From NCBI GenBank assembly GCA_938017975.1, contig CALIKQ010000063.1, positions 1 through 41,656 of the forward strand: a stretch of DNA of 41,656 nt, read 5' to 3'. A model generated the notes under the pieces. It had not been told where the DNA came from. It did no database searches and worked only from the letters and a program-made list of their open reading frames with translations. The DNA comes from an uncultured Pseudomonadales bacterium (GTDB lineage Bacteria > Pseudomonadota > Gammaproteobacteria > Pseudomonadales > Azotimanducaceae). Position 1 is the stretch's first letter, and each line of letters starts with the position of its first letter. Below are positions 1-41,656 of this stretch, piece by piece. The position numbers were made by a program, and so were the translations under genes.

Positions 1-707
1 TAGGACTCAAGATTGTTGCCGATTGCCACACTGCCCCCGGCATAAATATCGAGGGGTGGGCGACCTGGATCACGCTTTTTAGCCCCTTCTCGGAGCGCAT
101 TTCCCCAAACCGCGTCCGAACCCTCTGCCATAAAAAAAGCAGGCAACCAGGCATCTGCCATCTCTGCGGTCATCGCGACGCTTTTTTCTCCTAGGGTTGC
201 GAGCGCAACTGGAATTTCTTCACGGTAGGGGTGATTAATAATTTTGAGCGGAATACCAAGTCCCGTGCCTTGATCCTTGGGTAGCGGGATCTGATATTTC
301 TTACCGACGTGATTTAATTTTTCATCTCGGAGCCAGACTTTACGGCAGATTTCGATGATTTCTCGAAGGCGCGTAACCGGCGCATCGTACGGAATGCCAT
401 GGAACCCCTCTATCACTTGCGGTCCGGAGGCGCCTAAACCCAGCATAAACCGACCGCTTGAGAGCTCATCCAGGCCTGCGGCTGTCATGGCCATCAAAGA
501 GGGTGAGCGACTATAAATATTCAGGATTCCGCTTGCAATCGTAATTCGGTCGGTTTTTGCTGCCAAATATCCCATGGCGCTGACCGCATCGAAAGAATAA
601 GCCTCAGGGACCCAAACTACATCGAGGCCCGCTTTCTCGAGCTCAACAATTTCCCGGCTAGCGCCCCCGAATCCATGCGCATAGCTCATGAGTGTTGATA
701 TTTTCAT
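1..707 (-). CDS. LLM-class flavin-dependent oxidoreductase, 3' end cut by window edge
   Basis: My own translation of the minus strand from the ATG at 707-705 runs open to base 1, giving about 235 residues without a stop. It begins MKISTLMSYAHGFGGASREI and continues with features typical of the bacterial luciferase-like (LLM, F420- or FMN-dependent) family: an early VVWVPEAYSFDAVSAMGYLA segment, then ITIASGILNIYSRSPSLMAM, then SGRFMLGLGASGPQVIEG. The family usually runs to 320-350 residues, so roughly the last third is missing. Its ATG overlaps the stop codon of the upstream MATE gene (ATGA, 704-707), so the two are probably translationally coupled. Whether the cofactor is F420 or FMN cannot be told from sequence. 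Substrate unknown. Confidence 0.85.
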   Translation of the reverse strand, partial: MKISTLMSYAHGFGGASREIVELEKAGLDVVWVPEAYSFDAVSAMGYLAAKTDRITIASGILNIYSRSPSLMAMTAAGLDELSSGRFMLGLGASGPQVIEGFHGIPYDAPVTRLREIIEICRKVWLRDEKLNHVGKKYQIPLPKDQGTGLGIPLKIINHPYREEIPVALATLGEKSVAMTAEMADAWLPAFFMAEGSDAVWGNALREGAKKRDPGRPPLDIYAGGSVAIGNNLES

Positions 708-2038
708 TTCAAAGGCTCCTTAGTGACGTTATCGTCAAACCAATATAAGCGAGGGTAGTAGTAACCCAAGGTAACCGCACGCGCGACATAGTAAATCATG
801 AGCGAAAGCCAAAGGCCATGGTTTAAGAGTTCAGAGGTAAGAAACCACGCCACTAAATAGATACCCAACGAAACAATCATGGCTTGCCGCATCTCTCTGG
901 TTCTTGTGGTCCCGATAAAGAGTCCGTCGAGAATGTAAGCGGGAAATGAGATCAGCGGTGTCATGAACATCCAAAGGCTATAGCGATTAGCGGTCTCGAG
1001 TACACTGTCTTGAGTAGTGAGCAAAGAGAAGCCCCAATCTGCGGTTATAAAGAATGTCAGGCTCATAAGAAGCGCGATCGCGCCTCCGGTGATAAACGCG
1101 GCGTGAACGGTTGCTCTCAATGCCTTGAGATTCCTAGCCCCTTTTGCCTCTCCGACCATAGATTCACCAGCAATTGCAAAACCGTCGATAAAAAATGCGG
1201 AAAAAGTGACGAACTGCATGAGAATGAGATTCGCTGCAAGACTCATATCGCCGAGCCGAGCTCCCTGATCTGTAAACCAAGCAAAAGCTGATATTAAGCA
1301 AAAGGTTCGGATCATAATGTCTCTGTTGACCCGAAAGAACACACCCATCGCCTCAAGATGGAGTAATTGATCGATGTCGAGTTTAAATCCTCGCCACTGA
1401 AATTGCGTGATTAGAAGATAAACCGCAACCGTGAGCGTGACGCCTTCGGCGACAAGCGTGGCTGCAGCAACGCCGGCTACCGCCCAGTCAAGGACGAGCA
1501 CAAAAATTAGATCCAGCAAGATGTTGCTCAGGTTGAGGATGACTTGCAGAAGCAAAACCAGCGAAGTGCGCTGCTGGCCTAACAGAAACCCAGTGATGCC
1601 AAGAATGGCCAAGTGAAGGGGTGCGCCCCAAATACGGATATCATAATAAGTGAGCGTGGCCTCCTTAACCGCTGCACTCGCGCCGCTGAGCCCAAAGATC
1701 ACATGTGCAAGAGGTGCTTGTAGCGCGCAAATTAAGATGCCCAAACCTGATCCTAATAAGACCGCTCTGATCAGCAGCCATTGGGTTTCCTTCGGCTCTC
1801 CTCTGCCTTTGGCTTGGGCAACCATTGCTGTTGTCCCCATTCTGAGAAAACCAAAAATCCAGAACAGAAGACTGAAAACCATGCTTGCTAGTGCGAGCGC
1901 GCCCAATAGGTGAGTTTGGCCCAGTTGGCCAATGACGGCGGTGTCGACGAATCCAAGAATTGGTGCTGCAAGATTCGCCAGGATGATCGGACCTGCCAGC
2001 TTGCTCATCTGACGGACATGATCGAATCTCGCAATCAT
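704..2038 (-). CDS. MATE family efflux transporter (DinF-like)
   Basis: A 444-residue polytopic membrane protein. The N-terminus (GPIILANLAAPILGFVDTAVIGQLG) and the repeated 12-helix pattern are those of MATE exporters of the DinF branch, which use a proton or sodium gradient to expel organic cations or other toxic compounds. Length matches the family (about 440-460). Its ATG overlaps the stop of a small upstream gene (ATGA at 2035-2038) and its own stop overlaps the start of the LLM oxidoreductase, so the three genes form one compact minus-strand unit. No substrate can be assigned. The family call is secure; the DinF subgroup is my impression from the N-terminal motif. Confidence 0.9.
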   Translation of the reverse strand: MIARFDHVRQMSKLAGPIILANLAAPILGFVDTAVIGQLGQTHLLGALALASMVFSLLFWIFGFLRMGTTAMVAQAKGRGEPKETQWLLIRAVLLGSGLGILICALQAPLAHVIFGLSGASAAVKEATLTYYDIRIWGAPLHLAILGITGFLLGQQRTSLVLLLQVILNLSNILLDLIFVLVLDWAVAGVAAATLVAEGVTLTVAVYLLITQFQWRGFKLDIDQLLHLEAMGVFFRVNRDIMIRTFCLISAFAWFTDQGARLGDMSLAANLILMQFVTFSAFFIDGFAIAGESMVGEAKGARNLKALRATVHAAFITGGAIALLMSLTFFITADWGFSLLTTQDSVLETANRYSLWMFMTPLISFPAYILDGLFIGTTRTREMRQAMIVSLGIYLVAWFLTSELLNHGLWLSLMIYYVARAVTLGYYYPRLYWFDDNVTKEPLK

Positions 2039-2283
2039 GGACGCGCCGGAAAGATTAGTGGCGCCTTCTGATCTCGGGCCAAGTTTTGTAAGTTCGTAAA
2101 GAGGGCCTCGGCCCCTGACGGATAATCAGGCGACTGCTCCATGATTTGAGCCTGATGTCTTGCCTGCAGTCGGGAAGATGTCCAGCCTTTAGGTGGCAAC
2201 GCGAGCATCCAAAACTGACCTGCTCGGGGGTGTTCTTGATCAATTGCTGGCATGATGGCTCTGGCGATGATGGTTCCTATCAA
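2035..2283 (-). CDS. small hypothetical protein upstream of MATE gene
   Basis: An 82-residue ORF with a TTG start at 2283, or a later ATG at residue 11 (MPAIDQEHPRAGQFWM). I do not recognise the family. The protein is soluble-looking, proline- and glutamine-rich, without signal peptide or membrane segment. The main argument that it is real is position: its TGA overlaps the MATE start codon in an ATGA arrangement, the same arrangement that links the MATE and LLM genes. No convincing Shine-Dalgarno sequence precedes either start, which keeps confidence moderate. Confidence 0.45.
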   Translation of the reverse strand: MIGTIIARAIMPAIDQEHPRAGQFWMLALPPKGWTSSRLQARHQAQIMEQSPDYPSGAEALFTNLQNLARDQKAPLIFPARP

Positions 2284-2508
2284 TTGTTTGTCTCTGGGCG
2301 CTAGGTGTTAATCGATGCTGTCACCAAACTGGGGCGCCGAATGCTCGATTGAACGGCCCGCTGATCTGTAGTCATAAACCATCGCTTTTAGCGCGGCGCG
2401 ACTCGACCCTCGTTCTTCAGTCGTACTGTGATCTCTGTATCATGAAGGATTGTATAGGTCGCGGTCTATGTTAATTCAGAGCGGCACGAGTGTATAAGGG
2501 AGGCATGA

Positions 2509-3570
2509 ATGCAGGCGAAATATTTGATTGGGACCTACACGGATGACACCGAATCTCAGGGTGTGTATGCATTACACTTGGATGCAAATGGTTGCCCTCA
2601 TGTTGATCCAGAGCCTGCTGTAGCGATACGAAACCCTTCTTTTCTCGTGCAGCACCCTTTTCTCGATGTGGTTTATGCGGTCAGTGAAGTCGGGCAGCCG
2701 GTTGGCGGTGAGGTTGTAGTTTTGTGCAAAGGCGCCGCAAATGGATTTGAAGTCGTCCAAGTTCTGCCTTCCGGAGGGCTGGACCCTTGCCATCTAGCGG
2801 TTTCAGCGGATGGTCGCTGGCTCTTGGTGAGCCACTATTCGAGTGGGACCGTTGGCTTGTTTATGCTTGGTCAAGATGGTCAGTTGACCTCAGCAGGTCT
2901 CTGCGTTGACCATGGCGAGCGTTGGGAGGATCGTTTCGGTAAGTCTGAGCACCATCCAAGACAAGGCGCATCCCACGTGCACAGCACGCAGTTTGTTGAC
3001 GATCAACAGTTTTTGGTCTGCGATCTGGGTACGGATGAGGTGGTGTTGTACGATCTGGTCACATCTGGTCAAGCAGAAGTGGAGGCCCGCCATGTCTGGC
3101 GACTACCCCCTGGCTCAGGGCCTAGACACGCCGCTTTGACGACTGATCCGTTGCGAATCTATGTGGCCTGTGAACTAAGCAATCGGGTAGCGCTCCTGGG
3201 TCTGAACTCCGAAGAAGTGCCCATAATCTATGACGAACAAAGTTGCCTCCCCGAACAATCTTCGTTTAGCGAGGCGTCAGAAATCCGATTCGATGCCCAT
3301 CATCAGCTCTGGGTTGGAAACCGTGGGAACGACAGTCTTGCACGATTTGCCCCGATTTCGGATGCTTTAGGTAATCTCCAACTCTTTGACGGTTGTGGTC
3401 GCTATCCGCGTCATTTTTGGATGAATGATCAATATCTATTAGTCGCGTCGAGAGATGATAATTGCGTGACGGTTGCGTCTATTTCCACCGATGGTCAGCC
3501 GAATCTTAAAAGCGCGTTGCGCGCTAGCATCCCCGCGCCGGTCTTCGTGTTGCCGGTGATTGCCAGGTGA
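2509..3570 (+). CDS. lactonase-family beta-propeller protein (6-phosphogluconolactonase-like)
   Basis: A 353-residue protein of the YbhE/Pgl lactonase family (seven-bladed propeller, PF10282 type). It starts MQAKYLIGTYTDDTESQGVY and contains the family's NPSFLVQHPFLDVVYAVSE, DPCHLAVSADGRWLLVSHY and GSGPRHAAL segments at expected spacings. Members hydrolyse 6-phosphogluconolactone or related sugar lactones in the cytoplasm. Length is typical (330-390). A good ribosome site (ggagg) lies five bases before the ATG. It ends only seven bases from the stop of the convergent ABC gene, so there is no room for an ordinary terminator between them. No other pentose-phosphate gene is nearby, so a different lactone substrate is possible. 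Confidence 0.85.
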   Translation: MQAKYLIGTYTDDTESQGVYALHLDANGCPHVDPEPAVAIRNPSFLVQHPFLDVVYAVSEVGQPVGGEVVVLCKGAANGFEVVQVLPSGGLDPCHLAVSADGRWLLVSHYSSGTVGLFMLGQDGQLTSAGLCVDHGERWEDRFGKSEHHPRQGASHVHSTQFVDDQQFLVCDLGTDEVVLYDLVTSGQAEVEARHVWRLPPGSGPRHAALTTDPLRIYVACELSNRVALLGLNSEEVPIIYDEQSCLPEQSSFSEASEIRFDAHHQLWVGNRGNDSLARFAPISDALGNLQLFDGCGRYPRHFWMNDQYLLVASRDDNCVTVASISTDGQPNLKSALRASIPAPVFVLPVIAR

Positions 3571-3577
3571 CGCTCTA

Positions 3578-5446
3578 CTATTGAATTGACCTAAGGTCTT
3601 GGAATTGAAGTTGAGTCAGCGTGAAGTAGATTCCGCCCAATGCCATGAGTTCGCCGTGGGTACCAACTTCTCGAATTTTTCCGTGTTTGAGCACAACAAT
3701 GCGATCTGCTTCCTGGATGGTTTGGAGCCGGTGCGCAATTAAAATCGACGTGCGATCCTGAGTCAGGGTCGCAAGCGCAGACTGGATTTCTTGCTCAGTT
3801 TCGGTGTCGATACTCGCAGTGGCCTCGTCCAGGATGAGGATCTCCGGATTTCTTGCTAAGACTCGCGCAAAGGCAAGGAGTTGGCGTTGACCTTGAGAGA
3901 GGTTTTGACCCCGTTCATTGAGAGGGGTGTCAAAGCCTTGCGGAAGGGACAAGATAAATGTTTCTGCATTGACCCACCGGGCCGCCTCGATCGCGGCGGA
4001 TCTTGAAATCTCGGGATTTCCTAGACGAATATTTTCTAACACAGTGCCTTCAAAAATGTGAAAATCCTGCATCACGACCCCAACCCGCCGTCTGACGTCG
4101 GTTGATGGAATTGTGTTGAGGTCGATGCCGTCAATGAAAATACTGTCGTCCGAAAAATCATAAGCACGGGCTAATAGCCGAATGATGGTACTCTTGCCGG
4201 ATCCCGTCGGTCCAACAATGGCAATTTTTTCCCCAGCCCGAATCGTAAGGTTGATATCTTCCAACACCGGCAGTCCTGGTTCATAACCGAACGTCAGATT
4301 TCGAAACGTGATTTCACCGGATAGTCTTTGGGGTAAAACGGCCGGCGCCTGGGGCTCCTTAAGTTGCTCGTCCCAATCGAGCGCTTGAAAGATGCGTTCA
4401 GCACTCGCCATGGCTCGAAAAATGGTGTTGTACTGTTGACCCAGTACGCGAATAGGGCGAATAAACATATCCACAAATTGTGTGAATAGAATCAGACTGC
4501 CTAGCGAAATTGTTTGCTGGACCACCTCTCCGCCGCCTACCCACAAAATTGCCGCCAGCGCCATGTTGACCATGTTGTCCATAAACGCGCCATAGCTGGT
4601 TTCAAGCTTGACCGCTTTGATCTCTTGACGTTGATTTTCTTGATTAACATTCTTGTAGAGTGCGAAGTTGAGAGATTCTCTGTTGCTCAGCTGGACAACT
4701 TGTATTCCGCTTAGGTTCTCTTGGAGATTTTGATTGAGTTGAGAAACGCTGTTTCTGATCTCACGGTAAATTTTGCGAGTAGCCATTCTGAAAATGTAGG
4801 TGAGCCCAGCAAAAACCGGTAGGGCGGTTAGCAGATACAGCGTGAGTTCCACATCGATGGCGAGCATTAATCCAAGCGCTATAAAAAACGGTACAAATTC
4901 TCCGACCAACATGCCAACGCCCATGAGCATTTCGAACAGCGCTTGGACGTCATTGGTGACACGGGTCATGATTCTCCCGACGGCGACCTTGTCAAAGAAA
5001 GTGCTGGGGCGGTATTCGATGTGATGAAAGAGATCCTGACGCAAATCGCGAAGTGCATACATGACGGTCTTTGCAAGGGTGACGCGATGCAGGTGATAAG
5101 CACTGTGACAAACAATGGTCAGAACGCCGTAGAGCAAGCAGGCAATGATCAATGGGGAGCGTTCAGAGATCTCTGACAAGCTTTGCGTCAGCGCAATCAG
5201 TCCCAGGTCTGGTAGCGTAGAATTGGGGTGCTCAATGAGAATTCCGTCAATGACAACGCGAGCGATAATCACCGGCAGCAAAATCGCTAGGAATGATGCG
5301 ATCAAGACCAAAGCGAGTGACACAGTGGCTAAACCTCGGTGTGGTTTGGCCCATGTCAGAATGCGTCCTAAATCGGCAAAGCTCATGGCTTTGCCCGGCA
5401 GGTCGGCGTCGAATATTGCGTGATCGCGGCGCTGAGAAGTGGTCAT
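3578..5446 (-). CDS. mdlB: ABC exporter half-transporter, MdlB-like (canonical ATPase subunit)
   Basis: A 622-residue fused membrane/ATPase half-transporter. Six hydrophobic segments fill about residues 35-330. The nucleotide-binding domain follows, with Walker A GPTGSGKST near 410, the signature LSQGQRQ, and Walker B ILILDEATASID near 535 carrying the catalytic glutamate. Together with the overlapping upstream gene (ATGA, 5443-5446) it would form a heterodimeric type IV exporter like E. coli MdlA/MdlB. Its signature is LSQGQ rather than LSGGQ, which matches the MdlB pattern, where the degenerate signature faces the partner's degenerate Walker B. Substrate unknown; lipids, peptides and drugs are all exported by relatives. 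No C39 peptidase domain is present. Confidence 0.88.
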   Translation of the reverse strand: MTTSQRRDHAIFDADLPGKAMSFADLGRILTWAKPHRGLATVSLALVLIASFLAILLPVIIARVVIDGILIEHPNSTLPDLGLIALTQSLSEISERSPLIIACLLYGVLTIVCHSAYHLHRVTLAKTVMYALRDLRQDLFHHIEYRPSTFFDKVAVGRIMTRVTNDVQALFEMLMGVGMLVGEFVPFFIALGLMLAIDVELTLYLLTALPVFAGLTYIFRMATRKIYREIRNSVSQLNQNLQENLSGIQVVQLSNRESLNFALYKNVNQENQRQEIKAVKLETSYGAFMDNMVNMALAAILWVGGGEVVQQTISLGSLILFTQFVDMFIRPIRVLGQQYNTIFRAMASAERIFQALDWDEQLKEPQAPAVLPQRLSGEITFRNLTFGYEPGLPVLEDINLTIRAGEKIAIVGPTGSGKSTIIRLLARAYDFSDDSIFIDGIDLNTIPSTDVRRRVGVVMQDFHIFEGTVLENIRLGNPEISRSAAIEAARWVNAETFILSLPQGFDTPLNERGQNLSQGQRQLLAFARVLARNPEILILDEATASIDTETEQEIQSALATLTQDRTSILIAHRLQTIQEADRIVVLKHGKIREVGTHGELMALGGIYFTLTQLQFQDLRSIQ

Positions 5447-7212
5447 AAAGCGGAGACCTTATCAAAACGCTGTTTGCGCTCGAGGTCGCTATAAAAACCA
5501 TTCGCAGCAAGGAGGGTGTCATGGCTTCCAGTCTCGATGATACTTCCCTCGTCAAGCACAATAATTTGATCGGCATGTCGCGCGGTCGAAACTCTATTCG
5601 AAACGATAAGGGTCGTTAATCCTTGTCTTAAATTTTTAAGGCCTGAGAGAATGTGTTCTTCAGTTTCGGTATCGACCGCAGAAAAACAGTCGTCCAAAAC
5701 TAGCAAAGGACTCATCCGTATAATACCGCGTGCCAGTGCAGCCCTTTGTTTTTGTCCGCCTGAAAGGGTGACACCCCGCTCACCGAGAATCGTTGCGATT
5801 CCCTCAGGGAAAGATTCAATGGTACCAGTCAATGCGGCAATCTCCGCAGAACGCATAATATCTTCGGTAGTTCGCGCCGGATCATCATAGGCAATGTTGT
5901 CGCCTAGGCTATCTGCAAACAGAAATGGATCTTGCAGAACAAGGCAAACGTTTTGACGAAGATAAGCCAAAGGGAAGGACTGAATAGGACGGCCATCGAG
6001 AAGAATTTCACCCTCACTCGGATCAAGTAATCGCACAAAAAGTCGCAATAAAGTGGACTTTCCTGAGCCAACTCTGCCTATGATGGCTAGGGTTTCGCCA
6101 GCATCAACATTAAAGGAAACCGCCGAAAGGGCGTCTTTGTTTTTGTTTTGATAGCGATAACTGAGGTCGCGCACCTGTATCCGCCCGGTTAACTCAGGAT
6201 GATCGGATTCTGTGGTATCTGAGATTTCAGGAGGGTGGTCTAAAATCTCAAAGACTCGAGCAGTCCCAGAAATTCCGCGTTGCCATTGCGTGACAATCGA
6301 GCCGGCCTCCCTTATTGGCCATAGCAGCAGTGCCAGATATGAAAAGAAAGCTGTGAATGTGCCCAGAGTGATCTGATCTGTCGCGTACAGATGAGAACCG
6401 TAGCCGATGATGATGAGTGTGGAGACCGCTGCAATGACGGGCATAATCGCGCCAATTGCTGAACTGTCACTAAAAAGCGCAATGTTGTCATCTGCGAACC
6501 TTTGATTCGCTTCTCTAAAGCGGTTTAATTCATAAGGCTCCTGCGACATGGCTTGTACTGTTCTGATTCCATTGAGGTTTTGTTGAACAAACGTTGACAA
6601 TTCTGCGAAACCCTCTTGAGTTTTCTGTGACTTTAAAAAAATCCGTTTTGCATAATAATGTGCAAAAAAGGTGATGAGTGGCGCCGGTATTAGGACTGCC
6701 AGCGTCAGTTGCCAAGACAAATTCAGCATGAACACCAGACCCACAACTGCTGTAAACACGAGGACCATCGTGGTTCTTGAAGTCCCTGCAATCAGCTCCC
6801 GAACGCGGGTGATGTCGTTGATGGCTCGTGCCATGAGGTCGCCAATTGGGTAGCCGCTGTAGAAGATCGGTCCTTGATGCTGTAAATGATTAAACAGCTG
6901 GTTTCGAAGCTCAAACGCGGCATAGACCCCGACTCTTCGGATGAGGATTCGGCTGATAATCGTCACAATGATTTGTGCGGTAACGCAGCCTGCGATCCCG
7001 AGGGCAATCGGACCTAGCTTGGCAGAAAAGTCGATAGCGACCTTACTGTCAGCTTGTGTTGCGGCAAGGTAGTCAATGCCTTCCTTGAGGAGATAAGGGA
7101 TATAGGCTTCAAAAAGCCTTGCCGCTAGAAGACCTAGCATACCGCCCCAAAAAGCGAGGGCGTGGGTTTGGACTAAAGGCGCCAATCGGCGCAGTGTTAT
7201 CAGTACGTTCAT
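5443..7212 (-). CDS. mdlA: ABC exporter half-transporter, MdlA-like (degenerate Walker B subunit)
   Basis: Partner of the downstream MdlB-like gene. I place the start at the ATG 7212-7210 (MNVLITLRRLAPLVQ), which gives 589 residues, close to the usual 590; the open frame extends upstream to a GTG at 7287 but that extension is not family-like. Six membrane segments precede the ATPase domain: Walker A GRVGSGKST near 380, signature LSGGQKQ, and Walker B LLVLDDCFSAVD near 500. The residue after the Walker B aspartate is aspartate instead of the catalytic glutamate, as in E. coli MdlA and other heterodimeric exporters with one degenerate ATP site. The N-terminus lacks any peptidase domain, so it is not an obvious exporter for the double-glycine peptide encoded at 25960. 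Confidence 0.88.
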   Translation of the reverse strand: MNVLITLRRLAPLVQTHALAFWGGMLGLLAARLFEAYIPYLLKEGIDYLAATQADSKVAIDFSAKLGPIALGIAGCVTAQIIVTIISRILIRRVGVYAAFELRNQLFNHLQHQGPIFYSGYPIGDLMARAINDITRVRELIAGTSRTTMVLVFTAVVGLVFMLNLSWQLTLAVLIPAPLITFFAHYYAKRIFLKSQKTQEGFAELSTFVQQNLNGIRTVQAMSQEPYELNRFREANQRFADDNIALFSDSSAIGAIMPVIAAVSTLIIIGYGSHLYATDQITLGTFTAFFSYLALLLWPIREAGSIVTQWQRGISGTARVFEILDHPPEISDTTESDHPELTGRIQVRDLSYRYQNKNKDALSAVSFNVDAGETLAIIGRVGSGKSTLLRLFVRLLDPSEGEILLDGRPIQSFPLAYLRQNVCLVLQDPFLFADSLGDNIAYDDPARTTEDIMRSAEIAALTGTIESFPEGIATILGERGVTLSGGQKQRAALARGIIRMSPLLVLDDCFSAVDTETEEHILSGLKNLRQGLTTLIVSNRVSTARHADQIIVLDEGSIIETGSHDTLLAANGFYSDLERKQRFDKVSAL

Positions 7213-7444
7213 GAGACGAGACGCGTGCAGATGATGCTTGATGTGCGAGGGCCGATAGTAGCGAATTGAGTTAGGATTCGGAAGCACCCCACTTTTTGGC
7301 AGGGTTAGATTACAAGCCTAAGGCCTTGTTCGGTCTAAAACAGAGCTGGGTGATTATCTTTGGTTGGACGCGTTCGCTTTGAGTCTAATTGTTTTATGGC
7401 CCTGAAAGGGTGGGTGTAAGAAAGATGGTCTGGAGTTTGAGATG

Positions 7445-7473
7445 TTGACGAGAGGGTTCTTGAGGTTTTCAAT
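7445..7473 (+). promoter_or_regulatory. candidate sigma-70 promoter for the acyl-CoA dehydrogenase
   Basis: TTGACG (7445-7450), a 17-base spacer, then TTCAAT (7468-7473), 62 bases before the chosen start. The -35 matches five of six consensus bases and the -10 four of six. It lies in the divergent gap between the ABC pair and the dehydrogenase. Pattern match only. Confidence 0.3.
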
Positions 7474-7524
7474 TGGAGATTCGGTCTTAATCTAATCATT
7501 GATGCGGAATGCTAACCGCGGTCT

Positions 7525-7529
7525 AGGAG
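7525..7529 (+). promoter_or_regulatory. ribosome binding site that fixes the dehydrogenase start
   Basis: AGGAG followed by a five-base spacer to the ATG at 7535. The upstream in-frame ATG at 7502 has no such site, so translation most likely starts at 7535. Confidence 0.7.
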
Positions 7530-7534
7530 TCGTC

Positions 7535-8710
7535 ATGCGTTATCAGCTGAATGCTGAAGAACTAAAGTTTGAGGCAGAAGTTGAGGCTTTTATTAAGGCA
7601 GAGCTTGACCCTGAGATTCAGCGTCGGGTTGCGCGCTCCTTAGAAGTGGCACCGGCAATGCGGAATGAATGGACTCGAAAATTAAATCGAGTCGGCTGGG
7701 TTGCGCCGAATTGGCCAGAAGAGCATGGCGGCACTGGTTGGTCGATGCGACGTCGCCATCAGTTCGAAGTATTGATGCGAAAACATCATGCGCCTGAAAC
7801 ACAAGGATTCGGTTTTAATATGGTGGGGCCCGCGATCATCAAATACGGTTCCGATTCCCAGAAATCATATTACCTACCCAAAATTCGTAATGCAGAGATG
7901 CAGTGGTGTCAGGGTTACTCTGAACCAGGTGCGGGTTCAGACCTGGCCGGCATTTCAACGCGTGCTGAGATTCGGGGAGACCACTATTGCATCAATGGTT
8001 CCAAAATTTGGACATCCGGCGCCGAACATGCGGACCATATCTTTTTGCTGGTTCGCACTGACCCAGATGCGAAGAAACAATTAGGAATCTCTTTCTTATT
8101 GCTTCGAATGGATGCGCCAGGAATAAAAGTCGAGCCATTGCTAGCATTCAACGGCAAGCGATTGTGGAATCAAGTGTTTTTTGATGATGTGATGGTGCCA
8201 CGCGAGGATCGTTTAGGGGACGAGAATGCAGGCTGGACCGTTGCAAAGAACTTACTGGGCAATGAACGCCTTATGGTGTCACGGGTGGCTGAGAACAAGC
8301 GCGTTTTTGGCCGGGTTCAGGGGCTGCTTGATGAATTGGGGTTGGTGGCTGAAGATGATTTTAAGAAGCGATTGAATGCGATTGAAATTCGATTAAAGTC
8401 GCTTGAGTCGATGGCTCTGAGGCTTTTGTCGAAATTCGATCAAGGGGGGCACGTGGGCGCTGAGCCGTCGATGCTGAAGCTTCAGGGTAGCCAGCTGATC
8501 CAAGCTCAAGATCAACTGTTGCTGGAGATCGCGCAGTATTATGGTCTCCCTGCTGACAGCGTGCTGCGGGGTCAATCGAACGACCCCATCGGGCCGCCCG
8601 AAACAGAAATGATTGCCAGCGCACTTTTTCACCACCGCGGTTATACGATCGCAGGCGGTGCCAGTGAGATTCAGAAAAACATCATCGCGCAGCACGTTCT
8701 TGGTCTCTAG
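7535..8710 (+). CDS. acyl-CoA dehydrogenase family protein
   Basis: A 391-residue flavoprotein (start MRYQLNAEELKFEAEVEAF, chosen by the AGGAG site at 7525). The flavin/substrate region QWCQGYSEPGAGSDLAG and the KIWTSGA and C-terminal IAGGASEIQKNIIA motifs are those of acyl-CoA dehydrogenases. It most resembles the large-subunit class of two-component dehydrogenases such as pimeloyl-CoA dehydrogenase. The position of the usual catalytic glutamate of medium-chain enzymes (the E of the YEGT motif) is occupied by glycine here, so the base must lie elsewhere or in a partner. It would introduce an alpha-beta double bond into an acyl-CoA, passing electrons to ETF. It stands alone, divergent from the ABC exporter pair. 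Substrate unknown. Confidence 0.9.
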   Translation: MRYQLNAEELKFEAEVEAFIKAELDPEIQRRVARSLEVAPAMRNEWTRKLNRVGWVAPNWPEEHGGTGWSMRRRHQFEVLMRKHHAPETQGFGFNMVGPAIIKYGSDSQKSYYLPKIRNAEMQWCQGYSEPGAGSDLAGISTRAEIRGDHYCINGSKIWTSGAEHADHIFLLVRTDPDAKKQLGISFLLLRMDAPGIKVEPLLAFNGKRLWNQVFFDDVMVPREDRLGDENAGWTVAKNLLGNERLMVSRVAENKRVFGRVQGLLDELGLVAEDDFKKRLNAIEIRLKSLESMALRLLSKFDQGGHVGAEPSMLKLQGSQLIQAQDQLLLEIAQYYGLPADSVLRGQSNDPIGPPETEMIASALFHHRGYTIAGGASEIQKNIIAQHVLGL

Positions 8711-8870
8711 AGACAGAGCGGAACTTTTTTAGATGACTCTGCGGAATCGACTGCGCAGATGTGAAAATTTTGCCGATGCTACGTGGGCTCAACTTGGTGT
8801 GCGATCTGCGCTCTCGGCAGCAGAGACCGCTGCTTGATAAAATCCGAACCAGGTTTGTCTGCCCTGAGTG

Positions 8871-9314
8871 TTAGGGTTCATCCTTTTTAGTCAGTACTTC
8901 GGTAGAGTACTCCCCTTCAATAATTCTCCCTGATGCTGTTTCGCGCTCGAACGGCTCAGTTGCAGAGCCATGCTTTTGCCCCATATTCGTTCCGGAATGG
9001 CCCGTACGCTTGAAAAAACCAAGAACAATGATCATCGCCACAACGTCAGATAGGAGTCCTGGCAAACACAACAGCAGACCGCTTAAGATGCCCTTGAGTG
9101 GATTGAAAATTTCAGAGATGGAATGTGTTCCCATACGTTGCAACGCGCCGAAGCTGGACTGAATAGACTGGCCAGATCGTTTAATTAAGCCAAGGCCTAA
9201 CCCGAAGGTTGCGACAATTTCTACGAGCATCCACATTGGACCAATCCCTTCCGCAATCAGTAGCAATCCAAGGAGTTCCAGTAGTGGGAGGCCAATTACC
9301 AGTATTTTTAGCAT
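8871..9314 (-). CDS. fxsA: FxsA family inner-membrane protein
   Basis: A 147-residue membrane protein with FxsA hallmarks: N-terminal hydrophobic helix pair (MLKILVIGLPLLELLGLLL, then MWMLVEIVATFGLGLGLI), a third and fourth hydrophobic stretch (ILSGLLLCLPGLLSDVVAM), and the cytoplasmic tail motif GRIIEGEY. In E. coli FxsA overproduction relieves phage T7 exclusion by the F plasmid; its normal function is unknown. Length is typical (140-160). It is a single gene, convergent with the dehydrogenase to its left and divergent from the hydrolase operon to its right. Confidence 0.88.
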   Translation of the reverse strand: MLKILVIGLPLLELLGLLLIAEGIGPMWMLVEIVATFGLGLGLIKRSGQSIQSSFGALQRMGTHSISEIFNPLKGILSGLLLCLPGLLSDVVAMIIVLGFFKRTGHSGTNMGQKHGSATEPFERETASGRIIEGEYSTEVLTKKDEP

Positions 9315-9678
9315 GAGTACTCTGCGCGCTAGGAGTCATTAGTTTAGCATGTTCACCGCGGGCATCCTGTTACCGTTACTTGAGATAGGCCTAGTGACGC
9401 CCAGGACCAATCATCAGACTACGCTCACCGTTTAGAGCGCTGTACAAGGTTGGAGTGGCGTATTTAAAAGCTTCAAATTTTGGTTTGGCTCAGCCTCGAG
9501 TTTGACTGTCTATGTTTGGGTGACTCGATTAAATCGTCTCGGTTGACCGTGCAGTGGAATTCGGCAGGGGTGAGACAGTTGAGAGAAGAGGAGACGGCTG
9601 CATTATTTGTCGATAAGTCGAAGACGAGATCGAGACTTGCTGCCAATAATGCGCAAAATATCAAGAGGAGGAAACGCG
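9315..9678. other. gene-free upstream region of the hydrolase-crotonase-MoxR operon
   Basis: About 360 bases between divergent genes. It should hold the promoters for fxsA (minus) and the five-gene operon (plus). A -35-like TTGACT occurs at 9502-9507 but no good -10 lies at normal spacing. A 42-codon frame rich in Arg and Lys (9570-9698, GTG start) runs into the hydrolase start; I cannot support it as a gene. Confidence 0.4.
9665..9671 (+). promoter_or_regulatory. ribosome binding site that fixes the hydrolase start
   Basis: GAGGAGG with a seven-base spacer to the GTG at 9679. The upstream in-frame start at 9607 lacks such a site, and residues before the GTG do not look like hydrolase sequence. 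Confidence 0.7.
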
Positions 9679-10290
9679 GTGGAGGAAACTTGGATTGAGG
9701 GCCCTCAGGGACGTCTTGAAGCCCGTTGGCGAGAATCATCTGAGCGCAGCTCAAAGACGCTGTTACTTTGTCACCCTCATCCCCAGTTTGGGGGCACGAT
9801 GAACGATCGGGTGCTCACAATGTGCGATGGCGTTGCGCTTAAACTCGGATTTTCCACACTCAGGTTCAATTTTTCAGGTGTTGGAGCTTCCGAGGGGAAT
9901 ATTGGTGGGATCGATGCTGCTGCCGATGATGTCCGGCAAGTAGTCGTCGGTATGCTGGATAGAAATGAGGATGAAGGCTGGCTGATGGGCTATTCGTTTG
10001 GCGCGGCGGCTGTGCTGGCAGCCTTAGGGTCCGGCGCGCTTACTCAAAAGCTCAGAGGGATCGTACTAGTCGCACCAGCTTTGGCATTGCTTCCAAGTTT
10101 GCCAGCTTTGCCACAGGGTCTGAGGGTTTTTGTTGTCTCGGGTTCTGCTGATCAATTTGTATCACCGGATTCCCTCGTTGGATATTTTGGGGAGTCATCA
10201 GTGTTACTAATTGAGGGCGCGGATCATTTTTTTAGTGGTTATGATGAGTCTCTTACAGAATCACTGCATAAGGGTTTGCGTGGAACTTAA
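9679..10290 (+). CDS. alpha/beta hydrolase, COG2945 type
   Basis: A 203-residue serine hydrolase from the GTG at 9679 (VEETWIEGPQGRLEARW). Oxyanion-loop motif CHPHPQFGGTMNDRVL at residues 31-46, nucleophile elbow GYSFG with Ser106, acid Asp158 in SGSADQFVS, and His183 in GADHFF. This is the small lid-less family often annotated as predicted alpha/beta superfamily hydrolase; members act on ester or thioester bonds, substrates mostly unknown. It is the first gene of a compact operon and overlaps the crotonase start by 11 bases, so the products are likely made together. A thioesterase or lactone/ester hydrolase role in the same CoA pathway is an inference from context. Confidence 0.85.
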   Translation: MEETWIEGPQGRLEARWRESSERSSKTLLLCHPHPQFGGTMNDRVLTMCDGVALKLGFSTLRFNFSGVGASEGNIGGIDAAADDVRQVVVGMLDRNEDEGWLMGYSFGAAAVLAALGSGALTQKLRGIVLVAPALALLPSLPALPQGLRVFVVSGSADQFVSPDSLVGYFGESSVLLIEGADHFFSGYDESLTESLHKGLRGT

Positions 10291-11107
10291 AACGATCGTG
10301 CTCTCGCGGCAAGAAAACATCGGTTGGATTACATTAGATCGGCCGCACCGCCATAATGCATGGACCGGGCGAATGCACACGGAATATCGTTGGGCGCTCG
10401 AGCGATTCGAGCAAGACCATGATATTCGAGCTATCGTGATTACCGGCTCGGGTAAAAGTTTTTGCGTTGGAGGGGACGCGCAAGCACTTGAGGGCCATGC
10501 TAGTCGTGGTCAATACGATCCTGGAACACCGGATCCCATGGCCCAGCCTGGGTTCGGGCTACGACCTGAGTTTGATGCCGCGTTTGCCTATCATTTTGGT
10601 TTGACCAAGCCAGTCATCGCCGCGGTCAATGGCGCAGCAGCCGGTGTTGGGCTTGCTTTGGCTTTGTTCGCAGATCTTCGGTTTTCGGTTCCAGATGCGG
10701 CGTTCTCTACTGCCCACGGGAAGCTGAATTTCCCCGCAGAGTATGGTTTATCGTGGTTGCTTCCAAGAATGGTGGGAATGACTCGTGCCAATGACCTGCT
10801 GCTTTCTTCTCGCCGATTTGGCAGCGAAGAGGCTCTGGCATGGGGAATTTTTAATGGGTTGTTTTCGCGAGAAACACTGGCCGATCAAGTACAGCATTAC
10901 GCCGAGGACTTGGTTGCGCGCAACGCCCCGCAAGCGCTACGGGTCACGAAGTACCAGATTTATCGAGACTTGCATCGAGATGTCGCCAGCGCAGTACATT
11001 ACAGTGAGCAGCAGATAAATGTGATGAGTCAAACCCCGGATTTTCGTGAAGGGGTCGCCGCATTTTTAGAGAAACGTACACCCCAATGGCAGGGAGAAAT
11101 TGAGTGA
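10280..11107 (+). CDS. enoyl-CoA hydratase/isomerase (crotonase) family protein without canonical catalytic glutamates
   Basis: A 275-residue crotonase starting at GTG 10280 ([20 protein letters not shown]); AAGGG lies six bases upstream. The oxyanion-hole segments [11 protein letters not shown] (60-70) and [15 protein letters not shown] (110-124) are clear. Aligned by eye with rat mitochondrial enoyl-CoA hydratase, Glu144 corresponds to Ala126 and Glu164 to His146, so both hydratase acids are absent. A glutamate at 154 in the conserved [12 protein letters not shown] stretch may act instead, as proposed for other crotonases. It may therefore be an isomerase, C-C hydrolase or other crotonase activity. 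It overlaps the preceding hydrolase by 11 bases and the MoxR gene by four (GTGA). Confidence 0.85.
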
Positions 11108-11964
11108 CTGAATTATCCAACGGGTCGGCGTCGCTCGATCAGGAGCCCTTTTATCTACCAGTAGCCGATGAGGTCGAGCTCTTCACAGCTGCTTACAATC
11201 AGCGCCTACCGATTCTTCTAAAAGGCCCCACGGGCTGCGGAAAGACGCGATTCGTAGAATATATGGCTTACCGCTTATTTCGTGGCGAGTGTGCTGATGC
11301 ACGACAAAAAGCGTTGGAGTATCCACTCCAGACCATTGCCTGTCACGAAGACCTCTCTGCGACTGATCTCGTAGGGCGATTTTTGCTGCAGGGCGATGAG
11401 ACACTTTGGCAAGACGGTCCTTTGACTCGGGCTGTTCAGGATGGCTCAATTTGCTATCTCGATGAGATCGTGGAGGCACGAAAGGACTCGACGGTTTTGA
11501 TTCACGCGTTGACAGATCACCGCCGTATACTGCCCATAGAGAAGCGTGGCTTGATCCTTGATGCACATTCAGATTTTCTCCTGGTGATTTCCTACAATCC
11601 GGGCTATCAGAATGTGCTTAAGGACCTGAAGACCAGTACGCGCCAGCGGTTTGTAGCCATTGATTTTGATTATCCGAGCGAGCCCGCGGAGGCTCACATC
11701 ATTGAGCATGAAAGCGGCATAGACGCATCAGCCGCGCAGCAGCTTGCGTTACTAGGCACCAAGGTCAGACATCTTAAGCAGCATGGATTTGATGAAGGTG
11801 TGAGTACGCGACTTTTAATTTATGCAGCACAAATGATGGTTGCTGGTGTGCGTCCTCATCGAGCCTGTGATGTGGCTGTATCCCGCGCTGTCTCCGACGA
11901 CCCAGAGGTTCAGGAGGCAATGCAAGCGGTGGTAATGGCGATCTTCCCAGAGACTGAGCATTAG
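11104..11964 (+). CDS. MoxR-family AAA+ ATPase, CbbQ/NirQ/NorQ type
   Basis: A 286-residue ATPase. Walker [10 protein letters not shown] at 41-49, Walker B CYLDEI around 117-122, then the sensor-1 region VISYNPGY and the arginine-finger region STRQRF. The conserved [13 protein letters not shown] after Walker A is characteristic of CbbQ/NorQ proteins, which form hexameric rings that remodel an enzyme through a VWA adaptor. Length fits (260-290). It overlaps the crotonase stop (GTGA at 11104-11107) and is followed five bases later by the VWA gene, the usual Q-O pairing. No Rubisco or nitric-oxide-reductase gene is in the window, so its client is not the classical one. Confidence 0.9.
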
Positions 11965-11969
11965 CGCTT

Positions 11970-14903
11970 ATGACGGATTCTGCAAGTGTTGCCGCACAAC
12001 TGCGTAAGCAGCATCCTGCGACGGCCGGGAATTACGAAGACACTGTTGCCAGTCTTGGTCTTGAGAATGATGCTCGGAAAGCTTTTGATGAAACAATTTT
12101 AGCGCTGTTGGGATCGGGTTGGCACGGCTATGAAGCCGCGGCTGGTTTTATCAAACAAGCGCCGCGGATGATCCCTTTGCTCGGCTTTCCGGTGTGGCTT
12201 GATCGGGGAGCGGTTGCGGTTGCCTTCTCGCGGGTCAATTTTGAACCTGCACGAGCTTACTGGGATCTTGTAGAAGTCGGCCTTAAAACCCCCGAAGATT
12301 TGGAAACCGTTCTTGAGATAGAGGGCTTGGGGCAACGAGTACAAGCGCAGTTCGAGTTTGCTTCTCAATTGCTCGTGCAGGTTTTGGTAGAGAGTTGCCG
12401 AAAGGTTGAACGTTCAAATGATGATGAGCTCAAAGCATGGGTTGCGCTCATCGATATGAGTGCAGGTATAGATCGCAATACCTTGTCGAGTTTTTTGAAG
12501 CGTTCATCCGGGGCTTTAACCGACTTAGAGCTTTTTGAGATCAGTGCAATTGATACACAAAGCTGTCTCGATGTTCTTGAGTACGAGATTGCATTGCTTG
12601 AGCATTGCTCCCCGACAGTCATTCGGCAATGGCTCGGGGTAATGCGTCGATTATCGCGTCATTCGCTCGGCCTTAAACCGCTTTTAAAGGCAATGACGCT
12701 CGCACGTCCGACCGATTTAGAGAGTGAAGTGCTGGTGCAGTTGGTGCTTCAGGTTGAGTCTCTGGCTCAGTGCAGCTACATCATTGAGGCGTCGGCTCGA
12801 TTACCCCTGCATGATGGAGGCATTTGCCTGGCGTGGGCGGCTCACGGCGTCGACTATTGTCAAGACGATGATGCTCGTTCTAGAGCCTATTTCTTGGTCG
12901 AGTCGGCGGAGTCAACCGATTGTCTGTCTGGACTACAGGGTCTCGTGCGCTTCGAGGACAAGCAACGTGTTCTAAGGCTGTTCGCACACGCCGTGTCAGG
13001 TTTAATTTGGCCAATAAACGTCGAAGAACCCTCGATGGATGATCCCAAAGCTGGATTAAAGGCAGGCATCGCCGATGGGATCGCGTTTACTCGTCAGTTT
13101 GATGGCCATAATCTCGTGGTTCCAGAGTGCGTCAGTACCTTTGACACCGCCGAAGATAATTTTACTTTTTACAAATTGCGCATCTTGCATCAGCTTGGAT
13201 TTCACAGTTTCGGTGCGCTTGACCAATTGGCGGCGATCCGGCGGTTCTGTCGCACCGCCGGCCGGCCTCAACTTGCTCGGATGCTTTTTTTGTTATTAGA
13301 GGCGGCTCGAATTGATTGGCGTTGGGTGCATGCACTGCCAGGTACGCGCGCTAGTTTTGATCAAATGAAGCAGCTTGCGTGTCAAACGCTCCGGGCTGAA
13401 AACCCTGAGGGGCTTACGCCTTTGCAGGTGGTGGCGTTGATTGGACTCGATGGACTGTGGCAATCAGAAACGGACGGCGATGAGATGGTTTTTGAACGCC
13501 TTCAAACTTGCATGGCGGGATTGCGTTCTTCAGAGGCTGAGGTTGAAGATACGCTTGTTGCCATTGAGCGTGTTGATTCTGTTTTAGAAGCGATGTCTTT
13601 AGCGGATCATCGATCTGAAAATCCCGCCGCTTACCGTGTTGTTTTGGATCTTGATGATGCAGCAGCGCATTTGCCGCCGCTAGAGCTCGATGTCGAGGTC
13701 GGTGAAGTGCTGAATGAGGATGCGGCGGGAATATCTCTCAAGGTTAACCCAGAGGGCTTGAGCCTTGAAGAGCTTCATGTCGGTGATGTGGACTCTGATC
13801 AGTCGATGATGATGACGGAACTCGATGAGGCGCCAGAATCAATTTCTGAGTCTGATCAAGAGCCGCAGACAAAGGGAGGCCCTAAGGTCCCGTTGCCACC
13901 TCCGATGACGCCAACAACCGCTAGGAGCTACTTCTACGATGAGTGGGACTACCAAATCCAAGACTATCGGCGTCGATGGTGTCGGTTGTTCGAGATCCGA
14001 GATTCTGAAGAAGACGCTGACTACTACCGTCGTTCTGTCTCAGACCATGCAGGGTTACAGAAACAGGTCCGACGCCAATTGAGTCGCTTAAAGCCTGAGT
14101 TGCTCGTCAAGGTAAGAGGCGTGCGAGATGGGGAGGATCTAGATTTAGAGCGTGCGATCGACGCTGTCATCGACCGTCGAGCAGGGCACACACCTTCGGA
14201 AAATATCTATGTCGAACGTCATCGTCAGGGTCGAGATGTAGCTGCTTTGTTCTTAATCGATATGAGTGCGTCAACGGATGATCGTTTGCCTGATCCCAAT
14301 GCGCTACCGCCAGTCGAGACGATTTATCATGACTTTGATTGGTCCGACGAGCCTCCGGTTGCTCTGCCTGAGGGAGAAAAGATCATTGACCTCGAGAAAC
14401 ATGCGGTTATTCAAATGAGTCAAGCGCTGGAGGCTTTGGGCGATCATTATGCCGTCTGTGGCTTCAGTGGTTATGGTCGAGATCAGGTCGAGTACACAGT
14501 GTGTAAACAGTTCTCCGACCCTCTGAACGAGCGAGCAAAAGCCAAGATCGGGGGTATGAAAGCCTGTCGAAGTACCCGGATGGGACCTGCGATCCGACAC
14601 GCCGCAATGCAGCTTGTCGAGACGGAGGCTAGGATCAAAGCACTGATTATTATCAGTGATGGCTATCCCCAAGATCATGATTATGGAGAGCATCGGAATG
14701 ATCGGCAGTACGGCATTCATGATACGATGAAGGCGTTGGTCGAGGCTAAGCAGCAGGGGGTCCAGTCTTTCTGTTTAACAGTGGATCCCTCTGGACACGA
14801 TTATCTTCGAACGATGTGTCCGGATCGTCAGTATATGGTGATCCAGGATGTTGATCAGCTGCCGCAAGAACTGTCTAAGGTATATCGTAGCTTAACAGGT
14901 TGA
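11970..14903 (+). CDS. large VWA-domain protein, CbbO/NorD type, partner of the MoxR ATPase
   Basis: A 977-residue protein, longer than the usual 600-800 for CbbO/NorD. The first 550 residues are helical with no recognised domain. An acidic, Ser/Asp/Glu-rich linker lies around 590-645. The NorD-type segment YDEWDYQIQDYRRRW begins near 655. A C-terminal von Willebrand A domain has the metal-binding MIDAS motif DMSAS near 764, a later STRMGPAIRHA and ISDGYPQD. In CbbQO-type activases the VWA protein bridges the ATPase ring to the client enzyme. Here it sits five bases behind the MoxR gene and six bases ahead of a VOC metalloprotein, in an operon with CoA-type enzymes. The long N-terminus could be the client-recognition part (inference). 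Confidence 0.88.
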   Translation: MTDSASVAAQLRKQHPATAGNYEDTVASLGLENDARKAFDETILALLGSGWHGYEAAAGFIKQAPRMIPLLGFPVWLDRGAVAVAFSRVNFEPARAYWDLVEVGLKTPEDLETVLEIEGLGQRVQAQFEFASQLLVQVLVESCRKVERSNDDELKAWVALIDMSAGIDRNTLSSFLKRSSGALTDLELFEISAIDTQSCLDVLEYEIALLEHCSPTVIRQWLGVMRRLSRHSLGLKPLLKAMTLARPTDLESEVLVQLVLQVESLAQCSYIIEASARLPLHDGGICLAWAAHGVDYCQDDDARSRAYFLVESAESTDCLSGLQGLVRFEDKQRVLRLFAHAVSGLIWPINVEEPSMDDPKAGLKAGIADGIAFTRQFDGHNLVVPECVSTFDTAEDNFTFYKLRILHQLGFHSFGALDQLAAIRRFCRTAGRPQLARMLFLLLEAARIDWRWVHALPGTRASFDQMKQLACQTLRAENPEGLTPLQVVALIGLDGLWQSETDGDEMVFERLQTCMAGLRSSEAEVEDTLVAIERVDSVLEAMSLADHRSENPAAYRVVLDLDDAAAHLPPLELDVEVGEVLNEDAAGISLKVNPEGLSLEELHVGDVDSDQSMMMTELDEAPESISESDQEPQTKGGPKVPLPPPMTPTTARSYFYDEWDYQIQDYRRRWCRLFEIRDSEEDADYYRRSVSDHAGLQKQVRRQLSRLKPELLVKVRGVRDGEDLDLERAIDAVIDRRAGHTPSENIYVERHRQGRDVAALFLIDMSASTDDRLPDPNALPPVETIYHDFDWSDEPPVALPEGEKIIDLEKHAVIQMSQALEALGDHYAVCGFSGYGRDQVEYTVCKQFSDPLNERAKAKIGGMKACRSTRMGPAIRHAAMQLVETEARIKALIIISDGYPQDHDYGEHRNDRQYGIHDTMKALVEAKQQGVQSFCLTVDPSGHDYLRTMCPDRQYMVIQDVDQLPQELSKVYRSLTG

Positions 14904-14909
14904 AAACGT

Positions 14910-15329
14910 ATGTTGACGCCATTTCATTTGGCCATTGGAGTCTCCGATCTCGAAGCAGCGGAGTGCTTTTATCGAGATGTGATGGGATGTCCTGTCGGAC
15001 GACGAGGTCAAGATTGGGTTGATTTTAACCTCATGGGCCATCAATTGGTTTGTCACAGAGTCCCCGTTCTAGCACAACAATTTGAAAATCCTGTTGATGG
15101 AGACGCGGTTCCGGTTCCTCACTTCGGAGTCGTGTTAACGCTATCAGACTTTGCATTGCTGCGGGATCGTTTGCAAAAGCAGGGGGTCGAGTTTGTGATC
15201 GAGCCCACGACTCGGTTTGTTGGAGAAGCCGGTGAGCAATCGATCATGTTTTTGCGCGACCCCTCGGGTAATGCCATCGAGTTTAAGGCGTTTCAGAATA
15301 TCGAGACCGCATTGTTTGCGACGGAATGA
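14910..15329 (+). CDS. VOC (glyoxalase/dioxygenase) family protein
   Basis: A 139-residue two-module VOC protein. It starts MLTPFHLAIGVSDLEAAECF, contains PHFGVVLTLSDF and ends with RDPSGNAIEFKAF. The metal-ligand positions of the family are filled by His6, His71 and Glu124, so a mononuclear metal site is expected. Relatives include glyoxalase I, extradiol dioxygenases and antibiotic-resistance proteins; the exact reaction cannot be assigned. It follows the VWA gene by six bases and is the last gene of the five-gene operon, making it one candidate client of the MoxR-VWA pair (inference). Confidence 0.85.
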   Translation: MLTPFHLAIGVSDLEAAECFYRDVMGCPVGRRGQDWVDFNLMGHQLVCHRVPVLAQQFENPVDGDAVPVPHFGVVLTLSDFALLRDRLQKQGVEFVIEPTTRFVGEAGEQSIMFLRDPSGNAIEFKAFQNIETALFATE

Positions 15330-15692
15330 CGGTTGGGCTTGCCGCGCGCTGATTCGAATCATACGCTCTCTTGAAGTCATGGTGAAAAACACCGATTAGC
15401 CGTTGTGAGCGTCCTGTGTTATGAAAGAGATTACCGTGTGATAGGACTCGATCTTGAATTTCTGTTGTGCAGCGATGGGCTCTTTGAGCAAGGAGTTACA
15501 CTCTAGGTCGTCAAGTTTTAACTGCTCGCTCGAGCCTTTGCTTTTATGTAGGGACTGAGTTGTTTGCGCCAGATGGGCAGATTGCCTTGCCTTGATCAAC
15601 GTCTGATAAAGATTGTTTTTCAGATGCAGGCGGTTAAGGATGGTCGCAGACAAGCGCTCAAATCGAGGTGAAGGGTACAGGATGCAGAACTT
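15330..15692. other. gene-free region between the VOC gene and the MFS gene
   Basis: About 360 bases. A minus-strand frame of 122 codons (15396-15764) spans most of it and enters the MFS gene, but no ribosome site or family resemblance supports it. I see no strong terminator or tRNA; the sequence gattcgaatc at 15351 looks T-loop-like but has no surrounding cloverleaf. A promoter for the MFS gene is expected here but I cannot pick one. Confidence 0.35.
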
Positions 15693-16919
15693 GTGAGCCA
15701 TCAAAACAACTACTTTTGGTACATGACGTGCTTGTTTTGCTTTGTTGCTCCTTTGGGAATCCAAACCGTCTTGTTCCCGTGGTTGGTCGTGGTTGAACTG
15801 GAAGGTTCTGGCGCCCGTTTAGGGTTCGCTCAGTTTTGTTTGCAACTACCTGCAATATTCTTAATTTTATTGGGTGGACTGTTAGCAGATCGATTCAACC
15901 GCGCTAAGATTTTGATGATTTGTCATGGATTTGCGGTCCTCCCGGCTTTGGGACTCGCCTATGCCATCTCTACGAGCCAGCTCAGTTATGCGTCGCTGCT
16001 GGTCTATGCGTTGGCCATTGGGACAGTCACCGCATTTGTTCAGCCAGCGCGTGACGGCATGCTGAATCAAATCGCGACTGATGATCTCCAGAAAGGTGTC
16101 ACGATCTCGATGGGGTTGACGTTTGGAGGTCAGTTCATCGGTTTTATGCTGGGGGGTGCCGCCGAGACTGTGGGTCCTAGGACGCTGCTTTTGGTGCACT
16201 CGGCCTTGATGGCGCTCGGCATAGTATGTGCTGTTCGGCTTCTGGACCTGAAGCCGGCAAAGCAGTCGCTAGACAATGTTGGTGTGCAGCCCCCGGGAGA
16301 CGCCAAAGATAGCGGATTGATTGCAATTCAAAGCAGCTTGATCTGGGTCAGGCAATCGCCCGCCATGTTGCCGGTGATGTTTTTAGTCTTTGCAATGAGC
16401 TTTTTGTATGGAGGCGCCTATATGGTGCTGGTGCCGATCATTACCCGCGATGTTTATGGCGGGGGCGCCAGTGAAATCGCCCAGTGTTTCATGGCCTTTG
16501 TGGCGGGTACAGTCTTTGTGACGGGATCTCTCGTGAAGATTGGTGGATTAAATAGACCACTGCAAGGTTTGCAAATCGCCCTTTTCGGTGGCGGGCTCTG
16601 CTTGATTGCAGGCGCCAGTGTTTCGAGCTTTAATAGTTTTTTGTGGATATTGGTGGCTTGGGGAGGCTTCGGTGCAGTGGCGATGAGCATGGCCCGAACG
16701 TTAATCCAAGAGGCAGCTCCCGAACACTTGAGATCTCGGGTCTTAGCAATTTTTTCCTTGGCGAATATGGGCGGAATGCCCCTGGGTGGACTGATTCTTG
16801 GAAGCTTGTCCGTGGTGATCGGCGGCGAAGTCAGTCTTTGGATCGTATCGATCAGTATGTTTTCAGTGTTGGCTTTTTACCGTTGGCAGCAATCCCGGGT
16901 CCGAAAAAGGACCTTTTGA
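15693..16919 (+). CDS. MFS transporter, EntS/transmembrane-effector type
   Basis: A 408-residue major facilitator with about 12 hydrophobic segments. It begins (GTG start) MSHQNNYFWYMTCLFCF and contains the family loop LLADRFNRAKIL between helices 2 and 3 and QPARDGMLNQI after helix 4, which is typical of the MFS_3 group that exports siderophores or macrolide-like molecules. A second possible start is the ATG at 15723. It is followed by an alpha/beta hydrolase and a PdxA2-like gene in the same direction with a 100-base gap. Substrate unknown. Confidence 0.85.
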   Translation: MSHQNNYFWYMTCLFCFVAPLGIQTVLFPWLVVVELEGSGARLGFAQFCLQLPAIFLILLGGLLADRFNRAKILMICHGFAVLPALGLAYAISTSQLSYASLLVYALAIGTVTAFVQPARDGMLNQIATDDLQKGVTISMGLTFGGQFIGFMLGGAAETVGPRTLLLVHSALMALGIVCAVRLLDLKPAKQSLDNVGVQPPGDAKDSGLIAIQSSLIWVRQSPAMLPVMFLVFAMSFLYGGAYMVLVPIITRDVYGGGASEIAQCFMAFVAGTVFVTGSLVKIGGLNRPLQGLQIALFGGGLCLIAGASVSSFNSFLWILVAWGGFGAVAMSMARTLIQEAAPEHLRSRVLAIFSLANMGGMPLGGLILGSLSVVIGGEVSLWIVSISMFSVLAFYRWQQSRVRKRTF

Positions 16920-16960
16920 CATACCGAGTGAATGCTAGAACATCAACGAGTGAGTCTGAG

Positions 16961-16988
16961 TGAGCGGCATTTTGCGCTCAAGTCTTTT
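16961..16988 (+). terminator. weak candidate terminator after the MFS gene
   Basis: TGAGCG (16961-16966) pairs with CGCTCA (16975-16980) around an eight-base loop, followed by agtctttt. The six-base stem and interrupted T run make this weak. Confidence 0.25.
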
Positions 16989-17021
16989 CTATCAAATGAG
17001 TAGGGTTTTAGAGGTTGTGGC

Positions 17022-17912
17022 ATGGTGAGTCAACCGGAAATGTTCTTAGAGCGAATCAATGGTGTGGAGCTGTGTTGGTTTGAGTGGGGTTCGGCTACGC
17101 CGGGTGTGGCTTCAATTTTGCTGGTTCATGCGACAGGTTTTCACGCACGTTGTTGGGACCAAGTCGTTGCACATTTACCCGACCGGCACGTTATCTCAAT
17201 CGATATGCGTGGCCATGGTCGCAGCGAGAAGCAAGGGCCTTTTAATTGGCAATCTTTTGGCGACGATTTGACGGCCTTTATTAATCACATTGCGCTCCCT
17301 GAACTCATCGGAGTTGGACATTCGATGGGGGGACATGCAGTCGCTGTAGCGGCGGCAAGAACCCATGGCCGGCTCAACGGCCTCGTATTGGTTGATCCGG
17401 TGATTATGTCTCCAGAAATTTATGCTTCGAATGAATCAGTGCATGCGGACTGGCTCGATGAAGCGGGCCAACATCCGGTAGCTCGCCGCAAAAATTTCTT
17501 CGAGTCTGTGGCAGCGATGGTCGCAAATTTTAAAGGACGCGGATCTTACGGGGCCTGGCTTGATGCCGTACTCGAGGACTATTGCCAGCACGGTTTATTG
17601 CCAAACCCCGAGGGCCATGGTTGGGTTTTAGCGTGTCCACCGCTTGTTGAGGCAGAGATCTACATGGGCAGTACAGGCAAGAATATTCTGCCTGAAATTG
17701 CTAGCGTGGCGCTTCCAGTCCATGTGTTGCGCGCCAAAGCAAGAGACGAGTCGCGACAAGAAATGGATTTTAGCTCATCGCCCACTTGGCCTGGGTTGGC
17801 GGACTTCTTACCCGCAGGTGAAGACTATCATTATCCGGAATTGACCCACTTTATTCCGATGCAGAAGCCAGCCTTGATTGCAGACCACATCCGGAGACTC
17901 TCCGCAATATGA
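17022..17912 (+). CDS. alpha/beta hydrolase
   Basis: A 296-residue alpha/beta hydrolase starting at ATG 17022. Oxyanion motif VHATGFHARCW at 35-45, nucleophile elbow GHSMGG with Ser101, IDMRGHGRS at 60-68, and a C-terminal catalytic His276 in ELTHFIP. Members with this arrangement hydrolyse esters, lactones or C-C bonds of ring-cleavage products; no substrate can be chosen. It overlaps the next gene by four bases (ATGA, 17909-17912), so it is co-translated with the PdxA2-like dehydrogenase. Confidence 0.85.
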   Translation: MVSQPEMFLERINGVELCWFEWGSATPGVASILLVHATGFHARCWDQVVAHLPDRHVISIDMRGHGRSEKQGPFNWQSFGDDLTAFINHIALPELIGVGHSMGGHAVAVAAARTHGRLNGLVLVDPVIMSPEIYASNESVHADWLDEAGQHPVARRKNFFESVAAMVANFKGRGSYGAWLDAVLEDYCQHGLLPNPEGHGWVLACPPLVEAEIYMGSTGKNILPEIASVALPVHVLRAKARDESRQEMDFSSSPTWPGLADFLPAGEDYHYPELTHFIPMQKPALIADHIRRLSAI

Positions 17913-18907
17913 AACCGCTGCTTGCGATTACGATGGGTGACCCTGCGGGCATCGGGCCAGAAGTTTTGGTTAAAGCGCTCGCTTCTGACGCGATTCAAGA
18001 TCAGGCAAGGGTGTTTGTGATTGGCTCTGAGCCCGCGTTGCAGTCTGCGATGCAGGAGCTTGAGTGTCGCCTCGATATTCACCGGGTCGCCAAGGCCGGG
18101 GCAGTCACAGACCAAGCGGGGGTTCATTTACTAGATCCTTTTGGGTCAGTAGAGGGACTGGTGCGGGGTACACCCTCAGCGCTCGGCGGTGCGGCTTCGG
18201 TGTGCTTTTTTGAACGCGCCGTCGCGGATGCTGCGGCGGGTGAAATCGACGGCATCGTGACGTGTCCAATTAACAAAGTAGCGGTTCAGATGGCGGGCTT
18301 TCATAATGACATTGGCCATCAAGAAATTCTTGCCCGGTTGACGGGTGCTTCTCTCACAGCGACTCTGCTCATGACGCCAGGGCTTAAAGTCGCGCATCTA
18401 TCGACCCATCTCCCGCTTTCCAAAGCGGTTGACTACGTTCGCAGACCAGTGCTGATCGACAAATTAACCTTAACGCATGAGCATCTACAACGGTGGGGCT
18501 TTTCAAACCCTGTGATTGCAGTCGCAGCACTCAACCCGCATGGCGGCGAGGCTGGCATGCTCGGTCGTGAGGAAATCGATGAGATACAGCCAGCCATCGA
18601 CGCGCTTCGGGATCGTGGCTTGGACATTAGAGGGCCTTTTCCAGCCGACTCAGTGTTTAATCGTGCAATCGCTGGTGAGTTTGATGCAGTACTTGCTCTG
18701 TATCATGATCAAGGTCATATCCCGATTAAAGTCCACAACTTCTCAGGAAGTGTAACGGCAACGTTGGGCATTCCTTTTGTTCGTACATCAGTAGACCATG
18801 GGACAGCGTTTGACATCGTAGGTCAAGGGCGCGCCGAACATGAAGGCTTGGAGCAGGCGATTCGTGCTGCAACGTTGATGTTGAAGGGCCAACTCCCAGA
18901 CTTTTGA
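17909..18907 (+). CDS. PdxA-family dehydrogenase, PdxA2-like
   Basis: A 332-residue NAD-dependent metal enzyme of the 4-hydroxythreonine-4-phosphate dehydrogenase family. Motifs in order: ITMGDPAGIGPE at 7-18, GHQEILARLTG at 136-146, LNPHGGEAGMLG at 208-219 and LYHDQGHIPIK at 264-274. The three metal-binding histidines are His167, His211 and His266, matching E. coli His166/211/266. GHIPIK and DHGTAFDI are more like the PdxA2 (4-phosphoerythronate/threonate-type) branch than housekeeping PdxA, and the usual surA-pdxA-ksgA neighbourhood is absent. I therefore favour a catabolic role over vitamin B6 synthesis, though a B6 role cannot be excluded. Confidence 0.88.
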   Translation: MKPLLAITMGDPAGIGPEVLVKALASDAIQDQARVFVIGSEPALQSAMQELECRLDIHRVAKAGAVTDQAGVHLLDPFGSVEGLVRGTPSALGGAASVCFFERAVADAAAGEIDGIVTCPINKVAVQMAGFHNDIGHQEILARLTGASLTATLLMTPGLKVAHLSTHLPLSKAVDYVRRPVLIDKLTLTHEHLQRWGFSNPVIAVAALNPHGGEAGMLGREEIDEIQPAIDALRDRGLDIRGPFPADSVFNRAIAGEFDAVLALYHDQGHIPIKVHNFSGSVTATLGIPFVRTSVDHGTAFDIVGQGRAEHEGLEQAIRAATLMLKGQLPDF

Positions 18908-18958
18908 TCCTTATCTCGGCGCCGTAACAACCCATTGACGCACCGCGTTTTGCTCCAA

Positions 18959-19939
18959 TCAGCTACCTGCTCTTGCAGACATTGATTGGTCGAGTAATGC
19001 CGCTTCGCTCATTTTAGTAAATGCTTTGGGAGTTTTGGAGGCCTTGAGTGAAAGTTGAAGGACTGCTGCATTGACGGGTGTTTCGATGCCCAGAGATCGG
19101 CCGAGGCGGCAAATCTCTCCGTTTAAGAAGGGCGTTTCAATATCGCTGTGTCCCCTCGCGACACTCTGCCAGGTGGAACTGCCTCCCCTTGGCGCATTCG
19201 GAATGTTGACTTGGTTTACTAGACCAAAACGCTGTCTCATCGCATCAGGTGGTGTGCAAATGATGCCTCCCGCTTGATAACAGGCGAGAGCCTCTTTTTT
19301 GAGCGCCCGCATGATTTGCACGTTGCTTTCGCCCTCGGCAAGGATGAGCTCGAGAGGGTTGCCGAGATTGGAGAGAAGTTTCGCGTACTTTAGACGCATC
19401 ACCTGATCATCGGGCTGAGACATGAATCCCGCTCGGGTCATGGCGTCCGACACGGCCTCGGTAATGGCATCGCTTCCCGATGGATACAGACCGGTATCGA
19501 ATAATCCGCCTGGGGCAGCTGCGCTGTGAATGATCTCGCCCGGAGATAAATGCGTTGCCGGACAGAGTACGAGCATCGCATAGACATTCTGAAAAAAACG
19601 ATGCGCCAGCGCTTCATTGCTGACACCGTTTTGGGCACAGAATATTGACAAAGAATTCGGTGCAACCAGTGCCAAGTCATTGAGCGCTTGCCAGGTATCC
19701 TGAGACTTCACCGTCAGCAGGACGATGTCATTGGGCTGAAAGTCGATCGCGCTTGGCGAGGTTACACATGTGACGGGTAAGATTAAGCGCTCCTTGGGAG
19801 AGGTGTAATGAAGCCCTTTGGTCGTTAACCTATCGGCATGAGCACCTCGAGCGATCAAAATGACCTCAAAGCCCGCGAGTTGCAATCGGGCGCCGATGGC
19901 ACCCCCGATGGCGCCCGCGCCGTAAATGATGAATCGCAT
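18959..19939 (-). CDS. ketopantoate reductase family (PanE/ApbA-like) protein
   Basis: A 326-residue NADP-dependent reductase. It begins MRFIIYGAGAIGGAIGARL with the dinucleotide motif GAGAIGG at 7-13, then VLLTVKSQDTW, FCAQNGVSNE, and the C-terminal GGSSTWQSVARGHSDIETP and FLNGEI segments of the family. Housekeeping PanE makes pantoate for CoA, but many paralogues reduce other 2-oxo acids. A CGGAGAT ribosome site precedes the ATG. The gene stands alone, divergent from the acyl-CoA dehydrogenase pair. Assignment to pantothenate synthesis is not supported by neighbours. Confidence 0.85.
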   Translation of the reverse strand: MRFIIYGAGAIGGAIGARLQLAGFEVILIARGAHADRLTTKGLHYTSPKERLILPVTCVTSPSAIDFQPNDIVLLTVKSQDTWQALNDLALVAPNSLSIFCAQNGVSNEALAHRFFQNVYAMLVLCPATHLSPGEIIHSAAAPGGLFDTGLYPSGSDAITEAVSDAMTRAGFMSQPDDQVMRLKYAKLLSNLGNPLELILAEGESNVQIMRALKKEALACYQAGGIICTPPDAMRQRFGLVNQVNIPNAPRGGSSTWQSVARGHSDIETPFLNGEICRLGRSLGIETPVNAAVLQLSLKASKTPKAFTKMSEAALLDQSMSARAGS

Positions 19940-20048
19940 ACTAAATCTCCGTTTCGAAAAGTCTATCGCAATTAGGAACGGGCAAGCAGCTGAATTTTGC
20001 AGTCGTGCGTCGTATTTGCTAGTTTGGGGGTAGTTATAGGGAGATGTG

Positions 20049-21239
20049 ATGACTGAACAATTTAGAGCTGAAGTACGAGAATGGCTGTCGCATCACTGTC
20101 CTGAGTCCATGCGTGGCCCTGTCACCGAAGATCAAATCATCGGAGGTGGAAAGCGCCAAACGTTTGACAATCCTGCGGCGAAAGCCTGGTTGGATGCGAT
20201 GGCTGAAAAAGGCTGGACTGCGCCGACCTGGCCAAAGGCCTATGGGGGCGGTGGTCTCGATAAATCCCAGCACCAAATACTCCAGGATGAATTGCAAAGG
20301 ATTCAGGCGCGCGCGCCGATTGCGGGCATGGGCTTTTCAATGATTGGCCCGACACTTCTCGATTACGGCACAGAGGAGCAGAAGCTTGAGCATCTCCCGA
20401 AAATCATCAGCGGCGAAATTCGATGGTGCCAAGGTTACAGTGAACCCGGGGCTGGATCCGACCTTGCCAGCTTGCAAACCCGATGTGACGACCAAGGCGA
20501 TCATTTTGAGGTAAGTGGTCAAAAAGTATGGACTTCAGGTGCGCAATTCGCCGATTGGATTTTCGCCTTGGTCCGTACAGATTTTAATGCCTCAAAGCAT
20601 GATGGTATCAGTTTTGTCTTGATCGACATGGATCAGCCGGGTGTTTCGGTTCGGCCGATTCGGTTAATCAGTGGAAATTCGCCTTTTTGCGAAACTTTTT
20701 TTGATGGCGCTCGCTGCGAGAAAAAGAACCTTGTAGGGCAGTTGAACCGAGGTTGGACCGTAGGAAAGCGCCTGCTCCAACACGAGCGAAGCTCGATTTC
20801 AGGACTCAGTGGCGGCGGGCGCAAGGGACGCTACGATCATTTTGGCTCGCTTTCATCGATTTATCGAAATCGCGTTGATGGGAACGCTCAGGACTCAAAT
20901 GGTTCCTTGAGACGTCGAGTGTTAAGCAACGAGATGAATCAAAAAGCGTTTTCTCTTACTCAAAGAAGATCTTTTGAGGAAAGTCAGTCAGGAGGGACCC
21001 CGACATTCCTGACGTCTTTGTTTAAATACTATGGCTCAGAGCATGGCAATGAGCGGATGGAGCTTCAACTCGAAATGATGGGACACCAAGGGCTCGGTTG
21101 GACCGGAGAGAGCTTTGATGCAGATGAAATAGCGACAACACGCACGTGGTTGCGATCAAAGGCAAGTACGATTGCGGGAGGGAGTTCTGAGGTCCAGCTT
21201 AATATCATTGCAAAGCGAGTGCTTGGATTACCTGATTGA
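20049..21239 (+). CDS. acyl-CoA dehydrogenase, large-subunit type
   Basis: A 396-residue flavoprotein. I start at ATG 20049 (MTEQFRAEVREWLSHHCPES), with GGGAG six to seven bases upstream. Typical motifs: GMGFSMIGPTLLDYGTEEQ, RWCQGYSEPGAGSDLASLQT, VWTSGAQFADWIF and the C-terminal STIAGGSSEVQLNIIAKRVL. The glutamate of the medium-chain YEGT motif is again replaced by glycine. It is followed 320 bases later by a smaller dehydrogenase-type gene, the gene order of two-subunit enzymes such as PimC/PimD and actinobacterial FadE pairs. Electrons would go to ETF. Substrate unknown. Confidence 0.88.
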   Translation: MTEQFRAEVREWLSHHCPESMRGPVTEDQIIGGGKRQTFDNPAAKAWLDAMAEKGWTAPTWPKAYGGGGLDKSQHQILQDELQRIQARAPIAGMGFSMIGPTLLDYGTEEQKLEHLPKIISGEIRWCQGYSEPGAGSDLASLQTRCDDQGDHFEVSGQKVWTSGAQFADWIFALVRTDFNASKHDGISFVLIDMDQPGVSVRPIRLISGNSPFCETFFDGARCEKKNLVGQLNRGWTVGKRLLQHERSSISGLSGGGRKGRYDHFGSLSSIYRNRVDGNAQDSNGSLRRRVLSNEMNQKAFSLTQRRSFEESQSGGTPTFLTSLFKYYGSEHGNERMELQLEMMGHQGLGWTGESFDADEIATTRTWLRSKASTIAGGSSEVQLNIIAKRVLGLPD

Positions 21240-21559
21240 GGGCGGTCATCGGTCTGATACATCAGCGTTAAAAAATTGGACATCTGTTGGTGGACACTGT
21301 GTAATGGAGCCTCGTAAAGTCAGGCCAGTAGGGCTGAGCGTGGGTTCTTCCCCTCGATAAAAAGGGGATGATACGAACGGGGTCACCCGACGACATTGTC
21401 AGCGGCTTCGCGAAAAGGTGCATCTGATTTAGGCAAGGTTTGATTGCATAAAATAGGAACGTCGTTGTCGAAATACAGCATGCATTACAAGGTCCGGTTA
21501 TGATCGGACAGAATGAAAGTTTACAGGTAAAGAAAGATAGCTTTTAGAGGAGACGGATT
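21240..21559. other. spacer between the two acyl-CoA dehydrogenase genes
   Basis: 320 bases with no supported gene. A good -10-like TAAAAT lies at 21449-21454 without a clear -35, so the second gene may have its own promoter. A short inverted repeat (cccct/aggggg around 21350-21366) has no T run and is not a convincing terminator. Confidence 0.35.
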
Positions 21560-22690
21560 ATGGCACTCGTGCTGAACGAAGAGCAAAACATGCTCAAAGA
21601 CGCTGCAAAAGATTTTTGCACGAACAATACGCCGATCACACAATTGCGAAAATTGAGAGATGACCAGAATGCGCTGGGCTTCGATGACACCACTTGGCGC
21701 CAGATGGTCGATCTCGGGTGGGCCGGAATATGCATTCCCGAGGAGTACGGTGGGCTTGGTTTCGGCTTTACGGGGATGGGCGTCGTGCTTGAGGAGTGCG
21801 GGCGTACGTTGGCAGCCTCGCCCTTGATCGCAACAGTAGGTCTTGGCGCAAGCTGTATTGTCCTCGGCGGTGATGATGAACAAAAACGTACAATCTTGCC
21901 CCAAGTCGCTGGTGGAGAAATGTTGCTTGCTTTGGCGCTCGAAGAGTCTCCGCATCATAACCCTTACGGTAGCTCCGCAACTGCAGAGAAGACGGCCTCG
22001 GGCTACTCAGTAACTGGCAGTAAAAAGTTCGTGCTTGATGGTCATGTCGCCGACAAGCTTGTCGTCGTCGCGCGATCAAGCGGTACAGCTGGAGACAAAG
22101 ACGGTTTGACCCTGGTTCTGATAGACCGTGAAGCTGCGGGCGTGAGCGTTACGCGTACGATCATGGCTGATTCTCGCAATGCGGCGAATATAGAGTTTAG
22201 TGGCGCTGAGGGTGTTTTGTTGGGTGAGGAAGGAAAAGGCGCCCAGATATTGGACAAGGCGCTTGATATAGGTCGGATCTTGCTTTCGGCTGAAATGCTT
22301 GGGGGAGTTCAAGAGTGTTTTGAGCGGACAGTTGAATATCTGAAAGTGCGCGAGCAGTTTGGTGTCCCCATTGGGTCCTTCCAAGGCTTAAAGCACCGCG
22401 CTGCCCAAATGTTTTGTGAGGTGGAGCTCTCAAAATCAGTCGTACTCGAGGCGTTAGCCGCTTTGGATGAGGACAGCGAAGAAGTGCCCGAGCTCGCGAG
22501 TTTGGCGAAAACGCGACTTAATGACACCTATCATTTAGTCAGTAGCGAGGGCGTTCAGATGCATGGCGGCATTGGCATGACGGACGAATACGAGATTGGA
22601 TTCTTTATGAAGCGCTCGAGAGTTTGCGAGCATGCCTTGGGCAACAGTGCTTTCCATCGCGATCGCTACGGTGTCCTGCAGGGATACTAA
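21560..22690 (+). CDS. acyl-CoA dehydrogenase, small-subunit type
   Basis: A 376-residue protein starting MALVLNEEQNMLKDAAKDFC, with AGAGGAG eight bases before the ATG. It contains WAGICIPEEYGGLGFGF, the reduced mid-region LALALEESPHHNP and the C-terminal HGGIGMTDEYEIGFFMKR. In this class the FAD-binding SEPGAGSD segment is replaced by a degenerate one, as in PimD-like and FadE27/29-like subunits that work with a large partner. The natural partner is the gene at 20049. The pair ends at a strong terminator. Confidence 0.87.
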   Translation: MALVLNEEQNMLKDAAKDFCTNNTPITQLRKLRDDQNALGFDDTTWRQMVDLGWAGICIPEEYGGLGFGFTGMGVVLEECGRTLAASPLIATVGLGASCIVLGGDDEQKRTILPQVAGGEMLLALALEESPHHNPYGSSATAEKTASGYSVTGSKKFVLDGHVADKLVVVARSSGTAGDKDGLTLVLIDREAAGVSVTRTIMADSRNAANIEFSGAEGVLLGEEGKGAQILDKALDIGRILLSAEMLGGVQECFERTVEYLKVREQFGVPIGSFQGLKHRAAQMFCEVELSKSVVLEALAALDEDSEEVPELASLAKTRLNDTYHLVSSEGVQMHGGIGMTDEYEIGFFMKRSRVCEHALGNSAFHRDRYGVLQGY

Positions 22691-22701
22691 AGGAAAAAAT
22701 T

Positions 22702-22734
22702 AAAAAAAGCCGGAGCTTGCTCCGGCTTTTTTTT
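22702..22734. terminator. strong bidirectional intrinsic terminator
   Basis: A run of A, then AGCCGGAGC (22708-22716), loop TT, GCTCCGGCT (22719-22727), then a run of T to 22734. The nine-base perfect stem with A and T tracts on both sides works for transcripts from either strand. It lies between the convergent dehydrogenase and methyltransferase-like genes. Confidence 0.92.
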
Positions 22735-22763
22735 GCACTGTTGTGGTGTGGATAATCGCCTTT

Positions 22764-23531
22764 TTAAGGTTTAACGAAAAGCAGTGTGAAACGGTCGGTA
22801 TTGCCAGTGACAGACTTTCTGCCGACCTCATAACGTAGTTCGTCATCGGGTCTGTAATGCAGGTTTGAATGGTCGACTAATTCGAATCCGATGGCTTGAA
22901 TTTCTTGGATGGCTAGGACCGGATCCAAACGGCGCCAAACTTCTGAGGAGTGTTCCTGCATATGCCGTCGAGTGTGGTCGATAACGCCGTAGTAGCCGCC
23001 TTTTTTGAGGGAGTCGAAGACGGCCTTGTTAATGCTGCGGCGTCCCTCAGGCGTGAAGTTGTGGAGATTACGAAACGTCAAAGCGAGGTCTACTTTTGTG
23101 AGGCCTAGGCTAAATTCGGGTAGATCCATCATGCGATTGCCCGGTGCCCTTGAAAAGTTTGATCGATCGAAAGGGATTACGGTGGTTGATTCGAAACCAG
23201 GTTGATCTTTAATCCGCTCTCCTGTGCGTTCGGCGCCAATGGCCAGAATTAGTCGACCGTTTTCGGCGAGAACAGGCCCTAAAATGTTCGTATACCACCC
23301 GCCACCAGGCATAATTTCCAACACGGTCATGTCATCTTGAAGCCTAAAAAAATTGAGCGTTTCTAGTGGCTTGCGATTTTTGTCTCGAGCGATTTCCTGT
23401 TCAGAACGCCGTTCATGATCCAAAGCTGCTTGGATTTTTTCAGAGGTCGATTGGGTTTCCGCGTAGCTTGCAGGTGCGAGCGCTAGACCTGCAATTACGA
23501 CCAGGCGAATTAAGGTTTGCGTAGGTTTCAT
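22764..23531 (-). CDS. exported methyltransferase-like protein (COG4798 type)
   Basis: A 255-residue protein with a cleavable signal peptide (MKPTQTLIRLVVIAGLALAP, then ASYA, cleavage around residue 24). The mature part has the class I methyltransferase motif VLEIMPGGGWYTNILGP and downstream strands GGYYGVIDHTR. The family is widespread in proteobacteria and carries a signal sequence although SAM is not expected in the periplasm, so its true activity is unclear. A GGAGAG ribosome site lies seven bases before the ATG. It is divergent from the VOC gene and convergent with the dehydrogenase pair. Confidence 0.85.
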   Translation of the reverse strand: MKPTQTLIRLVVIAGLALAPASYAETQSTSEKIQAALDHERRSEQEIARDKNRKPLETLNFFRLQDDMTVLEIMPGGGWYTNILGPVLAENGRLILAIGAERTGERIKDQPGFESTTVIPFDRSNFSRAPGNRMMDLPEFSLGLTKVDLALTFRNLHNFTPEGRRSINKAVFDSLKKGGYYGVIDHTRRHMQEHSSEVWRRLDPVLAIQEIQAIGFELVDHSNLHYRPDDELRYEVGRKSVTGNTDRFTLLFVKP

Positions 23532-23608
23532 TGTTAGGCTCTCCGGAGCGTTAAAAAAGAAATTTCGTGTCGGGATTTGTATACTGAATTAAATTGTAGA
23601 GGTCTTTG

Positions 23609-24355
23609 ATGATGTGGTTAAGACAAGTCGCTATGGTATCAGCAAATCTTTCTGAAGCAGAGCGCCAATTAAAAGGTCTGCTGAACTTCGAAACTGCCTA
23701 CTCTGACGAAGGGGTTGAAGAGTTCGGACTCAAGAATATTGTTGTCCCCTCGGGTAACTCATTTGTTGAGGTGGTGTCACCGTTTCAAGAAGACACGGCT
23801 GCAGGCAGAATGCTGATGCGCCGCGGAGGCGATTGTGGCTACATGCTGCTCTTTCAGGTTGATCAGCTGAAACCAGTGAGCGATCGTGTCTCTGAAAGAG
23901 GCTTTCGAAAAATTTGGGAGACCGAGCGACCAGAGGTTTCTGCGTTTCACGTCCATCCCAAAGACATTGGCGGAGCCATCGTCTCTTTTGATGAAATGCG
24001 GCCCATTGATGAATGGGTCTGGGCGGGTCCTGGATGGCAGAGCAGACGAGCGCGTTCTGCGGGAGATTTGCTTAGCTGTACCATCGAAGTCGACGCGCCA
24101 GATCAGGTGGCCGCGTTGTGGGCTTATTTACTAGGTACAACAGTGCAACGATCTCAGTCCGGACATTATCTTCTTATGAATGATGGGGCTGAGGTTCGCT
24201 TTGAGCCGCCTGCGGGCTCAACTGCGAGAGGGTTAGTTGCGTTTGAGCTTTGCGCAAAGAAATCATCGCTACAAGAAATGTCCCTGGATCATGCTCCTGT
24301 GAATGTTTGCGGCGTCGACGTTTTGATTCGGCCAAATAACGCCAACATAGGCTGA
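23609..24355 (+). CDS. VOC-like (glyoxalase-like domain) protein
   Basis: A 248-residue protein starting at ATG 23609 (the frame opens at TTG 23606; AGAGG at 23598-23602 fits the ATG best). It starts WLRQVAMVSANLSEAERQL and has two VOC-like halves: residues 1-125 ending in GGAIVSFDEM and 145-235 with LLSCTIEVDAPDQVAALW and EVRFEPP. It resembles the glyoxalase-like domain group PF13468. The usual early metal histidine is absent (VAMVSANL), so metal binding is doubtful. A -10-like TATACT lies at 23580-23585. Function unknown. Confidence 0.75.
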   Translation: MMWLRQVAMVSANLSEAERQLKGLLNFETAYSDEGVEEFGLKNIVVPSGNSFVEVVSPFQEDTAAGRMLMRRGGDCGYMLLFQVDQLKPVSDRVSERGFRKIWETERPEVSAFHVHPKDIGGAIVSFDEMRPIDEWVWAGPGWQSRRARSAGDLLSCTIEVDAPDQVAALWAYLLGTTVQRSQSGHYLLMNDGAEVRFEPPAGSTARGLVAFELCAKKSSLQEMSLDHAPVNVCGVDVLIRPNNANIG

Positions 24356-24473
24356 GGGGCGTGCGCCGTCACTGTAAGACGCTGCGCTGCCACATTGGAC
24401 TTTCAAATCCTTAGCCGGTGCGTCGGCGTTGCAATGAGAGCGATAATGAAGGCGGCTTTAGCGTTGCTGTCGC

Positions 24474-25640
24474 CTATTTCAAGCATACAGCGGCCTTGTT
24501 AGAAAGACTGACGCCGCGACTGCCCTGCCGAAAAGGATTGCGATCGTGACCGTTGGTTAAAGCGACAAAGCTTACGCCGGTTGCCGGGTCTGCCCAGGCA
24601 ATTTGACCTCCTGCGCCGTTGTGGCCAAATGCGGTAGGACTGTTAAGGTGACCAAAGCCTCTGAGATGACGGTTTTTGTCACCGGCAATAACGATGCCTA
24701 AACCGCGAAGCACATCGATACCCAGATAGGGATCTTTTAACCTTTCTGTTCTTACCTTGCGTGCCTCAAAAATGGTGGATTGGCTCCAGGGCGTTTCTGA
24801 AAAATTTTCGGAATCCCCATTGAAGCCCAAAAGTCCCTGGTAGAACAGTGCCAGCGATGCTGCAGAGGTATAGCCGCCGCCCCCTGGAATTGGAACTTGC
24901 CTAACTGAAGTCGTATTAAACCTCGTGATGGCCTCTTCGGTAACCTCGGTGATCGGTGGCGGGGACATATTTCGGGCCGCGTAATCAGCATCCGAAGGAC
25001 CATCGCCCACATAAGAAATATCTACAATTCGGTGCTGATGGGGTTCGGGGCAGCCAACCCAAAAATCCGATAGGGACATCGGGCCTGCAATGCGATCTTG
25101 TATCATTGAAGCAAATGTTTGTTCGTGAATGGTCTCTAGTATTTCAGCCAGTACCCACAGGCTAGAACTAGGATGATAAGTATAGGCAGTCCCAGGAGCC
25201 CAATCTAAGCGCCACTGTTTGAATCTTGCGCGCTTGCGCTTCGAATCCCAGTAATCCGTCGGCTTGAAGGGGGCATTGGGAAATCCTGCGGTGTGCGTCA
25301 ATAGATGCTCAACGAGGACAGCGGACTTTTCATCTGTGCTGAATTCTGGGATCCACTCACTCACGGATCGATTGATATCCAGATCACCTGATTGCATCGA
25401 AAGCCATGCTAACGAAGAGGTAATGGCTTTGGTGGCAGAAAAAATAGGATAAAGGGCTTCATTGGTAGCATCACCAAAGGTCTCAAATGCAAGTATTTTA
25501 CCGCGATAGGCCAGGGCAATCTGGACAGAAGGAAGCCCATCCTCAGCAACGCTCTGCTCAGCTTTCAACCGAAGTTGCTGTAAAGCGTCGGGGTCTAACT
25601 GTAGCGGTGCTGCCGTTGGCGTTTCATCTAATCCGGCCAT
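24474..25640 (-). CDS. beta-lactamase-related serine hydrolase (EstB/class C-like)
   Basis: A 388-residue serine hydrolase. The frame opens at 25700, but AGGAGG (25647-25652) sits six bases before the ATG at 25640, so I start there (MAGLDETPTAAPLQLD). Motifs: SATK with Ser68 and Lys71, a tyrosine at 155 in YTYHPSS, and a C-terminal HNGAGG box in place of KTG. These define the penicillin-binding-protein-like family that includes esterases, lactonases and D-aminopeptidases. There is no signal peptide from this start, so a cytoplasmic esterase is likelier than a resistance beta-lactamase. Single gene, minus strand. Confidence 0.85.
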   Translation of the reverse strand: MAGLDETPTAAPLQLDPDALQQLRLKAEQSVAEDGLPSVQIALAYRGKILAFETFGDATNEALYPIFSATKAITSSLAWLSMQSGDLDINRSVSEWIPEFSTDEKSAVLVEHLLTHTAGFPNAPFKPTDYWDSKRKRARFKQWRLDWAPGTAYTYHPSSSLWVLAEILETIHEQTFASMIQDRIAGPMSLSDFWVGCPEPHQHRIVDISYVGDGPSDADYAARNMSPPPITEVTEEAITRFNTTSVRQVPIPGGGGYTSAASLALFYQGLLGFNGDSENFSETPWSQSTIFEARKVRTERLKDPYLGIDVLRGLGIVIAGDKNRHLRGFGHLNSPTAFGHNGAGGQIAWADPATGVSFVALTNGHDRNPFRQGSRGVSLSNKAAVCLK

Positions 25641-25887
25641 CATGATCCTCCTGTTCGTCCGTGGAAAGAGTAGCACGTGCTTGCGGCCGGGCCTAAGCAT
25701 CTTATGGATCTGCGCTAGCCATGACTGAGATTGTCCAGCGTTGCTTCTTACTCAGGATCAAGTGGACTGCTTACAAGTCAGTATTCGTCTTATTGGATAA
25801 TGCTCTCGGTGATTCGATTGGGGTGGCAGTGCGATGCGAAGTCACCGAATTCAATTGGATCAATGAAAGGCAAGTAGTCAGGAGGAA

Positions 25888-25942
25888 GCGGTAACCAGAA
25901 AGTTGTAAACAGAAAGCGGTAAACAGAAAGCGATAAACAACC
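25888..25942 (+). repeat. 14-base tandem repeat, about 3.8 copies
   Basis: Units gcggtaaccagaaa (25888-25901), gttgtaaacagaaa (25902-25915), gcggtaaacagaaa (25916-25929) and a partial gcgataaacaa from 25930. The array ends about seven bases before the ribosome site of the peptide gene. It could be a repeated regulator site or simply an unstable minisatellite. Confidence 0.85.
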
Positions 25943-25948
25943 ATTGAA

Positions 25949-25954
25949 AAGGAG
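25949..25954 (+). promoter_or_regulatory. ribosome binding site of the double-glycine peptide gene
   Basis: AAGGAG followed by a five-base AT-rich spacer to the ATG at 25960. One of the best ribosome sites in the window, and strong support that this short frame is translated. Confidence 0.8.
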
Positions 25955-25959
25955 ATTAA

Positions 25960-26124
25960 ATGAGAACACTGAACTCAGAGCAATTGGCGTCTGTCGAAGG
26001 CGGTCTAGACCTGGTTGATGCGGCGGCAATGATTGCATCGATCTCGAGTTTCACACCAGCGACCATGGCATTTGGATATCCGATCGCAGCGGCATTGGTT
26101 ACGATTGAAGTTTTGTCAGAGTAG
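25960..26124 (+). CDS. double-glycine-leader peptide precursor (class II microcin/bacteriocin-like)
   Basis: A 54-residue ORF. The first 15 residues, MRTLNSEQLASVEGG, match the double-glycine leader consensus: Leu at -12, Leu at -7, Val at -4, Gly at -2 and -1. The colicin V leader MRTLTLNELDSVSGG is strikingly similar. The predicted 39-residue core begins LDLVDAAAMIASISSF and continues through PATMAFGYPIAAAL to an acidic end. The core is hydrophobic and rich in Ala, Ile, Val and Ser. It has no Cys, Lys or Arg and four acidic residues, so unlike most bacteriocins it would be anionic. Known double-glycine precursors are cut and exported by C39-peptidase ABC transporters; none is in this window. 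A secreted signal or other export substrate is an alternative. Confidence 0.75.
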   Translation: MRTLNSEQLASVEGGLDLVDAAAMIASISSFTPATMAFGYPIAAALVTIEVLSE

Positions 26125-26220
26125 GGGGTAGTGACTCAAGCCTCGACGATGAGAGAGGACACGCGACGATCAAAAGATGGGCAAAGCTGCTCAAGGCGGT
26201 GTGAGGAGCCATAGCCTCAA

Positions 26221-26258
26221 GCAATCACCGTGGTGCCTTAGCCTTGGGCAGTGATTGC
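26221..26258. other. hairpin between the peptide gene and pntB
   Basis: GCAATCAC (26221-26228) pairs with GTGATTGC (26251-26258); an inner TGCC/GGCA extends the pairing. No T run follows on either strand, so it is a structured spacer or a weak/Rho-type terminator rather than an intrinsic one. It lies between convergent genes. Confidence 0.45.
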
Positions 26259-26420
26259 CGTCCAGACCCAAGATCCGTAAAAACGAATAGGTCTTTCGAT
26301 CACTTTCAGTCCGCGTTCAGCACGTGATGCGTGCTGAGCGCGGTATTGATTACCTAATGCCTGTAAGGCGTGGGCATCGAGTTCTCGAGGTTGCGGCGGA
26401 TTGGTCCGGGGTCTACCCAA
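26238..26420 (-). CDS. possible small protein overlapping the end of pntB
   Basis: A 60-residue frame with a TTG start at 26420, overlapping the last bases of pntB. It begins MGRPRTNPPQPREL and ends IRFYGSWVWTAITAQG. I do not recognise it and see no ribosome site. A 14-base hairpin lies inside it. It may be non-coding 3' region. Confidence 0.2.
   Translation of the reverse strand: MGRPRTNPPQPRELDAHALQALGNQYRAQHASRAERGLKVIERPIRFYGSWVWTAITAQG
26312..26344. other. long near-perfect hairpin downstream of pntB
   Basis: ccgcgttcagcacg (26312-26325) pairs with cgtgctgagcgcgg (26331-26344) around a five-base loop; the only non-Watson-Crick pair is one T-G wobble. No T tract follows in either direction. 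It lies 69 bases after the pntB stop on the pnt transcript and could protect its 3' end or act as a protein or RNA binding site. Confidence 0.65.
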
Positions 26421-27780
26421 ACTCTCCTATAACGCCTGAGATGCTCTCTTTGGCGTCTCCAAAAAGCATTCGAGTGTTTTCTCCAAAAAACAGCGGGTTA
26501 TCGACCCCTGAAAAGCCGGAAGCCATGGACCTTTTAAGCACGAAAACGGTTCGGGCTTGGTCTACGTTAATGATTGGCATGCCGTAAATTGGACTATCAG
26601 AATCTTCTCTAGCACTTGGGTTTACAACGTCATTGGCTCCGATCACGATCGCAACGTCGACGTTCTCGATACGAGGATTAATATCGTCCATTTCGACGAG
26701 TTGCTCGTAAGGAACATCCGCTTCAGCGAGCAGAACATTCATGTGTCCGGGCATTCGCCCTGCTACCGGATGGATGGCGTAAGAAACTTCGCAACCATTA
26801 GCCTCTAGGATTTTTCCGAGTTCTTTAACGACGTGTTGAGCTTGAGCCACTGCCATACCATAGCCGGGCACGAAGCACACGTTCGACGCTGCTTCAAGAA
26901 TATAGTAGGCATCTTCTACGGAGACAGGCTTAACCTCGCCCTCAACCGCTTTGGCAGACTTCACAGCACCGAATCCACTGAACAACACATTCGTGAGAGA
27001 GCGGTTCATGGCTTTACACATAATATTGGTGAGAATGATTCCAGATGCACCGACAAGAGCGCCAGCAACGATCAAAATGTTATTGCCCACCGCAAACCCA
27101 GCTGCGCAGGCGGCGATGCCTGAGTAACTGTTAAGCAGAGAGATTACGACTGGCATATCCGCACCGCCGATTGGGATAACCGCCATAACACCCAGCACCA
27201 GCGCCAAGCCCAAAAGCGCATAGAGATATGGCGACGTCGCCGAAGGCTCAAGGCAGAATAGGACTGCACAGGCGACGATACCAAGGAGGAGTCCGGCGTT
27301 TAGAAATCGTTGCAATGGGAAAACGACTGCGGCGCTATTGATGCGTTCACTGAGTTTGCCGTAGGCGATTAAGCTACCGGTAAAGGTCAAGCCACCAATC
27401 AAAATGGCCAGCACGATGGTAGCGGCTGTAAATGTTGAGGTCTCGCTCGTGCCAAGATAGAGCGTCGCCCATCCGACAAGCAGACTGGATGCACCGCCTG
27501 ATCCGTTAAATAGAGCGACCATTTCGGGCATGCTGGTCATTGCGACCAAGCGCGCTGCCAGCGCGCCAACGGTTGCACCGACGATCATGCCGCCGATTAT
27601 GAATTCATAGCTGACAACCTCAGCGCTGATTAGTCCGGAAACAACTGCGATAAACATTGCAGTGGAAGACAAAAGATTGCCGCGTTTTGCCGTCGCAGGA
27701 GATCCAAGCATCTTCAATCCAAAGATGAATAACGCTGCAGCAAGAATGTAGGCTAGATTTGCAAGTAAATCGATGCTCAT
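26413..27780 (-). CDS. pntB: NAD(P) transhydrogenase beta subunit
   Basis: A 455-residue protein with about nine hydrophobic segments in its first 265 residues followed by the NADP-binding domain (dIII): YGMAVAQAQHVVKEL, the HPVAGRMPGHMNVLLAEADV loop, VAIVIGANDVVNPSA, GMPIINVDQARTVFVLKRS. These are the conserved PntB motifs. With PntAA and PntAB it forms the proton-translocating transhydrogenase that uses the proton gradient to make NADPH from NADH. Its ATG overlaps the stop of pntAB (ATGA, 27777-27780). The three-gene split of the alpha subunit is the Rhodospirillum-type arrangement. Confidence 0.97.
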   Translation of the reverse strand: MSIDLLANLAYILAAALFIFGLKMLGSPATAKRGNLLSSTAMFIAVVSGLISAEVVSYEFIIGGMIVGATVGALAARLVAMTSMPEMVALFNGSGGASSLLVGWATLYLGTSETSTFTAATIVLAILIGGLTFTGSLIAYGKLSERINSAAVVFPLQRFLNAGLLLGIVACAVLFCLEPSATSPYLYALLGLALVLGVMAVIPIGGADMPVVISLLNSYSGIAACAAGFAVGNNILIVAGALVGASGIILTNIMCKAMNRSLTNVLFSGFGAVKSAKAVEGEVKPVSVEDAYYILEAASNVCFVPGYGMAVAQAQHVVKELGKILEANGCEVSYAIHPVAGRMPGHMNVLLAEADVPYEQLVEMDDINPRIENVDVAIVIGANDVVNPSAREDSDSPIYGMPIINVDQARTVFVLKRSMASGFSGVDNPLFFGENTRMLFGDAKESISGVIGEFG

Positions 27781-28067
27781 GACTGCGCACTCCGTTTGCT
27801 TTTGAACATGCTGAGCATGCGGTCGGTCACCAGGTAGCCGCCAACCACATTCACCGTGGCGAAAGCCACCGCAGCACCGCCTAGCCAGCTCGCCATTTCG
27901 TTGCTGGTCGTGCCAGCAGCCAGAAACGCGCCAGCTAACGTAATGCCAGATATCGCGTTAGCGCCAGACATCAGCGGCGTGTGCAGGGTTGCCGGTACTT
28001 TTGAGATGAGCTCAAAGCCTAAAAATACCGATAGAACAAGAATAAAAGTGAGAAAAACAATTTCCAT
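27777..28067 (-). CDS. pntAB: NAD(P) transhydrogenase alpha subunit part 2 (membrane)
   Basis: A 96-residue membrane protein starting MEIVFLTFILVLSVFLGFEL at 28067; AAGGAG lies about nine bases upstream, so I reject the longer frame to 28109. Three hydrophobic helices and the motif VPATLHTPLMSGANAISGI are typical of PntA-2. It supplies part of the proton channel with PntB. It starts four bases after the pntAA stop and overlaps pntB by four bases. Confidence 0.95.
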   Translation of the reverse strand: MEIVFLTFILVLSVFLGFELISKVPATLHTPLMSGANAISGITLAGAFLAAGTTSNEMASWLGGAAVAFATVNVVGGYLVTDRMLSMFKSKRSAQS

Positions 28068-28071
28068 GATA

Positions 28072-29214
28072 CTAAGCTCCTTCGCCACGTAACGATTTAA
28101 TAGCCTCATTGACCAAGGCGCCTCCGTGAGTGATCACGCAACCCTGTAAAATGTCATCTTCCATATTGAGGTTAAAAGTTTTTTCCTCGGCATCCCAATA
28201 TTCAGACACCAAATTCACCAGGTTAGCCGCGTACATTTGACTGGCATCCTTGCAAACTTGAGCGGGCAAGTTTGACATACCGATAATTGAGACACCCCCA
28301 ATGTTAACGGTCTGGTCAGGCTCAGAGCCCTCTACATTGCCGCCAGAGTCCACGGCCATGTCAACAATAACGCCGCCAGGCTTCATCGCTGCGACCATGT
28401 CAGCGGTTACGATACGAGGCGCGGGTCGACCGAACAGCTGTGCGGTCGTGATGACAATATCGGCTTGGCTAATCACATCTTTCATGCCGAGTCGTTGCAA
28501 CTCCAACTGCTCTGGCGTTAGCGCCATGGCGTATCCATCCTTGGTTTGTCCTGTCTCACCCAAGTCAATTTCAACAAATTTAGCGCCAAGGGATTGAACC
28601 TGTTCAGCCACAACCGGGCGAGTGTCGAACGCCTCTACTCTGGCGCCCAAGCGCTTAGCTGTGGCGATCGCTTGTAGGCCTGCAACTCCAGCGCCGATTA
28701 CAAAGACCCGAGCCGGACTGAGCGTCCCAGCGGGCGTCATCATCATCGGCAGAATGCGGTCAAGTTGCTGTGCTGCGAGAACCACCATCACGTAACCGGC
28801 GAGATTCGCCTGAGAGCTGAGCGCATCCATTTTTTGAGCTCGGGTGGTTCTTGGAATCATTTCCATGCTGATTGCAGTGACGCTGGCCGCACCCAAGGCA
28901 TCAACCAACTCAGTTTCGTTATAAGGATCGAGATAGCTGATATGGATGGCCCCCGATTTAAGTTTACTGACGTCGGGGAGATCAGGTTTGCGCACACGCA
29001 GCACCATGTCCGCCTTGCTTAGCAGCTCGCTCGCATCAGAGGATAAGGTTGCGCCAACCGCTTCATAGTCAGCGTCTGAATAACCTGAGCGGAGACCGGC
29101 GCCTTGTTCGATACAGACGTCGATGCCTGCTCTTACCAGTTTCTTTGCTGCGTCGGGAATCAGCGCGACGCGCCGTTCACTTGCAAGAGATTCGGTGGGG
29201 ACAGCGATGAGCAT
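28072..29214 (-). CDS. pntAA: NAD(P) transhydrogenase alpha subunit part 1 (NAD-binding)
   Basis: A 380-residue soluble domain (dI) starting MLIAVPTESLASERRVALIP. It has the RAQKMDALSSQANLAGY loop that contacts NAD, the nucleotide-binding VFVIGAGVAGLQAIATAKRL and the AQLFGRPAPRIV segment. This subunit binds NAD(H) and exchanges hydride with PntB's domain. The length fits the two-piece alpha subunit. A plausible aagga ribosome site precedes the ATG and a hairpin-containing leader lies just upstream (29235-29272). Confidence 0.97.
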   Translation of the reverse strand: MLIAVPTESLASERRVALIPDAAKKLVRAGIDVCIEQGAGLRSGYSDADYEAVGATLSSDASELLSKADMVLRVRKPDLPDVSKLKSGAIHISYLDPYNETELVDALGAASVTAISMEMIPRTTRAQKMDALSSQANLAGYVMVVLAAQQLDRILPMMMTPAGTLSPARVFVIGAGVAGLQAIATAKRLGARVEAFDTRPVVAEQVQSLGAKFVEIDLGETGQTKDGYAMALTPEQLELQRLGMKDVISQADIVITTAQLFGRPAPRIVTADMVAAMKPGGVIVDMAVDSGGNVEGSEPDQTVNIGGVSIIGMSNLPAQVCKDASQMYAANLVNLVSEYWDAEEKTFNLNMEDDILQGCVITHGGALVNEAIKSLRGEGA

Positions 29215-29234
29215 AATGTGGATCCTTTAATTGG

Positions 29235-29272
29235 CAGCCTCGTACAACAGGGCTCGAGCAACCCTGAGGCTG
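29235..29272. promoter_or_regulatory. hairpin in the pntAA leader
   Basis: CAGCCTC (29235-29241) pairs with GAGGCTG (29266-29272), and inner CAGGG (29248-29252) pairs with CCCTG (29262-29266 shares one base). It begins 21 bases upstream of the pntAA start on the minus strand. It may affect translation or message stability; no known riboswitch pattern is recognised. Confidence 0.4.
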
Positions 29273-29505
29273 TTTCGTTGTTGTGATGGTCGAACGCGAA
29301 TACACCCTGACTTGTAGGCGGAAAATAGCATGTTCTCCTAGGTCTTGCTAGATTTGATCCAGATTAGGCGGCTTTGAGCGGTGACCATCAGCTTGATGGG
29401 TAAGCCAAGGTAGAGAAATACTCAGGTTTATGTCGTTCCATGAGTCTGATTTAATCCGGTTGCTGCAAGAGGTGTTGTTAGGATTAAGAAGTAGGGAGGG
29501 AGATG

Positions 29506-31062
29506 ATGTCTTGGGAGAAAGAAGTCGCTGAGATTAAAGCGCGAAAGCGTCGATCTTTGGAGCAAGGCGGAATAGAGGGTATTGCTCGTCAGCATGAGAA
29601 GGGTCGTTTGACCGTTCGAGAGCGGATCGATTGCCTTCTTGACCCTGATTCCTTTGTGGAGCACGGTCCAGGCGCTGGGTTTGCAGAAAAAAATGAGGCG
29701 GGTGAGATCGAGTCTTTCAGCCCTGCGAACTACGTCGTCGGTTTTGGTCAGGTCAATGGCCGACGATTAGTGGTTGGAGGTGAAGACTTCACGCTCAAGG
29801 GGGGATCTCCAAATGCTTCGGGCTTGAGAAAAAGCGTGTACGCCGAAGAGCTTGCGCTTCATTTTAAAATTCCTCTGATCCGACTGCTTGAAGGCGGTGG
29901 CGGCAGCGTTGCGCCTGCGAGCGGCTCAGGACCCAAAACTGTTGGATCTCCGGTGTTTGCAGAACCGCGCTTTAAGGTCATCGCCGATGCAATGGGCGTC
30001 GTGCCTGTAGTGTCAGCCGCCCTCGGGCCCGTTGCGGGCTTCCCGGCCGGACGCTTGGCTGCTTCGCATTTTTCAGTGATGGTTCGAGAACTTTCCCAGG
30101 TGATGGTTGCTGGTCCGGCGTTGGTTGAGCGAGCCTTGGGCCGGCAGCTTTCGAAAGAAGCGCTCGGCGGTTATCGAGTTCACGAAAAAAGTGGCGTGGT
30201 TGATGCGGTCGTAGATTCGGAAGAAGAGGCCTTTGACGCGATGCGGACTTTTTTAAGCTACTTACCCCAGAATGTCTGGGACGTCCCAAGTCGCTTGTCT
30301 TCAAGTGATCCAGTGGACCGAGCGGATGAATCCTTACTGTCGATTGTACCGAGAGATCTTCGTAAACCATTTGAGATGCGTAAAATCATAAAGGCAGTCA
30401 TGGATGTTGATTCCTTTCTTGAACTTGCGCCCAAGTATGGCCGAGGACAGATCATTGGATTTGCGCGACTAAATGGCCTGCCTGTAGGCGTGATCGCCAA
30501 CGATTGTCGTCATTACGCTGGGGCAATGACCGCAAGCGGTTCACAAAAAGCAAAGCGAATGATGGAGCTCTGCGAAACCTTTCATGTTCCCATCGTCAAT
30601 TTTTTGGATGAACCGGGCTTCATGTTGGGGCCGGATGCAGAGACATTGGGCACGATTCGTTATGGAATGAGTGCAGTGGCTGCTGCAGTGCAATCGACGG
30701 TGCCTTGGGCAACGGTTGCTGTTCATAAAGCTTTCGGCGTGGCCTCAGCTGCCCATTTTGCACCGAATACCTACAAGCTGGCATGGCCTTCCTACGAGAT
30801 CGGTGCTTTGCCTGTTCAAGGCGGGGTCGCTGTGGCTTATCGCCGAGAAATCGAAGCGGCAGATGATCCAGAGGCGAAGCGCGCTGAACTGGAGGCGAAA
30901 CTTTTGAGCGCCCGCTCCCCATTTCCTTTAATGGAAAGCTTTTCGGTTCATGAGCTCATCGATCCAAGGGAAACTCGTCAAAAGTTGTGTCAATGGACAG
31001 ATTGGATCGAACCCACGCTTGATGCGTTAAAGGGGCCAGCGCTGTGGGGAATGCGTCCTTGA
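29506..31062 (+). CDS. acyl-CoA carboxylase carboxyltransferase (beta) subunit
   Basis: A 518-residue carboxyltransferase of the PccB/MccB/AccD5 family. GGGAGG sits six bases before the second ATG, which I take as start (MSWEKEVAEIKARKRRSLE). Landmarks are GRLTVRERIDCLLDPDSF, the oxyanion regions LEGGGGSVA and FLDEPGFMLGPDAE, and a C-terminal YEIGALPVQGGVAVAYR. It would move the carboxyl group from carboxybiotin to an acyl-CoA. No biotin carboxylase or biotin-carrier gene is adjacent, so its partner must be encoded elsewhere, or it may act as a decarboxylase component. It overlaps the next gene by 19 bases. Confidence 0.9.
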   Translation: MSWEKEVAEIKARKRRSLEQGGIEGIARQHEKGRLTVRERIDCLLDPDSFVEHGPGAGFAEKNEAGEIESFSPANYVVGFGQVNGRRLVVGGEDFTLKGGSPNASGLRKSVYAEELALHFKIPLIRLLEGGGGSVAPASGSGPKTVGSPVFAEPRFKVIADAMGVVPVVSAALGPVAGFPAGRLAASHFSVMVRELSQVMVAGPALVERALGRQLSKEALGGYRVHEKSGVVDAVVDSEEEAFDAMRTFLSYLPQNVWDVPSRLSSSDPVDRADESLLSIVPRDLRKPFEMRKIIKAVMDVDSFLELAPKYGRGQIIGFARLNGLPVGVIANDCRHYAGAMTASGSQKAKRMMELCETFHVPIVNFLDEPGFMLGPDAETLGTIRYGMSAVAAAVQSTVPWATVAVHKAFGVASAAHFAPNTYKLAWPSYEIGALPVQGGVAVAYRREIEAADDPEAKRAELEAKLLSARSPFPLMESFSVHELIDPRETRQKLCQWTDWIEPTLDALKGPALWGMRP

Positions 31063-33140
31063 ACATCACTGGCCTGCATAGGTCATTTGGACTGCTGCTC
31101 ACGTGGTTTACGCTGATGGTCTCCAACGCGCTAGCGATAGAGTCGCCCTGGGTTAACTCCGGAGAGGCGGACGTCAGAGTGGTGTCGCCAGCCGAGGGCG
31201 TGGAATCTGGCGGAACTCTGTTAATTGGTGTTGAAATTCAACTGCCTGAGGGCTGGCACACTTATTGGCGTAATCCAGGCGATTCCGGCGAGCCTGTTTC
31301 GTTATCCTGGCAAGCAGAAGGGCTATTGAATGCGTCTGCAATTGCTTGGCCAATTCCTGAGCGGATTCCCTATGGGCCTCTAATAAATTTGGGCTACAAG
31401 AACAGCGTTCTATTGACTCAAGTATTGTCTTTCGGCGATTTGACAGGTGTCGAGAGGGTTGAGTTAACAGTATCGGGGCGATGGCTTGTTTGTGCGGACG
31501 TTTGTATTCCGGAGGAGGCGAGTCTTCAAGTCTCGGTGCCCGTGGTTGAGACCATCAAGCTTGATCCTGGATTGAATACGCGGTTTCAGAATGTCCCACT
31601 GCCGCAGGCTCTGCCTTTGCTGACGCAGGCGACCTGGGATGAGCCCCTGTTGCTGAAGGTTTCAGTTGATCTGCCAGGGCTCGATCAAGACAGAATCAAA
31701 GCGCTGTACTTTTTACCCTTTGAAGCCGACTTGGTTGATCTGACCCAGCCGCCGCGCTTTGAGTTCGGACCTGAGGGCTTCGCGGTTTGGACGCGGTTCG
31801 TCTCACATGCTACGAGAAACTATTCTGGTTTGCTCTGGTATGAAGAATGGGTAGGGGACGAGTTGATTCGTTCTGCTGTGACCATAGATGTGGAAGGCTT
31901 TCAATCTGAGAATTCGGGTCTGAACGTATTCACCGCGATGTTGTTGGCGTTCTTTGGCGGCGTTTTACTCAACCTGATGCCGTGTGTGTTTCCGGTATTG
32001 TCGATCAAGGTCATGAGCTTGATCAGGGAATCATCGGGTTCGCGATCACGCCAGAAGCTTCAAGGATGGTCCTATACTTTCGGCGTGGTGATAAGTTTCT
32101 TACTGGTCGCTGCGGTGTTAATTGTGTTGCGCCACTTCGGGGAGGAACTTGGTTGGGGTTTTCAACTGCAATCGCCAATGATCGTCGCTGGGCTCAGTCT
32201 TATCTTTTTGGTGCTCGGTTTTAATTTGTCTGGCTTTTTTGAACTGACTGGTGGGATTTCGATACCGGGTGTTCCGAGCAACGGGGCTTCTGGCGCTTTT
32301 TTCAACGGTGTTTTGGCTGTGGTAGTCGCTGCGCCCTGTACAGCGCCCTTTATGGGCGCAGCACTCGGTTTTGCGCTTGTGCAACCCTCATATATGGCAA
32401 TGTTGATCTTTGCGAGCCTTGGGTTCGGGATGGCGCTGCCGCTGCTCTTGCTGACTTACATACCTGCGCTTATGGCAAGGCTTCCAAAACCTGGACCTTG
32501 GATGGAGGGCTTTCGACAGGGTGCAGCATTTTTGATGTATGCAACCGTGATTTGGCTTATGTGGATCTTGATTCGTCAGGCGGGTGCTGACGGTTTTGCC
32601 TTTGCGGCTGTTGCTGGATTGCTGCTGACTTTACTCATCTGGATTTGGGTTCGCTTTGGTCTCAGTCGTTGGTTGAATCGCGTGATTTTGATCGCGCTGG
32701 GGGTTTCCTCTATGGCCAGTTTGTCCGCCATTAAGCCCACTGAGCAAAATTCAGGGCCAGATACGTTGCAATTGCGGGGTGGTGCTCAGGCGCTAGACTC
32801 TAGTATCGCGTTCTCCGCCGAGGCGCTAAGGACTGCCAGAGCCAAAGGGCCTGTTTTCCTCAATTTTACCGCTGACTGGTGTATTACCTGCAAAGTCAAT
32901 GAGGCGGTCGCAATTGCCACGCCTGACACTCGGACGCTATTTGAATCGGAGGGCATAACTTACATGAAGGCCGATTGGACACGAGAGGATCCATTGATTA
33001 CCCAAGCATTGGCGGATTTTAATCGCGTTGGCGTGCCGCTTTATTTGGTGTACCAAGAGGGACTGGAAGAACCATTGATCCTTCCTCAAATTTTAACGCC
33101 AGGCATGATTCGAGAGGCCTTCACGACATCTCGGGAGTAA
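31044..33140 (+). CDS. DsbD/ScsB-like thiol:disulfide interchange protein
   Basis: A 698-residue membrane reductase. A signal peptide ends near ALA (residue 33). A periplasmic N-terminal domain (about 40-285) contains WLVCADVCIPEEA with two cysteines, as in ScsB-type proteins. Then come eight hydrophobic helices with the essential pair LMPCVFPVLSIK and VAAPCTAPFMG. A C-terminal thioredoxin domain has the active site DWCITC (Cys613, Cys616). It carries reducing power from cytoplasmic thioredoxin to periplasmic targets. I use the GTG at 31044 (AAAGGGG upstream); a TTG at 31059 is possible. The start lies inside the carboxyltransferase gene, an unexpected pairing by function. Confidence 0.92.
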   Translation: MGNASLNITGLHRSFGLLLTWFTLMVSNALAIESPWVNSGEADVRVVSPAEGVESGGTLLIGVEIQLPEGWHTYWRNPGDSGEPVSLSWQAEGLLNASAIAWPIPERIPYGPLINLGYKNSVLLTQVLSFGDLTGVERVELTVSGRWLVCADVCIPEEASLQVSVPVVETIKLDPGLNTRFQNVPLPQALPLLTQATWDEPLLLKVSVDLPGLDQDRIKALYFLPFEADLVDLTQPPRFEFGPEGFAVWTRFVSHATRNYSGLLWYEEWVGDELIRSAVTIDVEGFQSENSGLNVFTAMLLAFFGGVLLNLMPCVFPVLSIKVMSLIRESSGSRSRQKLQGWSYTFGVVISFLLVAAVLIVLRHFGEELGWGFQLQSPMIVAGLSLIFLVLGFNLSGFFELTGGISIPGVPSNGASGAFFNGVLAVVVAAPCTAPFMGAALGFALVQPSYMAMLIFASLGFGMALPLLLLTYIPALMARLPKPGPWMEGFRQGAAFLMYATVIWLMWILIRQAGADGFAFAAVAGLLLTLLIWIWVRFGLSRWLNRVILIALGVSSMASLSAIKPTEQNSGPDTLQLRGGAQALDSSIAFSAEALRTARAKGPVFLNFTADWCITCKVNEAVAIATPDTRTLFESEGITYMKADWTREDPLITQALADFNRVGVPLYLVYQEGLEEPLILPQILTPGMIREAFTTSRE

Positions 33141-33303
33141 AATCGTTAGGACGGGTCATGCCGCGACGTAATGGGCTCAGCGTCGGTCCTTTTAAACTTC
33201 CCACAGCGAGACTGTGCCAAGACAGGAATATCCCGGAGTAATTGTAAGATTGGCCGCAGTGGCCTGGCTGAAGGTGTGTTAGGGCGCCTTGGGCGGATTT
33301 GTT

Positions 33304-33339
33304 GGAAGTTAGATCTATCGGAAGTTGGGTCTATCGGAA
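33304..33339 (+). repeat. 16-base direct repeat, two copies plus partial
   Basis: ggaagttagatctatc (33304-33319) and ggaagttgggtctatc (33320-33335), then a partial ggaa. Two differences between copies. Confidence 0.75.
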
Positions 33340-33364
33340 CAGGAAGAGGCAAAAAATTCTCTTG

Positions 33365-33389
33365 CCCCTTGAAGAAAGGGGGTCTTTTT
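33365..33389 (+). terminator. intrinsic terminator, plus strand
   Basis: CCCCTT (33365-33370), five-base loop, AAGGGG (33376-33381), then gtcttttt. Ends transcripts from the DsbD-like side, or a small RNA in this spacer. Confidence 0.65.
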
Positions 33390-33601
33390 GTCTATTGAGC
33401 ACAGGGCCTAGCCTGTATGTCGAGAGGGCCTAGCGTCTAGCGCATTGCCGCGCGCGATGTCCAACTAAAAAGCAGTGGCCCAAACGGGGCACAGCGTTCA
33501 GGATCGCCCGCATCCCTCGGCAATCCTAGACCTTGATCGGAGGCGTCTAAGAGGCTCCAACTCCTGAAGGGCCAAATACGGATTGCCGCGGTGCGTAGAC
33601 C

Positions 33602-34024
33602 TTAGGCGTCGATTTTCGCCGAGGCTTGTCCCTTGATGACTTCGACTCCATCGCTGTCTTTGGTCGACACGGATAAGTCAACGAAATGTTCGCCGTTTTC
33701 CTCGCGGATTGCTTCAATTGTTGCTGACGCGGTCAGGGTTGCACCCGGGAACACCTGAGAGGTAAACCGAACGCCAAACGCCGTAAGCCGGCCGTCCCCG
33801 ACGTAGTTCGTGAGCATTCTTCCGGTCATGCCCATGGAGAGCATGCCGTGGGCAAAAACGGAAGGGTAGCCTGCTACCTGGGTGGTGAATATTTCGTCGG
33901 AATGCAGAGGGTTGTAGTCACCCGAAGAACCTGCGTACTGGACTATTTGAGTCCTTGAGAGGTTATTGCAAACTTCTTCGCTGTAGACATCGCCAACATT
34001 TAAATTGTTTCTTTTTAATGACAT
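33602..34024 (-). CDS. MaoC-like (R)-hydratase, catalytic subunit
   Basis: A 140-residue hot-dog-fold protein. The hydratase-2 motif is intact: YAGSSGDYNPLHSDE with Asp36 and His41 as the catalytic pair, followed by GYPSVFAHGMLSMG. It hydrates or dehydrates enoyl/3-hydroxyacyl thioesters. It lies 17 bases after the gene at 34042, whose product has the same fold but lacks the histidine. The arrangement resembles mycobacterial HadA/HadB, where one subunit catalyses and the other mostly binds substrate. Confidence 0.88.
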   Translation of the reverse strand: MSLKRNNLNVGDVYSEEVCNNLSRTQIVQYAGSSGDYNPLHSDEIFTTQVAGYPSVFAHGMLSMGMTGRMLTNYVGDGRLTAFGVRFTSQVFPGATLTASATIEAIREENGEHFVDLSVSTKDSDGVEVIKGQASAKIDA

Positions 34025-34041
34025 GTTCTTTTCCCTGTCTA

Positions 34042-34536
34042 TTAGCTGGTGGCAGGTCGTTCTGTACGAACGCCGACGCTGGTTGCGGTAACGACGAGAT
34101 CTCCGGAGAGATCTCGATATTCTGTAACCGACTCGCTGAACATCAGCTTACCGCCTCGACGACCCTCTTTCTCCCAGCTATTGCCTGGTTTTACTGTTGC
34201 GGTAAGGGTATCACCGGCCTTGAGAGGTTTGTGATAGACGTAGTGCTGCTCGGCATGAAGACCGCCACCGCCGCCACCGCCGCCCCCACCTTTTTTTTCG
34301 GTGATGCCTGTTGGGCCTTTCGCTGATCCAAACCATTCCTGACCGATTTTGGGCCGCAAAAAGTAGTCAGGATCGAATTGAGCGCTGGCTTGAACAAAAG
34401 TCGGTGGTGCAATGACTGCACCCGGTTCGGTTGTTTCTGCATAGGATTCATCGTAATAGATGGGATTTGCATCTCCGATGGATCTGGCGAACAACATGAT
34501 ATGTCCTGCTTCGATGGGGAATTTATCGACGGCCAT
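34042..34536 (-). CDS. MaoC-N/FAS1-like dehydratase subunit with poly-glycine run
   Basis: A 164-residue hot-dog protein starting MAVDKFPIEAGHIMLFARSI at 34536, chosen because AGGGAG (34543-34548 on the plus map) lies seven bases upstream; the frame to 34620 is not family-like. In GDANPIYYDE the catalytic histidine of hydratase 2 is replaced by tyrosine (residue 27), as in non-catalytic partner subunits. LHAEQHYVYHKPLKAGDTL follows. Ten consecutive glycines occupy residues 83-92, preceded by two lysines coded by an A8 run; this is a slippage-prone tract. It probably works as a heterodimer with the MaoC protein downstream. Confidence 0.87.
   Translation of the reverse strand: MAVDKFPIEAGHIMLFARSIGDANPIYYDESYAETTEPGAVIAPPTFVQASAQFDPDYFLRPKIGQEWFGSAKGPTGITEKKGGGGGGGGGGLHAEQHYVYHKPLKAGDTLTATVKPGNSWEKEGRRGGKLMFSESVTEYRDLSGDLVVTATSVGVRTERPATS
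34261..34290 (-). repeat. trinucleotide tract coding ten glycines
   Basis: Ten in-frame GGN codons (plus strand acc/gcc/ccc units), bordered by a homopolymer of eight T at 34291-34298. Together they form a simple-sequence tract inside the MaoC-N gene. Confidence 0.85.
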
Positions 34537-34542
34537 TGAGGG

Positions 34543-34548
34543 CTCCCT
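34543..34548 (-). promoter_or_regulatory. ribosome binding site that fixes the MaoC-N start
   Basis: AGGGAG on the minus strand, seven bases ahead of the ATG at 34536. It rules against the longer upstream extension of the frame. Confidence 0.6.
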
Positions 34549-34664
34549 AATATGATCAAAAGTGAAAAGATGTTTAAGTCGTGGAAAGTTACGGTACATG
34601 TGTGTCTTATCGTGAGTCAAGCAAGGAATATCGAAATCAGTCTTGCTGACCTGTGAGTTGGGGG

Positions 34665-34913
34665 TTATGATGCTCGGCCGTCTTTGAGATTGAGTTGGCC
34701 ATAGAATTTTATGGAAAACGCTGAGTCTTGACGTGAATATAAACGAGGCTTTTCGGCCAAAAGGTTGTAGAGCACGTAGCGGGTTAGGCTGTACGGCAGG
34801 GAAATTTCTCGGACCTGCATAGCACTAAAGCCGGGACGAAACAAAGAAGCGATGAAGCTACTGGCAAGAACGTTTATCGGAACAGTCAACTGTGTAGCCT
34901 CGGCAACAAGCAT
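34665..34913 (-). CDS. possible small hypothetical protein upstream of the MaoC pair
   Basis: An 82-residue frame from ATG 34913 starting MLVAEATQLTVPINV and ending LNLKDGRAS. I do not recognise it. Its codon use looks gene-like, and it is in the same direction as the MaoC pair, but no ribosome site precedes it. It could also be a remnant of a longer gene disturbed by the neighbouring transposase. Otherwise 34537-34973 shows nothing. Confidence 0.25.
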   Translation of the reverse strand: MLVAEATQLTVPINVLASSFIASLFRPGFSAMQVREISLPYSLTRYVLYNLLAEKPRLYSRQDSAFSIKFYGQLNLKDGRAS

Positions 34914-34973
34914 CAATCGTAAGTCGCGAAATGACGCGGCCAGCGTCTAAAGTGTTGGATTGAAAAAGGATCT

Positions 34974-35837
34974 TTGAGCAGTATGTCACGACCACCTCGA
35001 ATAGAGTTCCCCGGTGCTTGTTACTACGTAACGGGTAGGGCGCTACAGGGCCGGCCAGCTTTTAAAGATGAACGTGACTATCGGGTCTTTGAACAAGTCC
35101 TAGAGAGTGTCATCCACCGTTTTAACTGGCTCTTGCAAAGCTATGTTTTGTTACCAGATCATTACCACCTCGTCATTGAAGTTCCGGAAGCGAACCTTTC
35201 GAAAGGAATGAGGCAGTTAAATGGTGTCTATACTCAGCACTATAATCGATGCCATGCTTCAGAGGGGCCAGTTTTTCATGGTCGTTTTAAGAGCATTCTG
35301 TTTGAAAAGGATGCCTTCTTGTTGCCTATTTGTAGGCATGCCGCCTTAAACCCCAATCGTGTCGGCCTCGCTAAAAAACCCGAATCCTATGCGCATAGCA
35401 GTTATAGCGCTCTCGTTGGCGCGAGCCATATGCCAGAGATGCTCTATCCAGATGATCTGTATCGACAACTCCATAAAAAAGTGAACCAAGCCCCCAAAGC
35501 TTTTCGGGACTATGTGGAAACTCAGGAACCATTTGAATCGCCGCTGAATGACCGCACGGCACAGGTTCTACTAGGCACCGATGCATTCGTCGAGCGTATG
35601 CAGTCTTTGCTCCAGAACTCGGCTAAAGCAAAACAGGCGCCTAAGCTTGCTGGACGCAGAAAGTCATTGCGCGTGATGTTTCGGGGTATTCATCAGATGA
35701 GTCGGCAAGAGCGGAACCATCGCATCACGCTCGCGCATGTGGATCATGGATATACACTTGCGGAGATCGGGCAGCACCTCGGTTTGCACTACACAACTGT
35801 CAGTAAAGTTGTTAACGCAGCCCAGAAAATTATCTGA
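34974..35837 (+). mobile_element. REP-associated tyrosine transposase (RayT, Y1 family)
   Basis: A 287-residue single-strand transposase. HUH motif DHYHL with His63 and His65; catalytic tyrosine 86 in QLNGVYTQHYNRCH; FHGRFKSILFE follows. A C-terminal helix-turn-helix-like segment (GYTLAEIGQHLGLHYTTVSK) is common in this subfamily. RayT proteins are domesticated IS200/IS605 relatives that act on REP palindromes rather than moving themselves. The frame opens at TTG 34974 (aagga three bases before); an ATG at 34983 is the alternative. I saw no clear REP pair at its borders, so the recognised DNA may be elsewhere in the genome. Confidence 0.88.
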
Positions 35838-36320
35838 GTTTTTGACTCTTTTTGATACAAGCCTAGCCGCAGTAGTCTCTTGATATATAGTCATATGGTA
35901 ACTGCATGCTGCGAAACACCTTCCTAAGACAGACACAGCTTGTTCTTTGCTCAAGGTTGAGACTGTGGAACGTTGTGGTTCAATCAGCATCTCGATATGA
36001 TCTTTTGGTTAGGCAAGGTGATTAATTGCCGTATGGGTAGGCATTCTTCTATGATCGTATTATGATCGAGCCCAGTTTCGGATGGTTCGGATGCCATCGG
36101 CAGGAACGATTGGGGTTTAGAAAAGATGGGAGCTAGAAAAAAGCAGTCAGAAAGATAAGCACGACGACAACCATCAAGTTCAAGACAGTAAAAATCAAAA
36201 AGAAGTTTAAGAATTAAACAAAATACGGAATAAGCGGGAAGAAGGTAAACCTAATCCTTATGTTAGGCCGAGAGAAAGTGTGTATTGGCAAGAAATCAGA
36301 CAGAACAATCAGAACAATCG

Positions 36321-36335
36321 CAGGAGGCCCTCCTG
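36321..36335. repeat. 15-base perfect palindrome
   Basis: CAGGAGG-C-CCTCCTG, seven-base arms with a single central base. As DNA it could bind a dimeric protein; no T run follows, so it is not an intrinsic terminator. Confidence 0.6.
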
Positions 36336-36417
36336 TGGATAGGCTGGCTTGTGAAGAGGCTGGCTTGTTGGGAGTCTTAAGAAAGGAAAGCCTGAAAAAG
36401 TTAGGCTTAAAAGAGTG

Positions 36418-36486
36418 AGACTTACAAATAAAAAGACTTACAAATAAAAAGTCTTACAAATAAAAAGTCTTACAAATAGAAAGACT
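36418..36486 (+). repeat. 16-base tandem repeat, four copies plus partial
   Basis: Units agacttacaaataaaa at 36418 and 36434, agtcttacaaataaaa at 36450, agtcttacaaatagaa at 36466, then a partial agact. The spacing is exactly 16 bases. Located 120 bases upstream of exbD. Confidence 0.9.
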
Positions 36487-36605
36487 GACGGAAAGTATTA
36501 TCGAGTCAAAGTTGCTAGGAAAATTCTTGAGAAAAAGACTTTCCAGAAGTCAGAGGGTCAGTGACATCAAATTAGTTTCAGAACATTGTAGGGTAAGGAG
36601 GCTGT

Positions 36606-37007
36606 GTGCGAAGACGTAAAGCGGTGATCGGAGAGGAAACAGAAGAAATTGATTTAACACCGATGCTCGATGTCGTGTTTATTATGCTGATCTTTTTTAT
36701 TGTGACAGCCACGTTTGTCAAAGAAATTGGTCTTGACGTTAATAGCCCGGATAAAAATCAGAACGTCAAAGATGCAGATAAGCAAAGTATTGTGGTGCAA
36801 ATTACAAACCGCGACCGCATAAGAATTCGAGGTAGAGATGTCGACTTCAGAGCGGTGAGAGCGAATATTGAACGCCTGCATGCTGAGAACCCCGACGCGC
36901 CCGTCGTTGTGCAACCTCATCCCGACAGTACCACTGAAACGATGATTCATGTCATGGACTCCGCGCGACAGGCTGGGATCTATTCGGTATCGATCGCGGC
37001 GACCTAA
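36606..37007 (+). CDS. exbD: ExbD/TolR family biopolymer transport protein
   Basis: A 133-residue protein from GTG 36606; AGGAGG (36596-36601) lies four bases upstream. One membrane helix (about 20-37) carries the conserved aspartate 22 in IDLTPMLDVVFIMLIFF, the proton-pathway residue of ExbD/TolR. A periplasmic domain follows (SIVVQITNRDRIRIRG and VVVQPHPDS). ExbD works with ExbB, and usually TonB, to energise outer-membrane transport or related motors. No ExbB/TolQ/MotA-like gene is adjacent; the upstream 768 bases are gene-free. Length is normal (130-145). Confidence 0.9.
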   Translation: MRRRKAVIGEETEEIDLTPMLDVVFIMLIFFIVTATFVKEIGLDVNSPDKNQNVKDADKQSIVVQITNRDRIRIRGRDVDFRAVRANIERLHAENPDAPVVVQPHPDSTTETMIHVMDSARQAGIYSVSIAAT

Positions 37008-37023
37008 TCCTTGGGCCCTTATC

Positions 37024-37099
37024 CGGCGCGCTGTTATCAGCGCGCCGATCAAGCCCTCGGCATCAGGGCTGCTTCACGGTAAGTCAAAATTCACCGTGA
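37024..37099. other. three consecutive hairpins between exbD and the phosphatase gene
   Basis: Hairpin 1: CGGCGCGCTG (37024-37033) with CAGCGCGCCG (37038-37047), loop of four. Hairpin 2: AGCCCT (37052-37057) with AGGGCT (37065-37070). Hairpin 3: TCACGGT (37074-37080) with ACCGTGA (37093-37099). None has a T tract. The cluster separates two same-strand genes and may be a Rho-independent-like attenuator, processing site or REP-like element. Confidence 0.6.
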
Positions 37100-37132
37100 G
37101 GTTGGCCGGATATCCAATCAAAAGAGTCTGCC

Positions 37133-37720
37133 ATGGAATTAATATTGGTCCGACATGGACTTCCAGAAAAAGTGGTTCGTCAAGATGGTGGTGCGGCGGA
37201 CCCAAACCTTTCAGAGCAAGGGCATCACCAGGCCCAGCGTGTTGCTGAATACTTGTGTAGTGAGCCGATTTCCAGGTTGTATTCGAGTCCAATGCGTCGT
37301 GCGATGCAGACCGCCGAACCTTTGGCAGCGCTGATGGACTTATCCATTGAGTTGCGTGATGGTGTGGCTGAATACGATCAAGATTCATCGGAGTACATTC
37401 CCGTAGAGCAATTAAAGCAGGAAAACTACGAGGCTTGGCTCAAGCTAATGCAGGGTGAGATGACCATCGATTTTTCTGCGTTTGCAGAACGGGTGATCCA
37501 CTCTTTGGAAGCCATTGTCTCGGAGAATCGAGGCAAGACCGTTGCGGTCACCTGCCACGGTGGCGTGGTGAATGTTTGGGCGGCGCATGTGCTCAAGATG
37601 CCCCTTGGAATGTTTTTTAATCCCTATTACACGAGTGTCAGCCGTTTTCGTGCAGCTAGCACGGGTGAGAAGTCGATCATTACGCTCAACGAGCGCTTTC
37701 ACGTGAGAGACGAGCTCTGA
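37133..37720 (+). CDS. histidine phosphatase family protein
   Basis: A 195-residue member of the phosphoglycerate-mutase-like branch. RHG motif at 7-9 with phospho-acceptor His8, SSPMRRAMQTAEP around 51-63 with Arg56, Glu80, and the second histidine 142 in TCHGGVVN. These residues make an active phosphatase likely. The substrate is not predictable; members act on sugar phosphates, nucleotides, cobalamin precursors and proteins. Weak aagag ribosome site before the ATG. Confidence 0.88.
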   Translation: MELILVRHGLPEKVVRQDGGAADPNLSEQGHHQAQRVAEYLCSEPISRLYSSPMRRAMQTAEPLAALMDLSIELRDGVAEYDQDSSEYIPVEQLKQENYEAWLKLMQGEMTIDFSAFAERVIHSLEAIVSENRGKTVAVTCHGGVVNVWAAHVLKMPLGMFFNPYYTSVSRFRAASTGEKSIITLNERFHVRDEL

Positions 37721-37972
37721 TATTGTTAAACTAGAAACGCGTTGCAGCGTAATAGTTGATGGCGATACCCAGGGTTGCCGTGACATACTGATCTTTTAAG
37801 TGCTCGCGATGGCATTACGAAGAGAAAGTTTAGATCGCTCAATCGCAAGACCTTGAGATCAAGACATTATGAGGCAGAGATGATCTCGGCTGCAGGCGAT
37901 TCAATACGGCAGGCCTGTAAAGTAATGCTTGGTGACGACGCCTCTAGGAAAGCTTGGAGCTACGACGAGTTG
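37721..37972. other. upstream region of the TatT-TRAP operon
   Basis: About 250 bases. The TatT frame is open through the last 120 of them, but that part does not look like protein of the family. A promoter is expected; I cannot single one out. Confidence 0.3.
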
Positions 37973-38842
37973 ATGAAATCCATAAACCCTTGGTCACAAC
38001 TGCAAAAAGTCAGCGTTTTGTTGGCCACGATGGTGTTTCTCACATCTTGCTCAAGTTTGGTCAACAACGCGACCAGTCAACTAGCCAATAATCTCTCTAC
38101 TGCCATTTTAGGTTCGAGCGACGTCGATACCGTTCGAGAGGCGATACCAGCATATTTGGTCTTGATTGATAGTCTTGTTCTGGGCGATAAGCCTTCGCCT
38201 GATTTATTGCTTGCAGCAGCCGACCTCAATGGCGCCTTTGCAAGTTTGGTTGATGCGCGGCGCAGCGCCGGGCTAAGTGCCAAAGCGCTGAATTATGCGA
38301 AAGATGGGGCCTGTTTGAAAAGCACTAAGCTTTGCGGTCTGTCCGAGATGAGTTTTGAGGATTTTTCTGGCCGAGTTGCCGAAATTCAGGGGGAGGATTT
38401 GGACCCAGCCTTTGCCCTTGCGGCTGCTTGGACAGGCTGGATTCAGGCCAATAGCAGCGACTGGGAGGCTGTTGGGCAACTGGCTCGGGTGAAAGCGCTC
38501 ATGAGTCGAATCCTCGCTCTGAAGGACGATTATGACGCCGGTCGTGCGCATCTGTACATGGGTGGACTCGAAACAGTCCTTCCTGCAAGTATGGGTGGCA
38601 ATCCAGAAAAGGGGCGTTTGCACTTTGAAAAAGCGGTTGACTATTCAGAAGGCAAGTTCCTGATGGCACAGGTGATCTACGCGGAACAGTATGCAAAGCT
38701 GGTCTTCGATCAGGCGTTGCACGACGAGCTGCTTCAAGGCGTCATTGCGGCGAATCCAATCGCGCCCAACCTCACCTTAATTAACACCTTGGCGCAAGAG
38801 CGAGCCGCCGAGCTGTTGGCAGAATCTGATGACTATTTTTAA
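37973..38842 (+). CDS. tatT: TRAP-associated lipoprotein TatT
   Basis: A 289-residue lipoprotein from ATG 37973: basic start, hydrophobic stretch VSVLLATMVF, lipobox LTSC with Cys26. The frame is open to 37853, but only this start gives a signal peptide. The mature part is helical (TPR-like), with LLLAAADLNGAFASLVDA, LAAAWTGWIQANSSDWEA and GRAHLYMGGLETVLPASMGG, the pattern of TatT (PF16811). In Treponema pallidum TatT forms a trimer that binds the TRAP solute-binding protein and may channel hydrophobic ligands. Here it directly precedes dctP, dctQ and dctM, which supports the call. Confidence 0.88.
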   Translation: MKSINPWSQLQKVSVLLATMVFLTSCSSLVNNATSQLANNLSTAILGSSDVDTVREAIPAYLVLIDSLVLGDKPSPDLLLAAADLNGAFASLVDARRSAGLSAKALNYAKDGACLKSTKLCGLSEMSFEDFSGRVAEIQGEDLDPAFALAAAWTGWIQANSSDWEAVGQLARVKALMSRILALKDDYDAGRAHLYMGGLETVLPASMGGNPEKGRLHFEKAVDYSEGKFLMAQVIYAEQYAKLVFDQALHDELLQGVIAANPIAPNLTLINTLAQERAAELLAESDDYF

Positions 38843-39860
38843 AGCGATGAACATACTATCTCGAATTTTTATCACTGGGTGCCTGTTTGCGTTTTGCCTT
38901 GCGATTAGCGCGGGAGCCAAATCTCAAACGATAAAGATGGCAACCATCGCTCCGGATGGTCTTGGATGGATCAAGGAGCTTCGCCAAACGATGAAAGGGA
39001 TCGGCGAGAAAACAGAAGGCCGGATAAAGTTCAAACTCTATCCGGGAGGCGTGCAGGGCGATGATTTTACGGTGCTCAGAAAGATGCGAATTGGGCAGCT
39101 GCACGGCGGAGCACTTGCTGCAGGGACGTTGATTCGGTACTACACTGACCTTCAAATCTACAACTTGCCCTTGCAATTAAAAAATTTCGAAGAAGTTGAT
39201 GTCGTTCGAGAAAAAATGGACGCGGGTATCATCGAGGGTATTGGGCAAGGCGGACTGCACGTCTTTCCATTAATCGAAACTGGCTTCGCCTATCTGTTGT
39301 CTAAAAAACCGATCGCGAACCCCGGTGATCTCACTAATTTGAAAGTATGGGTTCCAGATGGAGACCCATTGGGCGAGCAGCTGGTTAAGCTTTTCAAGGT
39401 GAGTCCTGTGCCACTCAATATTACGGATGTATTGGCTGCGTTGCAGACAGGATTGGTCGATGCGGTTGCTGTGCCACCTCTGGTAGCGATTGCTCTGCAG
39501 TGGCATAACCACGTGGACTATATGATGGACTTGCCGTTAATGTACATATACTCGGTGCTTGCAATCGATGAGCGCTCCATGGCTAGAATGACCAGCGCTG
39601 ACCGCGCTTTGGTCTCTGCACAACTCGATCCCTTAATGCAGAAGATTGATCGAGTAAACCGGACGGATAACCTTAAAGCTTTCGAGGCAATCCTGTCTCA
39701 AGGGGTGACATCTGTTGAACCAACCTCTGAGGATCTCGCGGCCTGGAACAGGGTTGCAGTTGATGCAAGGGCGGCGATGCTTGAGGCGGAGGAGGTTTCT
39801 AAACCCACGCTCGACAAGTTTACATCGATCCTCCGTGCACATCGCTCGAACGAACCGTAG
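38829..39860 (+). CDS. dctP: TRAP transporter solute-binding protein, DctP family
   Basis: A 343-residue periplasmic protein. Signal peptide around residues 7-30 (SRIFITGCLFAFCLAISAGA), then IKMATIAPDGLGWIKEL and the DctP core KVWVPDGDPLGEQLVKLF, with LAALQTGLVDAVAVPPL in the second lobe. The start could be ATG 38829, overlapping tatT by 14 bases, or ATG 38847, four bases after the tatT stop. It lacks the conserved arginine/carboxylate pattern I would expect of a simple C4-dicarboxylate binder (VWVPDGDP in place of R), in line with TatT-linked relatives. Ligand unknown. Confidence 0.9.
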   Translation: MTIFKAMNILSRIFITGCLFAFCLAISAGAKSQTIKMATIAPDGLGWIKELRQTMKGIGEKTEGRIKFKLYPGGVQGDDFTVLRKMRIGQLHGGALAAGTLIRYYTDLQIYNLPLQLKNFEEVDVVREKMDAGIIEGIGQGGLHVFPLIETGFAYLLSKKPIANPGDLTNLKVWVPDGDPLGEQLVKLFKVSPVPLNITDVLAALQTGLVDAVAVPPLVAIALQWHNHVDYMMDLPLMYIYSVLAIDERSMARMTSADRALVSAQLDPLMQKIDRVNRTDNLKAFEAILSQGVTSVEPTSEDLAAWNRVAVDARAAMLEAEEVSKPTLDKFTSILRAHRSNEP

Positions 39861-39884
39861 CTCGGTCCCGATGATCTTCCTCTT

Positions 39885-40361
39885 ATGATCCTTCGTTTTG
39901 CGGGTTACTTTGCGATTGTTGAGAATTGGGTGTTGAGCCTGGCATTCGTCAGCACACTCAGTCTTGCGATACTTCAGATCGTGCTTAGAAATTTCTTTGA
40001 TATGGGATTCCTTTGGCTTGAGAGTTTCCTCAGAATTCAGGTGCTTTGGCTTGCAATGCTTGGTGCCATGGTTGCCAGCCGAGAGGGGCAGCACATCAAG
40101 ATCGATTTGCTGACTCGTTTTGTCTCGGGTCGAATGGCTCAGTTGTCCAAAGTCATGGTTTCTTTGTTCGCAGCCGTTGTGTGTTGGCTTGCGGCGGAGG
40201 CTTCAGTGACGCTGGTGCAGTTTGAGATGGAGGATAATTTGATGGCTTTTGGTGACGTGCCTATTTGGGTGTGTCAGCTGATTCTTCCAGTTGGCTTCTC
40301 GGTCATGGGTCTTCGGTTCTTGGCTGAAAGCGTTCGAGCGGTTCAAGGAGTACGATCCTAA
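39885..40361 (+). CDS. dctQ: TRAP transporter small permease, DctQ family
   Basis: A 158-residue membrane protein with four hydrophobic helices; WLESFLRIQVLWLAMLGAMVASREGQHIKIDLL is split here as the family's central motif (E/W-rich helix 2 end, GAMVASREGQHIKID). It pairs with DctM to form the sodium-driven membrane part. Its stop overlaps the dctM start by one base (TAATG at 40359-40363). Confidence 0.92.
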   Translation: MILRFAGYFAIVENWVLSLAFVSTLSLAILQIVLRNFFDMGFLWLESFLRIQVLWLAMLGAMVASREGQHIKIDLLTRFVSGRMAQLSKVMVSLFAAVVCWLAAEASVTLVQFEMEDNLMAFGDVPIWVCQLILPVGFSVMGLRFLAESVRAVQGVRS

Positions 40362-41641
40362 TGGGTGGTGTGGCCTCAAGCCTAATTGCGGCGTTTGCAC
40401 TCTTGGGCGCTCCGCTCTTTATTGTCATTCTCGCGGCGGCGATGCTGGGTTTTTATGGGTCAGAGATTCCGTTGACAGTTATTGCGATAGAGATGTATCG
40501 AATTGTAGAAACACCCATGCTGCTTGCGCTGCCGTTGTTCACTTTCGCGGGCTACATCTTGGCTGAGTCAGGCATGTCAACGCGGCTGGTTAGACTAACC
40601 GAGGCTGCTTTAGGTTGGCTCCCCGGCGGATTGGCTTTAGTTGCCTTTGTTACCTGCGCATTTTTTACGGCATTTACAGGTGCATCTGGCGTCACGATTG
40701 TTGCGATTGGTGCGTTACTGTACCCGGCTTTGCAGCAGGGTGGGTATTCAGAGAGGTTCAGTTTAGGTCTGGTGACGACCTCTGGTAGTTTGGGGCTTTT
40801 GCTCGCGCCGTCGTTACCCTTGATTCTTTACGGTGTTTTGGTCCAGCAAATGGATTTGGGCGTGGAATTCACCATTCAAGATTTGTTTGTGGCTGGATTG
40901 ATGCCAGCGCTTTTGATGATTGTGCTGTTAACCGTGTATACGGTTCTCACCCAGCGAAGTGTTACGCCAAGGAACAATGGCCCCCGTCCTTCAGTGCGTA
41001 AAGCGCTGTGGGCGATGCGTTGGGAGCTGCCGTTGCCAATCGTCGTTCTAGGTGGAATCTATTCCGGCTTCTTTGCGGTTTCAGAGGCTGCCGCGATTAC
41101 GGCGTTGTTCGTGCTAGTTGTTGAGGTTGGAATTTATCGAGAAATTGCATTCAAGGAACTCACTCGAATTACCCGAGAGGCGATGGTGATGGTGGGCGGG
41201 ATTTTGCTTATTTTGGCTGTCTCGCTGGCGTTCACTAATTTTCTTGTCGACGCTGAGGTTCCCCAGTGGCTCTTTGATCAGGTCCAGCGTGTTGTCGAAA
41301 GTCCTCTGGCCTTTTTGTTAATGTTGAATATTATCTTACTAGCGCTTGGGGCAATTCTTGATATCTTCTCAGCTTTGATCATTATGATTCCGCTGATCGT
41401 CCCTGTCGCGCTGCAGTTTGGAATCCACCCTGTCCATTTGGGGATTATATTCTTGGCGAATATGCAGATTGGATACTTCACACCCCCTGTGGGAATGAAC
41501 CTGTTCATTGCCAGTTATCGTTTTAAAAAGCCAGTGGCTGAACTCTATCGAGCAACTTTACCTTTCATGGCGGTTCTGATGATTGCTCTTGGGTTGATCA
41601 CCTATGTCCCTTGGCTCAGTCTGGGCTTGATCTCACATTAG
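40361..41641 (+). CDS. dctM: TRAP transporter large permease, DctM family
   Basis: A complete 426-residue protein with 12 or so hydrophobic segments. Family motifs GASGVTIVAIGALLYPAL, TSGSLGLLLAPSLPLILYG and the C-terminal IGYFTPPVGMNLFIAS are intact. It moves the ligand delivered by DctP across the inner membrane using a sodium gradient. It closes the tatT-dctP-dctQ-dctM unit 15 bases from the window end. Confidence 0.95.
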   Translation: MGGVASSLIAAFALLGAPLFIVILAAAMLGFYGSEIPLTVIAIEMYRIVETPMLLALPLFTFAGYILAESGMSTRLVRLTEAALGWLPGGLALVAFVTCAFFTAFTGASGVTIVAIGALLYPALQQGGYSERFSLGLVTTSGSLGLLLAPSLPLILYGVLVQQMDLGVEFTIQDLFVAGLMPALLMIVLLTVYTVLTQRSVTPRNNGPRPSVRKALWAMRWELPLPIVVLGGIYSGFFAVSEAAAITALFVLVVEVGIYREIAFKELTRITREAMVMVGGILLILAVSLAFTNFLVDAEVPQWLFDQVQRVVESPLAFLLMLNIILLALGAILDIFSALIIMIPLIVPVALQFGIHPVHLGIIFLANMQIGYFTPPVGMNLFIASYRFKKPVAELYRATLPFMAVLMIALGLITYVPWLSLGLISH

Positions 41642-41656
41642 AAGGTGATTGATCGC

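Follow-up and report, generated by a model that had tools for sequence, protein, structure and literature searches.

Peptide gene and its neighbourhood

The window, that is the whole stretch of DNA analysed (41,656 nucleotides, contig C63 of the assembly), contains a small open reading frame lying between two larger genes. The features of this region are as follows.

24474..25700, - strand: gene of a beta-lactamase-fold serine hydrolase, divergent left neighbour (Pfam search on the window copy)
25886..25939, strand not applicable: 14-bp tandem repeat, 3.9 copies (repeat scan), directly upstream of the ribosome site of the peptide gene
25949..25954, + strand: Shine-Dalgarno-like AAGGAG, 5 bases upstream of the ATG (sequence reading)
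25960..26124, + strand: gene of a 54-residue peptide with a double-glycine (GG) leader, stop codon included (reading of the open reading frame; 12 of the 15 genus genomes have an orthologue)
25960..26004, + strand: leader of 15 residues, MRTLNSEQLASVEGG, with L-12, L-7, V-4, G-2 and G-1 (translation and comparison of orthologues)
26005..26121, + strand: core of 39 residues, hydrophobic and acidic, the predicted mature peptide (predicted cleavage)
26311..26343, + strand: terminator-like hairpin of 15 pairs with a weak T tail, between the peptide gene and the convergent pntB (scan)
26413..27780, - strand: pntB, convergent right neighbour (window annotation and domain search)

The small gene is translated as MRTLNSEQLASVEGGLDLVDAAAMIASISSFTPATMAFGYPIAAALVTIEVLSE*. 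The 54-residue frame with its AAGGAG site and ATG, the leader with its Leu-12, Leu-7, Val-4, Gly-2 and Gly-1, and the core devoid of Cys, Lys and Arg and containing four acidic residues were all read here as in the first-pass annotation of this DNA. The computed GRAVY and pI of the core are 1.21 and 4.05, respectively, and a structure prediction of modest confidence (mean pLDDT 71.5) gave two helices spanning residues 6-29 and 33-53 of the peptide. Inspection by eye of the 60 bases preceding the gene in each of the 11 relatives did not show the 14-bp tandem repeat. Two overlapping terminator-like sites were found in comparison to 0.8 per shuffle, a number not clearly beyond chance. A promoter scan found none, and neither RNA families nor tRNAs were found in the window.

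The neighbourhood was compared in seven of the 11 relatives' peptide loci. A similar hydrolase gene lies to the left of the peptide gene in all seven (similarity judged by eye, Pfam assignment on the window copy), and pntB lies to its right in six, directly in four of them and behind a rhomboid gene in two; the seventh locus, L027, ends before the pntB position. The gaps flanking the peptide gene are about 115-290 bases on each side in the window and three relatives, which leaves little room for an immunity gene. In agreement with the first-pass annotation, neither an immunity gene nor a dedicated exporter was recognised beside the precursor in the window or the relatives' loci, in a survey that very small or unrecognisable frames would escape. 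A bacteriocin with a hidden immunity gene was considered and rejected, the neighbourhood holding nothing recognisable as such a gene.

In G001 (L028:4959-6140, - strand), G011 and G013, the three genomes of the ATPase-intact group described below, a rhomboid-family gene separates the peptide gene from pntB. Used as a query, the G001 rhomboid matched these three of the 15 genus genomes and none of the other 12; a rhomboid piece adjoining pntB in G006 (L113:2-478) was missed by this query. The rhomboid was rejected as a partner of the peptide on the basis of this distribution, and it was left out of the explanation because it is not general in the genus.

Orthologues of the peptide and selection on its gene

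Frames combining an ATG, a Shine-Dalgarno-like site, a GG-leader pattern and a length of 35-90 codons were counted in the window and in its dinucleotide shuffles. The window contains one such frame in comparison to a mean of 0.05 per shuffle, and at least one was present in 5 of 100 shuffles, so the pattern by itself is moderately unlikely to arise by chance and no stronger than suggestive. The reality of the gene is therefore decided by orthology. A six-frame search of 97 genomes revealed full-length orthologues (65-100 % identity) in 12 of the 15 genomes of the genus, including the one studied here. A frame broken in close relatives had been named beforehand as an observation that would speak against the gene; the full 54-codon frame is intact in all 12 sequences. 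Two more matches outside the genus had E values of about 0.09, i.e. at chance level. The three genus genomes giving no match are assemblies of 62, 72 and 80 % completeness; two of them also lack pntB, and in the third the contig stops 482 bases past pntB. A chance open reading frame was rejected in view of the 12 genus sequences with synonymous sites near saturation. Judged by this conservation, 25960-26124 is a real, easily overlooked small gene.

Orthologues differ pairwise by a mean of 0.22 at first, 0.11 at second and 0.55 at third codon positions. In the leader, positions -12 (L), -7 (L/I), -4 (V), -2 and -1 (G) are kept in all 12 sequences, positions -11, -10, -9, -8, -6, -5 and -3 vary with three to five residues each, and positions -14 and -13 show two residues each. 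All 12 genus sequences thus carry the leader of a C39 substrate, defined as L-12, L/I-7, a hydrophobic residue at -4, G-2 and G/A/S-1, and the annotation of the frame as a GG-leader peptide gene is borne out. Constraint concentrated on the C39-recognition positions is what recognition of the leader by a C39 peptidase would produce.

A conserved leader followed by a variable core had been anticipated for such a family. The leader is indeed kept, but the core is the more conserved part, with pN/pS of 0.16 vs 0.40 for the leader (66 pairs). The 39-residue core is the same in five genomes (G002, G003, G005, G008 and G010), whose core-coding sequences nevertheless show 8-19 synonymous differences in each pair, at about 31 sites. 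On these substitution patterns, the peptide gene is under purifying selection. A near-invariant core argues against a bacteriocin engaged in an arms race.

Family models and distant relatives

The only matches of the peptide in Pfam and NCBIfam were those to Bacteriocin_IIc (PF10439; 21.5 bits, E 0.00023, cut-off 27.1), TIGR01847 (13.1 bits, cut-off 15.7) and TIGR03949 (11.9 bits, cut-off 21.5). All three scores fall below the curated cut-offs by which a class II bacteriocin would be recognised. The likeness to these families lies in the leader, which aligns; the peptide differs from them in its sub-cut-off scores, its acidic conserved core and the lack of a recognised immunity gene. At E <= 10 the peptide was the only PF10439 match in its own genome (E 0.0014, below the cut-off), and 9 of 14 control genomes also gave some match at this threshold. 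At E <= 0.001 the model matched 3 of 206 genomes of the family, all of them below the cut-off and outside the genus, whose 15 genomes gave no match. No plasmid-borne relatives were found by tblastn at E <= 1.

A profile built from the 12 peptide sequences matched six further genomes among the 206 of the family (E <= 0.01). The matches in G214, G192, G134, G135 and G237 are weak GG peptides, and the sixth, in G140, was rejected as a relative as it sits within a larger frame. Those in G214 and G192 show some likeness to the core as well, around P33-A43, as judged by eye and from an alignment; the stretch is short and does not prove common origin. In the order-level sample the profile matched 2 of 390 genomes at E <= 0.001, both belonging to the genus.

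Several other GG-leader frames were observed. Small orphan frames of the MREL..VSGG type with dissimilar cores occur in the same family (L082 in G237, L083 in G135 and L084 in G134); in G237 a C39-type exporter match, among the matches listed, lies at a distance of about 4 kb. The scan of 20 flanks of exporters from other genera found no credible GG peptide, a weak negative, as it recognised the exporter itself in 11 of the 20, required a ribosome-site pattern and also passed over the G237 peptide. A lanthipeptide-type cluster is present on contig C40 of G001 (L067). It comprises two ABC proteins which we take to be of the NHLM type, a protein of 1018 residues in which DUF4135 and LANC_like domains were recognised, and a frame of 123 residues that matches nothing in Pfam and, judged by eye, has a GG leader.

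The C39 exporter locus

The PF03412 (C39) search of the assembly gave two matches, on contigs C68 and C38, and none in the window, which confirms the first-pass statement that no C39 exporter is encoded there. The C38 match is a type I secretion ABC protein lacking the catalytic Cys. The protein encoded on C68 is the sole C39 match with an intact triad in this genome. The two features of interest at its locus are listed below.

L017:8114-10138, - strand: C39 protein of 674 residues, contig C68 (PF03412, triad intact; orthologues L068-L079)
L017:6832-8052, + strand: TLC-type (ATP/ADP translocase-like) transporter next to the C39 gene

The gene order on C68 is metA - MATE - SDR - HlyD - C39 - TLC-type transporter - serC-like - Tct-type genes, with the labels serC, SDR, MATE, metA and Tct assigned by sequence reading; the HlyD-type gene precedes the C39 gene. 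The expectation that export, if any, would rely on a C39 system elsewhere is consistent with this finding. A C39 protein with an HlyD partner, which had been proposed as the object of a genome search, is thus present, but the ATPase of this exporter has decayed in most of the genus (see below). The TLC-type gene, whose PF03219 match covers 116 residues only, is present in the genus loci wherever the contigs reach that far. Two TolC-type outer membrane proteins are also encoded in the genome.

A C39 match was found in 13 of the 15 genus genomes, each at the common locus as far as the contigs extend; for some of these loci the comparison covered the large genes. Among 20 flanks taken from other genera, seven (L124-L128, L131 and L135, representing four genera; in L124 the C39 gene itself fell below the cut-off of the script) have around the C39 region at least three of the genes that accompany it in the genus, and the remaining 13 flanks are without these neighbours. 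The presence of the locus in four other genera indicates that it is older than the genus.

The ABC transmembrane model PF00664 matched the C68 protein with 36.7 bits (cut-off 28) and three of the four decayed proteins tested, the exception being that of G014. A structural model of the C68 protein was of low confidence (mean pLDDT 65.9) and has helices in the membrane domain; its best Foldseek match was PCAT1 (E 1.2e-18), with a TM-score of only 0.27.

Loss of the ATPase motifs

The catalytic motifs were checked in 12 aligned genus proteins encoded at the C68-type locus. G008 was left out of the alignment because its gene lies in two frames, the C39 protein of the G001 C40 cluster was not counted as it belongs to a different cluster, and the G004 protein is cut by the contig end. 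The C39 Gln, Cys, His and Asp are present in all 12 proteins. Walker A, the signature and Walker B are present in three (G001, G011 and G013; in G011 the residue following the Walker B Asp is ambiguous) and absent from the other nine. The ATPase piece of G008, in its own frame, has no Walker A, giving a total of 10 decayed copies among 13 in the genus. The C68 protein of the genome studied here lacks Walker A, signature and Walker B and has no PF00005 match; among the proteins tested, PF00005 matched both intact ones and none of four decayed ones. Sub-threshold NCBIfam ABC matches persist around residues 550-635 of the C68 protein.

For comparison, 20 high-scoring C39-type proteins of other genera of the family, ranked by the genus-protein profile, were taken from among the matches listed. 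Walker A and the signature were each recognised by the motif script in 19 of them and Walker B in 17, and the four proteins with a miss (L093, L102, L107 and L110) showed recognisable motif forms on reading, so that all 20 sampled proteins, among the matches listed, kept their ATPase motifs. In a tree of the C39 and membrane domains the nine decayed copies group together, apart from the three intact ones and from other genera, with support of 93/96, which is below the level starred by the tool. The tree is midpoint-rooted and G006, G014 and the C40 protein form long branches that drew a warning from the tool; its topology fits a single ATPase loss.

The nine decayed copies keep 639-674 codons open (G004 up to the contig end, G014 from a chosen late start). 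In decayed pairs dN/dS ranged over 0.07-0.17 in the C39 domain, 0.17-0.30 in the membrane domain and 0.20-0.29 in what is left of the ATPase domain. These ratios come from six pairs (G002/5, G003/10, G005/10, G002/3, G010/12 and G000/4) that are not independent and several of which have dS > 1; two more decayed pairs with saturated dS gave no ratio. The intact pair G001/G011 gave 0.14, 0.10 and 0.13 for the C39, membrane and ATPase domains, respectively. In every decayed pair the ratio of the ATPase domain exceeds that of the peptidase domain, as relaxed constraint would give. By these estimates the ATPase remnant is constrained, though not as strongly as the peptidase or as an intact ATPase. 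The open frames and the dN/dS values indicate that the decay is not plain pseudogenisation. The G008 gene is split over two frames by an error or a mutation. A literature search of limited depth found no report of a C39 ABC protein with a lost ATPase.

Co-occurrence of the peptide and the C39 protein

The peptide gene and the C39 gene are unlinked (contigs C63 and C68), and their pairing is inferred from co-occurrence inside one genus. A C39 match is present in 10 of the 12 peptide carriers. This agrees in the main with the expectation that carriers of the peptide should possess a C39 protein; the two carriers without a match, G007 and G009, depart from it. The G009 assembly is 84 % complete and consists of 760 contigs. 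G007 is 94 % complete, and its peptide is intact with the leader kept. Its exporter locus (L111:10084-11051) holds remnants in the form of two frames of 153 and 169 residues overlapping by four bases. The 169-residue frame matches the ATPase remnant, the 153-residue frame was taken as the start of HlyD by position and look (no tblastn match at E 1e-4), and the other compared genes of the locus were all matched. G007 could reflect either a recent deletion, an assembly fault or a peptide able to do without the C39 peptidase.

The C39 locus is also found, among the matches listed, in other genera whose genomes gave no match to the peptide profile; the exporter must therefore serve, or have served, substrates other than this peptide. 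The most economical reading is that the peptide is, or recently was, a substrate of the C68 C39 protein.

Discussion

The explanation that we prefer, and to which we give a little better than an even chance, is that of a C39-processed, probably membrane-associated and self-directed GG peptide with an unusual, possibly ATP-independent processing partner. The 15-residue leader would dock on a C39 cysteine peptidase and be cut after the GG, and cleavage would free a 39-residue hydrophobic, anionic and probably two-helix peptide. The likely peptidase is the C68 C39 protein encoded with its HlyD-type adaptor. The ancestral state would have been an ATP-driven peptidase-containing ABC exporter, of which most of the genus, including the genome studied here, has retained the peptidase and the membrane domain and lost the ATPase. 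Cleavage would then probably take place on the inner side of the membrane, where the product would insert or cross without ATP hydrolysis by the C39 protein itself. Another transporter half could be an alternative source of energy. The very hydrophobic product might insert spontaneously, it might be helped by a second ABC half, or it might not be translocated. With a core so nearly invariant, a fixed partner, which may lie within the cell or the species, is more likely than the role of a rapidly evolving bacteriocin, and the peptide could be a signal, an envelope or a biofilm peptide. The invariance of the core, its acidity and the lack of a recognisable immunity gene argue for a producer-directed role and against killing.

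CvaB with colicin V represents the same kind of pair, a peptidase-containing ABC transporter and its GG-leader substrate. Other published systems are compared here as described in the respective papers. The leader consensus of PCAT substrates comprises L-12, E-8, L-7, G-2 and G-1; residues -7/-12 form a hydrophobic knot, and specificity resides in position -4 (PMC6959990). The leader encoded in the window fits this consensus except for Gln in place of Glu at -8. The C68 system has in common with PCAT1/CtA the leader motif, the C39 triad, the membrane domain, the HlyD partner and the best fold match; it differs from PCATs in the ATPase motifs absent from 10 of 13 genus copies, the unlinked peptide and exporter genes and the conserved core. 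Producer-serving GG peptides are exemplified by EbfG1-4 of Synechococcus elongatus, small proteins that need the C39 transporter PteB and play a role in biofilm of the producer (PMC4997328); the window peptide resembles them, by description, in the C39 dependence proposed for it and in a role that may serve the producer. In Neisseria gonorrhoeae NapABC/NapP the C39 peptidase is separate from the ABC exporter, and the Nap GG peptides act on the producer, causing autolysis (PMC11798529); they are likened to the window peptide by description and are cationic, whereas the window core is acidic.

A C39 peptidase encoded apart from the ABC exporter is also known in FapD of Pseudomonas, which carries a Sec signal and works in the periplasm (PMC5557850), and in these two respects it differs from the C68 protein, to which it is likened by description. 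In contrast to FapD and NapP, HetC requires its ATPase residues in addition to those of the peptidase (PMC10986499). HlyB and other C39-like (CLD) proteins of type I secretion have a working ATPase and a dead peptidase (PMC8277102); the C68 protein, alike in architecture, appears to be their mirror image, the opposite activity being lost.

Three other explanations were weighed. An ordinary class II bacteriocin or microcin-like peptide, exported by a C39 ABC protein and active against competitors, would account for the GG leader, for the single Pfam match being Bacteriocin_IIc (below the cut-off) and for the predicted two-helix hydrophobic peptide (mean pLDDT 71.5). It is at odds with a core that is near-invariant where arms races produce variation and acidic without Lys or Arg, with a hydrolase gene and pntB as neighbours across short gaps, and with an exporter that has lost its ATPase in most of the genus; we regard it as distinctly unlikely. 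Hardly any more probable, though still to be placed above it among unlikely readings, is that the decayed C39 protein is the degenerate half of a heterodimer in which another ABC half hydrolyses ATP and the peptide is secreted, a proposal that differs from the preferred explanation in the translocation step only. Some heterodimeric ABC exporters have degenerate sites, the heterodimeric exporters TM287/288 and TmrAB are among the fold matches of the C68 model, and the decayed domain is under purifying selection and retains an ABC-like C-terminal piece. Such a heterodimer is made less likely by the exporter locus, where a second ABC gene was not seen, and by the simultaneous absence of Walker A, signature and Walker B from the C39 half, a loss which to our knowledge exceeds that in any known degenerate site.

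The peptide might also be an uncut intracellular membrane microprotein, with a GG leader that is either a leftover or put to some other use. G007, which retains the peptide next to mere remnants of the C39 locus, would be explained in this way, and a hydrophobic core with two predicted helices would suit such a protein. The docking positions are, however, kept in 12 of 12 sequences, that of G007 included, while neighbouring positions change, and the C39 triad is present in 12 of 12 proteins checked, which makes this the least probable of the explanations considered.

The interpretation given in the first-pass annotation is, as a whole, partly supported. The best-known GG peptides are bacteriocins or pheromones with an ATP-driven exporter, often encoded nearby. 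A GG-leader peptide is in itself of a known kind; what is unusual is the frozen core together with an ATPase-less C39 protein as the likely partner, and it is the latter, not the peptide, that would surprise a specialist. A single-copy peptide is kept near-constant while its presumed exporter retains the cutting and membrane parts only. If the peptide and the C39 protein work together, the genus would provide a natural test of which part of a PCAT is needed, and it would point to a conserved peptide, a signal or an envelope factor, that escapes the family models used. We put forward, as a tentative proposal that is possible and as yet doubtful, that the ATPase-less C39 peptidase-permease is a stable machine maintained by selection, which cuts the conserved GG peptide at the membrane and lets it insert or cross with no ATP hydrolysis of its own. 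In most of the genus, a bacteriocin-type exporter would then have become a device by which a fixed, self-directed peptide is matured independently of ATP.
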